NCBI RefSeq assembly: GCF_040939785.1
Contig: NZ_CP162553.1
Span: 6,405,001-6,469,000 of the forward strand
Direction of reading: 5' to 3'
DNA: 64,000 bases
Source: Bradyrhizobium lupini
GTDB lineage: Bacteria > Pseudomonadota > Alphaproteobacteria > Rhizobiales > Xanthobacteraceae
Part shown: one piece after another, positions 1 to 64,000 of the stretch
Layout of the letters: each line of letters opens with the position of its first letter
Numbering within the stretch: position 1 is the stretch's first letter
The notes under the pieces: model-generated
The model's input: the letters and a program-made list of their open reading frames with translations, nothing else
Databases searched by the model: none
What the model was told of the DNA's origin: nothing
Translations under genes and position numbers: made by a program

Positions 1-371
1 ATCTCGCTTTCGTCGATGCCAATCACCCCTCGGCGCGCATCGCGCAGAGCACGCATTCGCAGCGCTTGATCCAGTTGCCAGGCATGAGCATGGAGACCGC
101 GATTCGCGCCATCATGTCGGTCTATCCGCTCGACGATTTCGATCCCGATCCGGTCCGCGTGATGATGCCGGTCGACGATCCCGACCGCGTCCCCGACGTG
201 CAGCGCGCGGTGCTCGCCGAGATCGAACGCGCCGCCGGCCGGCCCGTCACGCCCGGAAAACTCTCCCGGCCGGATTTTTATCGCGCGGCGGCGGCGAGCT
301 TTGGCGTCGTGCAGGTCGGCGACAGCAGCAGTTACGGATGCTTCCTGATCAGGAAGGGTGTGATCAGCTAG
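1..371 (+). CDS. RbsD/FucU family mutarotase, 3' part (5' end outside window)
   Basis: The frame is open from position 3 with no start codon, so the gene begins before the window; it stops with TAG at 369-371. RbsD/FucU proteins interconvert sugar anomers (ribose or fucose) in the cytoplasm before catabolism. Two family hallmarks are visible: the N-terminal DANHPSAR segment, matching the DA-x-FP active-site region of FucU, and the C-terminal YGCFLIRKGVI, matching the YGN-ILRKGV ending. The last ~120 residues are present out of about 140-150. The DANHP form and the C-terminus favour FucU over RbsD. The sugar cannot be judged without the upstream neighbours. Confidence 0.82.
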   Translation, partial: LAFVDANHPSARIAQSTHSQRLIQLPGMSMETAIRAIMSVYPLDDFDPDPVRVMMPVDDPDRVPDVQRAVLAEIERAAGRPVTPGKLSRPDFYRAAAASFGVVQVGDSSSYGCFLIRKGVIS

Positions 372-401
372 CAGCGCACGATCGAACGATGCGGGACGGC
401 G

Positions 402-719
402 TCACGCGTGCTCGAATGGTCCGACCTCGCGGATCACCTTGCAGATCTGCAGGAAGCCGCTGGCGTAGAATTCGGCATGTCCTCGCTTCATCGTCTCGAC
501 ATGTTCGGGATGGGTGCGCCAGGCTTCGAGCGCTTCCTCAGAGGCAAAACGGAACACGGTGAGCTCCTCGCCGTCGTCGGCCTTGAACGACTTGACCGAT
601 ACAAAGCCGGGAAGACGACTGACGATGTCGTACATGCGCGCGCCGAGCCGGTCGTGCTCGTCGACAGAGGCGCCGTCACGCAATTGCAGATCGCCAATGA
701 CAATCACTTCGCCAATCAT
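402..719 (-). CDS. Antibiotic biosynthesis monooxygenase (ABM) domain protein
   Basis: A 105-residue single-domain protein of the dimeric ferredoxin-like ABM fold, close to the usual ABM length. It opens with the strand MIGEVIVIGDLQ, and later has GFVSVKSFKADDGEELTVFRF and EALEAWRTHPEHV, the usual beta-strand and W-x-x-H-P-H helix of the family. The start ATG (717-719) has AAGGAAA a few bases upstream on the minus strand. ABM proteins include quinol or haem oxygenases and detoxifying enzymes; nothing here identifies a substrate. It is convergent with the mutarotase and divergent from the small secreted protein. Confidence 0.75.
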   Translation of the reverse strand: MIGEVIVIGDLQLRDGASVDEHDRLGARMYDIVSRLPGFVSVKSFKADDGEELTVFRFASEEALEAWRTHPEHVETMKRGHAEFYASGFLQICKVIREVGPFEHA

Positions 720-843
720 GTTTCCTTGCCCTTAATCAATAGGATTCCTGCCGCTCGATCTGCTATTCGGTTTCGTGAGGGCTTTGTTACTTGGCACTCG
801 AAATTGAATGGTCATTCCGCAAGCGGCCGTCTATCGTCCATCC

Positions 844-1203
844 ATGTCACGCTTTTTATGTCTATCTGTCGCTATCGTCCTATCGCTGCTGCCGGCTGTC
901 GCGCCGGCTGCTTCGATCCAAAAGCGTCCCAAGCAAGCTTGGCATGGTTACGGCTTCCTGCCGGGCTATCGCCAGCCGCTGAGCAACAGCATTCCGCTCT
1001 ACAAGCAGAAGGAAGCGATGCGGCGGATGTCGCCTAGCGACCGGCGCCATTGGTATATCGATCCGGTCCCCCAATATTACGGCTGGGACGGCGAGTGGCG
1101 CTATTTCGGCCGGCCCGGCTTCGGCGGCGGCCGCTACAATGGCGGCAGTTTTGGGCCGTGCTGGACGCGGACGCCGATCGGTGCGGTGTGGAATTGCGGG
1201 TGA
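844..1203 (+). CDS. Small secreted protein, unknown function
   Basis: Starting at ATG 844 the protein has a clear signal peptide: MSRFLCLSVAIVLSLLPAV followed by A-P-A-A before the mature part. The mature ~95 residues are rich in Gly, Tyr, Trp and Arg (PQYYGWDGEWRYFGRPG) and contain two Cys near the C-terminus (GPCWTRTPIGAVWNC) that could form a disulfide. An upstream in-frame ATG at 808 would bury the signal peptide, so I prefer 844. I do not recognise a family. It is probably periplasmic. Confidence 0.65.
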   Translation: MSRFLCLSVAIVLSLLPAVAPAASIQKRPKQAWHGYGFLPGYRQPLSNSIPLYKQKEAMRRMSPSDRRHWYIDPVPQYYGWDGEWRYFGRPGFGGGRYNGGSFGPCWTRTPIGAVWNCG

Positions 1204-1216
1204 TCGGCTGAGCATC

Positions 1217-1254
1217 CGTCATTGCGAGCGGAGCGCGCTGCGCTCGCAATGACG
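1217..1254. repeat. Short intergenic palindrome (CGTCATTGCGAGCG family)
   Basis: Two 14-base arms, CGTCATTGCGAGCG (1217-1230) and its exact complement (1241-1254), flank a 10-base loop. The same arm sequence opens the larger palindrome at 39145-39224, so this is a short member of a dispersed family. It could also fold as a terminator for the secreted-protein gene but has no T-run. The remaining ~170 bases up to 1425 show nothing I recognise. Confidence 0.8.
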
Positions 1255-1425
1255 TTGAGGAGAGAGTGTTTTCCTCATTCCGCTCTCGTGCGGCGGACGC
1301 AGCCTGGCGTCTCTTCGACGGTGCGCTGCAGAGCCGGGGCCATGTGGCGACGGAAGCTGTGGCTCGTGGGTTCCGGATCTGTGCTTCGCTTGTCCGGGAC
1401 ACGAGACGGAGGAGGCCGCATCCCC

Positions 1426-2808
1426 TTACGAGAAGAACGCGATCTTCTCGGCCTGGGTCATGCGGCGGATTGGCGCCATGGGATCGTTGGCGGCGGCGCG
1501 GGGCTTTTGCAGGATGCCGCTGGCGAGGATGGTGGCGCCAAGCGAAGCTTCCGGAACCGGCGACGTCATCGGGAGCGTCGTGGCCTGCGCCGCGCCGAAT
1601 GTCGCGGATGCTGCCATGACGGGCGCCGGCTGCTCCATCACTTCGGCGGCGGCTTCCGCAATGGCGTTGGTGAGGCGCGCCAGCGATTCCATCGCGATCG
1701 GCGCTTCCTCTACGGGCTCCTCCACCACCGCTGCGGCGGCGACTGGCTCGGCTGCGGCCGGCTCCGGTATCTCCGCTGCGATGGGCGCTGCAGCCTCCGC
1801 AACCACCGGTTCCGGAACGGTCGCTTCCATCTCGACCGGTTCGATGATCTCGTCGAATTCGGGGTCGGGCGCGGCCATCTCCAGCGCGATGGCCTCGAGG
1901 ATGGCTTCGTCCTCGGCTTCGGCGGCGGCATCGAGCGAAAATTCGTCCGTCACCTCCGCGAAAGCCTCAGTGGCCGGCTCTTCAAAAGCGATGTCTTCAG
2001 GCGCGATCCGGCTCTCGGCGACGGTCTCCGGCTCGAGCGCGGCGTCCGTCGCCTGCTCGGCAACGGAGAAGGCCTCGGAGACGATTCCGGCCGCTTCCAC
2101 GGCGGCTTCGGGCTCGATCGCCTCTGCGATGTCTTGCGGCGCCTCCGTAAAAGCCACGGGTGCTTCGCTGGCCATCGCCGCGGGCGCGGCCTCCGCCAGC
2201 GGAGCTTCCGCAGCGGACGACGGTGCCTCCTGCACCGGAGCCGGCGAGGGGCGCGCGGCCTGCGGTGTTGCGTCAGCGTCGGTTTGGTCGATCCGGTCCT
2301 TGAGCAGATCGAATGCGGCCTTGAGGTCGGCGCGGGGGTCGATGGTCGAAACCTGCGCGCAGGCCGCCTCGATCGAGGCGAGCTGCGAATCAATCAGGTC
2401 GCAGATTCGGCCGTCGGCACCGATCTCGCGCCAGCGCCAGGAGATCTCCTTGATGATGCGCAGGCCGCGCGGGATCGGTGCGAGGCTCGCCTCGATCGCA
2501 GCAGGATCGAACGCCGCGATTGCGATCGTCTCGGCTTCACGAATCGCGTGCCGGATGGCGACCAAGGCTTCGGGGAGGCGGTCCTCGACGACGGGTTGGC
2601 GCTGTGCCGCAAGGGCTTCTTCGATTTTCGCGACCGCGTCGAGCACCATGCGGGTATCGGCATTGCGGTTGCGCTTGGCGTATTCGCCGAGGAACCAGCG
2701 GCCGCGCGCGGTCTCCATGAAGGCTTCGCGGATCGCGTCGTAATCCTGCTCGTTCGGCTCGGCCGCACGGGCAGACATAGGCGAGAGGGCGAATGCTTCG
2801 TTGGCCAT
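1426..2808 (-). CDS. Conserved hypothetical protein with Ala/Glu-rich acidic middle
   Basis: About 460 residues. The N-terminal ~180 residues look folded and helical (REAFMETARGRWFLGEYAKR, then segments around a WRWREIG motif). Residues ~195-420 are low complexity, dominated by Ala, Glu, Pro and Val. The C-terminus ends in a short conserved-looking tail (IRRMTQAEKIAFFS). I chose ATG at 2806-2808 because a purine-rich stretch precedes it; a GTG/ATG pair 15-16 codons upstream (to 2856) is possible but lacks a visible ribosome site. No signal peptide or membrane segment is visible, so it is probably cytoplasmic. Function unknown. Confidence 0.6.
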   Translation of the reverse strand: MANEAFALSPMSARAAEPNEQDYDAIREAFMETARGRWFLGEYAKRNRNADTRMVLDAVAKIEEALAAQRQPVVEDRLPEALVAIRHAIREAETIAIAAFDPAAIEASLAPIPRGLRIIKEISWRWREIGADGRICDLIDSQLASIEAACAQVSTIDPRADLKAAFDLLKDRIDQTDADATPQAARPSPAPVQEAPSSAAEAPLAEAAPAAMASEAPVAFTEAPQDIAEAIEPEAAVEAAGIVSEAFSVAEQATDAALEPETVAESRIAPEDIAFEEPATEAFAEVTDEFSLDAAAEAEDEAILEAIALEMAAPDPEFDEIIEPVEMEATVPEPVVAEAAAPIAAEIPEPAAAEPVAAAAVVEEPVEEAPIAMESLARLTNAIAEAAAEVMEQPAPVMAASATFGAAQATTLPMTSPVPEASLGATILASGILQKPRAAANDPMAPIRRMTQAEKIAFFS

Positions 2809-2883
2809 GTCAATCTCGTCGCGCAAATCACCGCGCGTTACAGTAACGATCATCACGATATCGACCGAATCGCAATTGGTTTG

Positions 2884-4080
2884 ATGGCACCCGAATCACA
2901 AATCCCCATCGCAGCATCTCAGAAGCGGCGATTCGCCGTGAGCCTCGCGCTGTTCTATTCGGCCGTGTTCGCGGTGTCGGGAACGCATCTGCCGTTCTTT
3001 CCGGTCTGGCTGAAGGCGATCGGCATCGACGCGGCCTGGATCGGCCTCATCAACGCGCTGCCCGCGATCACGCGCTTCACCACGCTGCCGCAGATCACCG
3101 CCTTTGCTGAAAAGAGACATGCGATTCGCGCCGGCATGATGGTGTCGGTGCTGGCGACGGCGATCGGGTTCACGGCGGTCGGCTTGCAGCAGCAGCCGCT
3201 GGCGCTGTTCCTGATCTATGCGCTGACCTGCATGATGTGGACGCCGACCATGCCGCTGACCGACGCCTATGCGCTGCGTGGCGTCGCCCGCTACGGGCTC
3301 GATTACGGGCCGGTGCGGCTGTGGGGTTCGGCAGCGTTCGCGGTCGGCTCGCTCGCCTGCGGCTATCTCGTAGACCACATCGCGGCGCGCGATCTGATCT
3401 GGGTCATCGTCGCCTGGGCCGGGGTTGCGGTCGCCGCCGGCATGCTGCTTCAGCCGCTCGACGACGTCAGGCGACGGACGACAACGGTGCACGCCGGCAA
3501 GGCGCTGCTGCGCGATGCCGGCTTCTGGGCCATCATCGTTTCGGCCGCGCTGATCCAGGGCAGTCACGTCGCGTACTATACGTTCTCGGCCATCAACTGG
3601 CAGGCCCACGGCCTCGGCGGGCTGACGATCGCGGGCCTCTGGACGTTAGGTGTGATCGCGGAGATCGTCGTGTTCGCGCTGTCGCCGCGCTTCTCGCTGC
3701 ACCCGTCCTCGCTGATGGCGATCGGGGGCGCGAGCGCGGTCGTGCGCTGGGTCGTCACCGCGTACGACCCGCCGCTCGCGCTGCTCGTGGTCGTGCAGCT
3801 CGGCCACGGCCTCACCTTCGGGATGACCATTCTCGGCACGATGAGTCTGCTGGTGCAGCGCGTGCCGTCGCATCAGATCGCGCGGGGGCAGGGCTATTAC
3901 GCCGCGTGCAACGGGCTGCTGGGTGCGACCACCTCGATCGCGTCGGGCGCGGTCTACGCCCGCATCGGCGACGGCCTGTATTGCGTCATGGCCGCGATGG
4001 CCGGTGTGGGTGCGCTTGTGATCTGGTCGGCGCGGCACCGGCTGAAAGCTCATCCCCAGAGCGACGAGTCCGGCGGGTAG
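2884..4080 (+). CDS. MFS transporter (HcaT/MFS_1-like)
   Basis: About 398 residues with roughly 12 hydrophobic segments, a normal length for a major facilitator carrier. The first helix carries FYSAVFAVSGTHLPFFPVWL, followed by GIDAAWIGLINALP and the conserved loop and helix pattern of the MFS_1-like subgroup that includes 3-phenylpropionate permease HcaT. The start is ATG 2884; the open frame runs far upstream without stops, but that stretch is antisense to the acidic protein gene and is not coding. Its 3' end overlaps the dipeptide epimerase gene by about 30 bases tail to tail. Substrate unknown. Confidence 0.75.
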   Translation: MAPESQIPIAASQKRRFAVSLALFYSAVFAVSGTHLPFFPVWLKAIGIDAAWIGLINALPAITRFTTLPQITAFAEKRHAIRAGMMVSVLATAIGFTAVGLQQQPLALFLIYALTCMMWTPTMPLTDAYALRGVARYGLDYGPVRLWGSAAFAVGSLACGYLVDHIAARDLIWVIVAWAGVAVAAGMLLQPLDDVRRRTTTVHAGKALLRDAGFWAIIVSAALIQGSHVAYYTFSAINWQAHGLGGLTIAGLWTLGVIAEIVVFALSPRFSLHPSSLMAIGGASAVVRWVVTAYDPPLALLVVVQLGHGLTFGMTILGTMSLLVQRVPSHQIARGQGYYAACNGLLGATTSIASGAVYARIGDGLYCVMAAMAGVGALVIWSARHRLKAHPQSDESGG

Positions 4081-5045
4081 ACCAGGCTGTCATCATAACG
4101 CAGGCCATGATCGCGGTCGCGCGTCAGCAGCAGCGGGCCGTCGAGATCGACGAAGCGCGCCTGCGGTGTCACCAGCATCGCAGGCGCCATCGACAGCGAG
4201 GTCGCGACCATGCAGCCGATCATGATCTCGAAGCCGAGCGCTTGCGCGGCGTCCGCCATGGCCAGCGCCTCGGTGAGGCCGCCGGTCTTGTCGAGCTTGA
4301 TGTTCACGGCGTCGTAGCGCTCGCGCAAGGCTGCGAGCGAAGTGCGGTCGTGCACGCTCTCGTCGGCGCAAACCACCAGCGGCCGCTTGATCCGCGCCAG
4401 CGCGTCGTCTTGGCCCGCGGGCAGCGGCTGCTCGACCAAGGTGACGCCGACGGCCTCGCAGGCCGCAAGATTCTGCTCCAGATTGGCCTCGGTCCAGGCC
4501 TCGTTGGCATCCACGATCAACTCGGATTCGGGCGCCGCCTCGCGAACCGCCGTGATCCGCTCCGGATCGCCGTCGCCGCCGAGCTTGATCTTGAGCAGCG
4601 GCCGGTGCGCCGCGTTGGCAGTCGCCGCCGCCATGGCCTCGGGCGTGTCCAGCGAGATCGTGTAAGCCGTGGTGCGTTCGCCCGGCGCCGGGCGGTCGAG
4701 CACGCTCCAGGCCCGCAATCCGGCCGCCTTGGCTTCCAGATCGATCAGGGCACAATCCAGGGCATTGCGGGCCGCCCCGGGCGGCATGGCGGCTTGCAGG
4801 GCCTGGCGGGTGAGGCCGCCGGCCACGGCGTCCTGCATGGCCTTGATGGCGGCAAGGGTCGCCTCCGGCGTCTCGCCGTAGCGGGGATAGGGCACGCATT
4901 CGCCGCGGCCGGTCAGGCCCTTCCGGCGGACCTCGGCCACAACGGTGACGGCCTCGGTCTTGGCGCCCCGGCTGATGGTGAAACTGCCTGCGATGGGAAA
5001 GCGCTCGATTCGCGCAGCGAGGGCAGGAACTTTGCTGGAAGTCAT
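4050..5045 (-). CDS. Dipeptide epimerase (L-Ala-D/L-Glu epimerase type, enolase superfamily)
   Basis: About 331 residues from ATG 5043-5045. It shows the muconate-lactonizing subgroup pattern: the KIKLGG motif (Lys-x-Lys base), metal ligands in VDANEAW, VEQPLP and ADES, and the second catalytic lysine in NIKLDKTGG. This arrangement is typical of dipeptide epimerases that interconvert L-Ala-L-Glu and L-Ala-D-Glu during murein peptide recycling, though specificity for other dipeptides is common. A longer reading to 5144 adds about 33 residues unlike the family. It is divergent from the mla-type operon, with an inverted repeat between them. Confidence 0.82.
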   Translation of the reverse strand: MTSSKVPALAARIERFPIAGSFTISRGAKTEAVTVVAEVRRKGLTGRGECVPYPRYGETPEATLAAIKAMQDAVAGGLTRQALQAAMPPGAARNALDCALIDLEAKAAGLRAWSVLDRPAPGERTTAYTISLDTPEAMAAATANAAHRPLLKIKLGGDGDPERITAVREAAPESELIVDANEAWTEANLEQNLAACEAVGVTLVEQPLPAGQDDALARIKRPLVVCADESVHDRTSLAALRERYDAVNIKLDKTGGLTEALAMADAAQALGFEIMIGCMVATSLSMAPAMLVTPQARFVDLDGPLLLTRDRDHGLRYDDSLVYPPDSSLWG

Positions 5046-5071
5046 TTTGAACTCTGGCGAAATCTGAACCT

Positions 5072-5103
5072 GCTGGTTACCTCTAGCAACTAAGGTTAAC
5101 CAG
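5072..5103. promoter_or_regulatory. Imperfect inverted repeat in divergent promoter region
   Basis: CTGGTTACC at the left and GGTTAACCAG at the right form an inverted repeat with one bulged base, about 13 bases apart, in the 143-base gap between the divergent epimerase and mla-type genes. The position suits an operator acting on one or both, but no regulator is known. Confidence 0.35.
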
Positions 5104-5188
5104 TTGGGGATACCTTCTCCGGGTAAGGGCGCGTGCGCAACCATCTGATTTCAACCGTTTCTCGCGCCCCGGCACGGGAGCGGACATC

Positions 5189-6322
5189 TTGAACGGCGAT
5201 CCGAAGCTGGAACGGATTGCAAAGGGCAATGCGCTGGCACTCTGCGCCACCGGAACCTGGACCGCGAGCTTCGCGCCGGTCCTGGAGCGGATGGTGGCTG
5301 ACGCCGAGAAGCTCGCCGGCGGCCCGCAAAGCATCTTCATCGACGTTTCCGAGGTCTCCAAGCTCGACACCTTTGGTGCCTGGCTGATCGAGCGGCTGCG
5401 CCGCAGCCTGACGCAGGGCGCCGTCGAGGCGCAGATCGCCGGCCTCTCCGCCAATTATTCAAGCCTCGTGGACGAGGTGCGGCGGGTCAGGGCGACGCCC
5501 GTCATCGACGCCAGCACGATCACCATCACCGGCATGCTGGAGCAGATCGGCCGGGCCGTGGCCGGTGTTGCCGGCACGGTCGCAGGCCTGGTCGACATGC
5601 TCGGCGCGGTGCTCGCGGCGGTCGCGCGCACCCTGATTCATCCGCGCTCGTTCCGCCTGACCTCGACCGTGCATCATCTGGAGCAGGTCTGCTGGCGCGC
5701 GGTGCCGATCGTGGTGCTGATCACCTTCCTGATCGGCTGCATCATCGCCCAGCAGGGCATCTTCCATTTCCGCAGGTTCGGCGCCGACCTGTTCGTCGTT
5801 GACATGCTCGGCGTGCTGGTGCTCCGCGAGATCGGCGTGCTGCTGGTCGCGATCATGGTCGCGGGCCGCTCGGGCAGCGCCTATACCGCCGAACTCGGCT
5901 CGATGAAGATGCGCGAGGAGATCGACGCGCTGCGCACCATGGGTTTCGACCCGATCGAGGTGCTGGTGCTGCCGCGCATGCTCGCGCTCGTTCTCGCGCT
6001 GCCGATCCTGGCCTTCCTCGGCGCGATGGCCGCGCTCTATGGCGGCGGCCTCGTCGCCTGGCTCTATGGGGGCGTGCAGCCGGAGGCTTTCCTGCTGCGG
6101 CTGCGCGACGCTATCTCGATCGACCATTTCATCGTTGGCATCGTCAAGGCACCTGTCATGGCCGCGGTGATCGGCATCGTCGCCTGCGTCGAGGGGCTCG
6201 CGGTGCAGGGCAGCGCGGAATCGCTCGGGCAGCACACGACGTCGTCTGTCGTGAAAGGCATTTTTTTCGTCATTGTCATGGACGGCGTGTTCGCCATCTT
6301 CTTCGCCGCGATCGGGATGTGA
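5189..6322 (+). CDS. mlaE: Mla-type ABC transporter permease with N-terminal STAS domain
   Basis: About 377 residues. Residues ~1-95 look like a STAS domain (IFIDVSEVSKLDTFGAWLIE, the segment around the usual STAS phosphorylation site). Residues ~120-377 are the MlaE permease, with about five to six membrane segments and the conserved cytoplasmic loop EIDALRTMGFDPIEVLVLPR that docks the ATPase. The start is TTG at 5189, supported by GGGAG eight bases upstream. It heads the operon mlaE-mlaF-mlaD for phospholipid transfer between the inner and outer membrane. The STAS fusion replaces a separate MlaB subunit and is common in alphaproteobacteria. Confidence 0.88.
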   Translation: MNGDPKLERIAKGNALALCATGTWTASFAPVLERMVADAEKLAGGPQSIFIDVSEVSKLDTFGAWLIERLRRSLTQGAVEAQIAGLSANYSSLVDEVRRVRATPVIDASTITITGMLEQIGRAVAGVAGTVAGLVDMLGAVLAAVARTLIHPRSFRLTSTVHHLEQVCWRAVPIVVLITFLIGCIIAQQGIFHFRRFGADLFVVDMLGVLVLREIGVLLVAIMVAGRSGSAYTAELGSMKMREEIDALRTMGFDPIEVLVLPRMLALVLALPILAFLGAMAALYGGGLVAWLYGGVQPEAFLLRLRDAISIDHFIVGIVKAPVMAAVIGIVACVEGLAVQGSAESLGQHTTSSVVKGIFFVIVMDGVFAIFFAAIGM

Positions 6323-6324
6323 CG

Positions 6325-7095
6325 ATGGCTCCCGAAATTCAGAACCCGATCATTCGCGTCCGAGACATCACCGTGCAGTTCGGCGCGACGCGCGTGCTCG
6401 ACGGGCTCGACCTCGACGTCAGGCGCGGCGAGATTTTGGGCTTCGTCGGCCCTTCCGGCGCGGGCAAATCCGTGCTCACACGCACGATCATCGGCCTCGT
6501 GCCTAAGGTCGCAGGAAGCATCGAGGTGTTCGGCGTCGACCTGGATGCCTCCAATACGTCGCAGCGTCGCAACGTGGAGCGTCGCTGGGGCGTGCTGTTT
6601 CAGCAGGGCGCGCTGTTCTCCTCGCTCACGGTGCGGCAAAACATCCAGTTTCCGATGCGCGAATATCTGCGGGTGTCGCAGCGGCTGATGGACGAGATCA
6701 CGATCGCCAAGCTCACCATGGTGGGTCTGAAGCCTGAGGTCGCCGATCGCTTTCCCTCGGAACTGTCGGGCGGCATGATCAAGCGCGTGGCGCTGGCGCG
6801 CGCGCTGTCGCTCGACCCGGATCTCGTCTTCCTGGACGAGCCGACCTCGGGCCTGGACCCGATCGGCGCCGGCGACTTCGACGAACTGGTCAGGACTCTG
6901 CAGCGTACTTTGGGGCTGACCGTTTTCATGGTAACCCACGACCTCGATAGCCTTTACACAGCATGTGACCGCATCGCCGTTTTAGGCAACGGTAAGATCA
7001 TTGCGGCAGGGTCGATCGCCGACATGCAGGCCTCGCAGCATCCCTGGCTGAGGCAATATTTCCATGGCAAGCGCGCTCGCGCGGTGATGGGCTGA
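6325..7095 (+). CDS. mlaF: Mla-type ABC transporter ATP-binding protein
   Basis: About 256 residues with all ATPase motifs: Walker A GPSGAGKS, Q-loop FQQGALFSSLTV, signature LSGGMIKR, Walker B LVFLDEPTSGLDP and H-loop MVTHD. The LSGGM signature and the FSSLTVRQNI segment are typical of MlaF/Ttg2A. It powers lipid movement by the upstream MlaE. I chose ATG 6325, two codons after a GTG (6319) that overlaps the mlaE stop, because GGGA lies seven bases before 6325. Translation is probably coupled to mlaE. Confidence 0.88.
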   Translation: MAPEIQNPIIRVRDITVQFGATRVLDGLDLDVRRGEILGFVGPSGAGKSVLTRTIIGLVPKVAGSIEVFGVDLDASNTSQRRNVERRWGVLFQQGALFSSLTVRQNIQFPMREYLRVSQRLMDEITIAKLTMVGLKPEVADRFPSELSGGMIKRVALARALSLDPDLVFLDEPTSGLDPIGAGDFDELVRTLQRTLGLTVFMVTHDLDSLYTACDRIAVLGNGKIIAAGSIADMQASQHPWLRQYFHGKRARAVMG

Positions 7096-7111
7096 GGTGC
7101 CGGAGTAGCTG

Positions 7112-7989
7112 ATGGAAACGCGCGCAAATTACGTGCTGATCGGGTCGTTCACGCTGGCGGTGATCGCCGCCGCGATCGGCTTCGTGCTGTGGTTTCAGTC
7201 GCTGCACACCACCAAGCAGCGCAGCCCCCTGCGCGTCGTGTTCGAGGGCCCGGCCACGGGCCTGCGCAACGGCGGCAGCGTCAATTTCAACGGTATCCGG
7301 GTGGGCGAGGTGGTCTCGGTGAAGCTCGACAACCCGCGGCGGGTTGTCGCACTCGCCATGGTCGAGAATAACGCCCCGATCCGCAAGGACACCCTGGTCG
7401 GCCTCGAATTCCAGGGCCTGACCGGCGTTGCCGCGATCTCGCTCAAGGGCGGCGAGGAGGCAGCGCCTGCGCCGCCGCTCGACGAGGACGGCATTCCGAC
7501 GCTGACGGCCGATCCCAACAAGCTCCAGGACGTCACCGAGGCGATCCGCGGGACGCTCCAGAACATCAACAAGATCGTCGCCGACAATCAAGGTCGGTGA
7601 AGAACTCGCTGAAGAACCTCGAGACCTTCACCAACTCGCTCGCCCGCAACTCCGAGAAGATCGACGGCGTGATGGCCAAGGTCGACGGCGTGATGCTCAA
7701 GGCCGATAGCCTCATGCTCGGCCTCAACACGCTCGCCGGCGGCAAGGACGGCGGGGAGCTGTTCCAGGCGGTGAAGTCGATCCGCGAACTGGCCGACGAT
7801 TTCGACAAGCGCTCCGGCGCATTGATGACCGACGGCCGCCGCACGCTCGGCGACATCAGCCGCGCCGTCAACAATTTCGACCGCAACCCGACCCGCGTCC
7901 TGTTCGGCGCCAGCAACAACGCGCCGCCAGCCGCGCCGCCACCGCCGCCCGAGCCGCCGAAGCCTGCGGCGACGCCGAGGCGGCAGTAA
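7112..7989 (+). CDS. mlaD: MlaD-type MCE lipid-binding protein, reading frame broken by one base
   Basis: Residues ~6-28 form one membrane anchor (YVLIGSFTLAVIAAAIGFVL). Next comes an MCE domain to about residue 120 (ATGLRNGGSVNFNGIRVGEV), followed by a helical tail and a Pro-rich end. The first frame stops at 7598-7600; the tail resumes in another frame from 7597 (KNSLKNLETFTNSLARNSEK) and continues to 7989. Adding one base near 7590-7597 joins them into a ~292-residue protein of normal MlaD architecture. MlaD rings bind phospholipid in the periplasm for MlaEF. A read error or a genuine frameshift are both possible. Confidence 0.8.
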
Positions 7990-7997
7990 GGGTCCCC

Positions 7998-8148
7998 GAT
8001 GTCGTCCTGGCGAAAGCCAGGACCCATACCGCGAGGTCCATCGATTGCGATCGATGGGAGTACCGAACGACTGATCTTCGCCAAACTCCTCCCTTGGGTA
8101 ATGGTCCTGGCTCCCGTGCGCAATTGCGCACTAGGCCAGGACGACATC
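7998..8148. repeat. Intergenic repeat with 14-base inverted ends
   Basis: GATGTCGTCCTGGC at 7998-8011 is repeated in exact reverse complement at 8135-8148, enclosing ~120 bases with smaller internal palindromes such as GCGCAATTGCGC. It resembles the dispersed intergenic repeats of Bradyrhizobium (from memory). No coding sequence is evident. Confidence 0.65.
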
Positions 8149-8190
8149 GAGTGTTTGGTCGATCGCTTCGGTCCTAATGACACCCAAAAC

Positions 8191-8219
8191 AAAACGGAGC
8201 CCGCGGGGGCTCCGTTTTT
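8191..8219. terminator. Bidirectional intrinsic terminator
   Basis: A perfect 12-base stem (AAAACGGAGCCC with GGGCTCCGTTTT) around a four-base GCGG loop, with a T-run on the plus side and an A-run giving U on the minus side. It lies between the convergent mlaD and giant coiled-coil genes and can serve both. Confidence 0.88.
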
Positions 8220-8249
8220 CATTCGCTCTTCGCTATCGCTGCGAACCGC

Positions 8250-11200
8250 TTATCCCAGCCGGCCCGCTGCGTGCGCGAGTAGCGTGTACACCAGGCCCGT
8301 CTCCGAGGTCAGGTGGTTGCGCAGCTCCTGCGGGCCGCGTCCGTCGCGGGCGACTTCGTCGAGCAGGCGTTCGAACTCGGCGACATAGCGGTCGACCGTG
8401 GCCTTGAAGTTGCGGTCGGAGCGATACTTGCGGGCGACCTCGTCAAAGGCCTTCTGGCCGGCGGGCGTGTAGAGGCGCTTGGTGAAGGCCTTGTTCTCGC
8501 CGCGCTGGTAGCGGTCCCACATCTCGGACGCGAGGTTGCGGTCCATCAGCCGGCCGATGTCGAGCGACAAGGATTCCAGCGGATTGCCGCCACCTTGCGG
8601 AGCCTGCGGCTGCGGAGCCGGTGCAGCCTGGCGGCCGCGCTGGGGCTCACGTCCGGTGGGCGCACCCTGGTTGGCGTCCGTGCGGCTCAGCAGGTCGGAC
8701 AGCCAGCCGTCACGGCCCTGGTCGTTGCCGGCCGGCGCCACCGGGGGAGCTTCGGTGCGGCGCGAGGAGGCGGGCATGCCGAGGTCCGGCGGCGGCAGCG
8801 TCGAGGCGCTGGCGCTCTCGCGCATGCGCGTCTCGGTGCTGCGCGCGCCGACGGCCGCCAGCATCGGCTCTTCCTGCCGCTGTACGCTGGCGCGGCCCGT
8901 CGTGGAGACGTCGAGACCGCGGCCGTGCTGGGCCACGATGCGGTTGAGCTCGGCGAGGGCCTCGATCTGGTCGACGATCACCTTGCGCATCTGCGCAGTG
9001 CTCTCGGCGGCCTCCTGCGGCATCTCGAGCACGCCGCGGCGCAGCTCGTTGCGGGTGGCTTCGAGCTCGTTGTGCATCTCGAACGCCATCTGCTTCATGC
9101 TGGAGACGAGGTTGGTGAACTTCTCGGTCGACTGCTTGAACATCGCATCCGCCTCGTCGGTGGTCTGGCGGTAGATGTCGTGCATGGCCTCGACGGTCTG
9201 CCGGTGCTCCTCTTCGGAGGCCGACCGCACCGCCTCGAACTGGCGGGTGATCGCGGCGGAACCTGCGCCGGCGGTCTCCGCCACGACGCGGGCGATGTCG
9301 CGGGCACGCTCTTCGGCAGCCGCCAGCGATTCATCGAGCAGGCCGGTGAAGCGCGACAGGCGCTGGTCGAGATCGGCCGTGCGCAGGTCGATCGTGGTGA
9401 CGAGCGATTCCAGCGCCTCCTTGCGTTCGGCGAGCGAGGCGGTGGTGTTCTTGTTGCTCTGTTCCACCACCTGCGCGGCCTCGACCAGTGCCTTGCCGTG
9501 CGCGTCGAACTGGGTCGACAGCTCGCCGAGATCCTGGAGCGCCCGCGTGGTCTTGCTGTTGAAGACGTTGAGCTGGTCTTCCAGGTTCTGCGTCGCAGCG
9601 CCGTTGCGCGAGGTGACGTCGTTCATCGCCGAGACGAAGTCGGCGACGCGCGTCACCAGCGCCCGCTCGAGCGAGTTGAGGTTGTCGTGCGCACCGGTCA
9701 GCACCTCCTGGAGCAGGATGTTGCCTTCGCGCAGGCGCTCGAACAGGGCGACCGTGTCGGTGCGCAGGATCTTGCTGGTCTCCTGCATCTCGGTGACGGC
9801 CGCGATCGAGACCTGGCGCGACTGGTCGATCGCCGCGCGCGAGGCCTGCTCGAGGTCCTTGAGCGACTTGTTGACGGCACCGGTCGCCATCTCGCTCGCC
9901 GAGTTGATGGTCCGCGCCACCTCGGAGCCGTTGCCCATCATGGTCTGCGAGAACGCATGGCCGCGCGTCTCGATCGACTTCAGCGCGTCGGACGTGACGC
10001 GGTCGATGTCGAGCGTGAGTTGGCTGGTCTTCGAGCCGATCGCGTCCACGAGCGAGCCGCGCTTGGCGTCGATCATGTTGGCGAGACGGTCGGACTGCTG
10101 CTGCACGTAGGTGACGATCTCGTCGGTCTTGCCGGTCATGGCCTGGCCGAAGCTGCTGCTGGCGGCGAGCACCGACCGCTCGACGTCGGCCGAACTCGAC
10201 TTGACCCGCGAGCTCGCCTCGTTGGAGGCGTTGATCAACGCGTTCTGGGCGTTGAGCGCGCTGGTCTGGATGTCGTTGGTCGCGTTCGCGGTGGCGGTGC
10301 TCAGCGTACGCTCGATCTCGCTCGAGATCGTGCGGATCTGGCTTGCGGCATCCGCCGAGGTCGAGGTCAGCGAGGTCTGCGCCTCACGCGCGCTGTTGAG
10401 GATGGTCGAGGCGGTGTCGGCGCCGACCGAGGTCAGCGTGCGCTCGATGTCCGTGGTCAGCGACTTGATCTGGCTCGCAGCGTCCGTCGAGGCAGAGATC
10501 AGCGTGCCCTGGGCCTCGCGTACGCCGCTGGTGAGCGCCTCGATGGTGGCGCCGCCGGCGGTCGCCAGCGCGCGCTGCATCTCGGCCGCCAGCGAACGAA
10601 CCTGGCCGGTCTGTTCGGCGGAGACCGCCAGCAGGGTGCTCTGGGCATCGCGGGCGCTGGTCGTGATCGTCTCGGCGGTCGACTGGCCGACCTGCGAGAG
10701 CGAGCGATGCACTTCGGCGGCGAGAGACTTGACCTGGCTCGCCGCATCCGAGGACGCGTTGACGAGCGTGCTCTGGGCTTCGCGGGCGCCGGTCATGATG
10801 GTCTCTGCCGTCGCGGTGCCCGCCATCGAGAGCGAGCGCTGCACGTCCGAGGACAGCGCCTTGATCTGGTTGGCGGTCTCGCTCGAGGCCGCGATCAGCG
10901 CGCTCTGCGCATCGCGGGCGCCGGCGGTGATCGATTCCGCCGTGGTGGTGCCGGCCATCGACAGCGAGCGCTGCACGTCGGCGGTGAGGGTCTTGACGTG
11001 GTTGGCGGCGTCCGAGGACGCCGTGACGAGCGTGGTCTGTACCTCGCGGGCACCGGCCAGGATCGAGGCGGCGGTCGCCGAGCCTGCCGACGACAGCGTG
11101 CGTTCGACGTCGGCGGTGAGAGACTTGACGTGGTTGGCCGCATCCGAGGACGCCGTCACGAGCGTGGTCTGCACCTCGCGGGCACCGGCCAGGATCGAGG

Positions 11201-14089
11201 CGGCGGTCGCCGAGCCTGCCGACGACAGCGTGCGTTCGACGTCGGCCGCGAGCCCCTTGATCTGGTTGGAGGCATCGCCCGACGCGGCGACCAGGGTCGA
11301 CTGGGCTTCGCGGGCGCTGGTCAGGATCGAGTTCGCGGCACCGGTGCCGACGGCGGTCAGCGCACGCTCGACCTCGGCGGAGGTCATCTTGAGCTGGGCG
11401 TTGACGTCGGAGGAGACCGTCATCAGCGACTGCTGCGCGGTGCGCGCACCGGTCTGGATGGTCTCGCTGGTGTTGACCACGAGGTTGGTGAGCGAGCGCT
11501 CGGCGTCCTCGACATGCGAGCGAGATCGCGGTCGAGATCATCTCGGCGCGGGACATCATGTCGTCGCTGGCCTGGCGTCCGCTGCTCTCGATGCGGCCGG
11601 CGACGGCCTCGACGCGCGAGCCGAGCAGGTCCTCGAACTGCGCCACGCGCACGTCGATGTCGCTGGCGACCGCACCGACCTTGGTCTCGATGGCCTGCTG
11701 GATGTCCTGGAAGCGCGCCGTGACCGTGTCGGTCAGGTGCATGCTGCGGCCATCGATGATCTCGGCGACGCCGGTGATGCGTCGATCGACCGCCTCGATC
11801 GCCTGCGCGGTGCCGTCCGTGAGTGTCGAGGTCAGCAGGGTGAGGCGGAATCGATCGACTGCACGGCCTGCGAGGCGCCGTTCGTCACCGCGCTGGTCAG
11901 GTAGGTGAGGCGCGTGTCGATGGATTCGAGCGCCTGCGACGCGCCGCCCGTGAGGGTGGTCGTCAGATGCGTGAGGCGCGTGTCGATCGTCTGGATGGTC
12001 TGCGACGCGCCATCGGTCAGCGAGGTCGCGAGGTGGTTGAGGCGGTTGTCGATGGTCTCGACAGCCTGAGACGCGCCGTCGGTCAGCGACGTCGTGAGGT
12101 GGGTGAGGCGGGAGTCGATCGACTGGATCGCCTGCGCGGCGCCGTCGGTCAGCGACGAGGCGAGGGTGTTGAGCCGTCCGTCGATGGTCTCGGTAACCGA
12201 CTTCGCACGGGTATCGAACGACTGTTCGAGCGCGGCGACGCGGCCGACGAGCTGCTCGTCGAAGGTCTTGATGTGACCGTCGATCGTGGAGTCGAGGCTC
12301 GAGATCTTGCCGTTCAGCGAGGCATCGAGGTTGCTGACACGTTCGCCGATCGTGGTCTCGAACTGCACCAGGCGCTGGTCGAGCACGGCGGTGATCGCGC
12401 CGCCATTGGCGGTGAAGCGAGTGTCGAAATTATCGACATAGGTCTTCAGCGATTCATGGATGTCCTGCGTGCGCTGGCCCATCCGATCGACGATCTCGCC
12501 GCCGAAGGTCTTCACGGTGCGGTCGAACTCGGAGATGTGGCGGGTGATCAGCGCGCCCAGCGTGCCGGAGTCGCGGGCGAACTTCTCGACCAGCTCGGTG
12601 CCCTGGTTCTTCACCAGCTCGTCGAAGGCGCTCATCTGGAGCGACAGCGAGTCGTGCGCGGTCTCGGTCTGGCTGACGACCTTGGCGACCAGCGTGTTGA
12701 CGGTGGCGTCGAGCGCTTCGCTCGCCTTGTCGCCGGAGGTCATGATCTGGCCGGCGAGGCGGTTGCCGGCGTCGTCGATCTTGGCGGAGAGGTCGTTGGA
12801 GCGCAGCTCGAGCTCGAGCAGCAGCGAGTCCGAAGAATTCTTCAGGCTGTCGTGCACCTGCTCGGTGCGCTCGGAGATGCCGTCGACGATCGCGGCGGAG
12901 CGCTGCTCGAACTCGCCCGTGATGCGGTCGATGCGCTCGTTCAACATCTCGTGGACGCGGTCGGCGAGGTCGACGAACTCGTCGTGAACGTGGCCGGTCT
13001 TGAAATTGAGGCTGGTGGTCAGCCGCTCGCTGGCGTCGAGCACGGCGCGGGTGGTCTCGTTGCTGGCCTCCTCGAGGCGGTCGAGCAGGTCGCCGCCGCG
13101 CTCGCCGAGCGCGAGGATCATGTTGTCGCCGGCGTTGCTGAGCGCACCGGTGATGTGGGCGCCGCGCTCTTCGAGTGCGCCGGTGATGGACTTGGCGACC
13201 TCGTCGACGCGCGAGGCGATCGCGTCCGAGATCAGGGCGATGTCATGGCGCAAATCGATCTGCACGCCGGAGATGGCGCTGCGGACCTGCTCGGCCTGGC
13301 CGACCAGATTGTCGCGCTGATGCGCGATGTCCTGGAGCAGGGCGCGGATGCGCACTTCGTTGTCGGAATAGGCGCGCTCAAGCGCCGCGACCTCGTTGGC
13401 GACCAGCGTCTCGAGTTCGCCGGCGCGCGCGATGGCGCGCTCGATGCCGTCGCCCATCGCCGCAACCTCGCGGCGGATGGCCTGGCCGACGGTCACCATG
13501 GAATCGAAGCCGAGCCTTCCGGCTCGGAGAAGCGGATCGCAACCTGGGCCATAGCCTGCGCGACCGAGCTCATTTGTTGGCCGCGCCAGACGAGGCTCGC
13601 CAGGAAGAAGAACAGCATGATTGGCGCGAAGAACATCGTGACGAGGCCGGCAATGGCCAACACGCCGCCGCTCTGGCCCATCGCCGCCTGGATCGAAGGC
13701 AGGAAGCCGACCGTCAGCGCGGCGCAGGCGGCCAGCCAGATGACGGTGAAGATTGTCGCGCCGGTGTAGATGTTGCGGGTCGGGCGTCCCGTCTGCAACG
13801 TCTGCAAGAGCTGGCCGATGGTCGCACGGTCGTCATTGGCGGCGCGGCGCGAGGAGCGCGGCTCCTCGATCTGGTCGAACACCGCGCGTTCGTTCGCGGC
13901 GGGGCGCGCGTCGAAGCTCGGTTCGTCGAACATCGGGGGAGCCGGTGGCGCGACGGGGGGCGACGCTTCGCTGCGCATCGAGGCGTTGCGGCTTGTGTCC
14001 GCGGCCGTGTCGCTGATGTTCAGGGCCTCCTGGATTGCAGAAAGCGCATCTTCTGTGGGGTCTTTGACCTTTTTCGGAGTGTTTGCCAT
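8250..14089 (-). CDS. Giant membrane-anchored coiled-coil protein, GPR/RgsE-like polar growth candidate (three frameshifts)
   Basis: Read continuously this is about 1946 residues. The N-terminal ~100 residues are polar and Pro-rich. Two membrane helices follow (IYTGATIFTVIWLAACAALT and VLAIAGLVTMFFAPIMLFFF). The remainder is almost uninterrupted helix, with 22-residue repeats (DNA ~11780-12195) and ten 44-residue repeats (~10185-11504). Near the end lie a disordered Pro/Gln/Arg-rich linker and a folded C-terminal domain of about 110 residues. Three indels split it: one missing base near 13505, one near 11850, and one extra base near 11530; the coding frame is clear on each side. Size and architecture match the Growth Pole Ring protein of Agrobacterium (GPR, called RgsE in Sinorhizobium), which forms a ring at the growing pole. 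That assignment is inference from architecture. Confidence 0.7.
10185..11504 (-). repeat. Ten tandem 132-bp (44-residue) coiled-coil repeats
   Basis: Ten consecutive units of 44 codons follow the pattern VERxLSxAGxxTAxxI, then GAREAQxTLVxASSDAA, then xxVKSLxAD. Two adjacent units around 10977-11240 are almost identical in DNA, indicating recent duplication; the others are diverged. 44 is four times 11, the hendecad period. Confidence 0.85.
11780..12195 (-). repeat. Tandem 66-bp (22-residue) coiled-coil repeats
   Basis: About six units of 22 codons of the form SIDSRLTHLTTSLTDGASQAV within the giant coiled-coil gene. The period is half that of the 44-residue repeats further along the protein. 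One unit is interrupted by the missing base near 11850. Confidence 0.8.
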
Positions 14090-14267
14090 GTTCAGTCCGA
14101 GCCCTCGTTACTTGTACGCGTCCCCCCGCGAGCTCTGCGCGCTACGCAAGCCCACAGTCCGGATCATGCCGCTTACGCGGATCTCCGAGCCATCCCCACC
14201 CGGACGGCTTGTCCGCCAATTTCTCCAACATCCTATTGGCAGAGCGTCGCGAATGAAATGCCCGCGA

Positions 14268-14282
14268 TTAAGACATTCTTAA
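14268..14282. promoter_or_regulatory. Perfect CtrA-type site TTAA-N7-TTAA
   Basis: TTAA at 14268-14271 and at 14279-14282, exactly seven bases apart, match the full CtrA binding consensus of alphaproteobacteria. The site is 179 bases upstream of the giant coiled-coil gene and about 200 upstream of the Hpt gene. Two GTTAAC half-site-like elements lie nearby (around 14288 and 14409). The rest of the 395-base gap (14090-14484) shows no gene. Confidence 0.6.
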
Positions 14283-14484
14283 TCATCGTTAACAGGATCG
14301 TGCCGTAAGGCCTTAGCAATAAATGGAATTCTCCACCGGACTCGCCGGATTGCGGCAACTTTTCGTCAATAAACGGGCAGATTTGCGCAAAACGGCCGGA
14401 ACATTTCGTTAACCATTCCGTGCTTGGGTGGAGGGAACTTGACCGCCGGACCGGCGGACATCGCGCGATGCCGGGGCCTGCGCC

Positions 14485-14859
14485 ATGATACCTGAACTGC
14501 AACGGATGGACTGGATGCCCTCGCCCCCGCTTGCACCCATCGACAGCCCGCTCGACCTCGATCATCTCTCCCGCATGACGCTCGGCGATTCCGAGCTGAA
14601 ACAGGAAGTGCTGGCGATGTTTGCCGAGCAGGCGGTGCGCCTGATCGCGGCGATGGCAGCGCTCCCGGCCGAGGCCGGCGCGCTCGCCCACAAGCTCAAG
14701 GGATCGGCGCGCGGGATCGGCGCCTTTGCGGTGGCGGACGCCGCAGCCAGCCTGGAGACCGCGATCCAGACCGGGCAGGGCCGGCCTCACGCCTTCGCCG
14801 CGCTGAAAGAGGCGGTGACCGAGGCGCGCGCCGCCATCGAGGCGATCCTGAATCCTTAA
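14485..14859 (+). CDS. Hpt-domain histidine phosphotransfer protein
   Basis: About 124 residues. The core is a single Hpt four-helix domain with the phosphorylatable histidine in AHKLKGSARGIGA, preceded by LDLDHLSRMTLGDSELKQEV, the usual first helices. No kinase or receiver domain is attached, so it acts as a stand-alone phosphorelay intermediate. The start is uncertain: ATG 14485, with in-frame ATGs at 14506 and 14515, none with a strong ribosome site. It is divergent from the polar-growth-like gene and shares its CtrA-type site; a cell-cycle relay role is inference. Confidence 0.82.
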   Translation: MIPELQRMDWMPSPPLAPIDSPLDLDHLSRMTLGDSELKQEVLAMFAEQAVRLIAAMAALPAEAGALAHKLKGSARGIGAFAVADAAASLETAIQTGQGRPHAFAALKEAVTEARAAIEAILNP

Positions 14860-15025
14860 GCCGACAGGGCCAGAACCGTGCTGTAGTCTTTTGTTTTGAC
14901 GGGTCTTCTTCCCGCGAAGCGGTATTCGCGACTTCATCAAAACGCTATGGCGCCGGGCCGACCGACCCGTTATAGGACAGCCCGGACCCTCCTTCATTCC
15001 CTAGATCGCGGCAGCACGAGCACAC

Positions 15026-15346
15026 ATGGCGAAAATCCACTTTGTCGATCACAAGGGCGAAACCCGTACGGTGGACGTCGAGAACGGCGCGACTGTGATG
15101 GAAGCCGCCATCCGCAACAGCATTCCCGGCATTGAGGCCGAATGCGGCGGCGCCTGCGCCTGCGCCACCTGCCATGTCTATGTCGACGAAGCGTGGCGCG
15201 AGAAGGTCGGCAGCCCGACGCCGATGGAAGAGGACATGCTCGACTTCGGCTTCGACGTGCGCCCGAACTCGCGCCTGTCCTGCCAGATCAAGGTCTCCGA
15301 CGAGCTCGACGGCCTGGTGGTGGCGACGCCGGAACGCCAAGCCTAA
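15026..15346 (+). CDS. [2Fe-2S] ferredoxin (adrenodoxin/putidaredoxin type)
   Basis: A 106-residue protein, the normal length for this class. The cluster ligands are visible: [11 protein letters not shown] gives Cys-x5-Cys-x2-Cys, and the fourth Cys lies in [10 protein letters not shown]. The acidic helix [12 protein letters not shown] is the usual redox-partner face. Such ferredoxins pass electrons to cytochromes P450 or to Fe-S assembly. The ferredoxin-NADP reductase at 16007 is a likely reductant, with a thioesterase gene in between on the other strand. Confidence 0.9.
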
Positions 15347-15358
15347 CTCAGTTAGCTA

Positions 15359-15826
15359 TCATGTGCTCGGCGGCGCGACCTGGATGCCGCGCTTGTGCCA
15401 GGGGCTGAGCTTCTCAAGCACTTCCGCGATCAGTGGCGTCGGCCGGCGCGACGCTTCGTCGATCATCACGGCGACCGATGTCGCCGATGCAATGCACTTC
15501 CCTTCCGAAAACACCACCTGCTCGAACGTCACCGACGTTCGTCCCAGCTTCACGACGCCGAGACCGAGCTCGATCGTGTTCGGCCAATGCAGCTCCGCGC
15601 GAAAATGGATGTCGAGCCGCACCATGATCCAGGCAAGTCCGGGCGGCGTCAGGCCGTATTCCGGGAGCTTCATCAGCGTGACACGGCCGGTCTCGAAATA
15701 GGTGGCGTAGACCGCGTTGTTGACGTGCTGGTTAGGGTCGAGATCGCCGAAGCGGACATTGTCGCTGAGGCGAAAAGGGTAGTCCTCCAGGCGCGGCGTC
15801 GTATCGAGGCGACTTGGTGCGTTCAC
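15359..15826 (-). CDS. Acyl-CoA thioesterase, 4HBT hotdog family
   Basis: A 155-residue hotdog-fold protein. The active-site region is FGDLDPNQHVNNAVYATYFE, with the Asp and the HVNN pattern typical of 4-hydroxybenzoyl-CoA thioesterase/YbgC-like enzymes. The hotdog sheet follows (IMVRLDIHFRAELHWP, TSVTFEQVVF). It hydrolyses an acyl-CoA of unknown identity. It is convergent with the ferredoxin gene, 12 bases apart, and divergent from the FNR gene. Confidence 0.85.
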   Translation of the reverse strand: MNAPSRLDTTPRLEDYPFRLSDNVRFGDLDPNQHVNNAVYATYFETGRVTLMKLPEYGLTPPGLAWIMVRLDIHFRAELHWPNTIELGLGVVKLGRTSVTFEQVVFSEGKCIASATSVAVMIDEASRRPTPLIAEVLEKLSPWHKRGIQVAPPST

Positions 15827-15997
15827 CGATTGATCTCCGTCATATCGTTGCTGGTTACAGCCCAGTTATCCTGACCCGGCAAGTGGGCGCGGCCGCGGGG
15901 CGCTCCCGCTTTTATGCCTTCCCTGATCCATCCCCGTTGGCTAGACAGGCAGGGTCACCTCGGCCCAAAGGGCGCCGTCCCACCGAACGACCGATAA

Positions 15998-17035
<1,038 letters not shown>

Positions 17036-17151
17036 TGGCGGCGGGCGATGCCCCATGTTTCTGGTGCTGGAACAGTTCGCGAAATCGCCGTAGTCTGCGG
17101 CCATTGCAGTTGGCGGCTTAGCAAGGCGATTGGCTCAGCAAGGTGATGATA

Positions 17152-17754
17152 ATGCGGACTCTCTTTTCCAGCTTTCGGCTGTTCTCGCTCCTCGCGCTCG
17201 CGATGACGCTCGGTGCGGTGAGCCCGGTTGTGGCGCAAGTGCAGCAGCCGACCGCCGCAGGCCTCTGGCAGAAGGTCGAAGACGGCAAGACGGTGGGATG
17301 GTTTCTCTTCATCGACCACAACGGTGTGTTCGAAGGAGTCATCGCAAAAACCTTCCCGCGACCCGGCGACGACCCGAACGAGGTCTGCGCGAAATGCACG
17401 GACGATCGCAAGAACGCGCCGGTGCTTGGGCTCTCCTTCATCCGCGACATGAAGCGCGACGGCCTGAAGTATGACGGCGGCAACGTGGTCAATCCTCGCG
17501 ACGGCAACATCTGGAAGGCCAAGATGACGGTCAGCCCGGATGGGCAGACGCTGACGATGCGCGGTTTCCTCGGCATCTCCCTGTTCGGCAAGGACGAGAC
17601 CTGGACGCGTCTTCCCGACGCCAACATCGCGCAGGTCGATCCCGCCATCGTCGCCAAATATCTCCCGGCGCAAGCAACCGCCGCGACCAAGCCCGTGCCC
17701 GTGCCCGCGGCGAAGAAGGGCGGCGCGATGATGGCGCCGGTGCCGAAGCAGTAG
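17152..17754 (+). CDS. DUF2147 family secreted protein
   Basis: About 200 residues. A signal peptide ends near PVVAQVQQ. The mature domain matches DUF2147 ([18 protein letters not shown], then [20 protein letters not shown] with a Cys-x-x-Cys pair, then the [13 protein letters not shown] and [16 protein letters not shown] beta-strands). The C-terminal ~35 residues are Ala/Pro/Lys-rich. I chose ATG 17152 because AAGG lies eight bases upstream; ATG 17146 is possible. Likely periplasmic; the role of DUF2147 is not established. Confidence 0.8.
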
Positions 17755-17806
17755 GGTCTACGTCACGCGCTGTGCCGCCTGAACTTCCGTAGCTCCACAC
17801 ACCGCC

Positions 17807-17843
17807 GTCATTGCCCGCGAAGGCGGGGACTCCAGTACGCCGC
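17807..17843. repeat. Copy of dispersed intergenic repeat (GTCATTGCCCGCGAAGGCGG type)
   Basis: This segment matches the left arm of the larger inverted repeat at 27199-27300 almost base for base (GTCATTGCCCGCGAAGGCGG, then TCCAGTACGCCGC). It lies in the 379-base gap 17755-18133, which otherwise holds only a palindromic GCGCAATCGCGC and no gene I can support. Confidence 0.7.
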
Positions 17844-18133
17844 AGCCTCTCGGTGTTCTTGCGCGGTGTCCGTGGACTCCGTGCGCAATCGCGCATGCGG
17901 CCGGCTGAGACAGCGGAGAACTTGGCGCGCGAGCAGCGGTCATACCCGTCGAAAGACCAATGCGTGCCGGACGCGCGCCCAGTAGTTCCCGGAATGCGCG
18001 GTGGCGCCGGATTTGCATAGCTATCCGCAAAGCTGTTGGGGGATGAGTCGCCGTCCTTGACGCCTTCGCCGAGTCGCGGAAGGCGGACGGCAGCTATCGC
18101 CCCGCGGCGATGATCTCGATCCGCGGAGACGAC

Positions 18134-18490
18134 ATGAGACGTGCAATATCGTGTGCCGCCATGCTGCTGGTCCTGACGGAGCTGCTGACGGTCCCGATGA
18201 TGGCGCGCGACGACGGGCGCTACGCCAACTCGCCATTAAAACCCTGGTTCGAGAGCCTGCACAGCGAATACGGCCAATGCTGCTCGGATGCCGACGGCTA
18301 TATGGTCGCCGACGTGGACTGGGAATCCGACAAGGGCCGTTATCGGGTGCATCTCGACGGCGAATGGGTGATCGTGCCCGACGGCGCCGTCATCACCGAG
18401 CCGAACAAGATCGGCCGCACCATGGTGTGGAAGCACTATATCGACGGCCATCCGCGGGTGCGCTGCTTCATGCCGGGCAGCATGACCTAG
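18134..18490 (+). CDS. Small secreted protein, unknown
   Basis: About 118 residues from ATG 18134, which has GGAG six bases upstream. The first ~25 residues are a signal peptide (MRRAISCAAMLLVLTELLT). The mature part carries a paired-Cys segment (YGQCCSDADGYMVADVDWES), a compact beta-rich core (YRVHLDGEWVIVPDGAVI) and a C-terminal RVRCFMPGS. This layout recurs in small Bradyrhizobium periplasmic proteins but has no function I know. Confidence 0.7.
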   Translation: MRRAISCAAMLLVLTELLTVPMMARDDGRYANSPLKPWFESLHSEYGQCCSDADGYMVADVDWESDKGRYRVHLDGEWVIVPDGAVITEPNKIGRTMVWKHYIDGHPRVRCFMPGSMT

Positions 18491-18545
18491 AGTGAAACGT
18501 CATCCCGGGCGCCGCGCAGCGTCGAACCCGGAATGGCGTCGAGGC

Positions 18546-18815
18546 TTAGCGCGCCTCGTTGTTCGCGCTGACGTTCGCAAGCCGCTTCACGCGTGGCGAC
18601 AGCACCGACATCTGCGCGGGCGAGGCGGGCATGCCGGCGACGATCATCGCGGGCGCAGTCGACTGCTCCTCGACGCCCGCGCCGCCGAGCACCTGGACTT
18701 GCGTCGCCGAGATCGGAAACGACGTCACTTCGTAAGAGGGAAGCTCGCCGGCGAACGCGCCTGACGAGTTGGCAATCATCGCTGCGGCAACGGCAATCAT
18801 CGAAAGAACGCGCAT
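18546..18815 (-). CDS. Small secreted protein, unknown
   Basis: 89 residues with a signal peptide (MRVLSMIAVAAAMIANSSGA, cleavage near AFAG). The mature part is short and mostly low complexity (PISATQVQVLGGAGVEEQ, Ala/Pro/Met-rich middle). It is convergent with the preceding secreted-protein gene. The 259 bases between its start and garD (18816-19074) show nothing I recognise. Confidence 0.6.
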   Translation of the reverse strand: MRVLSMIAVAAAMIANSSGAFAGELPSYEVTSFPISATQVQVLGGAGVEEQSTAPAMIVAGMPASPAQMSVLSPRVKRLANVSANNEAR

Positions 18816-19074
18816 TGGAAAATCTCCGTGAGAAGTGGCAATCGGAGGTTAGGTCGCGGCGATGCCGCAACAGGTTCGCTCGTATGCGACCATTAGATCG
18901 CGGTCGCTGACTATTTGATTGCGTGATGTCGAGCGACGAAGCGCGAAGGAAGTTTTCCGCGCCAATGTTTCCGGACGGTTTCGCGGGAGCGGTCGCGCGG
19001 TGACGCGTCGGTGCCCCACGTCCCGAAACGGCACCAATGCATCCACGCGGCGAGGCAGCGTCCGCGCGCGGCGC

Positions 19075-20615
19075 TCAGGTCACTGGCGCCGGATTGAACA
19101 GCGTCAAATCGTTGTGGATGCCCCAACGATCCGACCAGGGCTTGGTGCGGCCGCTGGCGACGTCGAGGATCAGGCGGAACAGGTCCCAGCCGGTCTCCTC
19201 GATGGTCTTCTCGCCGGTGGCGATCCCGCCGGCATCGAAATCGATCAGGTCCTTCCAGCGTCGCGCCAGCTCGCTTCGAGTCGCGACCTTGATCACGGGC
19301 GCAGCCGCAAGGCCGTAGGCGTGCCGCGGCCCGTTGTGAACACCTGCAGCGTCATGCCGGAGGCGAGCTGGAGCGTGCCGCAGATGAAGTCGGACGCCGG
19401 CGTTGCCGCAAACAGCATGCCCTTCTGCGTCGCCTTCTCGCCGGGCGAGAGGACGCCGGTGATCGCGCTTGATCCGGACTTGACGATCGAGCCGAGCGAC
19501 TTCTCGACGATGTTGGCGAGGCCGCCCTTCTTGTTGCCGGGCGTGGTGTTGGCGCTGCGGTCCGCGCCGCCACGGGCCAGATAGGAATCGTACCAGGCCA
19601 TCTCGCGGACCAGCGCGCGGCCGACGTCCTCGTTGATGGCGCGCCGCGTGAGCAACTGGATCGCGTCGCGCACTTCGGTGACTTCCGAGAACATCACGGT
19701 GGCGCCGGCGCGCACCAGCAGGTCGGCGGCGAAGCCGACCGCAGGGTTCGCGGTGACGCCGGAGAACGCGTCGCTGCCACCGCATTGCAGGCCGATGACG
19801 AGATCGGCGGCCGGGCAGGTCTCGCGGGTGCGCTTGTTGAGGATCTTGAGGCGGGCCTCTGCCTGGGTCATGATTGCCTCGACGATGGCGCCAAAGCCGT
19901 CGAAGGCTTCGTCCTGCATGCGCACGATGGCATTGCTGACGCCTTCCGGCACCAGACGCTCGGGCGCAAGCTTCTCGCAGCCGAGGCTGATGACCAGGAT
20001 CTCGCCGCCGAAATTCGGGTTCTGTGCGATGTTTTGCAGCGTGCGGATCGGAATCACGGCATCAGGCGCGTTGATGGCGACGCCACAGCCATAGGCATGC
20101 GTCAGCGGCACGACGTCGTCGACATTCGGATATTTCGGCAGCAGCTCGGCGCGGATGCGCTTCACCGCATATTCCATCGTGCCCTTGACGCATTGCACCG
20201 AGGAGGAGATGCCGAGGATGTTCTTGGTGCCGACCGAGCCGTCGGAATTGCGAAAGCCTTCGAACGTGAAACCTTCGAGCGGCGGCAGCGGCGCGGGAAC
20301 GGCGGTGGAGATTTCCAGCTTGTCGAGGGCAGGGGCCTCCGGCATACGGATGCGCGCTTCGTCCAGCCATTCGCCGGCCAGGATCGGCGCGAGCGCATGG
20401 CCGATTACCTCGCCATAGCGGATGATCGGGGCGTCCTGCGGGATGTCGACCAGCGCCGTCTTGTGTCCCTGCGGCACGAAGGCGCGCAGCGTCAGCCCGC
20501 TGGCGAAGCGGGAGCCGGCGGGAAGCCCGAAATCATTGACAACGATCGCGACGTTGTCGCGCTCGTTGAGCTTGATGTAGCGAGGCTGCTCTTTCGCTGC
20601 GACTGACTGGTCCAT
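19075..20615 (-). CDS. garD: Galactarate dehydratase (UxaA/GarD family), frame broken near 19321
   Basis: About 513 residues when joined. It has an N-terminal SAF domain ([43 protein letters not shown]) and then the dehydratase body ([34 protein letters not shown]). These match my recollection of E. coli GarD closely, more than altronate dehydratase. It removes water from galactarate to give 5-dehydro-4-deoxyglucarate. The frame reaches a stop at 19293, but the true C-terminus ([18 protein letters not shown] onward) continues one frame over to 19075. One missing base between GGCACGCC and TACGGC explains the break. It is last in the glucarate gene row. Confidence 0.85.
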
Positions 20616-20640
20616 CTGCTTTACCTCGGAAACTCAAGTC

Positions 20641-20728
20641 GTAGGGTGGGCAAAGGCGCAAAGCGCCGTGCCCACCATGCTTCGTGCCGAACGTAAGCGG
20701 TGGGCGCGCTTCGCTTTGCCCACCCTAC
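20641..20728. repeat. Inverted repeat with 15-base arms (GTAGGGTGGGCAAAG family)
   Basis: GTAGGGTGGGCAAAG at 20641-20655 pairs exactly with 20714-20728, with further palindromy inside (GGCGCAAAGCGCC and GTGGGCGCGC). It fills most of the 129-base gap between the dehydrogenase and garD and may influence readthrough into garD. The family looks like a common Bradyrhizobium intergenic repeat. Confidence 0.75.
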
Positions 20729-20744
20729 GATATCTTGCCCGTGG

Positions 20745-22193
20745 TTAGCCGGGATAGGTATAGGCGGTCTTCACCGTCGTGTAGAACTCGCGGGCATAGG
20801 AGCCCTGTTCGCGGGCGCCGTAGCTCGAACCCTTCCGGCCACCGAACGGCACGTGATAGTCGACGCCGGCCGTCGGCAGATTGACCATCACCATGCCGGA
20901 CTCGCTGTTGCGCTTGTAGTGCGAGGCGTATTTCAGGCTGCTGGTGCAGATGCCGGAGGCGAGGCCGAACTCGGTGTCGTTGGAGATCGCGAGCGCCTCC
21001 TCGTAGTTCTTGGCGCGAATGACGGCGGCGACCGGGCCGAAGACCTCCTCGCGCGAAATGCGCATGTTGTTGTTGGCCTCGGTGAACAGCGCCGGCTGGA
21101 GGTAGTGGCCGGGCGTTTCGCGCTTGAGCAACTCGCCGCCCCAGGCGAGCTTGGCACCCTCGTCCTGGCCGATCTTTATGTAGCGCAGGTCCTGGTCGAG
21201 CTGGCTCTGGTCGACCACCGGGCCGATATGCACGCCGGCCTTGAGCGCGTCGTCCACCGTGAGGCCTTTCAGGCGCTCGGTCACCGCCGCAACGAAACGG
21301 TCGTGAATACCTTCGGTGACGATCAGGCGCGAGGACGCCGTGCAGCGCTGGCCGGTGGAGAAATAGGCGCCGTTGACGGCGACTTCGACGGCGGTCTTGA
21401 GATCGGCGTCGTCGAGCACGACCAGCGGGTTCTTGCCGCCCATCTCGAGCTGGAATTTCTTCATGTTGCTCGAGGTCACGCAGGCCTGCGCGATCTTGCG
21501 CCCCGTCTGCACCGAGCCGGTGAAGGTGATCGCGGCGACGTCGGGATGCTCGATCAGGGTCTGGCCGACCACGGAGCCCGAGCCGACAACGAGGTTGAAC
21601 ACGCCGGCCGGGATGCCGGAGCGGGTGATGATCTCGGACAGCGCATGCGCCGAGCCCGGCACCAGTTCGGCAGGTTTGAACACCACGGTGTTGCCGTAGC
21701 AGAGCGCCGGCGCGATCTTCCAGGCCGGGATCGCGATCGGGAAATTCCAGGGCGTGATCATGCCGACGACGCCCATCGGCTCACGGGTGAGCTCGACGTC
21801 GATGCCGGGACGGACGGAAGCGCCCTTCTCGCCGATCATGCGCAGCGCCTCGCCGGCGAAGAATGCGAAGATCTGGCCGGCGCGCGCGACCTCGCCAATT
21901 CCTTCCGGCAGCGTCTTGCCTTCCTCGCGGGCGAGCAGGCGGCCGAGCTCTTCCTTACGGGCGATGATTTCGAGAGAGATCTTGTTCAGCGCGTCATAAC
22001 GCGCCTGCGGTGTCGACTGCGCCCAAGCGGGGAAGGCGGCCTTGGCGGCTGCGATCGCCTTCTCGGTCTGGGCCTTGTCGGCCTTGGCGTATTCGCCGAC
22101 GACGTCGTTGGTGTTGGAGGGGTTGATGTTCTTGGTGACGGCGGAGCCATCGACCCATTCGCCGCCGATGAAGTTCTTCAGGATCGCAGTCAT
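20745..22193 (-). CDS. 2,5-dioxovalerate (alpha-ketoglutarate semialdehyde) dehydrogenase
   Basis: About 482 residues from ATG 22191-22193, preceded by GGAGGAAG. It is an aldehyde dehydrogenase: PWNFPIAIPAWKIAPAL, nucleotide-binding FTGSVQTGRKIA, general base Glu in LEMGGKNP, and nucleophilic Cys in FSTGQRCTASSR. The family alone does not fix the substrate. Its place 17 bases after gudD and beside kdgD makes it the last step of oxidative glucarate breakdown, turning 2,5-dioxovalerate into 2-oxoglutarate. A more general succinate-semialdehyde-type role is the alternative. Confidence 0.85.
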   Translation of the reverse strand: MTAILKNFIGGEWVDGSAVTKNINPSNTNDVVGEYAKADKAQTEKAIAAAKAAFPAWAQSTPQARYDALNKISLEIIARKEELGRLLAREEGKTLPEGIGEVARAGQIFAFFAGEALRMIGEKGASVRPGIDVELTREPMGVVGMITPWNFPIAIPAWKIAPALCYGNTVVFKPAELVPGSAHALSEIITRSGIPAGVFNLVVGSGSVVGQTLIEHPDVAAITFTGSVQTGRKIAQACVTSSNMKKFQLEMGGKNPLVVLDDADLKTAVEVAVNGAYFSTGQRCTASSRLIVTEGIHDRFVAAVTERLKGLTVDDALKAGVHIGPVVDQSQLDQDLRYIKIGQDEGAKLAWGGELLKRETPGHYLQPALFTEANNNMRISREEVFGPVAAVIRAKNYEEALAISNDTEFGLASGICTSSLKYASHYKRNSESGMVMVNLPTAGVDYHVPFGGRKGSSYGAREQGSYAREFYTTVKTAYTYPG

Positions 22194-22210
22194 AGCTTCC
22201 TCCAGAGTTT

Positions 22211-23553
22211 TTAACGAACCAGGCAAGGACGCTTGTCGTCGAAGGTCCAGCCGGGGATCAGGTCCTGCATGGCAATAGCGTCATCGCGGGCGCCGAGTCC
22301 ATGCTGCTTGTAGAGGTCATGCGCGGCGTCGATGGCGGCCCTGTCGATTTCGATACCCAGGCCCGGCCTATCCGGCACCGCGATCTTGCCGGCCTTGATC
22401 TGGAGCGGCTCCTTCGTCAGGGCCTGACCGTCCTGCCAGATCCAGTGTGTGTCGATCGCGGTGACCTTGCCGGGGCGGCGGCGCCGACATGGGTGAACAT
22501 GGCGAGTGAGATGTCGAAATGGTTGTTGGAGTGCGAACCCCAGGTCAGGCCGTTGTCGCGGCAGGTCTGGGCCACGCGCACCGAGCCTTGCATGGTCCAA
22601 AAATGGGGATCGGCCAGCGGAATGTCCACCGCGCCGAGGCGCAGCGCATGGGACAATTGCCGCCAATCGGTCGCGATCATGTTGGTCGCGGTGGGCAGGC
22701 CCGTTGCGCGGCGGAACTCGGCCATGATCTCACGGCCGGAGAAGCCGCCTTCGGCGCCGCAGGGGTCCTCGGCATAGGCGAGGATGCCGTGCATGTCCTT
22801 GCAGAGGCTGATGGCCTCGTCGAGCGACCATGCGCCGTTCGGATCCAGAGTCACGCGCGCATTCGGAAAGCGCTTGGCGATCGCGGTGACGGCCTCGATC
22901 TCCTGCTCGCCGCGCAGCACGCCGCCCTTGAGCTTGAAATCGGCGAAGCCGTAATGGTCGTGGGTGGCTTCCGCGAGCCGCACCACGGTCTCCGGCGTCA
23001 TCGCCTCCTGATGGCGGAGGTTGAACCATTCCGCCTTGCCGGTCTCGCCGCCGACATAGTCGAGCTTGGATTTGCGGCCGTCGCCGACGAAGAAGAGATA
23101 GCCCAGCGTCTCGACGCTGGTGCGCTGCTGGCCCTCGCCGAGCAGGGCTGCGACCGGCAGGTTGAGATGCTGGCCGAGCAAATCGAGCAGCGCGGACTCC
23201 ACGGCCGTGACGGCGTGGATCATGACGCGGAGATCAAAAGTCTGCTTGCCGCGGCCGCCGGCATCGCGATCGGCGAAGGCGGTCCTGATATCGGCGAGGA
23301 TGTTGTTCATCGCGCCGACGGTCTTGCCGATCACGAGATCACGGGCGTCCTGCAGTGTCTGCCAGATCTTCTGCCCGCCAGGCACCTCGCCGAAGCCGGT
23401 GTGACCGGCATTGTCGGTGAGGATGACGATGTTGCGGGTGAAGAACGGCGCATGCGCGCCGCTCAGATTGAGGAGCATGCTGTCACGGCCTGCGACCGGG
23501 ATCACCTGCATCGCGGTGACGACCGGTGCGCCAGTGATCTCGGTCTTGACCAT
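22211..23553 (-). CDS. gudD: Glucarate dehydratase, frame broken near 22471
   Basis: About 447 residues when joined, the length of E. coli GudD. Seen in order: [18 protein letters not shown] capping loop, [10 protein letters not shown] (Lys-x-Lys), VTLDPNGAW and AEDPCG metal ligands, and [17 protein letters not shown] with the catalytic histidine. It dehydrates D-glucarate (and L-idarate) to 5-dehydro-4-deoxyglucarate. The main frame stops at 22417; the true C-terminus ([16 protein letters not shown] onward) lies in the next frame to TAA at 22211. One G lost from a GGG run at ~22471 accounts for this. GGGAGGAG precedes the start. It lies 24 bases after kdgD and is surely co-transcribed. Confidence 0.9.
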
Positions 23554-23577
23554 CGCAGGCTCCTCCCTGTGTTGTTG

Positions 23578-24522
23578 TTATTCTGCAGCCTGTTGTGACG
23601 ATCGGATGGCGGGCAGATTCTTCACCAGCGCCGTGACTTCCGCGATCTCCTGCTCGGTGAGGTCGGTCAGCGGCGGGCGGACCGGGCCGGAATCGCGGCC
23701 GATCACCTTCATGCCGGCCTTGATGATCGAGACCGCATAGCCCTTCTTGCGGTTGCGGATCGCGATCAGCGGCAGGATGAAGTCCTTCAGGCCGGCGTGG
23801 ATCGTCGCGTGGTCGCGCTTGCGCACGGCGGCGTAGAAGTTGGTGGCGAATTCCGGAACGAAGTTGAATACCGCCGAGGAGTAGGTGGTCACGCCCATAT
23901 CGAGGTAGGGCAGCGCGAAGGTCTCAGCGGTCGGCAGGCCGCCGATATAGGTCAGGCGGTCGCCGAGCTTGGTGTAGACGCGGGTCATCAGCTCGATGTC
24001 GCCGATGCCGTCCTTGTAGCCGACGAGGTTCGGGCAGCGTTCGGCGAGGCGGGCGAGCGTATCGGGCTGGAGGATGGCGTTGTCGCGGTTGTAGACGATG
24101 ACGCCGATCTTCACGGAGGCGCAGATCGCTTCCACATGGGCAGCAAGGCCGTCCTGCTCGGCATGGGTGAGATAGGGCGGCAGCAGCAACAAGCCGTCGG
24201 CGCCCGCCTTCTCCGCGCCGATCGCGATCTCGCGCGCGGTGGCGGTGCCGTAGCCGGTGCCGGCGAGCACGGGCACGCGGCCCTTGGTCTCATCCACGGC
24301 GATCTTGACGACCTGCGGAACCTCGGCCGCCGTCAGCGAGAAGAACTCGCCGGTGCCGCCTGCGGCGAACAGGCCTGCGACGTCATAGCCGCAGAGCCAG
24401 TCCATGTTGGCGCGGTAGGTCGTCTCGTCGAAGGAGTAGTCCGCCTTGAACGGCGTGACGGGGAAAGACAGCAGGCCGGATCCGATCTTCTGGGCCATTT
24501 CCTGCGGGGTCATCTTGCTCAT
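23578..24522 (-). CDS. kdgD: 5-dehydro-4-deoxyglucarate dehydratase
   Basis: 314 residues, the family length. It is a class I TIM-barrel lyase of the DapA/KdgD group: [12 protein letters not shown] (substrate carboxylate loop), catalytic Tyr in VIVYNRDN and Schiff-base Lys in [10 protein letters not shown]. It converts the common product of GudD and GarD to 2,5-dioxovalerate with loss of water and CO2. It is the first gene of a tight row kdgD-gudD-dehydrogenase, with a candidate operator upstream at 24624. Confidence 0.9.
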
Positions 24523-24623
24523 GGGCGCTGCTCCCTGGTCTCGTGTTGTGGAGGACGCAAAGGTTGCGCGTCCATGCGCCGTGGTTTAGGAGACCGTTCG
24601 ATGCGGGTCCAAGCCAAAGCCTA

Positions 24624-24636
24624 TATCGACCGATGC
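24624..24636. promoter_or_regulatory. Candidate operator shared with the permease promoter
   Basis: TATCGACCGATGC in the 124-base gap between the LysR gene and kdgD. It differs by one base from TATCGATCGATGC at 27111-27123 upstream of the permease, and its right half recurs (ATCGATGCT on the minus strand) near 25596-25604 before the LysR gene. A LysR-type binding role is inference. Confidence 0.4.
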
Positions 24637-24646
24637 GAAATCAGCA

Positions 24647-25552
24647 TCAATCTTCCATCACCTCCGCCGAGGACAATTCGCTCGCGATCTTGACGAGCGC
24701 CGAGAGCAGCGGATTCTCGTCGTCGCGGCGCCAGACCATGAACAACTCGACCGGGACGCGGGTGCGCAGCTTCAGCGGCCGCAGGCGGACGTCCGCGATC
24801 TTCAGGCTCGCCGCAGCCGCCGGCACGATGGCGAGGCCGAGGCCGGCGCGCACCATGGCGAGGATGGAGTGGATCTGGCTCAGGTGCTGGACATAGCGCG
24901 GCAGGATGTCGGCGCGGGTGAACAGCGCCACCAGCACGTCGTGGAAGTAGCGGCTCTCATAGGGCGAATACATCACGAAGGGCTGGTTGTCGAAATCCTT
25001 GATCGTGATGGTCTCGGCATTCGCCAGCGGATGCTTTTTCGGGATCGCGGCGAGCAGGGGCTCGGCGACGACGCGGCGGCTGGCGATTTCGGGGCGCGCG
25101 ATCGGGGGCCTGAGCAGGCCGGCATCGATCTGGCCCGAGGTCAACGCCTCGAACTGGTCGCCCGACACCATCTCCTTCAGCGAGAAGTCCACCTCGGGCA
25201 GCTTGGCGCGGCAGGCGGCGACGAGTTCGGGGAGGAAGCCGTAGGCGGCGGCCGCGGTGAAGCCGATCTTCAGCGAGCCGGACTTGCCGAGCGCGATACG
25301 GCGGGCGACCTGCGAGGCGCTTTCCGCAAGCTTCAGGATGCGCCGCGCTTCCGGCAGGAAGCTGCGCCCGGCAGGCGTCAGGCGCACCGAGCGGCTGGTA
25401 CGCTCCAGCAGCGGCGCATCGATGATGTGCTCGAGCACCTGGATCTGCCGGGACAGCGGCGGCTGGGTCATGTTCAGCCGTGCGGCGGCGCGGCCGAAAT
25501 GCAATTCCTCCGCTACCGTGACGAAACAGCGGAGCTGGTTGAGGTCGAACAT
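24647..25552 (-). CDS. LysR family transcriptional regulator of the glucarate cluster
   Basis: About 301 residues starting at MFDLNQLRCF. The winged helix-turn-helix is typical (AAARLNMTQPPLSRQIQVLE). The effector domain begins near residue 90 (LKIGFTAAAAYGFLPEL) and includes a ligand-loop region around MYSPYESRYFHD. A 16-residue upstream extension to 25600 is not family-like. It sits between the permease and the catabolic genes in the same orientation. Binding of glucarate or a pathway intermediate as inducer is inference from position. Confidence 0.85.
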   Translation of the reverse strand: MFDLNQLRCFVTVAEELHFGRAAARLNMTQPPLSRQIQVLEHIIDAPLLERTSRSVRLTPAGRSFLPEARRILKLAESASQVARRIALGKSGSLKIGFTAAAAYGFLPELVAACRAKLPEVDFSLKEMVSGDQFEALTSGQIDAGLLRPPIARPEIASRRVVAEPLLAAIPKKHPLANAETITIKDFDNQPFVMYSPYESRYFHDVLVALFTRADILPRYVQHLSQIHSILAMVRAGLGLAIVPAAAASLKIADVRLRPLKLRTRVPVELFMVWRRDDENPLLSALVKIASELSSAEVMED

Positions 25553-25609
25553 CGATACATGCCTTAGATGGATAAGGCGTTTCCCCGGCGCTTCTAGCAT
25601 CGATTACTC

Positions 25610-25642
25610 CCAAAACAAAGACGGCGGCCGTGAAGCCGCCGT
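25610..25642 (-). terminator. Intrinsic terminator after the permease gene
   Basis: On the minus strand ACGGCGGC and GCCGCCGT form an eight-base stem with a six-base loop (25621-25642), followed by a T-rich stretch (CTTTGTTTTGG). It separates the permease transcript from the LysR gene. Confidence 0.75.
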
Positions 25643-25675
25643 TAAGTTGCCTGGTCAAGCTCCCATGGGGAGCCC

Positions 25676-27028
25676 TCAGGAGGAACGTTTGAGCACCACG
25701 CGCTCGATCTTGCCGACAACCACGAGATAGGCGAATGCGGCCACCAGCGCATTGGCGCCGACGAATATCAGCGCCCCGTTGAAGGAGCCGGTCGCGGCCA
25801 GGATGTAACCGATCACGATCGGAGTGCTGATCGAGGAGAGATTGCCGAAGGTGTTGAACAGGCCGCCCGAGACGCCGCCGGCTTCCTTCGGCGAGGTGTC
25901 GGAGACGACAGCCCAGCCGAGCGCGCCGATGCCCTTGCCGAAGAAGGCGAGCGCCATGAAGCCGACCACCAGCGCTTGGCCGTCGACATAGTTGCAGGCG
26001 ATGATCGACATCGACAGCAACATGCCGCCGACGATCGGGATCTTGCGCGCCATCGTCAACGAGCCGGTCTTGCGCAGGATCGCGTCGGAGATGACGCCGC
26101 CGAGCACGCCGCCGATGAAGCCGCACAGCGCCGGCAGCGTCGCGACGAAGCCGGCTTGCAGGATCGAGAGGCCGCGCTCCTTCACGAGGTAGACCGGGAA
26201 CCAGGTCAGGAAAAAATAGGTCAGCGTGTTGATGCAGTACTGGCCGAGATAGACGCCGAGCATCATGCGGTTGGAAAGCAGCTGGCGGATGTGGTCCCAC
26301 CCGGAGCCGGCCTCGGGCGCGCGCTCTTGCTTCAGATCGTCTTTGGGCGCGTCGAGATCGACCAGCGCGCCGCCGTCCTTGATGTAGTCGAATTCAGCCT
26401 CGTTGATGCCGGGGTGCTCTTTCGGCCCGTAGACGGTCTTGATCCAGACCAGGCCCATGATGATTCCGAGCGCGCCCATCACGAAGAACACATAGCGCCA
26501 ACCGTAGTCGTGCGCGATCCAGCCCATCAACGGCGCGAAGATCACGGTTGCGAAATACTGCCCGGAATTGAAGAACGCAGAGGCGGTGCCGCGCTCGTTG
26601 CTCGGAAACCAGGCCGCGACAATGCGGGCGTTGGCGGGGAAAGACGGCGCTTCGGCGATGCCGACGAGGAAGCGCAGGCCGAACAGCACGGTGATCGCGG
26701 TGCCGGCGCTGAAGAAGCCGACCCAGCCCTGCATCGTCGTGAACAGCGACCAGACGATGATGCTGAAGGCATAGACGAGGCGGGAGCCGTAGCGGTCGAG
26801 CAGCCAGCCGCCCGGCACCTGCGCGATCACATAGGACCATCCGAACGCCGAGAAGATGTAGCCCATCGCGACGGGATCGAGATGCAGCTCCTTGGAGAGC
26901 GCGGGGCCCGCGATCGACAACGTGGCGCGGTCGGCATAATTGACGGTCGTGACCAGGAACAACATGGTCACGATGAACAGCCTGACGCGAGACCTTCTCA
27001 CGTCCGTTGCGGACATCACTGCGCTCAT
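25676..27028 (-). CDS. gudP: MFS permease for D-glucarate/galactarate (ACS family)
   Basis: About 450 residues with some 12 membrane segments. The anion:cation symporter signature is present: NYADRATLSIAGP in the first helix, FSAFGWSYVIAQVPGGWLLD, RFLVGIAEAPSFPANARI and WFPSNERGTASAFF, as in GudP/GarP/ExuT carriers. The start is ATG 27026-27028 because AAGGAGG lies six bases upstream; the longer reading to 27193 is unlike the family. It most likely imports glucarate and galactarate for the downstream enzymes. It ends before a terminator, so it may form its own transcript. Confidence 0.85.
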   Translation of the reverse strand: MSAVMSATDVRRSRVRLFIVTMLFLVTTVNYADRATLSIAGPALSKELHLDPVAMGYIFSAFGWSYVIAQVPGGWLLDRYGSRLVYAFSIIVWSLFTTMQGWVGFFSAGTAITVLFGLRFLVGIAEAPSFPANARIVAAWFPSNERGTASAFFNSGQYFATVIFAPLMGWIAHDYGWRYVFFVMGALGIIMGLVWIKTVYGPKEHPGINEAEFDYIKDGGALVDLDAPKDDLKQERAPEAGSGWDHIRQLLSNRMMLGVYLGQYCINTLTYFFLTWFPVYLVKERGLSILQAGFVATLPALCGFIGGVLGGVISDAILRKTGSLTMARKIPIVGGMLLSMSIIACNYVDGQALVVGFMALAFFGKGIGALGWAVVSDTSPKEAGGVSGGLFNTFGNLSSISTPIVIGYILAATGSFNGALIFVGANALVAAFAYLVVVGKIERVVLKRSS

Positions 27029-27110
27029 TGCGCGCCTCCTTAGAACTCGAAACGTTTCCCCACTGCGACTCCTAGAGGTGCGCGCGGCAAAGTGTCCAAG
27101 TTCAAGGCAG

Positions 27111-27123
27111 TATCGATCGATGC
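27111..27123. promoter_or_regulatory. Candidate operator upstream of gudP
   Basis: TATCGATCGATGC, containing the perfect palindrome ATCGATCGAT, lies 83 bases upstream of the gudP start. It is nearly identical to the sequence upstream of kdgD at 24624. Confidence 0.4.
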
Positions 27124-27198
27124 TGCTTTTGGATCGATGGAACGGCAGGTCGGAGGAACGACTGAGGTGATGGACCAGATTGGCACCACGCACGCCGT

Positions 27199-27300
27199 TG
27201 TCATTGCCCGCGAAGGCGGGAAATCCAGTACGCCGCGACGTCTCGATTCAATTACGTCTGTCACGAAGTACTGGATCGCCCGCCTGCGCGGGCGACGACA
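27199..27300. repeat. Dispersed inverted repeat with ~33-base imperfect arms
   Basis: The left arm 27199-27231 (TGTCATTGCCCGCGAAGGCG onward) and right arm 27268-27300 are reverse complements with a few mismatches. The left arm is duplicated at 17807-17843. It lies in the 297-base gap between gudP and the SGNH hydrolase gene. No coding is seen. Confidence 0.7.
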
Positions 27301-27325
27301 GTGTGCGGGTAGAGGCCGCGCGCGT

Positions 27326-29278
27326 TTACTGCCGCGCGCCGGGCAGCAGCGGCGCGAGCAGCCCGCGTGTCACGCCCGGCGGTGCCGCATCCAGACCCAG
27401 CACGGCGCTTGCGGCCGGGAGCGCCGCGTCCGCCATCGCGGCGTGGCCTTCGGCGCTCGGATGCACGGCGCCGCCATAGACGGCGGAGAGCACGCCCCAG
27501 GTCGCGTCATGGATGTCAGTCGGCTGGCTTGCTGCCGGCAAGCCTTGCGGATAGGTCATCGCGGCGAAATAGCTGTCATTGGCGTCGCGGATCCAGCGCG
27601 CGCGCGGCAAATAGGCGCGGAATTCGGAGGCGCCGCGGCCGCACAGCATTGGCTGGCTCGCCGCGCTCACGATGTCAGGATTGAAGCTCTGGCCGTTCTC
27701 GGCAAAGCAGGTGCGGTCGAATTCAGGATCGTTGCCCGAATGCGCGCAGAAGCCGTGATCGGCGAACGCCGCCTGATGCGAATCCACGAAGGTCATGCGA
27801 TCGGCCTCGGGATCGCGGCACAGCGCGCCGCGGGTGCAGGTGGCGAGCCCCTTCAGTTGCGGCAGGAATTCGGTGTCGACGAAAGTCGAGACGCGGGCGA
27901 GGCGCTGCGGATCGGCGTTGAAGGATGGATGGATGTCGAAGCCGGCGCGGCCGCCGCGGCAGGGCACCCCGCCATCGGCGAGCGCCGGGTTGGCGTAGGA
28001 GACGTAGACCACGTGCGAGAGGTCGCCGCCGACCAGCGGCTTCAGCGCCTCACGCAGCTTGACGAAATTCTGCGGCAGCTCGCGCGCCAGCGCATCGCGG
28101 GAATCATCGACGCTCGCCATCACGCCGGAGCGGCGGAATATCGCGCGCTCGGTTGCGGTCTCGACGATCACGTCGGCGACGAGGCCGGAGAAATAGACGT
28201 CGTTGGCGCCGACCGAGAGCAGCACGAGGTCGAGCGTGCGCTCGGGCTGGCGTTTCCTGGCGGCGGTCAGCGCCTCGCGCAGCTCGGCGACCTGCGCGTT
28301 CACGCTGATGTTGCAGACGCCGGTCTTGCCGGGCGGGCATTCGCGGGCGCGTTGCGAGCCGAGCAGCCCGTCGCTGATGCTGGCGCCGGTGCAGGCGAGC
28401 GGCAGAAAGGTCACCGCGACGTGGGTGTAGCGTACCGCAAGCGCCAGCGCGGTGCGGGCCTGGTAGCTGTAGAGCGATCGGTGGCAAGGCGAGTTGAACC
28501 AGAGGGCGCTGTAGCGCTGCCAGTTGGCAAGCGTATCCGGCGCTTCGCAGGCGCGGCCGCCCTTGAAGCCGGCTCGGCTCGGCCGGTAATACTGCGCGCC
28601 GGCGGTGCCGAGATAGGAGCGGAAGCAAAAACCTTCGTCCGACAGCGCCAGCGGCCGGTCCGGATTGCCTTCGCCCGAGGCGATGCTGTCTCCGAGGCCA
28701 GCGACGAAGATGTCGCGGACCTGGATCTCGGTCTGGACCCGCTGGGTCGGATCGGAGCCGGAGGAGACATCGACGCTCGCGACCGTCTGTTTGCCGTAGC
28801 GGACCCGCAGATTGATCGGCTCGGCGCAGTCGAAGGTGGATTGTTGCGGCCCGTCGCCGTCGTCGAACGACCAGGCGCAGGTGGCGCCGACCGGCACCGC
28901 GCCGGCGAGGCGCACGGTGACGGGATGGTCGATGGGGGTGAGGTAGTTTTCCTTCGTGTTGTCGCGGGTGCAGGGCTGGTTGACCCGGCCCTGGAGGTCG
29001 ATGCAGAGCCGGTTGACCATGTTGCGGGCCCAGCCGCGGCCCTCGCTCTGGAGCTCCAGCGATTGCTCGGCGGCGAGGATGCTGCGGTTACGCGCGTTCT
29101 CGACATGGAGCAGGAAGTCGCGCTCCTCGCGGAACAGCCGGAAGCGGTTTCGTACCTCCCAGCTGATCTGCATGGCGCCCGCGTCCTGCGCGGCCGCCCG
29201 CTCCGGCGGCAAGGCGGTGAGGAGCCCGGCGAGCAGGAGGGCACCGGCGAGGAAACGGCGATGGAATAAAGGGATCAT
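27326..29278 (-). CDS. Secreted SGNH/GDSL-like hydrolase
   Basis: About 650 residues from ATG 29276-29278. A signal peptide ends near ERAAAQDAG. After ~170 residues of beta-rich N-terminal region comes the GDSL block GLGDSIASGEGNP with the nucleophilic Ser. Block III is probably LLSVGANDVYFSGL (oxyanion Asn), and the C-terminal catalytic Asp/His may be in AVHPSAEGHAAMAD. Many Cys residues suggest disulfides in the periplasm or outside the cell. It is probably an esterase or lipase on lipid or polysaccharide esters; substrate unknown. The length is large for the family because of the N-terminal domain. Confidence 0.75.
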   Translation of the reverse strand: MIPLFHRRFLAGALLLAGLLTALPPERAAAQDAGAMQISWEVRNRFRLFREERDFLLHVENARNRSILAAEQSLELQSEGRGWARNMVNRLCIDLQGRVNQPCTRDNTKENYLTPIDHPVTVRLAGAVPVGATCAWSFDDGDGPQQSTFDCAEPINLRVRYGKQTVASVDVSSGSDPTQRVQTEIQVRDIFVAGLGDSIASGEGNPDRPLALSDEGFCFRSYLGTAGAQYYRPSRAGFKGGRACEAPDTLANWQRYSALWFNSPCHRSLYSYQARTALALAVRYTHVAVTFLPLACTGASISDGLLGSQRARECPPGKTGVCNISVNAQVAELREALTAARKRQPERTLDLVLLSVGANDVYFSGLVADVIVETATERAIFRRSGVMASVDDSRDALARELPQNFVKLREALKPLVGGDLSHVVYVSYANPALADGGVPCRGGRAGFDIHPSFNADPQRLARVSTFVDTEFLPQLKGLATCTRGALCRDPEADRMTFVDSHQAAFADHGFCAHSGNDPEFDRTCFAENGQSFNPDIVSAASQPMLCGRGASEFRAYLPRARWIRDANDSYFAAMTYPQGLPAASQPTDIHDATWGVLSAVYGGAVHPSAEGHAAMADAALPAASAVLGLDAAPPGVTRGLLAPLLPGARQ

Positions 29279-29388
29279 GGCTCGCGTCTTCAACGGCAAA
29301 GTTGAGGCGGAAATAAGAGAGCTGCTCTCCGCCTGCAACATTGGTCTGACGGTTTTGCGGGCCGGCGTCCAGCGGACTATCGTGGGCG

Positions 29389-29433
29389 CATGATCTTTTC
29401 GGAAAACCGCTTCGCACTTCTCCGGATATCACG
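29389..29433. repeat. Degenerate copy of the GCATGATC-TTTTCGGAAAA palindrome
   Basis: GCATGATCTTTTCGGAAAAC followed by CCGCTTCGCACTTCTCCGGA resembles the intact palindrome at 42651-42698, but its right arm has decayed (GGATATCACGC). It lies between the SGNH hydrolase and the YbhN-like gene. Confidence 0.7.
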
Positions 29434-29434
29434 C

Positions 29435-30517
29435 TCAGCGTTTGCTGGCCTGCCGCAGCGACCGCTCGCGCTCCATCGCTGCCACCTGCTTGGGCAGGTT
29501 GGCCTGCGCGCAGGCCTCCGCCAGCCGGCGGCGCTCCTGCCAGGGCTCCACCACATTCATCCAGAGCTCGCGTGCGCCCATGATGGAGATGGCAAGACCG
29601 AACGGGATCACGAAATAGAGGATGCGGAAGACGAGGAGCGTGGCCAGAAGCTGCTCGCGGCCGAATTCGGGCAGCGCCACCAGCATGGCGGCGTCAAACA
29701 CGCCGAGCGAGCCGGGGGCGTGGCTGGCGAAGCCGAGCAAAGTCGCCAAAATGAACACCACGGAGAGCGACAGGAAGTCGATCTGCGGAGTGGCCGGCAC
29801 CAGAAGGTACATCGCCAGCGCGCAGAATCCGAGATCGACGACGCCGATCAGGATCTGCACCAGCGTCAGCGGCGCTGAGGGCAGCACCACCTTCCAGCCT
29901 TTCTGGCCAAGCTCGCGGCGCTTCTCGCCCATGCACAGCCAGACCAGATAGGCGCCGATCGAGGCGAGGCCGCCGATCGCAATCAGCCGGTTGATCGACG
30001 ACGGCAGCTGATCCATGTAGGAGGCGGCATCCGGATGGATGGCCATGCCGATCGAGAGCACGAAGATGTTACCGAGCCAGAAGGTCAGGCCCGACAGGAA
30101 GCAGATTTTTGCGACGTCGATCGCATTCAGCCCGTAATCCGAATAGATCCGGAAGCGGATCGCGCCGCCGGTGAAGACGGTGGCGCCGATATTGTGGCCG
30201 ATCGAATAGGACGTGAAGCTGGAGAGCGCTGCAATGCGATAGGGCACGTGCTTCTTGCCGATCGTTCGCAGTGCAAAAAAGTCGTAGAAGGTCAGCGTAC
30301 AGAACGCGAAGCATACGCAGATCGCCGCCAGCCCGATATTGCCGCGGGGGATCTCGGTCAACGCGGTCAGGATGACCCCGGTGTCGATGCCCTTCAGCGT
30401 CCGCACCAGCGTGGTGATCGCGAACGCGATGATGAAGACGCTCGCCGCAACGCCGAGTCGCCGCCAGCCGATCCATCTCTTGAAGCCGCGCTTCAGCGCG
30501 GTCAGCAGTCCGTGCAT
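29435..30517 (-). CDS. YbhN/UPF0104-like integral membrane protein (LPG synthase transmembrane region)
   Basis: 360 residues with about eight membrane segments. Family features are TSYSIGHNIGATVFTGGAIR and RFRIYSDYGLNA, plus the late FASHAPGSLGVFDAAML, as in the flippase-like region of MprF without its synthase domain. Members of this group are thought to move or modify lipids in the inner membrane. The C-terminal ~35 residues are charged and cytoplasmic (PWQERRRLAEACAQANLP). No synthase partner is adjacent. Confidence 0.8.
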   Translation of the reverse strand: MHGLLTALKRGFKRWIGWRRLGVAASVFIIAFAITTLVRTLKGIDTGVILTALTEIPRGNIGLAAICVCFAFCTLTFYDFFALRTIGKKHVPYRIAALSSFTSYSIGHNIGATVFTGGAIRFRIYSDYGLNAIDVAKICFLSGLTFWLGNIFVLSIGMAIHPDAASYMDQLPSSINRLIAIGGLASIGAYLVWLCMGEKRRELGQKGWKVVLPSAPLTLVQILIGVVDLGFCALAMYLLVPATPQIDFLSLSVVFILATLLGFASHAPGSLGVFDAAMLVALPEFGREQLLATLLVFRILYFVIPFGLAISIMGARELWMNVVEPWQERRRLAEACAQANLPKQVAAMERERSLRQASKR

Positions 30518-30815
30518 TCATCCTCCCGGCGGGGGCAAGACCGACCAGGCCAGACATTGGCCGGTCGGATGCGATCAGTGCCCGATGTGGGCTTGGATCG
30601 CTAGGCATGATGTAGCTCATTTAAGGCAAAAACAGTGACTTGTGCAGCCCTTGACAAGGATAGGTTCTGCCTTGGACCAGCCACTTTGTCATACGCGGTT
30701 CACATCGGACGCGCGTTAAGCATATGAGTCGGGGGATCGGTCGCGTCCGTCCGTGACATAGTCTCAGATCCTGCATGGCCGGTATTGTTCCAGCGCAAGA
30801 GATGAGGGCTTTTTT

Positions 30816-30841
30816 GGAACGACGATGCCGTGCGCTGGTTA
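30816..30841 (+). promoter_or_regulatory. Candidate EcfG (general stress sigma) promoter
   Basis: GGAAC at 30816-30820 followed after 16 bases by GGTT resembles the alphaproteobacterial general-stress consensus GGAAC-N16/17-CGTT with one mismatch. It lies about 95 bases before a DUF892 gene, a class often in the general stress regulon. The rest of the 416-base gap 30518-30933 shows no gene I can support. Confidence 0.4.
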
Positions 30842-30933
30842 GTGCCGCATCAGCAATCGAACATGGCGGAATAACCGGCTTCTCCTGCAAGCCGGTGCCT
30901 CCGTGTTCCCACAACCCGGAGAGGATCGGACCG

Positions 30934-31440
30934 ATGGGATTGTTCACAAAAGACATCAAAACCATGAACGACCTGTTCGTGCATCAGCTCCAGGACATCT
31001 ATTACGCCGAGCAGCAGCTCACCAAGGCTCTGCCGAAAATGGCGGATAAGGCGACCGATCCGCAGCTGAAGCAGGGCTTTTTGACGCACCTCGAAGAAAC
31101 CAGGGAGCACGTCAAGCGCCTCGAGGAAGTGTTCAAGATGCACGGTGCGCAGGTGAAGGCGGTTGATTGCCCCGCGATCGACGGCATCATCGAGGAAGCC
31201 GACGAGACCGCCGGCGAAGTCGCCGACAAGGCGGTGCTCGACGCCGCGCTGATCAACGCGGCACAGGCGGCGGAGCATTACGAGATCGTCCGCTACGGCA
31301 GCCTGATCGCCTGGGCCAAGCAACTCGGCCGCAACGACTGCGCCAGCGTGCTCGCCAAGACGCTCGAGGAGGAGAAGGCCACCGACAAGAAGCTGACCAC
31401 GATCGCCGAGAGCAAGGTGAATCTGCGCGCTGCGAGCTGA
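30934..31440 (+). CDS. DUF892 / YciE-YciF ferritin-like protein
   Basis: 168 residues from ATG 30934, with GGAGAGGA upstream. It is a four-helix ferritin-like bundle: MNDLFVHQLQDIYYAEQQLT, then THLEETREHVKRLEEVF and AAEHYEIVRYGSLIAWAK, with Glu and His residues at the usual metal-binding positions. YciE/F homologues are induced by stress; their chemistry is unclear. A longer reading from 30775 is not supported. A hairpin follows. Confidence 0.88.
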   Translation: MGLFTKDIKTMNDLFVHQLQDIYYAEQQLTKALPKMADKATDPQLKQGFLTHLEETREHVKRLEEVFKMHGAQVKAVDCPAIDGIIEEADETAGEVADKAVLDAALINAAQAAEHYEIVRYGSLIAWAKQLGRNDCASVLAKTLEEEKATDKKLTTIAESKVNLRAAS

Positions 31441-31460
31441 GGCCAGGCGTAGCCAGAATA

Positions 31461-31490
31461 GAGCGTCGCGCGGCCATCCGCGCGACGCTC
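31461..31490 (+). terminator. Hairpin, possible terminator without T-run
   Basis: A perfect 13-base stem (GAGCGTCGCGCGG with its complement) around the loop CCAT, 20 bases after the DUF892 stop. No T-run follows, so termination would be weak or Rho-assisted. Confidence 0.5.
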
Positions 31491-31593
31491 GAACATGACG
31501 CATCCGTCACGCATCCATCATTCGATCCTTGTCGTAACAGGACGAGGGGCTGGAAGCGTATCGTTCGCATGGGGCTGCAACCGAGATGGCAGC

Positions 31594-32996
31594 ATGCGAG
31601 TAAGCACCGCAAGATACGAAGCCTTCGAAGCCGGCGTGCCGCATTCCGGCTCCCGGCTTGCAACGTCCCTCACCCTTGCCGCGATGAGCCTTGGTTATGG
31701 CGTGGTGCAACTTGACGTCACTGTTGTCAACACCGCGCTCGACGCGATGGGCAGGACGCTCGGCGGCGGCGTCGCTGAGCTGCAATGGGTTGTCAGCGCC
31801 TACACCATTGCGTTTGCCGCCTTCATCCTGACGGCCGGCGCGCTCGGCGACCGCATCGGCGCCAAGCGCGTCTTCATGGCGGGCTTCGCAATCTTCACCG
31901 CGGCCTCGCTCGCCTGTGCGCTGTCGCCCAATGCGACCGTCCTGATTGGGGCGCGGCTGGTCCAGGGCCTGGCGGCGGCGATCCTGGTGCCGAATTCTCT
32001 TGCCCTGCTCAATCATGCCTATCCGGACGACCGCGAGCGCGGCCGCGCCGTCGCGATCTGGGCGGCCGGTGCGAGCCTCGCGCTCACCGCGGGCCCCTTC
32101 GTCGGCGGCGCGCTGATCACGCTGGTCGGCTGGCGCGCGATCTTTCTCGTCAACCTTCCGATCGGCCTCATCGGCCTTTGGCTGAGTTGGCGCTATGCGA
32201 CCGAGACCACGCGCGCGCCCTCACGCGAGATCGATCTGCCCGGCCAGCTCGCGGCAATTGGTGCGCTGGGGGCGCTCGCCGGCGCGATCATCGAGGGGGC
32301 GCGCTTGGCTGGCAGCATCTGGCTGTGCTCGCGGCGTTCGCTTCAGCCGCTCTCCTGGCGGTGCTGTTCGTCTGGCGCGAGAGCCGCGCGACGCAGCCGA
32401 TGCTGCCCCTGTCCCTGTTCGATCACCGGCTGTTCAGCCTGACCGCGCTCGTCGGCCTGCTCGTGAACGTCGCGATTTACGGGTTGATCTTCGTGCTCAG
32501 CCTTTACTTCCAGAGGATCAACGGCCTGTCGGCGTGGTGGACCGGTCTCGCCTTTGTGCCGATGATGGCGGTGGTGCTGCCGGTCAATCTGCTGGCGCCG
32601 CGCCTCGCCGAGCGTATCGGCCCGTGCCCGACCATCGTCGTCGGAGCCTGCGTCTCGGCGCTCGGCTGTCTCGGCCTGCTGTGGATCGAGGCCGGCACAA
32701 GCTATTGGGCGATCTTTGCGCAGATGATCGCGATCAGCAGCGGACTTGGGCTGCTGGTGCCGCCGCTGACCTCGACCTTGCTGGGCAGCGTCGAGAAGGC
32801 ACGCTCCGGCATCGCGGCGGGCGTCCTGAACGCGACGCGGCAGACAGGCAGCGTGCTCGGCGTTGCGCTGTTCGGTTCGCTGGTGGCCTCGGAAGGCGCG
32901 TTTGTGACCGGCCTGCACCTGTCGCTGGTCGTGTCGGCGGCCGTGCTGCTGCTCGCCGCCGCCGTGATCGGCCTCGGCGCGCCTTCGCGCGGATGA
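31594..32996 (+). CDS. DHA2-family MFS drug exporter (EmrB/QacA-like), frame broken near 32296
   Basis: About 467 residues when joined, with some 14 membrane segments as expected for DHA2 exporters. Motif C-like and A-like regions are visible: QLDVTVVNTALDAMGR in helix 1, TAGALGDRIGAKRVFMAG after helix 2, and ALLNHAYPDDRERGRAVAIW. The first frame decays after AGAIIEGAR; the second half continues in the next frame (GWQHLAVLAAFASAALLAVL). A G5 run at 32294-32298 should be G6 to restore the frame. The start at ATG 31594 is my best guess; an upstream start at 31495 exists. Substrates unknown. Confidence 0.8.
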
Positions 32997-33108
32997 ACAA
33001 TCCGAGCGATTGAACACAGCTTCCGTTCACCATCCCCGAAACAGGCACGTAGCCGGTTACCGACTGTCCATCTCTGTCGGTTCAAGTGTGGGTCGATAGG
33101 GGCCCGCA

Positions 33109-35508
33109 ATGCATCAAGTTCTCTACTGTCTCACCGAGGAGCACGACTGGCGGCTCGTCGCGCTTGGCGGCGCGGTGTGCCTGCTCGCAAGCGCGGCGGC
33201 GATCAGCCTGTTTCACCGGGCGCGCGCGACGCACGGCTCCGGGCGTCTGGTCTGGATCGCCCTGGATGCCGCCGTCAGCGGATGCGGCATCTGGGCGACG
33301 CATTTCATTGCGATGCTCGCCTACGGGCCGGGCGGTGCCGGCGCCTACAACATCCCGGTGACGATCCTTTCCCTGATCTTCGCGATCTCCTTAACCTTCG
33401 TGGGGTTGAGTCTTGCGGCAACTTCCGTGCGCGCGCCGTGGATCGTGCTCGGCGGCGCCATCGTCGGCGCCGCAGTCGCGACGATGCATTATACCGGAAT
33501 GGCGGCGCTGGAGATGCCGGCACGGGTCGACTGGATCGGGAGCACGGTTGCCGCCTCGGTACTGTTCGGAATTGTTTTCGCGGCGCTCGCGCTGTTCGTC
33601 GCTGCGCGGCGCGACGACCTCTTCCACGCGCTGACCGCAAGCACACTGCTGACGGTCGCCATCGTCGCACATCATTTCACCGCAATGGGCGCTGTCGTTC
33701 TGACGCCGGATCCGACGCTCGCGATCAGCGGGTTATCGATCCCGCCGGCCTCGTTGTCCTTTCTTACCGCGGGTGCCGCAGTTGCGATCATCGCGATTGC
33801 GCTGGTGGCCGCGCTGCTTGATCGCCGCGCCAAGGGCGAACTGGGCCGCCAGCAGGTCGTGCTGGATACCGCGCTCGAGAACATGTCGCAGGGACTGTGC
33901 ATGTTCGATGCGGACGGCAAGATCATCCTGTTCAACGAGCGTTATGCTGCGATGCTTGGCCGCACCGACATCCTGCTCACCGGCCGACTGCTGGTCGACG
34001 TGCTGCGGGAGGAGCAGGCGAAGGGTCAGTGGCAGGGCGATGCCGGCGAATTCTTCGCGCGCCTCGTCGCCGACGCGCGCGAGAGCCGCGCCACGACCGA
34101 CATCGTGACCAGGTTCGGCCGCTCCATCCGGGTCGTCAACCAGCCGATGCAGGGTGGCGGCTGGGTCGCGACCTTCGAGGATATCACCGAATGGCTGGAG
34201 GCCCAGGCCAAGATCTCGCACATGGCCCGCCATGACGCGCTGACCAGTTTGCCGAACCGCGTGCTGTTCCACGAGCAGCTCGTGCAGGGACTGCGCCGGA
34301 CCAATTCAGGCGACCAGCTCGCCGTGCTTTGTCTCGATCTCGATCACTTCAAGGACATCAACGACTCGCTCGGCCACCCCATCGGCGATGCGCTGCTCAA
34401 GGAGGTCGGGCGCAGGCTGAAGGTCACCGTCGGCGAGAACGACACCGTGGCGCGGCTCGGTGGCGACGAATTCGCCGTGGTCCAGATCGGACGTTCCGAG
34501 GAAGCCGCGGCAAGGTCCCTTGCCGGCCGCCTGGTCGAGGTGATCTCGGCGCCTTACGAGATCGACGACCATCAGATCATCATCGGTGTCTCCATCGGCA
34601 TCTCGCTGTCCCCGCAGGACGGCGACAATCCCGATGAACTGCTGAAGAACGCCGACCTCGCGCTGTACCGCGCCAAGGCGGATGGTCGCGGCACCTATCG
34701 CTTCTTCGAGACCGGCATGGATGCGCGCGCACAAGCACGGCGTCTGCTGGAGATGGATATGCGCGCGGCGCTGCAACGTGACGAGTTCCAGCCGTACTAC
34801 CAGCCGATCCGCGACGTCGCCAGCGGTCGCGTCGTCGCGTTCGAGGCGCTGCTGCGCTGGAATCATCCGCAGCGCGGCCTGATCGCGCCCCTCAGCTTCA
34901 TTCCATTGGCCGAGGAGACCGGCCTCATCATCCAGCTCGGCGATTTCGTGCTACGCTCCGCCTGCACCGACGCCGCGACCTGGCCTGACGATGTCGACGT
35001 CGCGGTCAACCTGTCGCCCGTGCAGTTCAGGAACCCAAATCTGATCGCATCCGTGACCGAGGCGTTGGCGTTGTCGGGCCTCGACGCGCGCCGTCTCGAA
35101 CTCGAGATCACCGAATCCGTGCTGCTGCAGAACAGTGAGGCGACGCTGACCACCCTGCACGAGCTGCGCGCAATGGGCGTGCGCATCTCGCTCGACGATT
35201 TCGGCACGGGCTATTCGTCCCTGAGTTATCTGCGCAGCTTCCCGTTCGACAAGATCAAGATCGACCGCTCCTTCGTGTCGGAACTCGCGACGCGCGAGGA
35301 TTCCATGGCGATCATCCGTGCCGTGACTGGCCTCGGCCGCAGCCTCGGCATTGTCACCACGGCAGAGGGGGTCGAGAACGACGGGCAACTCGAGCTGCTC
35401 CGGCGCGAAGGCTGCACCCAGGCGCAGGGCTATTTGTTCAGCAAGCCGCGGCCGGCTTCCGATGTTGCGATCATGCTGGACCGACCGCCGTTGCGCGCAA
35501 CCGCCTGA
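33109..35508 (+). CDS. MHYT-PAS-GGDEF-EAL cyclic-di-GMP protein
   Basis: 799 residues. Residues 1-245 hold seven membrane segments with the MHYT signature (ATHFIAML, ATMHYTGMAALE, HHFTAMGAV), a proposed sensor for O2, CO or NO through bound copper. A PAS domain follows (NMSQGLCMFDADGKIILFNE). The GGDEF domain has an intact active site (RLGGDEFAVVQI) and the EAL domain an intact one (FEALLRWNHPQRG, ELEITES, LDDFGTGYSSL, KIDRSFV). Either or both activities are possible. It acts at the inner membrane and may link respiration to motility or biofilm. Confidence 0.9.
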   Translation: MHQVLYCLTEEHDWRLVALGGAVCLLASAAAISLFHRARATHGSGRLVWIALDAAVSGCGIWATHFIAMLAYGPGGAGAYNIPVTILSLIFAISLTFVGLSLAATSVRAPWIVLGGAIVGAAVATMHYTGMAALEMPARVDWIGSTVAASVLFGIVFAALALFVAARRDDLFHALTASTLLTVAIVAHHFTAMGAVVLTPDPTLAISGLSIPPASLSFLTAGAAVAIIAIALVAALLDRRAKGELGRQQVVLDTALENMSQGLCMFDADGKIILFNERYAAMLGRTDILLTGRLLVDVLREEQAKGQWQGDAGEFFARLVADARESRATTDIVTRFGRSIRVVNQPMQGGGWVATFEDITEWLEAQAKISHMARHDALTSLPNRVLFHEQLVQGLRRTNSGDQLAVLCLDLDHFKDINDSLGHPIGDALLKEVGRRLKVTVGENDTVARLGGDEFAVVQIGRSEEAAARSLAGRLVEVISAPYEIDDHQIIIGVSIGISLSPQDGDNPDELLKNADLALYRAKADGRGTYRFFETGMDARAQARRLLEMDMRAALQRDEFQPYYQPIRDVASGRVVAFEALLRWNHPQRGLIAPLSFIPLAEETGLIIQLGDFVLRSACTDAATWPDDVDVAVNLSPVQFRNPNLIASVTEALALSGLDARRLELEITESVLLQNSEATLTTLHELRAMGVRISLDDFGTGYSSLSYLRSFPFDKIKIDRSFVSELATREDSMAIIRAVTGLGRSLGIVTTAEGVENDGQLELLRREGCTQAQGYLFSKPRPASDVAIMLDRPPLRATA

Positions 35509-35510
35509 GG

Positions 35511-35944
35511 TTAGCCGCGGCGCAGTGCGAAATGCGCGCCGCAGAACGCCATCACAGCACCGAGGCCCAGCGCGGCAATTCCGGCCAGCACGCCCGAGAC
35601 CGTCGGCACCGGGCTCGGCGCCGAGGCCACCTGGCCAGCACCCGCAAGCAGCAGCACGCCGACCGCGATCAGGAATTGTCGCATCCGTTGCGGGATCTGG
35701 CCCGAGACGGCGCTCTGCATCAATGTCGCCGTGAAATAGCCGCCGGAGAAGCCGACGGAGGCGATCAGCCACCAGGCGATCGCCGCGCCCGCCGGTATGA
35801 ACTCGTGCGTGTCCGAGTGCCAGAGGCCGCCGAGGTCGAGCCCGTAGCGCGCGCCCAGCATGTGCACGGCGAGCGCGAGCAGCACGCCGGAGATCACGGC
35901 GGCGCCGAGAATCAGGCGGCGCGGAAAAAAATCGTCTCAGCCAT
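35511..35944 (-). CDS. Small membrane protein, N-terminus broken by a T-run indel
   Basis: The frame to 35897 has an unnatural start (VISGVLLALAVHML). Upstream on the minus strand is ATGGCTGAGACGA followed by seven T. With eight T the start joins in frame as MAETIFFPRRLILGAAVISG, giving a ~144-residue protein with three or four membrane helices. I therefore extend to ATG 35942-35944 and record one missing base at ~35925-35932. It is convergent with the c-di-GMP gene, two bases apart. Function unknown. Confidence 0.65.
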
Positions 35945-36044
35945 GGCTCGCTTGTAGGATGGGTCAGGGCGCTCACGCAAGCGGATCGCAGAGTGGATCG
36001 CCCGGATAGGATCGATTGTGAAGATGCGGGATTCGGGAGCTGAG

Positions 36045-36611
36045 ATGGCTGCGGGTGCGAGCTATGCCTACAAGGCGTCGCTGATCGGCTCGGCGCATCG
36101 CTTCGAGCTGACGGAGGAGGGGCTGTCCTGGCACATCGGCGGCCGTTCGGGCCTGTGGCGTTATGGCGAGATCAGTGCAATCCGGCTGTCGTTCCGCCCG
36201 GTGTCGATGCAGCAGCACCGCTTTCGCGCCGATGTCAGCCATGCCAGTGGCGGCCGCATCGCGATCCTGTCGACGAGCTGGCAGACCGCGGCCCTGATGG
36301 CGCCGCAGGACAATGGCTTTCGCAACTTCATCGTCGCGCTGCACGCGCGCATGGCGCAGGCCGGCAGCCGCGCCGAATTGACCGCGGGCCTTGGCCGCAG
36401 GACCTACGCGACAATACTGGCTTTTCTTGCGGTGCTTGCGGTGGCGATGACGGGGCTCCTGGTCCGCGCGCTCGCGATCGGCGAATTCGCCGGCGCGCTG
36501 TTCATCATCGGTTTTGCCGCGCTGTTCGCCTGGCAGATCGGCGGTTTCGTCCGGCGTAACCAGCCGCGGAGCTACAGCTTCGATCGCCTGCCGAGAGCGT
36601 TGCTGCCCTAA
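36045..36611 (+). CDS. Conserved membrane protein, unknown
   Basis: About 188 residues from ATG 36045, chosen because GGGAG lies just upstream; GTG 36018 and ATG 36024 are alternatives. Residues ~15-110 are beta-rich and PH-like (HRFELTEEGLSWHIGGRSGL, YGEISAIRLSFRPV). Two membrane helices follow (ILAFLAVLAVAMTGLLV and GALFIIGFAALFAWQIGGF). The C-terminus is basic. No function can be assigned. Confidence 0.65.
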   Translation: MAAGASYAYKASLIGSAHRFELTEEGLSWHIGGRSGLWRYGEISAIRLSFRPVSMQQHRFRADVSHASGGRIAILSTSWQTAALMAPQDNGFRNFIVALHARMAQAGSRAELTAGLGRRTYATILAFLAVLAVAMTGLLVRALAIGEFAGALFIIGFAALFAWQIGGFVRRNQPRSYSFDRLPRALLP

Positions 36612-36687
36612 ATGCCTTGCCTTTGGTGCAATGGGCCGCAATCAAACGTGACTTCGCGCCGTTGCGGCGGTGTCGCATCGTGCTGCC

Positions 36688-37287
36688 ATGTCAACCCTGG
36701 ATCGCAGCACGCGGAGGCCTTCGGCGGATGAGATCTCCGAGATCAACCGCGCCCATCTCATCGAGACGCCGCTGCAGCCGGCGGACCTCCTGTTCATGTT
36801 CGGCACCCGAGAGGACGTGGCGCTGCGGGCCGATACGGCGGGGCGACTGTGGCGCCAGGGCTATTTTCGCTGGTCGATTGTCAGCGGCGGCGTGACGGCG
36901 GGCTCGGAGCAATCCGAGTGCACGATCATCAAGGCGGCGATGGTCGCGGCGGGCATTCCGGCCGACCGAATCCTCGAGGAGCATCGTGCCCTAAACACCG
37001 GCGAGAACGTGATCCTCTCGCTGCCGATCATCGACGCGGCGCTCGGGCTGCACAATGTCCGCCGCGTGATCTGCCTCGGCAACACCTGGACCGCGCGGCG
37101 TTATCCGATGACGCTGCACCGGCACTGGCCGGAGGTCGAGAAAATGCTGCTCACGGTCGACAGCTTTGCGACGTCACGCGCGCTCTGGCACACCGATCCC
37201 GAATTTTGCCGCCGCATGCTGCATGAATGGGACAAGATCGAGCCTTACAAGGCGAGGGGCTTCATCGCGGAATGGCCGGCGGCCTGA
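36688..37287 (+). CDS. YdcF/SanA-like DUF218 protein
   Basis: About 199 residues from ATG 36688. The DUF218 features are LLFMFGTREDVALRADTAG, FRWSIVSGGVTAGSEQSEC, ILEEHRALNTGENVILS with its conserved Thr-x-Glu-Asn, and CLGNTWTARRYPMTL. No N-terminal membrane helix is present, so it resembles cytoplasmic YdcF, which binds S-adenosylmethionine, rather than SanA. Its 3' end lies 18 bases from the convergent MocR gene. Confidence 0.8.
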   Translation: MSTLDRSTRRPSADEISEINRAHLIETPLQPADLLFMFGTREDVALRADTAGRLWRQGYFRWSIVSGGVTAGSEQSECTIIKAAMVAAGIPADRILEEHRALNTGENVILSLPIIDAALGLHNVRRVICLGNTWTARRYPMTLHRHWPEVEKMLLTVDSFATSRALWHTDPEFCRRMLHEWDKIEPYKARGFIAEWPAA

Positions 37288-37305
37288 GCTTGGGGCAAGC
37301 GCGCG

Positions 37306-38649
37306 CTACTCCGTCGAGTCGAAATCCTCTTCCTTGGTGCCGAGCAACGACACGAGCGTGCGCAGACCGGAATCGAGCTGCTCGAACGAAGGCGGAGCGA
37401 GGGCGAGCCGCACTGCGTTCGGTGCGTGGCCATGGGCGATCGCGAAGGTCGAGGACGGTGTCAGCGCGATGCCGCGCCGGGCTGCCGCGGCGACGAAGGT
37501 CTGCGAGCGCCAGTGCGCCGGCAGCGTGAGCCAGAGATGATAGGAGCGCGGATCCGCGGCGAGCTGGTAGCCGGCGAGCAGCCTTGCCGCGGTCTGCTGG
37601 CGGCGCGCGGCGTCGATGCGTTTCAACCGCGTCAGCTCGGCGACGGTGCCGTCGGCCATCAGCCGCTGTCCGGATGCCAGCGCATGGCCGGACGCGATCC
37701 AGCCGCCGGTGCGGACCGCGCTCATCACGCTCTCGCGCAATCGCGGCGGCGCGACCAGGATGCCGAGCGCGAGGCCCGGCGCGACCTTCTTGGAAAGGCT
37801 GTCGATCACGATGCAGCGGTCGGGGCCGAGCGCGGCCAGCGGCGTGTCGTCGGCCAGGAAGCCGTAGACGGCATCCTCGATGATGGTGAGATCGAGCTTC
37901 TCGGCGACGCGCATGATGTCGACGCGCCGCGTCGCATTCATGGTGACGCCGAGCGGGTTCTGGATGATGGGCTGGAGATACAGCGCCGACAGATGCGCCT
38001 CGCGATGCGCCTTCTGGATGGCGTCGGGGCGCGCGCCAAATTCGTCGATCGGAATCGGGACCAGCGTCACGCCGAGCCGCGCGGCGATGCTCTTGACGTA
38101 AGGATAGGTCAGCGCCTCGACGCCGCAGCGGCCGCCGGTGGGAACGAGGGCTGCGAGGGCGGCCGCGAGCGACTGCTTGCCGTTGGCGGTGAAGACGATC
38201 TGCTCGGCCTGCGGCGCGAAATCCTTGCGCGCGAGATAGGCGGCGGCCGCATTGCGCGCGCTCTTGGTGCCGGTGCTGGTGGAGACGCGCAGCGCGGATT
38301 CGAGCGCGTCGACGCGCTCGAGGCCTGCAAGGCTCTTGGCGATCATCGCCCATTGCTGCGGCAGCAGCGGGTAATTGACCTCGAAATCGATCCGCGCATC
38401 GCGCGGCTCGCTCAGCGCCTCGACCTCGCGCCTGATGGCGCCGGAGATGAAGGTGCCGCGGCCGACCTCGCCGACGACGAGGCCACGGCGGAGCAACTCC
38501 GTATAAACCCGGCTCGCGGTCGAGACCGCGATGCCACGGTCATAGGCAAAATTGCGCTGCGGCGGCAGCCGGTCGCCCGGCCTTAACGTGCCGTTAGAGA
38601 TATCGAGAGCAATGGCATCGGCAAGCTTCACGTATTCGAACTTGGACAT
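37306..38649 (-). CDS. MocR/PdxR-type regulator (GntR helix-turn-helix fused to aminotransferase)
   Basis: 447 residues. Residues 1-75 are a GntR winged helix (LRPGDRLPPQRNFAYDRGIA, STASRVYTELLRRGLV). Residues ~100-440 are a fold-type I aminotransferase domain with the PLP lysine in IVIDSLSKKVAPG, IQNPLGVTMNATRR and IIEDAVYGFLADD. Such regulators use PLP or its adduct with an amino compound as signal and often control a divergent gene. Here the divergent gene is a DUF1127 protein, and three copies of CGAGAGCAAT lie across the promoter. Confidence 0.9.
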   Translation of the reverse strand: MSKFEYVKLADAIALDISNGTLRPGDRLPPQRNFAYDRGIAVSTASRVYTELLRRGLVVGEVGRGTFISGAIRREVEALSEPRDARIDFEVNYPLLPQQWAMIAKSLAGLERVDALESALRVSTSTGTKSARNAAAAYLARKDFAPQAEQIVFTANGKQSLAAALAALVPTGGRCGVEALTYPYVKSIAARLGVTLVPIPIDEFGARPDAIQKAHREAHLSALYLQPIIQNPLGVTMNATRRVDIMRVAEKLDLTIIEDAVYGFLADDTPLAALGPDRCIVIDSLSKKVAPGLALGILVAPPRLRESVMSAVRTGGWIASGHALASGQRLMADGTVAELTRLKRIDAARRQQTAARLLAGYQLAADPRSYHLWLTLPAHWRSQTFVAAAARRGIALTPSSTFAIAHGHAPNAVRLALAPPSFEQLDSGLRTLVSLLGTKEEDFDSTE

Positions 38650-38748
38650 TATTGCACCGAGAGCAATGTTTCACTTGCTCCGAGTAGTGTACTGGATCAT
38701 TTAAGTTCCATCAAGCTTCACGATTGAGCCGAGGAGAGCGAGAGCAAT
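38604..38748. promoter_or_regulatory. Three CGAGAGCAAT direct repeats in the mocR-DUF1127 region
   Basis: CGAGAGCAAT occurs at 38604-38613 (inside the mocR start region), 38658-38667 and 38739-38748. The middle copy is also half of a palindrome, ATTGC-N6-GCAAT (38651-38666). MocR/GabR proteins bind spaced direct repeats, so this is a likely operator set for the divergent pair. Confidence 0.5.
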
Positions 38749-38832
38749 CCGAGGCAAATGAGGTGCAGGCGCTCGGGCGCTTGCGCCAACGGCATCCGCT
38801 TCGCCGCGTGGACAACAGGCCGGAGAAGGACA

Positions 38833-39069
38833 ATGACCACGATCTCGCAGACCGCCGGGCGGAGTTTACGCTCATCCTCGTCGGACGGATTTTTCCGCAA
38901 GCTGGCCAACGGCGCCTATGCGCTGTTCGACCGCCTGGAGCAACGCTCCGCCGTCAAGACGCTGAACGATCTCGATGACCGCGCCTTGCGCGACATCGGC
39001 ATCACGCGCAGTCAGATCGAGGACGCGGTCTACGGCCAGGCCAAAGCAGAGCTGACGCGGTATCTGTAA
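38833..39069 (+). CDS. DUF1127 domain protein
   Basis: 78 residues from ATG 38833, with GGAGAAGGA upstream. The C-terminal ~40 residues are a DUF1127 domain (LNDLDDRALRDIGITRSQIE, the YjiS-like arginine-rich helix type). The N-terminal half is Ser-rich with an amphipathic helix (FRKLANGAYALFDRLEQRS). DUF1127 proteins in rhizobia affect RNA turnover and stress or phosphate responses. It is divergent from mocR. Confidence 0.85.
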   Translation: MTTISQTAGRSLRSSSSDGFFRKLANGAYALFDRLEQRSAVKTLNDLDDRALRDIGITRSQIEDAVYGQAKAELTRYL

Positions 39070-39144
39070 AGCGCTTCGCTCTTGTCCCGGACGCGCTGCG
39101 TCCGGGGCACCACACTGAGTTTTCAGGCACACCTGCTTCAACAT

Positions 39145-39224
39145 CGTCATTGCGAGCGCAGCGAAGCAATCCAGAATCCCTCCGCGGAAAGACTCTGGAT
39201 TGCTTCGCTGCGCTCGCAATGACG
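39145..39224. repeat. Perfect palindromic repeat with 31-base arms
   Basis: The arms 39145-39175 and 39194-39224 are exact reverse complements, beginning CGTCATTGCGAGCGCAGCGA, around an 18-base loop. The outer 14 bases equal those of the palindrome at 1217-1254. In RNA it would be a very stable hairpin. Confidence 0.9.
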
Positions 39225-39337
39225 GCGTTTGTGGGTAGCACTGTCGCTCCTTGAGTTCGCATCTCACTCGCAGACACACCTTCGCATCCTCGCGGCGCAT
39301 TTCGCCCGAGCTTTGCTTCGCCGTCTCACCCTCAAAT

Positions 39338-39749
39338 GAAAGAGGGCGCAGGGAAGACCGGGCGCCGGCTGGCACCCGCGGTCCACTGTGCGAAGTTGCA
39401 GTAAAAAATCTGCACAGCGGCATACAGGTGAAGCCAAAACGTCCGGCCTTCCCTGCGCAGCGGTTTTACGGCTTATGCCGTGCTCTCCCCGGGGAGCGAT
39501 GCACTATTGCCCCCTCGCCTCATGGATGGCTGATGCGCGAACCCGGTCGGGCCGCCACATCACCACAAGACTTGACGCACAGACCCCGGGCGTCAGGACA
39601 CACGGTTTTGCCGTACGCTGTCAGCACCGGTCGTGTGCGCGACGCCTTCGCTCACGGTTGCCCGCCCTGCGAAACCATTCGCGCCGGTGTGGCCCAGCGT
39701 CCGCCGCTGTCCGGCCTGCGTTCGTGACGATCGCGATACGCCCTCTTCC
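39338..39749. repeat. ~410-bp structured intergenic element with inverted ends
   Basis: The ends GAAAGAGGGCG (39338-39348) and CGCCCTCTTCC (39739-39749) are near-perfect inverted repeats. Inside are further pairings: CGCAGGGAAGACCGG (from 39348) with CCGGCCTTCCCTGCG (near 39440), a CTGTGC/GCACAG hairpin, CGGCTTATGCCG, and GCTCTCCCCGGGGAGC. Several short open frames cross it, but none has a ribosome site or a protein-like composition. From memory very similar sequences recur between genes in Bradyrhizobium genomes, so I read it as a multicopy non-coding element or a structured RNA. It lies in the 891-base gap 39070-39960. Confidence 0.55.
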
Positions 39750-39960
39750 TTGGGCCGGGTTGCGGTGACACATACGTGATTTCCGAATTTCGGTAAAGTG
39801 GAATATTTTCATCGGCGGGCGTTGACTGACAGCTTGGGTGTTTTGCCCGACGGGCAATGCAAGGGCTTTGAGCCGGACGGAGCGCAGCGCAATCCGGGAT
39901 TCCATCCATGCGGGCACAGCGGCCCCGGATTGCGCTCTGCTCACTTTTGAGACTTGCCGA

Positions 39961-40797
39961 TCAGAAACGATAGTTTACGCCGACACGGGCGATGTCGACG
40001 CTCGACTTGATATCGACGCGACTCGTGATGACGCCAGTTAAGCCGGCCGGTGATTGAAGCGAGCCAGTTAAGTTATAGCCGTTCGTGCCGAAGCCCATGT
40101 GCAGATACTCGCCCTTCACGGACCAACCTGCCCCAAGGGAATATTCGAGGCCGCCGCCGACCACGTAGCCCACCAAAATGGCGCGGTCAGAAGCGTTCAT
40201 GGAGCCTAACGGTCCATAGGTAAGCGGGAAAAGGCTGGTGGGGATACTGCCAGTAGCACTCGCGCTCAGCTTGGTTTCAGCCAACGCTATACCGCCAGTT
40301 GCATAGAGCAAAGCCGGCCCAAACGCATAACCCACTCGGCCGCGGAACGTCGCGTACCAATCGGTGCTGACGGAAGCGCTGCCGTTGAAATTGCTGCCGA
40401 TGGCGGGCAGAATGGCAATGGCCGAATTGCCGATGCTAGTCTTTGAATTGAGATACTGCCAATCAGCCTCGATGCCGAGCACCGTCTGCTCGATTTGCCA
40501 GTTGTAGCCGGCCTGAATACCGGCGGTGATGCCATTACCGTTGTCAGATACAGCGTTGAAGCCATATGGGGCCGAACCGCCGTTCGAGTTCACGAACGTC
40601 CCGATGACGTTTGAAGCGCCGTAGTTGCCCCAGCCGTAACCAACGTTGCCGCCGATATAGAAGCCCGTCCAGTTGCCCGCCTGCTGGGTGATAGCCGGAG
40701 CCTTCCCTGGCATACGGATCGGCTCCAAGTCGGCAGCCTGGGCCCTGATCGGGCCGAGAGCGACGGTCGAGAGCAACGCGAGCACAAACTTTCTCAT
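39961..40797 (-). CDS. Omp25/31-like outer membrane beta-barrel protein
   Basis: 278 residues with a signal peptide (MRKFVLALLSTVALGPIRAQ, cleavage near AQAAD). It has the eight-strand porin-like pattern of the Brucella/Bradyrhizobium Omp25 group: WTGFYIGGNVGYGWGNYG, ITAGIQAGYNWQIEQTVLG, ATFRGRVGYAFGPALLYATG, YVVGGGLEYSLGAGWSVKGE, ending in VGVNYRF with terminal Phe. By eye it is less GC-rich than its neighbours. It lies next to an integrase remnant, which suggests acquisition. AGGGAG precedes the start. Confidence 0.87.
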   Translation of the reverse strand: MRKFVLALLSTVALGPIRAQAADLEPIRMPGKAPAITQQAGNWTGFYIGGNVGYGWGNYGASNVIGTFVNSNGGSAPYGFNAVSDNGNGITAGIQAGYNWQIEQTVLGIEADWQYLNSKTSIGNSAIAILPAIGSNFNGSASVSTDWYATFRGRVGYAFGPALLYATGGIALAETKLSASATGSIPTSLFPLTYGPLGSMNASDRAILVGYVVGGGLEYSLGAGWSVKGEYLHMGFGTNGYNLTGSLQSPAGLTGVITSRVDIKSSVDIARVGVNYRF

Positions 40798-40986
40798 CTA
40801 ATAGAACTCCCTATGTTGGGCCGCCCCCGCGGCGCGCCCCTTATGAGGCAAAACCGAGACAGCATCAAAGCGCGATCGAATGCGCAACTTGAGTTATCCT
40901 TGCCATAGTGCTGGAGACCTTTTGCAACCCAACTGCGCGGCTCGGCGAAGCGGAGCCACCAGTTGCCTCGCGCTGCGGCGATCGGC

Positions 40987-41342
40987 TTAGCGCGTCGGCA
41001 GCGGTCCCGGCTTGCGAAAGCCGCGCACCCCGGCAAAGCGGAGCACCTCGCCGATTCTCTGGGGAACCCGATCCATGGTCTGCGGCGCGCTCTTCCACTC
41101 CACCTTGATCACCTTGACGACCACCACGGTGTCAATTCGCCGACCGCCACGTCCAACAGCGACTTCGCGTAGGTGGTCATGCTGTTGCGGTATGCGTTGC
41201 GTGCTTGTGCCGCCATTGTCCCCGTGGTTTTCAAGCAGCTGGTCCAGCACCGTGCTTGAAGGTCGCGGTGTGCAATTTGGCGGCGCGGGCCGCCGCCGTC
41301 GACGTATTTCCCTGGCATTTTAGGCCGCGCACGAATGTCGCT
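40987..41342 (-). pseudogene. Remnant of a P4-type tyrosine integrase
   Basis: Three pieces align with the N-terminal and core-binding region of P4-type integrases. Residues around 41289-41342 read SDIRARPKMPGKYVDGGG (the DGGGL start region). Residues at 41133-41213 read YRNSMTTYAKSLLDVAVGEL. From 41133 another frame gives DTVVVVKVIKVEWKSAPQTM and then an RIGEVLRFAGVRGFRK segment. There is an internal deletion between pieces one and two, a one-base frame change at ~41133, and the catalytic domain with its R-H-R-Y residues is missing. It is therefore non-functional. The 655-base gap 40798-41452 holds nothing else I can identify. Confidence 0.65.
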
Positions 41343-41452
41343 GACAGCCGATCCCAGGTCCGCATGATCGGTCGGCAGCAACCGGAAATAGGGTAGCTCG
41401 GACGCTCCATCCGGGCTACGAGTTGCGCCCAATGACGAAGTTGGTGCGGTGC

Positions 41453-41878
41453 CTAGTGCCTGACCACCAGCACGGAGCATTTTGCGTAGCGCACGACATG
41501 TCCGGCATTGGAGCCGAGGAAATAGGTGCGCATCGCCGGCCGGTGCGAGGTCATCACGATCAGCTCGGCCTTCATGTGAACGGCTTCCTCCAGGATCTCG
41601 TGATAGATGCCGCCCTGGCGCACCACGCTGGAGATGCGGGAAGGCTCGATGCCGGACTCGCGTGCGACGATGGCGAGGGCTTCTTCCGAGGTCTGGCGCT
41701 GCTGCTCGTCGAAATCGGCCGGCACGTATTCGGCCAGCATCACCGGCGTCATCGGCAGCACGTTGAGCAGGCGCACCACGCCGCTCCAGGTCTGCGACAG
41801 CGTTGCGGCGGTCGCGATCGCCGGCTTGGCCAGGTCGGTGTCGGCGAGGTCGATGGGCACGAGGATCGACTTGAACAT
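41453..41878 (-). CDS. Universal stress protein, UspA family
   Basis: About 141 residues from ATG 41876-41878, with GGAGG nine bases upstream. It has a single Usp domain: MFKSILVPIDLADTDLAKPA at the N-terminus and a C-terminal segment around MRTYFLGSNAGHVVRYAKCS, which approximates the ATP-binding G-2x-G-9x-G-(S/T) pattern; the exact match is loose. A role in stress tolerance in the cytoplasm is likely. It lies downstream of sixA on the same strand, with tandem repeats between. Confidence 0.87.
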   Translation of the reverse strand: MFKSILVPIDLADTDLAKPAIATAATLSQTWSGVVRLLNVLPMTPVMLAEYVPADFDEQQRQTSEEALAIVARESGIEPSRISSVVRQGGIYHEILEEAVHMKAELIVMTSHRPAMRTYFLGSNAGHVVRYAKCSVLVVRH

Positions 41879-41946
41879 CTGCGCCTCCAAATCTTCCAGT
41901 CAGGACGTCTTGCCGGCACGTCGCGCGATCAACCCGATCGAAACAG

Positions 41947-41997
41947 CCTTAGCTTCGAAGCAACCTTAACTTCGAAGTAGCCTTAGCTTCGAAGCAG
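41947..41997. repeat. Three tandem 17-bp repeats
   Basis: CCTTAGCTTCGAAGCAA, CCTTAACTTCGAAGTAG and CCTTAGCTTCGAAGCAG run head to tail and a fourth unit begins with CCTT. Each contains the palindrome CTTCGAAG. The array spans the sixA 3' end and the spacer to the universal stress gene. Confidence 0.85.
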
Positions 41998-42515
41998 CCT
42001 TGGACTGACGAACAGCACCAGCCTACCGCGGCGGTAAGCCACGTCACCCCAATCCTTGACGTCAAAATCGAAGATCGCAAGCCCCGACGTGGGCAGGTTG
42101 TCGGCGAGCGCCTTGGCGGCGGCCGGATCGCCGCCGCCCGTCAGCATCAGGGCGATCTCGTGCATGCCCGGATTGTGGCCGACCAGCAGCAATTGCCTCG
42201 GATCAGCCGGAATGGTTGCAGTGCGAATGGATTCCAGGATCTGGGCGGGATCGGCGGCGTAGAGTTCCGGCAGGACCTCGACCTGCGGCGCTGCGACGCG
42301 GTCCTTCATGGTCTCCCAGGCAATGTCCCAGGTCTGCCGAGCCCGGACGGCATGCGATACCAGTACGGCCTGGGGAAAGGGGGATGGGAGGCCATCCAGT
42401 CGCCGATCTCGGCGGCATCCTTGTGGCCGCGGTCGTCGAGCCGGCGGTCCTGGTCACGGCCGCTCGGCGCGTCAGTCTCGGTCTTGGCGTGACGCAGCAG
42501 CATCAAACGGCGCAT
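41983..42515 (-). CDS. sixA: SixA-type phosphohistidine phosphatase, frame broken near 42377
   Basis: About 177 residues when joined. The catalytic histidine motif is MLLRHAKTE (RHG-type), followed by DRRLDDRGHKDAAEIGDWMA; the second histidine is in LLLVGHNPGMHEIALML. The first frame breaks after SHPPFP; the continuation AVLVSHAVRARQTWDIAWE is one frame over. One C lost from a C5 run at ~42376-42380 explains it. SixA removes phosphate from Hpt or PTS-type histidine phosphoproteins. The window also has a free-standing Hpt gene, but no link is shown. Confidence 0.83.
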
Positions 42516-42598
42516 GGCACTCTCGAATCGTTACGCGTTCCAGAATAATCTACAGGTGCCGGTTGAGGGCAAGGTGACAAGGGCCTGCACAGTCCTCT

Positions 42599-42698
42599 AA
42601 AGCGCGATGAGATTAGGACAATCCCCATCGCGCTTTAAATTTTTGTTTTGAGCATGATCTTTTCGGAAAACCGCTGCACACTTTTCCGGATCATGCTC
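42599..42698. repeat. Two adjacent dispersed palindromes
   Basis: The first hairpin pairs AAAGCGCGATG (42599-42609) with CATCGCGCTTT (42626-42636) and is followed by a T-rich run. The second runs 42651-42698, with AGCATGATC at the left, ATCATGCT at the right, and TTTTCGGAAAA/TTTTCCGGA inside. The second is related to the copy at 29389. Both are of the kind widespread in Hyphomicrobiales, and the pair may end transcription before the FAD oxidoreductase gene. Confidence 0.8.
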
Positions 42699-42709
42699 TA
42701 AGAAACGGC

Positions 42710-44167
42710 ATGAGCGAGACTTTCACAAGCGTGTCCCAGGAAGAAGCCGGCTTTCGTGAACGCGCGCGACTGTCGTTTGATCTCGACGCCGATATCTGCG
42801 TGATCGGGGCGGGGCTTGCAGGGCTCTCCATTGCGCTCGAGGCGGCCCGGCTGGGGGCCAGCGTCGCGGTGCTCGAGGGCCGCCACATCGGCTGGAACGC
42901 TTCCGGCAATCAACTCGGCACCGTGATGCCGGGCTTCGCGCTGCCGCTCGCCGAGCTGATCGAGCGCATCGGCTTCGAGGATGCGCGGGAATTGTGGACA
43001 CTGTCGAAAGAGGGCGCCGAGTTCGTCCGGGCCAACGCCACCGAAGAGAACATGCCCGGGATCGGCCCGACCGACGGCGTGCTCGAGGTCTCCAACGTCG
43101 ATGCCGGCGACCGGCTGATCAGCCGGTTGCAGATGTTGAACGAGGATTTCGACACCGAGGCCGAGGGCTGGCAGGTCGATCGCGTCCGCGCCGCACTCAA
43201 GACCGATCGCTACTTCCACGGCGTGTATTATCCGAAGGCGTTCCAGGTCGACGGGCGCAAATATGTGCACGGCCTCGCGGCGCTGGCGCGGCGCGCAGGC
43301 GCCCGCATCTTCGAGGACACGCCGGTCGTCAGCATCGATCATTCCGGCATCCGCAAGCGCATAGTCACGCCCTCGGCGCGGCTGCGCGCCACCCATATCG
43401 TGCTCGCCGGCAACATCCATCTCGGCGCGCCGTTGCGGCGCCTGTCGGAGACGCTGCTGCCGGTCTGGCGCTATGCCGGCATCACCGCGCCGCTCGGCGA
43501 GCGCGTGCACGAGATCATCGCCTTCAAGGGATCGGTGATGGATTCCGACGGCGTCGATCATTTCCGGATCGTCGATGGCGACCGGCTGATGTGGGAAAGT
43601 CCGGAGACCACCTGGGCCGCACGGCCGCAGCGCTTTGCAGGCAGCGTCAGGCGGCGGATCCGGTCGATCTTTCCCCAGCTCGGCAATGTCGAGATCACCG
43701 ACATGTTCGGCGGCGCCACCGGCCAGACCGTGCATGGCATGCCGCAGATCGGCCAGTTGCGCAAAGGCCTCTGGGTCGCAAGCGGCTTCGGCCGCCAAGG
43801 CATGAACACCTCGGCCATGGCCGGGCAGATGATCGCCCGCAGCATCCTGTGGGGCGACGAGCGCTGGAAGCTGTTCTCGCCGTTCGAGCTGGTCTGGGCG
43901 GGGGGAACGACCGGGCGGGTTGCCGGGCAACTGGTCGGAATCTGGGGCAGGGCGAGTTCCGCCGCCGCAGGCTCGCTTGCCCGCTATCGCGAGCGTGCCA
44001 GGGTCAAGGACCGGGAACGCGAGGCGCGGCTGGCCGAAGCCAACCGGGCCGCCGGGACCGGTCCGCGCCGTCCGCCGCCCGGGGTTCGGCCCCGGCCGGC
44101 CCCACCGCCGAAGCCTGTGGCGGAAGCCGTGGAACCAGTCCCGCAGGACGACAGCGCCTCGCGATAA
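42710..44167 (+). CDS. FAD-dependent oxidoreductase (DAO/glycine oxidase-like)
   Basis: 485 residues. The FAD Rossmann motif is near the N-terminus (ICVIGAGLAGLSIALEAARL), with E in AVLEGRHIGWNASGNQLG binding the ribose. The C-terminal FAD closure is around WVASGFGRQGMNTSAMAG. The middle fits the DAO fold used by amine and D-amino-acid oxidases, including gamma-glutamylputrescine oxidase-like PuuB. The last ~75 residues are a Pro/Arg/Ala-rich tail unusual for the family. Substrate unknown. Confidence 0.82.
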   Translation: MSETFTSVSQEEAGFRERARLSFDLDADICVIGAGLAGLSIALEAARLGASVAVLEGRHIGWNASGNQLGTVMPGFALPLAELIERIGFEDARELWTLSKEGAEFVRANATEENMPGIGPTDGVLEVSNVDAGDRLISRLQMLNEDFDTEAEGWQVDRVRAALKTDRYFHGVYYPKAFQVDGRKYVHGLAALARRAGARIFEDTPVVSIDHSGIRKRIVTPSARLRATHIVLAGNIHLGAPLRRLSETLLPVWRYAGITAPLGERVHEIIAFKGSVMDSDGVDHFRIVDGDRLMWESPETTWAARPQRFAGSVRRRIRSIFPQLGNVEITDMFGGATGQTVHGMPQIGQLRKGLWVASGFGRQGMNTSAMAGQMIARSILWGDERWKLFSPFELVWAGGTTGRVAGQLVGIWGRASSAAAGSLARYRERARVKDREREARLAEANRAAGTGPRRPPPGVRPRPAPPPKPVAEAVEPVPQDDSASR

Positions 44168-44252
44168 GGTGAGAAAAACTCCGCCCGGAAGTGTAACGTC
44201 GACGGTTAGAGCCCGTATCTCAGGGCGTAGACGCTCCCGCATGGAGAATGAG

Positions 44253-44765
44253 ATGTTTGACCGCCGCATCCTGTTGACGACTGTCGCCGGCCTGTTCGGC
44301 CTTGCGGCCTTCCGCTGGCTCAGAGCATCGCCGGCTGAGGCTGGAGAGAAAGCCGCGCAGAAATTCGAGATCGAGAAGACCGACGCCGAATGGCGTGCCC
44401 AGCTCACGCCGCAGCAATATGAGATCCTTCGCAAGGAGGGCACCGAGCGGCCGGGCTCCAGCCCGCTGCTCAAGGAGCACCGCAAGGGCGTCTTCGCCTG
44501 CGCCGGCTGCGACCTGCCGCTGTTCGCCTCCGACACCAAATTCGAGAGCGGCACGGGCTGGCCGAGCTTCTACCAGCCGATCGAGGGCAATGTCGGCAAG
44601 ACCGAGGACCGGACCTACGGCATGCTCCGCACCGAGGTGCATTGCCGGCGCTGCGGCGGCCATCTCGGCCACGTCTTCGACGACGGTCCGAAGCCGACCG
44701 GATTGCGCTACTGCATCGACGGTTTCGGGCTGGTCTTCCATCCCGCGGCGGCGTCCGCAACCTAG
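44253..44765 (+). CDS. msrB: Peptide methionine-(R)-S-oxide reductase, exported
   Basis: About 170 residues. An N-terminal hydrophobic stretch (MFDRRILLTTVAGLFGLAAF) with twin Arg suggests Tat export or a membrane anchor. The MsrB domain has Zn Cys pairs in FACAGCDLPLF and HCRRCGGHLGHVF, the GTGWPSFYQP substrate loop, and the catalytic Cys in LRYCIDG. It repairs methionine-R-sulfoxide in proteins, probably in the periplasm. ATG 44253 has GGAG well placed upstream; ATG 44241 is an alternative. A strong terminator follows. Confidence 0.9.
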   Translation: MFDRRILLTTVAGLFGLAAFRWLRASPAEAGEKAAQKFEIEKTDAEWRAQLTPQQYEILRKEGTERPGSSPLLKEHRKGVFACAGCDLPLFASDTKFESGTGWPSFYQPIEGNVGKTEDRTYGMLRTEVHCRRCGGHLGHVFDDGPKPTGLRYCIDGFGLVFHPAAASAT

Positions 44766-44803
44766 CTTTCGTCCCGGCAATTGTTGCCGGTCCCGGCAAT
44801 TGT

Positions 44804-44830
44804 GCCCCGGTCATCAGGCCGGGGCTTTTT
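44804..44830 (+). terminator. Intrinsic terminator after msrB
   Basis: GCCCCGG (44804-44810) pairs with CCGGGGC (44819-44825), followed by five T. It separates msrB from the flagellar block. Confidence 0.88.
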
Positions 44831-44863
44831 CGTTAAGTCATTGATTTTATGATAAAACCCGCA

Positions 44864-44879
44864 TTGGCATAGCCCTTGC
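44864..44879 (+). promoter_or_regulatory. Sigma54 (-24/-12) promoter for flgE-flgK-flgL
   Basis: TTGGCATAGCCCTTGC matches the RpoN consensus TTGGCAC-N5-TTGC, with GG and GC exactly 12 bases apart. It lies 65 bases before the flgE start and downstream of the msrB terminator. RpoN control of hook genes is known for the Caulobacter-type polar flagellum. Confidence 0.75.
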
Positions 44880-44943
44880 GACAGTCTCCTTCGACTGCGG
44901 CCATGGTCGACCGGCCGCCGAGATCGGATCTGGAGACAAAGTT

Positions 44944-47220
44944 ATGGGTATCTTCGATGCAATGAACACCTCGGTGGGTGGCCTGCAGGCGCAGTCCTAC
45001 GCGCTGCAGAACATTTCCGGCAACATCGCGAACTCATCCACCACCGCTTACAAGGGCATCGGCACCAGCTTCGTCGATCTCATTCCGGACGCCTCGGTGC
45101 CGAGCAAGCAGGTCGCCGGCGGCGTGACCGCCAACGCCAAGGCGACCATCACCACCCAGGGCACGATCTCGTCCTCCAGCGTCGCCACCAACATGGCGAT
45201 CACCGGGGACGGCTTCTTCTCGATCCAGAAGGCAACCGGCGTCGTCGACAACGTTCCGGTGTTCAGCGGTGTCACCTATTACACCCGCCGCGGCGACTTC
45301 CAGCTCAATGCCAATGGCAATCTGGTCAACGGCGCCGGCTATTATCTGATGGGGACCACGGTGGACCCGAAGACCGGCAACCCGACCGGCAACGTCGCGA
45401 CCGTCCTGAAATTCCAGAACAACTTCATCCCGGCGCAGGCGACGACCTCGATCCAGTACGCCGCGAACCTGCCGAGCGTGCCGAACACGGCGGCGAGCTC
45501 GACCGCGGCGAGCGGCTCGCTGCTGGCGGCGGGCGGCCTGAACCCGTCCGATTTCGCCGCCAACCCGATGATCGTCGGCACGCCGCCGCCGCCCTACACG
45601 AATGCGACGATCTCCGGCGCAGCCGCGACCGGCAATCTGCGCTCGGCCTATACGCCGACGACCGCGACCGGCTCGGTGGCGCTGCAGGACAGCGCTTCGG
45701 CGGTGGCGACCGGCAGCACGTCTCTCGATTCCGGTGTGACCCCGCATCTCAACACCACCCTTCTCACCAACCTGGCCGGCAAGACATTGACGGTCAACGG
45801 CCAGACCATCAACTTTTCCGCCACCGCTTCTGGCGCCTCGACGACCGGCAGCACGACCACGATCGGCCTGCTCTCGCCTACCGGCGCGCTAATGTCGGAC
45901 GTCCTGAATGCGATTGTCCTGGGCGCCGGTGGCGCCCCGGCCGCCGCGACAATGAACTCCAGCGGCAACATCCAGATCACGACCAACACCACCACTGACG
46001 TGACGATCGGCGGCAGCGCGGCAAGCTTGCTCGGCATCAGTAGCATCACGCGCGGCGGAAACGTGCTGTCCACCCCCGCGATTACCGGTGCGACGCAGCT
46101 CGGCGGCACCGCGCAGCCCGGCGGGGCGGAGGTGCTCTCGACGCCCTTCGTGGTCGGCAACACGATCCAGGTCAACGGCACGGCAGGCGCCAATACGATC
46201 ACCTTCGTGGCCTCAGGTGCCACCAGTGCGACGCCGAACCTGATCAACGTCACGGACGACATCGCGACCTTGCTTCAGAAGATCGACAACCTCAGCGGTG
46301 CAAGCGGTTCTTCGATCAACAACGGCGTAATCACGCTGAACACCGGTATCGCCAATCCCACCTTGACGGTGACCAGCCCCAACAACTCCACCGCCTTCGC
46401 TGCGCTCGGCTTCACGTCGGCCATTTCCAAGAACCGCGGCGGTGGCGGCACGGCCGGCACCGGCGGCGTGATCGGCAACGACATCGCCACGTTCACCAAG
46501 GAATCGATCAGCGGCGGTGCGGTCACCGCCTACAACGCCGCGGGCACGCCGGTGAACCTGCAAATGCGCTGGGCCAAGACCGACAGCGCCTCGCTCGGCA
46601 CCGGCCATTCCGACACCTGGAACCTGTTCTACCAGACCGATCCGAATGCGACCGGCACGACAGTCGGCTGGGTCAATACCGGACAAGCCTTCACCTTCGC
46701 CGCCGACGGCTCGCTGACCTCGCCGAGCAGCTCGGGCATTACCATCAACAATGTCAGCGTCAGCGGCCAGTCGCTCGGCTCGCTCTCCCTCAACATCTCC
46801 CAGGGCGGCCTGACGCAATATGCCAGCACCAGCGGCGCGGTGACGATCAACACCATCACCCAGAACGGCTATGCCGCAGGCCAGCTCCGCTCCGTTGCCG
46901 TCAACAACAACGGCCTCGTGGTCGGCACCTTCTCCAACGGTCAGAACCTCGATCTCGCACAGGTCTCGCTGTCGCACTTCAACGGCACCAACTATTTGAA
47001 GGCGCTCGACGGCGGCGCTTTCTCTGCGACCGAGCAGTCGGGACCTGCGATCGACGGCGCCTCGGGCAGCATCAGCGGCTCGTCGCTGGAAGGCTCGAAC
47101 ACCGACATCGCCGACGAGTTCACCAAGCTGATCGTGACCCAGCAGGCCTATTCGGCCAACACCAAGGTGATCACGACGGCGAATTCGATGGTGCAGGACC
47201 TCCTCAACGTATTGCGCTGA
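44944..47220 (+). CDS. flgE: Flagellar hook protein FlgE, with extra inserted module
   Basis: 758 residues, much longer than the ~400 of enteric FlgE. The N-terminal rod-like domain (MGIFDAMNTSVGGLQAQSYA, ISGNIANSSTTAYKG) and C-terminal domain (SLEGSNTDIADEFTKLIVTQ, ending NSMVQDLLNVLR) are the conserved D0/D1 parts. Between them, residues ~226-494 form a Thr/Ser/Ala/Gly-rich module that also occurs in FlgL here. The start has GGAG 11 bases upstream. FlgE assembles the extracellular hook. Spacing of 33 bases to flgK indicates one operon. Confidence 0.93.
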   Translation: MGIFDAMNTSVGGLQAQSYALQNISGNIANSSTTAYKGIGTSFVDLIPDASVPSKQVAGGVTANAKATITTQGTISSSSVATNMAITGDGFFSIQKATGVVDNVPVFSGVTYYTRRGDFQLNANGNLVNGAGYYLMGTTVDPKTGNPTGNVATVLKFQNNFIPAQATTSIQYAANLPSVPNTAASSTAASGSLLAAGGLNPSDFAANPMIVGTPPPPYTNATISGAAATGNLRSAYTPTTATGSVALQDSASAVATGSTSLDSGVTPHLNTTLLTNLAGKTLTVNGQTINFSATASGASTTGSTTTIGLLSPTGALMSDVLNAIVLGAGGAPAAATMNSSGNIQITTNTTTDVTIGGSAASLLGISSITRGGNVLSTPAITGATQLGGTAQPGGAEVLSTPFVVGNTIQVNGTAGANTITFVASGATSATPNLINVTDDIATLLQKIDNLSGASGSSINNGVITLNTGIANPTLTVTSPNNSTAFAALGFTSAISKNRGGGGTAGTGGVIGNDIATFTKESISGGAVTAYNAAGTPVNLQMRWAKTDSASLGTGHSDTWNLFYQTDPNATGTTVGWVNTGQAFTFAADGSLTSPSSSGITINNVSVSGQSLGSLSLNISQGGLTQYASTSGAVTINTITQNGYAAGQLRSVAVNNNGLVVGTFSNGQNLDLAQVSLSHFNGTNYLKALDGGAFSATEQSGPAIDGASGSISGSSLEGSNTDIADEFTKLIVTQQAYSANTKVITTANSMVQDLLNVLR

Positions 47221-47253
47221 TCGCGCGTGACGTAACCAAAGGCGGCCAGTGAT

Positions 47254-49137
47254 ATGGGTTTGAGTTCAGCCCTTGCCAGTGCGATGAGCGGTCTGCGTGC
47301 CAATCAGGCCGCGCTCTCGATCGTGTCCTCGAACGTCGCCAATTCGCAGACGCCGGGTTACGTCGTCCAGACGCCGAACCAGATCGAGGTCACCACCGGC
47401 GACTTCGGCTCGACGGCGATGACGACCGGCGTCAGCCGCGAACTCGACACCTTTGTGCAAAACCAGCTGCGCACCGAGACCGGTGGCAGCGGCTATGCCG
47501 ACCAGATGGCCAACATCCTGAAGCAGCTTCAGAATGTCTATGGCACCCCCGGCAACAGCGGCACGCTCGAAACCGCGCTCAACAATTTCACCACTTCGTT
47601 GCAGGCGCTGTCGACCAACGCAGGCTCGTCGTCGGCACAGACCGTCGCGCTCGGCGCCGCGCAGGGGCTGGCCCAGCAGCTCAACGTGACCACCAAGGGC
47701 ATCCAGTCGCTGCGTTCCGACGTCGAGCAGGATCTCGGCACCTCGGGGCAGCAGGCCAACGCCGCGATGAACCTGATCGCCGACATCAACACCAGGCTCC
47801 AGGGCCTCTCGGCGAACGATCCATCCGCCGCGACACTGATGGACCAGCGCGACCAGGCCATCAACACGCTGTCGAAATTTGTCGACGTGCGTGTCACCAC
47901 CGACGGCTCCAACCAGGCCAACATCTACACCACCACGGGCTTCCAGCTGGTCGGCGCCGGGCTCGCCTCGCAATTCTCCTTTGCCTCCGCCGGCGCGCTG
48001 ACGGCGACCTCGCTCTACAACGGCGATCCGAGCAAGTCCGGCGTCGGCGCACTCGATCTCAAGCTGCCGAACGGCTCGCACATCGACGTCGTCGCCAACA
48101 ACGTGGTCTCGTCCGGCCAGATCGCGGCCGATCTCAAGCTGCGCGACCAGACGCTGGTGCAGGCACAGACCCAGATCGACCAGCTCGCCGCCACGATGTC
48201 GAGCGCGCTGTCTGACAAGACCACGGCCGGCAGCACCGTCTCCGGCCCGCCGGCCGGATTCGACCTCGACCTTTCCGGCGCGCAACCCGGCAACACGGTC
48301 AACATCACCTACACGGACACAGTTACCAACACCCAGCGCCAGGTCACGCTCGTCAACGTGACCGATCCGGCGGCGCTGCCGCTTCCGAACGCCACCAACG
48401 CCAACCCGTTTCAGATCGGCGTGAATTTCTCCAGCGGCATGAGTGGAATCGCGGCGGCGCTCAACACCGCGCTGCCCGGCGCGCATCTGTCCTTCTCCGC
48501 CGCTCCGTCGCCGGCGACCCCGACGACTCTGCGCGTCACGGACGACAACAGCGGCCTTGCCAAGGTCAATTCGGCCTCGACCACCAGGACGATTTCGTCG
48601 CTGACCTCGGGCAATCCGCAATTGCCGCTGTTCACCGACGGCGGCCAGGCGCTCTACACCGGTGCGATCACGGCGTCGGGCTCGCAGATGACCGGCCTTG
48701 CCGGCCGCATCGCCGTGAACACGCAGCTGACCGCCGATCCGACCAAGCTCTCGGTCTACAGTACTTCGCCGGTGACGCCGACCGGCGACACCAAGCGCTC
48801 GGACTATCTGTATTCGCAGCTCACCTCGGCGGTGTTCTCCTATTCGCCGCAATCCGGTCTGGGCTCGGCGAGCCAGCCCTTCACCGGCAGCGTCTCGAAC
48901 TACCTCCAGCAGTTCCTGAGCGTCCAGGGCAACGCCGCGACCCAGGCGACCGCGCTCCAGCAGGGCCAGAGCGTCGTGGTCTCGACGCTCCAAGCGAAAT
49001 TCAACTCGACCTCCAGCGTCAACCTGGACTCGGAGATGTCGAACCTGATCCAGCTCCAGAACGCCTATGCCGCCAACGCCCATGTGATGTCGGTGGTGCA
49101 GGGCATGATGAACACGTTGCTCCAGGCTCAAGTGTAA
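47254..49137 (+). CDS. flgK: Flagellar hook-associated protein FlgK
   Basis: 627 residues. Conserved N-terminal D0/D1 (LSSALASAMSGLRANQAALS, IVSSNVANSQTPGY) and C-terminal parts (LDSEMSNLIQLQNAYAANAH, ending MMNTLLQAQV) are present, with a helical region carrying NLIADINTRLQ. FlgK forms the first junction ring between hook and filament. It lies 21 bases before flgL. Confidence 0.93.
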   Translation: MGLSSALASAMSGLRANQAALSIVSSNVANSQTPGYVVQTPNQIEVTTGDFGSTAMTTGVSRELDTFVQNQLRTETGGSGYADQMANILKQLQNVYGTPGNSGTLETALNNFTTSLQALSTNAGSSSAQTVALGAAQGLAQQLNVTTKGIQSLRSDVEQDLGTSGQQANAAMNLIADINTRLQGLSANDPSAATLMDQRDQAINTLSKFVDVRVTTDGSNQANIYTTTGFQLVGAGLASQFSFASAGALTATSLYNGDPSKSGVGALDLKLPNGSHIDVVANNVVSSGQIAADLKLRDQTLVQAQTQIDQLAATMSSALSDKTTAGSTVSGPPAGFDLDLSGAQPGNTVNITYTDTVTNTQRQVTLVNVTDPAALPLPNATNANPFQIGVNFSSGMSGIAAALNTALPGAHLSFSAAPSPATPTTLRVTDDNSGLAKVNSASTTRTISSLTSGNPQLPLFTDGGQALYTGAITASGSQMTGLAGRIAVNTQLTADPTKLSVYSTSPVTPTGDTKRSDYLYSQLTSAVFSYSPQSGLGSASQPFTGSVSNYLQQFLSVQGNAATQATALQQGQSVVVSTLQAKFNSTSSVNLDSEMSNLIQLQNAYAANAHVMSVVQGMMNTLLQAQV

Positions 49138-49158
49138 CAAGTAACAGGGCTCTGAAAC

Positions 49159-51540
49159 ATGTCGATCAGCAGCATCAATTACTCCTCGTCGATTCTCGGA
49201 TCGCAGATCCGCAACATCAATCAGCAGCTCACCGACCTGTCGACGCAGCTCTCGACCGGCAAGCTGTCGCAGAACTATTCGGGGATGGGCACCAACGAGG
49301 GCTTTGCGATCGCCGGGCGCGCGCAGCTTTCCAACATCGCCGCCTATACCGACACGATGACCAACGTCAACGTCAGCATCAACCTCGCCAATACCGCGCT
49401 GCAGTCGCTGACCACGATCCGCAACACGGTGCAGACGGGCTCGGCCAACACCGCGCAGGATCTCAACGTCAACGGTCAGACGGTTGCGCAGAACACCGCA
49501 GCCGCGCAATTCGGCTCGATGGTCGGCGTTCTCAACACGCAGTCCGGCAATCGCTATCTGTTCTCCGGAACCGCCTTCAACACGCCGTCCGTCGCGAATG
49601 CCGGCGACATCATCAACGGCACCACGACGCAGGCGGGCTTCAAGACCGTTATGGTGGAGCGCCAGGCCGCCGACCTCGGTGCTAACGGTATGGGCCGGCT
49701 GGTGCTGGCTACGCCACAGCCGACGCCGAGCTCTGTGATGGTGTCGGAGGACGCGGCCATATCGCCATTCGGCCTGAAGATCGCCGCGGTCTCCTCGACG
49801 CTGACCGGCGCGACGGTCACCGGCCCGAGCGGCTCGCCGGTGTCGTTCTCGGTCGACCTCAACGGCGTCAATCCGAAGAATGGCGACAAGCTCAGCGTCC
49901 AGTTCACGCTGCCCGACGGCTCGACCGAGCAGATCGACCTGACGGCGTCCACCGCGACGCCGACGCCTGTCGGCAGCTTTGCGATCGATGCAAGCGTCCC
50001 GGTCAACCCGAACAACACGGCGACGAACCTCAACACCGCGCTGAACACCGCGATTAAGAAGCTTGCCGGCACCTCGCTGGTGGCGGCGTCCGCTGTCACC
50101 GCCGGGGACAATTTCTTCAATACGGCGGGATCCGCCACTGCCAATGTGGCGGCCACCGGCAATCTGCGCTCCTATACCTCCACGACCGGGACGGGCTCGG
50201 TCGCGTTGCAGGACAGCGCATTGGCGACTGCGTCTACGACCACGTCGCTCGATTCGTCGGCGACACCCCATCTCAACGGGACCATTCTCAACGCGCTCGC
50301 CAACGCTCCGACCGGTACCACCCTGACCATCACCGGCGCGAGCGGCGCCCACACGATCACCTTCGACCCTACCGTCACTACCGTCACCACAACGGCCAGC
50401 GGCAATACCACTATCGGACTGGCTTCGGGCAGCGCCGCGAAGGTGTCTGATATCTTGAATGCGATCGCGACGGCCGCCGGCATCCCCGCCGCCAACGTAA
50501 CTCTGAGCGCCGGCGGCAATATCCAGATCGCGACCGGCACCGGCACGGACGTGGCGGTCACCGGCGGCGCGGCGGCCACGGCGCTCGGTCTCAGCAGCGT
50601 GACGCGCGGCAGCGTGGCGTCGACGCCTCAGATCACCGGTTCAACTGTGCTGAGCGGCATTGCGACTACGGGCGGCCCGGAAGTCCTCTCAGCGGCGTTC
50701 CAGGCGGGGTCGGCGGGTCCGCCTGCCGTTAATCCCGATACGATCACGGTGAACGGTCAGACGCTGACTTTTGTCCCCTCGGGCGCCAGCGGCCCAAACC
50801 AGATCAACATCACCGACAACATCACAACTCTGCTTGGCAAGATCGATCAGATCACCGGCACCACGAAGCCGTCGACGATCCATGGCGGCGTGATCACGAT
50901 CAACACGGACGATCCCGGGAGCCTCAACATCACGAGCTCGAGCAGCACGGCGTTCGCGGCGCTCGGCTTCACGACCTCCCCGGTCACGGCGGCAAAGGCT
51001 CCGCTGCGCGTCGGCTCGTCGCCCCTCGGCTCGGCGACGACGCTGGTGAACGGCTCGGCCACCACCGTGCAATGGTACCTGGGCAATGACGGCCCCGGCT
51101 CGCCGCGCTCCACCGCGATGGCCCGGGTCGACGATTCCGTCACGGTGCAGTATGGCGCGCAGGCGAACGAGGACGCGATCCGCAAGGAGCTGCAGGCGGT
51201 CGCCGTGTTCGGGACGTTCTCGACCTCACCGACCGGGCAGTATTCGGGCGGGCAGGTCGCCGCGCTGAGTCTGCGGGTGACACAGGCCCTGACGAAGCAG
51301 CCAGGCCAGCAGCGCATCGAGGACATCCAGACCGACATCGCAATGGCCCAGAACACCATGAAGGACGCAGGCACGCGCCAGACCCAGGCCAAGGCGCAGC
51401 TCCAGACCATCATCGACCAGGCGGAATCAGCCTCGCCGGACCAGGTCGCGAGCGAGATCCTGTCGCTCCAGAATGCGCTCCAGGCGTCCTACCAGGTGAC
51501 CTCGAACCTCGCGCAGCTCTCGCTCGTCAAGTTCCTGTAA
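49159..51540 (+). CDS. flgL: Flagellar hook-filament junction protein FlgL, with large inserted module
   Basis: 793 residues against ~320 in enteric FlgL. The flagellin-like N-terminus (QLTDLSTQLSTGKLSQNYSG, NVNVSINLANTALQSLTTIR, TQSGNRYLFSGTAFNTPSV) and C-terminal coiled end (QASYQVTSNLAQLSLVKFL) are conserved. The excess lies in the middle, chiefly residues ~330-608, which match the FlgE module in sequence (GNLRSYTSTTGTGSVALQDS, PHLNGTILN, STAFAALGFT). FlgL is the second junction ring protein. It is last in flgE-flgK-flgL. Confidence 0.92.
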   Translation: MSISSINYSSSILGSQIRNINQQLTDLSTQLSTGKLSQNYSGMGTNEGFAIAGRAQLSNIAAYTDTMTNVNVSINLANTALQSLTTIRNTVQTGSANTAQDLNVNGQTVAQNTAAAQFGSMVGVLNTQSGNRYLFSGTAFNTPSVANAGDIINGTTTQAGFKTVMVERQAADLGANGMGRLVLATPQPTPSSVMVSEDAAISPFGLKIAAVSSTLTGATVTGPSGSPVSFSVDLNGVNPKNGDKLSVQFTLPDGSTEQIDLTASTATPTPVGSFAIDASVPVNPNNTATNLNTALNTAIKKLAGTSLVAASAVTAGDNFFNTAGSATANVAATGNLRSYTSTTGTGSVALQDSALATASTTTSLDSSATPHLNGTILNALANAPTGTTLTITGASGAHTITFDPTVTTVTTTASGNTTIGLASGSAAKVSDILNAIATAAGIPAANVTLSAGGNIQIATGTGTDVAVTGGAAATALGLSSVTRGSVASTPQITGSTVLSGIATTGGPEVLSAAFQAGSAGPPAVNPDTITVNGQTLTFVPSGASGPNQINITDNITTLLGKIDQITGTTKPSTIHGGVITINTDDPGSLNITSSSSTAFAALGFTTSPVTAAKAPLRVGSSPLGSATTLVNGSATTVQWYLGNDGPGSPRSTAMARVDDSVTVQYGAQANEDAIRKELQAVAVFGTFSTSPTGQYSGGQVAALSLRVTQALTKQPGQQRIEDIQTDIAMAQNTMKDAGTRQTQAKAQLQTIIDQAESASPDQVASEILSLQNALQASYQVTSNLAQLSLVKFL

Positions 51541-51547
51541 GCGGGCG

Positions 51548-51562
51548 TTAAGGCGCCGTTAA
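51548..51562 (+). promoter_or_regulatory. Perfect CtrA-type site upstream of the four-gene operon
   Basis: TTAA (51548-51551), seven bases, TTAA (51559-51562), followed by CC, a full match to the CtrA consensus TTAA-N7-TTAACC. It lies in the 71-base gap between flgL and the next gene, 50 bases before its start. Confidence 0.65.
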
Positions 51563-51611
51563 CCATGCCTCTTTACCTCTTGGTGAGGATTGCAGCGGGG
51601 CGGAGCTGACG

Positions 51612-52394
51612 ATGTCGGAGAAGATGAAGCTGGTGGTGGCCACGCCATGTTTCGGCGGGCAGGTGACGAGCATCTATGCGAGCTCGATCTTCGCGCTCCA
51701 GCGCGCCGTGCACGGCATGGCCAATCTCGAGCTCAAGGTTCTGTTGCGCGACGGCGATGCGCTGATCACGCGCGCGCGGGCCAATCTGGCCGCGATGTTC
51801 CTGGACGATCCCGAAGCGACGCACTTCCTCTTCATCGATGCCGACATCGGCTTCAAGCCGGAGCAGGTGTTCCGGCTGATCGAGTGCGGCGCGGACGTCG
51901 TCGCCGGCTGTTATCCAATCAAGCGGATCAACTGGGACAAGGCCGCGCGGGCGATCCAGTCCGGCCGCGCCGACGTGCCGGCCGCATCGCTCGACTACGT
52001 GCTCGAGATCGAGGATCCCGACCGCATCGTGGTGGTGAACGGCTTCACCCGCGTGCGCTACGCCGGCACCGGCTTCCTGATGATCCGGCGCTCCGTGCTG
52101 GAGGCGATGTGCCGCCATCCGGACTACGCGGCCCTGCAATTCTTCCACGAGCATTCGCACGATACGCTGGCGGCGAGCCACAACCGGTTTGCCTTGTTCG
52201 AATGCATGATCGATGCGGCGACCGGCACCTATCTGTCCGAGGACTTCGCCTTCTGCAAACGCTGGACTGATATCGGCGGTGAGATCTGGGCCGACATCGA
52301 GAGCTCGCTCGATCACGTCGGAGCGTCGGTGTTCCACGGCGACATCACCTCGCAATTCGCACCGGCGCCCGCGGCGGCGGCCGATGCGGCGTGA
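51612..52394 (+). CDS. Glycosyltransferase-like protein (GT-A fold)
   Basis: 260 residues. It opens with a nucleotide-sugar-type strand (KLVVATPCFGGQVTSIYASS), then LITRARANLAAMFLDD and a DxD-like metal site in FLFIDADIGFKPEQVFRLIE, followed by GADVVAGCYPIKRINW and RYAGTGFLMIRRSVLEAM with an acceptor-side SEDFAFCKRW. This is the plan of GT2/GT-A-like enzymes. GGAG precedes the start. It heads a coupled operon between flgL and flbT, which suggests a role in flagellin or envelope glycan work; donor and acceptor unknown. Confidence 0.75.
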   Translation: MSEKMKLVVATPCFGGQVTSIYASSIFALQRAVHGMANLELKVLLRDGDALITRARANLAAMFLDDPEATHFLFIDADIGFKPEQVFRLIECGADVVAGCYPIKRINWDKAARAIQSGRADVPAASLDYVLEIEDPDRIVVVNGFTRVRYAGTGFLMIRRSVLEAMCRHPDYAALQFFHEHSHDTLAASHNRFALFECMIDAATGTYLSEDFAFCKRWTDIGGEIWADIESSLDHVGASVFHGDITSQFAPAPAAAADAA

Positions 52395-52404
52395 GCCTTT
52401 CGGG

Positions 52405-54033
52405 ATGAGCGCCGGCGCATCCCGTCTGTCAGCCAGCGAGCGCGCGTCCGTCGGCGGCTCGCGCTATCGCCTGCGCGATCTCTTCACACCACTGGATACG
52501 CTGCTCGCCTCCGGCGGAGATCCGCGGCTGGCGCTCGATCCGAACGACCGTGTCAACGCCTACGGCTGCGCGGCTTCGCCGGAGCCGGAGCTCTGGAATT
52601 TCGCCTCCGCGACCGCATCGACGATCTCGCAGATGGCCTACGACCGCGCCGCGCTGGCGCGCGAAGAGCTGATGCACAAGTGCCTGTTCGACGAGGTCGA
52701 AATCGCCTTCGACGCCCGCTGCGAGGACATGCGCGAGGAGCTGCGCGGCCACCTTGCGCTCTCGTCGCGCATCGGCGTCGTGTTCTCGCCGTCCGGCACG
52801 GACTCCCAGCTTCACGCCCTGTTCGTGGCCCGCGCGGTGCTCGGCGCGGCGCCGGTGACGATCGTGGTCGGCGCCGACCAGACCGGAAGCGGGACGCCGC
52901 ATACCGCACGCGGCCACCATTTCAGCACGATGACGGCAGGCGGCATGGCCGTGCGCAAGGACGGCGCGGTGACGGGGCTGGCCGGCGACAGCATCGCGGT
53001 GCCGCTGATCGACATGGCGGCCGGCGTTGCGATGCGCACCGATGCCGATGCCGCGGTGCTGCATGCGGTCGAGACCAGCCTCGCGCAAGGCCGGCGCGTT
53101 TTGTTGCAGATCATGGATTCGTCAAAACTCGGTTGGCGTGCCCCAAGCGAGGCGTGTCTCGACGAGATCGCGCGGCGCTGGCCGCGCAAGGTTCAAATTG
53201 TCGTCGATGCCTGTCAGGCGCGGCTCGGTCGCCGGCGGCTGCGCGCCTATCTCGACCGTGGTTACATGGTGCTGATCACCGGCTCGAAATTTTTCGGCGG
53301 ACCGGCCTTCAGCGGTGCGCTGCTGCTGCCGAAAGGCCTGTCGCGGTCGATCGACCGGATGGGCGGGATCGCGCCTGGCATCTTCGATTATGCCGGCCGC
53401 TGCGACTGGCCGGTGGCGTGGACGATGCTGCGCTCGCGGTTCGAGCGCCGGCCGAATTTCGGTCAATGGCTGCGCTGGGAGGCCGCGCTGGCCGAGATCG
53501 GCAGCTACTACGCCGTGCCCGGGGCTTTCCGCGCCAGGATGCTGGCCGAGCTTGCAGCCGGCATCGACAGCATGATCGCGTTGTCGCCGTCGCTTCGTGC
53601 CGTTCCCACCGCGATCGAGAAGTCCGGCGCGGACGACGAGGAGTTCGTGCAAGCCACGATCTTTCCGTTCACGCTGCTGCGCGGCGGCAAGCCGGTCTCG
53701 CTCGCCGAGACCAGCGCCGTGCATCGGGCGCTGGCGTGCGACATGGCCGAGGAGATCAGCGGCAGCGCGGCGGACCGGCAAGTGACCGCCCAGCGCTGTC
53801 TCGTCGGCCAGCCGGTCCGACTGGAGCGGCAGGACGGTGCGCCGCAGGCCGTGTTGCGCCTCTGCGTCGGCGCACGATTGGTGACCGAGGCATGGTCGCC
53901 GAATACAATGCAGGCGCAACGCAATGTGCAGCACGTTCTCGATCGCATCGCCCATGTGCTGGTGAAGATCGAGCTGCTGCTTGACCGTGGCGCGGTTGCG
54001 GCCGTGCCGGCAAAGTCCGCGTTCGAGGTGTGA
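52405..54033 (+). CDS. PLP-dependent fold-type I enzyme, unknown substrate
   Basis: About 542 residues; ATG 52384, overlapping the previous stop, is an alternative start. It is PLP fold type I: SPSGTDSQLHALFVARAVLG (cofactor phosphate loop), IVVDACQARLGRRRL with the cofactor-binding Asp, and the Schiff-base Lys in MVLITGSKFFGGPAFSGALL. It lacks features that would place it in a named aminotransferase or decarboxylase family. The unusually long C-terminal part may bind the substrate. It follows the glycosyltransferase-like gene by 10 bases and precedes the ATP-grasp gene by one. Confidence 0.7.
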   Translation: MSAGASRLSASERASVGGSRYRLRDLFTPLDTLLASGGDPRLALDPNDRVNAYGCAASPEPELWNFASATASTISQMAYDRAALAREELMHKCLFDEVEIAFDARCEDMREELRGHLALSSRIGVVFSPSGTDSQLHALFVARAVLGAAPVTIVVGADQTGSGTPHTARGHHFSTMTAGGMAVRKDGAVTGLAGDSIAVPLIDMAAGVAMRTDADAAVLHAVETSLAQGRRVLLQIMDSSKLGWRAPSEACLDEIARRWPRKVQIVVDACQARLGRRRLRAYLDRGYMVLITGSKFFGGPAFSGALLLPKGLSRSIDRMGGIAPGIFDYAGRCDWPVAWTMLRSRFERRPNFGQWLRWEAALAEIGSYYAVPGAFRARMLAELAAGIDSMIALSPSLRAVPTAIEKSGADDEEFVQATIFPFTLLRGGKPVSLAETSAVHRALACDMAEEISGSAADRQVTAQRCLVGQPVRLERQDGAPQAVLRLCVGARLVTEAWSPNTMQAQRNVQHVLDRIAHVLVKIELLLDRGAVAAVPAKSAFEV

Positions 54034-54034
54034 G

Positions 54035-55288
54035 ATGCAACATCCAGTTTCCGCGCCGGGCGGCGTGACCGCGCCGACCCATGCCGACCGCATCGGCTTT
54101 GCGCAGTTGACGCGCCGCGCCTTCGAGGGCGGCGACCTGCATCCGTTGCGCGAGCGGCTGCTGGCGCGGATCGAGGAGGGAACGGCGGAGGCCGGCGAAG
54201 GCCTCGATCTCTCGCTGATTGCCCAGCTTCTCGGCGAGAAGGAGGCCGGGCTGGTGATCCAGACCGAGGTGCTCTCCTTCCACCAATTGTTTCGTACGCC
54301 TTGCGCGGCTCCAAAACCCCGCCTGCGCGTGCTCGCGCTCGCCGCCGATATCGACATGGGCGGCAACACGCCGATCGACTTCCTGCTTGAAGATTCCGAC
54401 ATCGAGCTGTTGACGCTCTACGTTGTCAAGGGCATCGGCCTGCCGGAGACTCTGCCCGAGCACGACGTCGCCATCGTGATCGCATCCGATTCCGAGGAGT
54501 GCCGGGAGGCACTCGCGCTGATCGAGAAGGCCGCGCCGCACTGGCCGAAGCCGCTGCTCAATCGTCCGGATCTCATTGGCAATCTCGATCGCGACAAGCT
54601 GTATCGTCTGCTGACGGGCGTGCCCGGCCTCGACATTCCCGTGACCGCCCCCACGACGCGTGCGCAATTGTCGGAGCTTTCGCGAGGCAGGATCGTTTGC
54701 GAGGAGATCACGGGCGAACTGCGCTTTCCAATGATCGTGCGGCCGCGCGGTACGCATGCCGGCGTCGGTCTCGCGAAACTCGACGATGCTGGAGCGCTCG
54801 CGGCCTATCTCGCCGAGCGACAAGAGCAGGACTTCTTCGTCGCACGTTTCGTCGACTATGCGAGTCCGGACGGGCTCTACCGCAAATATCGTCTCGCGAT
54901 GGTCGACGGCAAAGCCTATGCGTGCCACATGGCAATCGCCGATCGCTGGGACATCTGGTATCTCAACGCCTTCATGGCGTTCAGCGAGGAGAAGCGGGCC
55001 GAGGAAGCCGTCTTCATGCTCGACTTCGACCATGCTTTCGCCGCGCGCCACAAAATCGCGCTCGACGAGATGAGCAGGCGCGTCGGCCTCGATTACTTCA
55101 TCGTCGATTGCGCCGAGAACCAGAACCGCGAGCTGCTGGTCTTCGAAGCCGACAATACCGCCGTTGTGCACAACATGGATCCGCCGGCCGTATTTCCGTA
55201 CAAGCCGCCGCAGATGCGCAAGATCTTTGTGGCATTCACGGCGATGCTGTCGCGGCATGCAAGAGCGAGTGAGGAGAGTGCAGCATGA
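54035..55288 (+). CDS. ATP-grasp-like ligase, unknown substrate
   Basis: 417 residues from ATG 54035. An N-terminal Rossmann-like half (LRVLALAADIDMGGNTPIDF, DVAIVIASDSEECREALALI) is followed by an ATP-grasp half: FPMIVRPRGTHAGVGLAKL, DFFVARFVDYASPDGLYRKY, RLAMVDGKAYACHM and the metal end ELLVFEADNTAVVHNMD. ATP-grasp enzymes join a carboxylate to an amine or similar through an acyl phosphate. It overlaps the next gene by four bases (ATGA), so translation is coupled. Confidence 0.72.
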   Translation: MQHPVSAPGGVTAPTHADRIGFAQLTRRAFEGGDLHPLRERLLARIEEGTAEAGEGLDLSLIAQLLGEKEAGLVIQTEVLSFHQLFRTPCAAPKPRLRVLALAADIDMGGNTPIDFLLEDSDIELLTLYVVKGIGLPETLPEHDVAIVIASDSEECREALALIEKAAPHWPKPLLNRPDLIGNLDRDKLYRLLTGVPGLDIPVTAPTTRAQLSELSRGRIVCEEITGELRFPMIVRPRGTHAGVGLAKLDDAGALAAYLAERQEQDFFVARFVDYASPDGLYRKYRLAMVDGKAYACHMAIADRWDIWYLNAFMAFSEEKRAEEAVFMLDFDHAFAARHKIALDEMSRRVGLDYFIVDCAENQNRELLVFEADNTAVVHNMDPPAVFPYKPPQMRKIFVAFTAMLSRHARASEESAA

Positions 55289-56784
55289 ACGAGATCATCC
55301 GCAACACGCAAAGCTCCGTCACGCACACTTCGCTCGATCCGCAGGACTGGAGCGAGTTTCGCGCGCTCGCTCATCGCATGCTTGACGAGACGATCGACGG
55401 CATCGCCAACGTTCGCGCGCGTCCGGTGTGGCAGCCGATCCCCGACGGCGTTCGTGCGGCGTTCAACGCCGATGTGCCGCGCGAGGCGAACGACCTCGCC
55501 GACGTCTATCGCGACTTCTCCGAACATGTCGCGCCCTATGCGACCGGCAACGTCCATCCCGGTTTCATGGGCTGGGTGCATGGCGGCGGTACCGCGGTCG
55601 GCATGGTCGCGGAAATGCTCGCGGCGGGCCTCAACGCCAATCTCGGCGGCCGCGACCACATGCCGATCGAGGTGGAGCGCCAGGTCGTCGACTGGATGCG
55701 ACGCCTGTTCGCCTTCCCGGAAAGCGCGAGCGGCATCTTCGTCACCGGCACGTCGATGGCCAATCTGATGGCGGTGCTGGTGGCGCGCACCAGCGCGCTC
55801 GGCACGCTGGCGCGGCAGTACGGCATCGGCAATGACGGTGCGCTGCTCACGGCTTACACATCGCGGGCCGCCCATGGCTGCGTCTCGCGGGCGATGGACA
55901 TCGCTGGGCTCGGCAGCGATGCGCTGCGCAAGATCGGCGTCGATACCGATCATCGCATGGACGTTGCCGCGCTACGTGCGCAGATCGCGATCGATCGTGA
56001 GGTCGGTTTCAGGCCGTTCCTGGTCGTCGCATCCGCCGGTACCGTCGATATCGGCGCGGTCGACGATCTCAAGGCGATCGCGGAGCTGTGTCGCGAGGAA
56101 GGAATCTGGTTTCACGTCGACGGCGCCTTCGGTGCGCTCGCGATTCTGTCGCCCGAGCTTGCGCCGCTGCTCGGCGGCATCGAGCTTGCGGACTCCATTG
56201 CGCTCGACTTCCACAAATGGGGACAGGTGCCTTATGACGCCGGCTTCCTGCTGGTGCGCGACGGCGAGCAGCATCGACAGGCCTTTACGCAGCCCGCGGC
56301 CTATCTGCGTCGCGAGGCGAGGGGGCTTGCGGCCGGCGCAATCTGGCCCTGCGATCTCGGCCCCGATCTGTCGCGCGGCTTCCGTGCGTTGAAGACGTGG
56401 TTCACGTTGAAGACGTTCGGCACAAATCGGCTCGGTGCGGTGATCGCACGAAGCTGTGCGCTGGCGAAATATCTGGAGACGCGCGTTCTCGCCGAGCCGC
56501 GGCTGGAATTGCTGGCGCCGGTCAATCTCAACATCGTCTGCTTTCGTTACCGCGCTGCCGACGAGGTCAACCGCGAGATCGTTGCCGACATCCAGGAGTC
56601 CGGTATCGCGGCGCCCTCAAGCACGACGCTCGACGGCAGGTTTGCGATCCGCGCCGCTATCGTCAATCACCGTACCGACGAGAGCGACATCGACGCGCTG
56701 GTCGCGGCCGTGCTGGAATTCGGCGGGCGTCGCAGCCGAGACGCTGTGATCGAGGTCGATGCGCCGCCGCTCGCGGCACACTAG
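55285..56784 (+). CDS. Pyridoxal-dependent amino acid decarboxylase
   Basis: 499 residues of the group II decarboxylase family (glutamate, aromatic amino acid and tyrosine decarboxylases): NVHPGFMGWVHGGGT, GIFVTGTSMANLMAVLVART, IWFHVDGAFGALA with the cofactor Asp, and the Schiff-base Lys in IALDFHKWGQVPYDAGFL. It converts an amino acid to its amine; the substrate cannot be read from sequence. It is the last gene of the operon, followed by a 16-base hairpin. Confidence 0.85.
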   Translation: MNEIIRNTQSSVTHTSLDPQDWSEFRALAHRMLDETIDGIANVRARPVWQPIPDGVRAAFNADVPREANDLADVYRDFSEHVAPYATGNVHPGFMGWVHGGGTAVGMVAEMLAAGLNANLGGRDHMPIEVERQVVDWMRRLFAFPESASGIFVTGTSMANLMAVLVARTSALGTLARQYGIGNDGALLTAYTSRAAHGCVSRAMDIAGLGSDALRKIGVDTDHRMDVAALRAQIAIDREVGFRPFLVVASAGTVDIGAVDDLKAIAELCREEGIWFHVDGAFGALAILSPELAPLLGGIELADSIALDFHKWGQVPYDAGFLLVRDGEQHRQAFTQPAAYLRREARGLAAGAIWPCDLGPDLSRGFRALKTWFTLKTFGTNRLGAVIARSCALAKYLETRVLAEPRLELLAPVNLNIVCFRYRAADEVNREIVADIQESGIAAPSSTTLDGRFAIRAAIVNHRTDESDIDALVAAVLEFGGRRSRDAVIEVDAPPLAAH

Positions 56785-56802
56785 CTCGATGCAGGTCTGG
56801 AA

Positions 56803-56839
56803 CGACAACGGCCCCGGAGACGATCCGGGGCCGTTGTCG
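56803..56839. terminator. Long hairpin between convergent operon end and flbT
   Basis: CGACAACGGCCCCGGA (56803-56818) is perfectly complementary to 56824-56839 around a five-base loop. No clear T-run follows, but its place 19 bases after one stop and 33 before the other suits two-way termination. Confidence 0.7.
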
Positions 56840-56871
56840 GTCGTGTTGGCTGGTCGCGCGAACGCGTAGGA

Positions 56872-57312
56872 TCAGGCGGCGGTGCTGACGTCGCCCTGGC
56901 TCGCTTCGGCCTTGGGATGGGTGGCCTCGAACTGGCCGCGCAACTTCTCTTCATAGGCGATCAACTTGCGGGCATCCTTCAGGGCGCGATAGAGGTCGCC
57001 GTTGAGGATGTTGTTGTTGATGCCTTCGATGATCGGCCAGGAGCTCGGCACCGCGGTGACGATGTCTCGCACCAGGTTGAAATAGGTGCCGTGCTGGGTC
57101 TGAGGATCCGGCGAGATGTACATGAGCTGGACCGCCAGATAGACGAGCTTGGCGGGCGAGTCGGCGGTCTCCGGTGTGAGGATGTCGCGCTCGCGCAGGA
57201 TCGGCACGTTGTCGCCGTCGATCAGAAGGCGGGCGCGCTGGTCGGTGTTGGTTATCACGCAGTTACCGACGATGATGCGTTCGTGCGGTCTGAGCTCGAC
57301 CTTGAGGGCCAT
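56872..57312 (-). CDS. flbT: Flagellin mRNA regulator FlbT
   Basis: 146 residues. It matches FlbT throughout: MALKVELRPHERIIVGNCVI, LLIDGDNVPILRERDIL, LVYLAVQLMYISPDPQTQHG, IEGINNNILNGDLYRALKDA and LIAYEEKLRGQFEA. FlbT binds the 5' leader of flagellin mRNA and limits its translation until hook completion in Caulobacter. Here it sits head to head with flagellin 1. GGAGAAC precedes its start. Confidence 0.93.
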   Translation of the reverse strand: MALKVELRPHERIIVGNCVITNTDQRARLLIDGDNVPILRERDILTPETADSPAKLVYLAVQLMYISPDPQTQHGTYFNLVRDIVTAVPSSWPIIEGINNNILNGDLYRALKDARKLIAYEEKLRGQFEATHPKAEASQGDVSTAA

Positions 57313-57631
57313 GCCTGTTCTCCATCAACGCTTTCGTAACCGAGCGTGTGTTGCGGCGGATCAGGGCGCAATACTCCATCAAGACTAGTTAACGAGTTGT
57401 AAATCCCGGCCGATGCCGTGCAAAAGCTCAATCATATCAAGGCTGAAATCGACCGGCGGCGTGGCGTTGCCAGTGTGCAAATGGGCCGAATCGCGCGCCG
57501 ACTCAGCAAAAGCGCCGATTTCATTTCATGTTTCGTTAGAGGACTCCGCCCCACGGTCCGCCGGTCGCTGGATCACTCGATCCATGCAGACGCGTAACAG
57601 TAAGCGTCGTTTACCAGAAAGGTAACACCCA
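57313..57631. promoter_or_regulatory. flbT-flagellin divergent promoter region
   Basis: These 319 bases hold a near CtrA site (TTAA-N7-TAAA at 57389-57403), a TTTCGTTAGAG block at 57531-57541 matching the CTTTGTTAGCC blocks before flagellins 2 and 3, and the leader motif ACCAGAAAGGTAACA just before the flagellin start. No other gene is seen. Confidence 0.5.
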
Positions 57632-59893
57632 ATGTCCGGTATCGTTCTCTCCTCCTCGGTTCGTCAGAACCTCCTCTCCCTCCAGTCCACCGCTGATCTT
57701 CTCGCCACCACGCAGAACCGTCTGTCGACCGGCAAGAGCGTCAATTCGGCCCTGGACAATCCCACCAACTTCTTCACGGCACAGTCGCTCGACAACCGCG
57801 CCAGCGACATCAACAACCTGCTCGACGGCATCGCCAACGGCGTGCAGGTGCTGCAGGCTGCCAACACCGGCATCACCTCGCTGCAGAAGCTGATCGACAG
57901 CGCAAAGTCGATCGCCAACCAGGCGCTGCAGACCACTGTCGGCTATTCCTCGAAGTCCAACGTCTCCACCACGATCGCCGGCGCGACCGCGTCCGATCTG
58001 CGTGGCACGACGACCTATGCCAGCTCGACCGCGAGCAGCAACGTGCTGTACTCCGGCGCTGCCGGCGGTACGACCGCTGCGGCTTCGACCACGAAGCTCG
58101 GCGGTGTCTCGGGTGTCCTCACCGGCGCCGTGACGCAGGACAACGCCGGTACCCCCGCCAACATCTCCGGCACCACGCTGATCTACGGTGCGAGCGGCGC
58201 GCTGACCACGCAGGCCACCACCAAGTTCGCTGACGGCGACACCTTCAGCGTCAACGGCAAGACCGTCACTGTGAAGGCGGCGACCGCCCCGACGGCAGCC
58301 AGCCTGATCGGCGGCACCACCGGCGTGCTCGGCAACGTCGTCACCGATACCTCGGGCAACTCGACGGTCTACCTCAACGCCACCACGACGGTCGGCGACT
58401 TCGTCAACGCCTTCGATCTCGCCAGCGGCACGCAGACGGCGACGATCACCTCCACCGCGGGTACGGCGGCCTTCGCTCAGACTGCGGGCCAGACCGCATC
58501 GAGCATCACGGGCGGTCAGATCTCGCTGCAGAGCACGACCGGCGCCGATCTGGTGCTGACCGGCAAGGCTGACGCCCTGAAGGCGCTGGGCCTCACCGCA
58601 TCGGTCGGTTCGGGCACCGCGACGGTGCAGGCGAACCGCACCACCGGCACGGGTACGCTGTCCTCGCTGCTCCAGACCAACTCGACGCTGAACGTCAACG
58701 GCCATGTCATCAGCTTCAAGGATGGCAATGCGCCCGCGGCGGCCAACGTTCCGGCCGGCTCCGGCGTTGCCGGCAACCTCGTCACCGATGGCAGCGGCAA
58801 CTCGACCGTCTATCTCGGCGGCGCCACCGCGGCCGACCTCCTGAAGGCGATCGACCTTGCCACCGGCGTGCAGTCTGCGTCCAACGCCAGCGGCACCGCG
58901 ACGGTGACGACGACGACCGGCCAGATCGCCTCGTCGATCAACTCGAGCGGCCAGCTCAAGATCTCGACCGGCGTTAACGCCGACCTCGCGATCACCGGCA
59001 CCGGCAACGCGCTGTCGGCGTTCGGCCTGGCCGGCAACACCGGCACGGCCTCGGCCTTCACCGCGGCACGTAGCGCCGGCACGGGTGGCATCAACGGCAA
59101 GAGCTTGACCTTCAGCTCCTTCAACGGCGGCACGGCGGTCAACGTCACCTTCGGCGATGGCACCAACGGCACGGTCAAGACGCTCGATCAGCTCAACACG
59201 CAGCTCCAGGCCAACAACCTGTCTGCCACGATCGACGCCAACGGCCTGCTCACCATCTCCTCGACGAACGACTACGCGTCTTCGACGCTTGGTTCGGCGG
59301 CCGCGGGTGGTGCGATCGGCGGTACGCTGACCTCGTCGCTGACCTTCTCGACCGCTTCTAGCCCGGTCGCTGACAATGTCGCACAGACGACCCGTGCGAA
59401 CCTGGTCTCGCAGTACAACAACATTCTGAACCAGATCGACACGACCTCGCAGGACTCCTCGTTCAACGGTGTGAACCTGTTGAACGGTGACCAGCTCAAG
59501 CTGGTATTCGACGAGACCGGCAAGTCGAACCTGAACATCACGGGTGTGACCTACAACTCCAAGGGTCTCGGCCTCGCCTCGTTGACCAGCGGTGTCGACT
59601 TCATCGACAACTCTGCGACCAACAAGGTGCTGTCGAACCTCAACGCCGCCTCGAGCACGCTGCGTTCGGAAGCGTCGAGCCTCGGTTCGAACCTCTCGGT
59701 GGTGCAGGTGCGTCAGGACTTCAACAAGAGCCTGATCAACGTGCTGCAGACCGGCTCGTCCAACCTGACCCTGGCCGACACCAACACCGAAGCGGCCAAC
59801 AGCCAGGCGCTGTCGACCCGCCAGTCCATCGCGGTCTCGGCGCTGTCGCTGGCCAACCAGTCGCAGCAGAGCGTGCTGCAGCTGCTCCGCTAA
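57632..59893 (+). CDS. fliC: Flagellin (thick polar filament type), copy 1
   Basis: 753 residues. The conserved ends are QNLLSLQSTADLLATTQNRL with LDNPTNFFTAQSLDNRASDI at the N-terminus and STRQSIAVSALSLANQSQQS ending VLQLLR at the C-terminus. The central ~450 residues are Thr/Ser/Gly/Ala-rich with two related blocks (DGDTFSVNGKTVTVK and STLNVNGHVISFK, each followed by GNSTVYL), an internal duplication. The size matches the large flagellins of the Bradyrhizobium subpolar thick flagellum. It is exported to the filament. ACCAGAAAGGTAACA supplies the ribosome site, and a terminator follows. Confidence 0.93.
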   Translation: MSGIVLSSSVRQNLLSLQSTADLLATTQNRLSTGKSVNSALDNPTNFFTAQSLDNRASDINNLLDGIANGVQVLQAANTGITSLQKLIDSAKSIANQALQTTVGYSSKSNVSTTIAGATASDLRGTTTYASSTASSNVLYSGAAGGTTAAASTTKLGGVSGVLTGAVTQDNAGTPANISGTTLIYGASGALTTQATTKFADGDTFSVNGKTVTVKAATAPTAASLIGGTTGVLGNVVTDTSGNSTVYLNATTTVGDFVNAFDLASGTQTATITSTAGTAAFAQTAGQTASSITGGQISLQSTTGADLVLTGKADALKALGLTASVGSGTATVQANRTTGTGTLSSLLQTNSTLNVNGHVISFKDGNAPAAANVPAGSGVAGNLVTDGSGNSTVYLGGATAADLLKAIDLATGVQSASNASGTATVTTTTGQIASSINSSGQLKISTGVNADLAITGTGNALSAFGLAGNTGTASAFTAARSAGTGGINGKSLTFSSFNGGTAVNVTFGDGTNGTVKTLDQLNTQLQANNLSATIDANGLLTISSTNDYASSTLGSAAAGGAIGGTLTSSLTFSTASSPVADNVAQTTRANLVSQYNNILNQIDTTSQDSSFNGVNLLNGDQLKLVFDETGKSNLNITGVTYNSKGLGLASLTSGVDFIDNSATNKVLSNLNAASSTLRSEASSLGSNLSVVQVRQDFNKSLINVLQTGSSNLTLADTNTEAANSQALSTRQSIAVSALSLANQSQQSVLQLLR
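57723..59221 (+). repeat. ~1.5-kb tract shared by flagellins 1 and 2
   Basis: By reading the two copies in parallel, 57723-59221 and 60340-61838 appear identical at a constant offset of 2617 bases. Differences are dense on both sides, for example in the first 90 bases of the genes and after 59222. This pattern indicates gene conversion. Confidence 0.8.
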
Positions 59894-59922
59894 CAAGCGG
59901 ACGACATCGCAACCAAGACATG

Positions 59923-59952
59923 GCGGCGGGGCTTCGGCCCCGCCGCTTTTTT
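59923..59952 (+). terminator. Intrinsic terminator after flagellin 1
   Basis: GCGGCGGGGC, loop TTCG, GCCCCGCCGC, then six T. An almost identical structure follows flagellin 2. Confidence 0.93.
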
Positions 59953-60120
59953 GCAACGGCATCAGAGTGCCGCTGGACGAAGTGCGGACGATGCATTCGG
60001 ATGCAGCCGATTGCTTACCCTGATTATGGTTGACAAGTCGCAAACGCCGGATCGTTGCGCGAAAAAGCGTCATGCTATCATGACGATATGGACGAGCCTG
60101 AGATGGCTCCGATCGCTCAT

Positions 60121-60248
60121 ATGGTGAATCCGCGCAAGGACTGGCGCGACACGCTTCATGCTTTGTTAGCCGTCTGTGTTCACCGTCCCGGACATCGATT
60201 AATCCTAATCGAAGTTTGTTGCGTCGCGTACCAGAAGGGTAACACTCA
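60121..60248 (+). promoter_or_regulatory. Promoter and leader of flagellin 2
   Basis: Block A ATGGTGAATCCGCGC (60121-60135), block B CTTTGTTAGCC (60161-60171) and leader block ACCAGAAGGGTAACA (from 60230) all recur before flagellin 3 with the same spacing. The remainder of the 355-base gap after the terminator shows no gene. Confidence 0.55.
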
Positions 60249-62510
60249 ATGTCCGGTATTGTTCTCTCCTCGTCGGTTCGTCAGAACCTTCTCTCTCTCC
60301 AGTCCACCGCTGATCTTCTCGCCACCACCCAAAGCCGCTTGTCGACCGGCAAGAGCGTCAATTCGGCCCTGGACAATCCCACCAACTTCTTCACGGCACA
60401 GTCGCTCGACAACCGCGCCAGCGACATCAACAACCTGCTCGACGGCATCGCCAACGGCGTGCAGGTGCTGCAGGCTGCCAACACCGGCATCACCTCGCTG
60501 CAGAAGCTGATCGACAGCGCAAAGTCGATCGCCAACCAGGCGCTGCAGACCACTGTCGGCTATTCCTCGAAGTCCAACGTCTCCACCACGATCGCCGGCG
60601 CGACCGCGTCCGATCTGCGTGGCACGACGACCTATGCCAGCTCGACCGCGAGCAGCAACGTGCTGTACTCCGGCGCTGCCGGCGGTACGACCGCTGCGGC
60701 TTCGACCACGAAGCTCGGCGGTGTCTCGGGTGTCCTCACCGGCGCCGTGACGCAGGACAACGCCGGTACCCCCGCCAACATCTCCGGCACCACGCTGATC
60801 TACGGTGCGAGCGGCGCGCTGACCACGCAGGCCACCACCAAGTTCGCTGACGGCGACACCTTCAGCGTCAACGGCAAGACCGTCACTGTGAAGGCGGCGA
60901 CCGCCCCGACGGCAGCCAGCCTGATCGGCGGCACCACCGGCGTGCTCGGCAACGTCGTCACCGATACCTCGGGCAACTCGACGGTCTACCTCAACGCCAC
61001 CACGACGGTCGGCGACTTCGTCAACGCCTTCGATCTCGCCAGCGGCACGCAGACGGCGACGATCACCTCCACCGCGGGTACGGCGGCCTTCGCTCAGACT
61101 GCGGGCCAGACCGCATCGAGCATCACGGGCGGTCAGATCTCGCTGCAGAGCACGACCGGCGCCGATCTGGTGCTGACCGGCAAGGCTGACGCCCTGAAGG
61201 CGCTGGGCCTCACCGCATCGGTCGGTTCGGGCACCGCGACGGTGCAGGCGAACCGCACCACCGGCACGGGTACGCTGTCCTCGCTGCTCCAGACCAACTC
61301 GACGCTGAACGTCAACGGCCATGTCATCAGCTTCAAGGATGGCAATGCGCCCGCGGCGGCCAACGTTCCGGCCGGCTCCGGCGTTGCCGGCAACCTCGTC
61401 ACCGATGGCAGCGGCAACTCGACCGTCTATCTCGGCGGCGCCACCGCGGCCGACCTCCTGAAGGCGATCGACCTTGCCACCGGCGTGCAGTCTGCGTCCA
61501 ACGCCAGCGGCACCGCGACGGTGACGACGACGACCGGCCAGATCGCCTCGTCGATCAACTCGAGCGGCCAGCTCAAGATCTCGACCGGCGTTAACGCCGA
61601 CCTCGCGATCACCGGCACCGGCAACGCGCTGTCGGCGTTCGGCCTGGCCGGCAACACCGGCACGGCCTCGGCCTTCACCGCGGCACGTAGCGCCGGCACG
61701 GGTGGCATCAACGGCAAGAGCTTGACCTTCAGCTCCTTCAACGGCGGCACGGCGGTCAACGTCACCTTCGGCGATGGCACCAACGGCACGGTCAAGACGC
61801 TCGATCAGCTCAACACGCAGCTCCAGGCCAACAACCTGACTGCCACGATCGATGCCAACGGCCTGCTGACCATCAATGCAACCAACGACTACGCGTCTTC
61901 GACGCTCGGCTCGGCTTCGGCCGGTGGCGCAATCGGCGGCACGCTGACGAGCGCTCTGACTTTCTCGACGGCTTCGACCCCCGTCCAGGATACGGTTGCC
62001 CAGACCTCGCGTGCGAACCTGGTCGGCCAGTACAACAACATCCTTGCGCAGATCGACTCGACCTCGCAGGACTCCTCGTTCAACGGTGTGAACCTGCTGA
62101 ACGGCGATCAGCTCAAGCTGGTGTTCGACGAGACCGCCAAGTCGAGCTTGAGCATTACGGGTGTGACCTACAACTCCAAGGGTCTGGGTCTCGCCGCGTT
62201 GACACAAGGGACGGACTTCATCGACAACGCTGCGACCAACAAGGTGCTGACAAACTTGAACACTGCGTCGAGCACGCTGCGTTCGGAGGCATCGGCACTT
62301 GGTTCGAACCTGACCATCGTGCAGGTTCGTCAGGACTTCAACAAGAACCTGATCAACGTGCTGCAGACCGGCTCGTCCAACCTGACCCTGGCCGACACCA
62401 ACACTGAAGCGGCCAACAGCCAGGCGCTGTCGACCCGCCAGTCCATCGCGGTCTCCGCGCTGTCGCTGGCCAACCAGTCGCAGCAGAGCGTGCTGCAGCT
62501 GCTCCGCTAA
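60249..62510 (+). CDS. fliC: Flagellin (thick polar filament type), copy 2
   Basis: 753 residues, same length as copy 1 and nearly identical except near both ends. The N-terminus differs only slightly (TTQSRLST against TTQNRLST). The C-terminal ~220 residues carry scattered changes (LTATIDANGLLTINATN, TPVQDTVAQTSRANLVGQYN, LTQGTDFIDNAATNKVLTNL). It has its own leader motif and terminator, so it is a separate transcription unit. Distinct copies may assemble at different positions along the filament, as in Caulobacter; that is inference. Confidence 0.93.
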   Translation: MSGIVLSSSVRQNLLSLQSTADLLATTQSRLSTGKSVNSALDNPTNFFTAQSLDNRASDINNLLDGIANGVQVLQAANTGITSLQKLIDSAKSIANQALQTTVGYSSKSNVSTTIAGATASDLRGTTTYASSTASSNVLYSGAAGGTTAAASTTKLGGVSGVLTGAVTQDNAGTPANISGTTLIYGASGALTTQATTKFADGDTFSVNGKTVTVKAATAPTAASLIGGTTGVLGNVVTDTSGNSTVYLNATTTVGDFVNAFDLASGTQTATITSTAGTAAFAQTAGQTASSITGGQISLQSTTGADLVLTGKADALKALGLTASVGSGTATVQANRTTGTGTLSSLLQTNSTLNVNGHVISFKDGNAPAAANVPAGSGVAGNLVTDGSGNSTVYLGGATAADLLKAIDLATGVQSASNASGTATVTTTTGQIASSINSSGQLKISTGVNADLAITGTGNALSAFGLAGNTGTASAFTAARSAGTGGINGKSLTFSSFNGGTAVNVTFGDGTNGTVKTLDQLNTQLQANNLTATIDANGLLTINATNDYASSTLGSASAGGAIGGTLTSALTFSTASTPVQDTVAQTSRANLVGQYNNILAQIDSTSQDSSFNGVNLLNGDQLKLVFDETAKSSLSITGVTYNSKGLGLAALTQGTDFIDNAATNKVLTNLNTASSTLRSEASALGSNLTIVQVRQDFNKNLINVLQTGSSNLTLADTNTEAANSQALSTRQSIAVSALSLANQSQQSVLQLLR

Positions 62511-62539
62511 GAAGCGGACGACATCGCAAGCAAGACATG

Positions 62540-62571
62540 GCGGCGGGGCTTCGGCCCCGCCGCTTTTTTTT
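62540..62571 (+). terminator. Intrinsic terminator after flagellin 2
   Basis: GCGGCGGGGC, loop TTCG, GCCCCGCCGC, then eight T; same sequence as after flagellin 1. Confidence 0.93.
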
Positions 62572-62710
62572 CGTGCGTCAGCCGACATTTCGCAGCCACG
62601 CAGTGCTCTGAAAAAAGTAACCAGTGGTTATGGTTAATGGAGAGTAAGCGCGGATAAATGCCAATGATTTCAGCCTAATTGCCGGCCGCGACTACGCCTT
62701 CCGCGCGCTT

Positions 62711-62837
62711 ATGGTGAACCCGCGCTTAATGCGGGCGCGTGTTGTTTCACCCTTTGTTAGCCATGTCGCGGCACGCTGTCCCCGTCACTCGATCCGAAGC
62801 GATCGAACGAAGACGCGTAAACCAGAAGGGTAAGAGT
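62711..62837 (+). promoter_or_regulatory. Promoter and leader of flagellin 3
   Basis: Block A ATGGTGAACCCGCGC (62711-62725), block B CTTTGTTAGCC (62752-62762) and the leader CCAGAAGGGTAA (62821-62832) correspond to those of flagellin 2. The gap from 62572 to 62710 shows nothing further. Confidence 0.55.
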
Positions 62838-64000
62838 TATGTCCGGTATCGTTCTATCCACGTCGGTTCGTCAGAACCTGCTGTCTCTCCAGTCCACCGC
62901 CGACCTCCTCGCCACCACGCAGAACCGTCTGTCGACCGGCAGGAGCGTCAATTCGGCCCTGGACAATCCCACCAACTTCTTCACCGCGCAGTCACTCGAC
63001 AATCGCGCCAGCGACATCAACAATCTGCTCGACGGCATCGCCAATGGCGTGCAGGTACTGCAGGCCGCCAACACCGGGCTGACCTCGCTGCAGAAGCTGA
63101 TCGACAGCGCAAAGTCGATCGCCAACCAGGCGCTGCAGACCACTGTCGGCTATTCCTCGAAGTCCAGCGTCTCCACCACGATCGCCGGCGCGACTGCTGC
63201 TGACCTTCGCGGCACGACTACCTATGCCAGCTCGACCGCGAGCAGCAACGTGCTGTACTCCGGCGCTGCCGGCGGTGCGACCGCTGCGGCTTCGACCACG
63301 AAGCTCGGCGGTGTCTCGGGTGTCCTCACCGGCGCCGTGACGCAGGACAACGCCGGTACCCCCGCCAACATCTCCGGCACCACGCTGATCTACGGTGCGA
63401 GTGGCGCGCTGACCACGCAGGCCACCACCAAGTTCGCTGACGGCGACACCTTCAGCGTCAACGGTAAGACCGTCACCGTGAAGTCCGCGGCGACCCCAGG
63501 TGCAGCCACTCTGATCGGTGGCACCAGCGGTGTCTTCGGCAACGTCGTCACCGACGGCTCCGGCAACTCGACCGTCTACCTCAATGCCAACACCACGGTT
63601 GGCGACTTCGTCAACGCCTTCGATCTCGCCAGCGGCACGCAAACGGCGACGATCACCTCCACCGCGGGCACGGCGGCCTTCGCTCAGACTGCGGGCCAGA
63701 CCGCATCGAGCATCACGGGCGGTCAGATCTCGCTGCAGAGCACGACCGGCGCCGATCTGGTGCTGACCGGCAAGGCTGACGCCCTGAAGGCGCTGGGCCT
63801 CACCGCATCGGCGGGTTCGGGCACCGCGACGGTGCAGGCGAACCGCACCACCGGCACCGGTACGCTGTCCTCGCTGCTCCAGACCAGCTCGACGCTGAAC
63901 GTCGACGGTCATGTCATCAGCTTCAAGGATGGCAATGCGCCGGTTCCGGCCAACGTTCCGGCCGGCTCCGGCGTTGCCGGCAACCTCGTCACCGATGGAA
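62838..64000 (+). CDS. fliC: Flagellin, copy 3 (3' end outside window)
   Basis: Open from ATG 62838 to the window edge, about 387 codons. It starts MSGIVLSTSVRQNLLSLQST and continues like the other copies. Some stretches match copy 1 base for base over hundreds of bases (for example around 63610-63810). Others differ, such as GATAADLRGTT, KSAATPGAATLIGGTSGVFG and the SSTLNVDGHVISF segment. It is therefore a mosaic paralogue. TTACCAGAA-type leader and ribosome site as in the other copies. Confidence 0.9.

What the first reader, a model, noticed from the sequence alone, without database searches (positions are those of the whole stretch)
51548..56784. Undescribed four-gene operon inside the flagellar locus
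A GT-A-like protein, a fold-type I PLP enzyme of no named family, an ATP-grasp ligase and a PLP amino acid decarboxylase are packed with gaps of 10 and 1 bases and a 4-base overlap, between flgL and flbT. The set could make an amine, ligate it to a carboxylate and transfer a sugar-like group. That fits a flagellin or hook modification, or a small signal made in step with flagellum assembly. Seen: gene order, motifs, spacing. Known: the enzyme families. Inferred: the joint function.
Basis: partly seen in the sequence, partly recalled or inferred. Interest (0 to 1): 0.75.

Follow-up and report, generated by a model that had tools for sequence, protein, structure and literature searches.

The report
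Flagellum-linked amine-and-ligase enzyme cassette
Four neighbouring genes in a Bradyrhizobium flagellum locus include a three-enzyme cassette that recurs across several bacterial phyla, sometimes as fused proteins and sometimes inside flagellar gene clusters, and that may attach an unknown small molecule to the flagellum.

Summary
The operon is real (A 51612-52394, B 52405-54033, C 54035-55288, D 55285-56784) and lies between flgL and flbT; the finding's start, 51548, is in the gap before A. It is two units. A is a probable GT-A-type transferase whose relatives stand in tandem beside flagellins in two other Hyphomicrobiales families without B, C or D. B-C-D is a cassette I found described nowhere: a class-V-fold PLP enzyme, a RimK/LysX-fold ATP-grasp ligase with TPR-like N-terminal helices, and a PF00282 decarboxylase with intact catalytic residues. 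D-C, D-B and B-C fusions exist. Outside Bradyrhizobium, flagellar genes lie within about 10 kb at 11 of 46 loci with D and C (0 of 25 with D but no C), at different points of flagellar clusters; 45 of those 46 genomes encode flagellin, against 11 of 25. Against: 35 of 46 loci are unlinked; a separate draw gave 1 of 8; one cassette genome shows neither flagellin nor FlhA; elsewhere flagellin is common without the cassette. Best reading: D, with B, supplies an amine that C joins by an amide bond to a flagellar protein or its glycan, and A adds a sugar. Substrate and target are inferred.

The parts
51612..52394 (+). Gene A, probable GT-A-type transferase, 260 aa, DxD motif
   Evidence: ORF; profile A6 matches PDB 2c0n (A197) at E 7.9e-6; some relatives match GT21, Anp1, GT8 or GT2 weakly, A itself none; D76 and D78 invariant in 12 of 12 rows
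52405..54033 (+). Gene B, fold-type-I (class V-like) PLP enzyme, 542 aa, no Pfam family
54035..55288 (+). Gene C, ATP-grasp ligase of RimK/LysX fold with TPR-like N-terminal helices, 417 aa
55285..56784 (+). Gene D, PLP-dependent group II decarboxylase, 499 aa
   Evidence: PF00282 E 1.2e-67; H197, D279 and K311 invariant in the 77 relatives aligned
56803..56839 (+). Perfect 16-bp hairpin 18 bases after D, possible transcription end; no T tract follows
   Evidence: z -4.15; 0 of 200 shuffles fold as well; not called by the terminator scan
49159..51540 (+). flgL (context), upstream of A
56872..57312 (-). flbT (context), convergent with the operon
57632..59893 (+). Flagellin gene (context)
60249..62510 (+). 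Second flagellin gene (context)

Best explanation
A flagellar post-translational modification set made of two units. B-C-D is an amine-and-ligase cassette: D decarboxylates an amino acid to an amine, B prepares or tailors the amino acid (transamination or elimination chemistry), and C, held to its target by its TPR-like N-terminus, spends ATP to join the product by an amide bond to a carboxylate of a flagellar protein, most likely flagellin in the cytoplasm before export. A transfers a sugar to the flagellin, at the same or separate sites. Shown: gene order, enzyme classes, kept catalytic residues, fusions, linkage to flagellar loci at a minority of loci, co-occurrence with flagellin. Inferred: the substrate, the amide target, the order of steps and the place of A.
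For: Linkage: flagellar genes within about 10 kb at 10 of 46 non-Bradyrhizobium D+C loci by phmmer, plus L216 by Pfam FlaG, so 11 of 46, against 0 of 25 loci with D but no C (Fisher p 0.009 for 10 against 0). The positions differ, which argues against one inherited accident: between flgN and flgA onward (L203, L228, and with two more genes L247); beside flgA or flgB onward (L244, L245); beside fliE (L250, L232); downstream of fliS-fliT-fliK (L226); beside flgK and a flagellin/FlgL-type gene in a Riflebacteria MAG (L206); near fliC, flbT, flgL and flgK (L224); after fliC-flaG-fliD-fliS (L311). Co-occurrence: 45 of 46 D+C genomes encode flagellin against 11 of 25 with D but no C (p 2e-7). Unit: D-C fused in L173, L223, L249, L252; D-B in L218; B-C in L211. 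Of 10 neighbour families seen at four or more of the 46 loci, 7 are flagellar, mostly from Gallionella-type loci. Mechanism: the top nine VIA-align matches of C are RimK, LysX and ArgX, which ligate amino acids to protein carboxylates (established knowledge). TPR docking of flagellin is shown for FlmG (PMC7591256, passages). A-type genes stand beside flagellins elsewhere without B-C-D.
Against: 35 of 46 non-Bradyrhizobium D+C loci have no detected flagellar neighbour; in a separate phylum draw flagellar queries hit at 1 of 8 D+C loci. Six of those 14 C loci, and L141, L142 and L144, have no D nearby, so C is not always part of the cassette. Genome G626 (L204) has the cassette but neither flagellin nor FlhA, though it is a MAG. 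In two other samples C-positive genomes were 17 of 17 flagellated, but so were 210 of 280 and 47 of 53 of the rest, so those tests are weak or uninformative. Some of the flagellar query proteins came from D+C loci themselves, which favours detection there. A distant B homologue follows an NRPS gene (L043). The Z lead of RimK over ITPK1 and D-Ala ligases is only about 2.5 to 4, and Foldseek's own order puts D-Ala ligases next to LysX/ArgX. No flagellin mass data were available.
Confidence: 0.42

Rival explanations
1. B-C-D builds an amide-linked cap for a flagellin glycan, and A is a glycosyltransferase of that glycan. C acts on a small amino acid or amino sugar, not on the protein. Logic as in the C. 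difficile type B flagellin glycan, whose cap is taurine-Ala-Gly.
For: In C. [quoted passage not shown] a mutant in the ATP-grasp gene carries the unextended trisaccharide (PMC5207246, passages; cap structure PMC5207245, passages). A is GT-like and in line with B-C-D here. A DUF4910/DUF2172 gene lies by the L206 cassette.
Against: A was found at 8 of the 9 Bradyrhizobium loci and at none of the other 71; A occurs without B-C-D. The TPR-like part of C and the RimK/LysX match fit a protein target better.
Confidence: 0.27
2. B-C-D makes a free small molecule (siderophore, osmolyte or signal) useful to motile cells; placement in flagellar loci gives co-regulation only.
For: Most non-Bradyrhizobium loci are unlinked to flagellar genes; a B homologue follows an NRPS gene and faces a MATE-like gene (L043, reading by eye); D resembles decarboxylases that make free amines.
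Against: The non-flagellar neighbour families at four or more of the 46 loci were few: a kinase-like family at 5, an ABC-ATPase-like family at 4 (both named by eye) and an antisense ORF family at 4. 45 of 46 genomes flagellated and the different insertion points are not expected.
Confidence: 0.22
3. The cassette modifies a surface or exported protein other than flagellin (hook, HAPs or another appendage).
For: At several loci the nearest genes are rod, hook or export genes, not flagellin; one cassette genome shows no flagellin.
Against: L311, L224, L170 and Bradyrhizobium loci have flagellin in the same stretch.
Confidence: 0.09

Closest known systems
C. difficile type B flagellin modification locus (CDR20291_0241-0247; PMC5207246, PMC5207245, passages read)
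   Same: ATP-grasp ligase and glycosyltransferases in the flagellin locus, co-transcribed; cap with an amine (taurine) lost in the ATP-grasp mutant
   Different: ATP-grasp is Pfam 13535 there; partners are FemAB-, cyclodeaminase- and FdtB-like proteins; no decarboxylase is named (0 occurrences in PMC5207246)
Caulobacter FlmG flagellin glycosyltransferase (PMC7591256, passages read)
   Same: Cytoplasmic flagellin modification; TPR part docks flagellin
   Different: Catalytic part is a GT, not an ATP-grasp ligase; sugar is pseudaminic acid
RimK and LysX/ArgX
   Same: Fold of the ATP-grasp part of C; these ligate amino acids to a protein carboxylate (established knowledge)
   Different: C adds TPR-like helices and is tied to a PLP decarboxylase and a second PLP enzyme; identity 14-20%
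Bacterial tryptophan decarboxylase RUMGNA_01526 (4obu)
   Same: Best PDB sequence match of D; Trp at the loop position that is Tyr in DOPA decarboxylase
   Different: D belongs to a conserved group that often travels with B and C
Methanofuran enzymes MfnA plus MfnD (recalled, not tested)
   Same: PLP decarboxylase followed by an ATP-grasp ligase on its amine
   Different: Free cofactor synthesis in archaea; no B-like enzyme

Membership tests
PF00282 group II PLP decarboxylases (D) | Family profile above curated cut-off | tested here: met
   228.8 bits against cut-off 27
PF00282 group II PLP decarboxylases (D) | Schiff-base Lys, Asp to the pyridine N, PLP-stacking His | tested here: met
   invariant in the 77 relatives aligned
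PF00282 group II PLP decarboxylases (D) | Decarboxylase activity | not testable with these tools
   needs an assay
Class V aminotransferase/NifS-like fold-type-I PLP enzymes (B) | Fold | tested here: met
Class V aminotransferase/NifS-like fold-type-I PLP enzymes (B) | Pfam match (PF00266) | tested here: not met
   no Pfam family at E up to 1
RimK/LysX ATP-grasp ligases (C) | Fold of the ATP-grasp part | tested here: met
RimK/LysX ATP-grasp ligases (C) | Curated RimK or LysX family profile | tested here: not met
   no such Pfam or NCBIfam match
RimK/LysX ATP-grasp ligases (C) | Ligation to a protein carboxylate | not testable with these tools
   needs an assay
GT-A glycosyltransferases (A) | Profile relation to a known GT | tested here: inconclusive
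   A197 of PDB 2c0n at E 7.9e-6 over profile positions 35-103 of 249; that A197 is a GT is recalled; weak GT Pfam hits of relatives, none for A itself
GT-A glycosyltransferases (A) | DxD motif | tested here: met
   D76, D78 invariant in 12 of 12
C. difficile type B flagellin cap locus | ATP-grasp ligase and GT beside flagellin | tested here: met
   (GT by profile only)
C. difficile type B flagellin cap locus | FemAB-, cyclodeaminase- and FdtB-like partners in the operon | tested here: not met
   none among the four proteins
Flagellin modification systems | Changed flagellin mass on gene loss | not testable with these tools
   no mass data

The most novel reading that the evidence does not exclude
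A new class of protein modification: a TPR-guided RimK-like ligase amidates flagellin side-chain carboxylates with an amine made next door by a dedicated decarboxylase, giving the filament a new charge or chemistry in several phyla.
Probability: 0.22. Interest if true: 0.88.

Novelty: new variant of a known kind. Interest (0 to 1): 0.72.

Why it matters
Most flagellin modifications I know of are sugars (recalled). A three-enzyme cassette with all pairwise fusions, two of its proteins outside Pfam's cut-offs, found in 45 of 46 cases in flagellated genomes in the main sample, points to an overlooked filament chemistry in common soil and water bacteria. It is directly testable in the soybean symbiont B. 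diazoefficiens: close relatives of B carry the source name Bll5850, by tag number near the subpolar flagellin genes bll5843-5846 (PMC4823718, passage).

Tried and rejected
One conserved four-gene system: rejected, since A and B-C-D were not found together outside Bradyrhizobium. Chance operon: rejected. D as the flagellum-linked factor by itself: not favoured, since D without C gave 0 of 25 linked loci and 11 of 25 flagellated genomes. The phylum-level flagellin test was uninformative: baseline 47 of 53. Methylocystis-type D loci set aside as a different group. A was not structure-predicted, as both jobs went to B and C. Literature (listings unless passages are named): bll5850, 0 papers; bll5847, bll5848 and bll5851, 0 occurrences in the 20 of 253 papers listed; of bll5846, bll5848, bll5849, bll5851, bll5852 and blr5847, three papers, each only for bll5846; flagellin with ATP-grasp or decarboxylase terms, 0 papers or no fitting title among those listed; brought the C. 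difficile papers. The flagellar survey of Bradyrhizobium (PMC6406911, passages) has 0 occurrences of decarboxylase, glycosyl or bll58. Subscription papers were not searchable; ATP-grasp surveys by Iyer and Aravind (recalled) may mention related TPR-ATP-grasp proteins.
Full report
Observation. The window lies at 6405001-6469000 of a 7.8-Mb one-contig genome; the named relatives nearest to B are Bradyrhizobium. The start is 51612, not 51548. Upstream are flgE, flgK and flgL on the same strand; downstream is flbT (convergent), then flagellins of 753 aa. A perfect 16-bp hairpin lies 18 bases after D, without a T tract; the terminator scan did not call it.

Same genus. Of 35 same-genus genomes besides the window's own, 20 have a B match; G009 has only a 45-residue fragment and G015 only a distant homologue, leaving 18 with an orthologue. 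Their loci (L024-L041) place B, C and D between flgL and flbT in 18 of 18, and A in 17; in L027 two fragments of A remain. The other two fetched B homologues, L042 and L043, showed no flagellar hit with the queries used and are 32-34% identical. Loci reached through C vary: L147 has flgL-C-D-flbT with flagellins of 387-388 aa and neither A nor B; L148 has A-C-D; L154 has all four. The nine Bradyrhizobium loci have B, C and D, flagellar genes in 9 of 9, and A in 8 of 9; L259 keeps one fragment of A. C-D is thus the steadiest pair. I did not test whether the genomes without B have the subpolar flagellum.

Gene A. No Pfam match itself, but a 12-member alignment has an invariant DxD, its profile matches A197 (PDB 2c0n) at E 7.9e-6 over part of its length, and some members match GT families weakly. 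Of 297 Hyphomicrobiales genomes, 32 have a match, the window's own included. Of 19 such loci fetched, six (L074, L075, L076, L084, L086, L087; two families) have three or four A-type genes in a stretch with flagellins and flbT, and no B, C or D by tblastn; the other 13 showed no flagellar hit with the queries used.

The B-C-D cassette. Nine are Bradyrhizobium. Of the other 71, 46 have C within 4 kb of D (29 of these also B) and 25 do not (4 of these have B). The D+C loci come from Alpha-, Beta- and Gammaproteobacteria and from MAGs labelled Acidobacteriaceae, Bryobacterales, Terriglobia, Geobacteraceae, Riflebacteria and Pirellulaceae. The commonest order outside Alphaproteobacteria is D-C-B. 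C also occurs without D: in a phylum draw, 8 of 14 fetched C loci have D in the stretch and 6 do not; L141, L142 and L144 do not either.

Flagellar linkage. With 28 flagellar query proteins, several of them taken from D+C loci themselves, 10 of the 46 D+C loci and 0 of the 25 without C have a flagellar gene in the fetched stretch, up to 10 kb each side. Pfam adds FlaG beside the cassette of L216, making 11; the 25 were checked with the 28 queries only. Positions differ: flgN, cassette, then flgA onward in L203, L228 and (with two more genes) L247; flgA or flgB onward beside L244 and L245; fliE in L250 and L232; fliS-fliT-fliK and an FlhB-like fragment before L226; flgK and a flagellin/FlgL-type gene in L206 (Riflebacteria); fliC, flbT, flgL and flgK near L224. 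Outside that set: L143 and L170 and L311, where fliC, flaG, fliD, an unassigned gene, fliS, D, C and B follow on one strand. In the phylum draw only L311, 1 of 8 D+C loci, had a hit; a C-only locus (L318) had an FlhB-like hit. Several contigs are short, so counts are lower bounds; Gallionella-type loci are related and not independent.

Genome co-occurrence. Flagellin_N was found in 45 of 46 D+C genomes and 11 of 25 with D but no C (Fisher p 2.3e-7; genomes are not phylogenetically independent, and many of the 25 are Methylocystis relatives). The miss, G626, also lacks FlhA. Among 297 Hyphomicrobiales, 17 of 17 genomes with C at E up to 1e-60 (9 of them the window's genus) have flagellin against 210 of 280 others (p 0.009). 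In a phylum and class sample, 17 of 17 C-positive (6 of them without D beside C) against 47 of 53 others, which adds little.

Fusions. D-C in L173 (884 aa); D with a TPR-type C part in L223, L249 and L252 (1006-1034 aa); D-B in L218 (1002 aa); B-C in L211 (953 aa); none has an internal stop. These are single ORFs in the fetched DNA, not proteins seen; the single cases (L173, L211, L218) could be sequence errors, the three Acidobacteriota cases less so.

Verdict. A real, recurring cassette with good but incomplete evidence for a flagellar role; the chemistry is open.

Noticed in passing
window 44944-47220 and 49159-51540: FlgE and FlgL share a similar inserted domain: window FlgL residues about 331-607 align to FlgE of relatives at 50-62% identity, and many relatives' FlgL lack that stretch. 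A domain may move between hook and filament-junction proteins.
   Followed up: no
window 57632-62510: Two 753-aa flagellins with almost the same sequence, and a third starting at 62839: tandem duplication.
   Followed up: no
L041:4902-6497: A TPR plus Glyco_transf_9 protein lies inside the operon of a divergent same-genus locus, an architecture like FlmG; the same stretch also holds what reads as an ABC substrate-binding protein gene.
   Followed up: partly
L043:8901-10448: A distant B homologue directly follows an NRPS gene on a 214-kb contig, facing a MATE-like exporter gene (reading by eye).
   Followed up: no
L149, L150, L151, L152: Paralogues of C with N-terminal TPR similarity stand without D or flagellar hits; in L152 they are in tandem beside porin-like genes (by eye).
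   Followed up: no
L204 (genome G626): Cassette present in a MAG with no detected flagellin or FlhA.
   Followed up: partly
L027:9822-9992 and L259:6942-7034: Decayed remnants of A between flgL and B: A is being lost in some Bradyrhizobium while B-C-D stays.
   Followed up: partly
L206:15353-16657: DUF4910/DUF2172 gene beside the Riflebacteria cassette; Cj1295 of C. jejuni, a flagellin-glycan gene, has an aminopeptidase-like domain (PMC3068675, passages); kinship of the two not tested.
   Followed up: no
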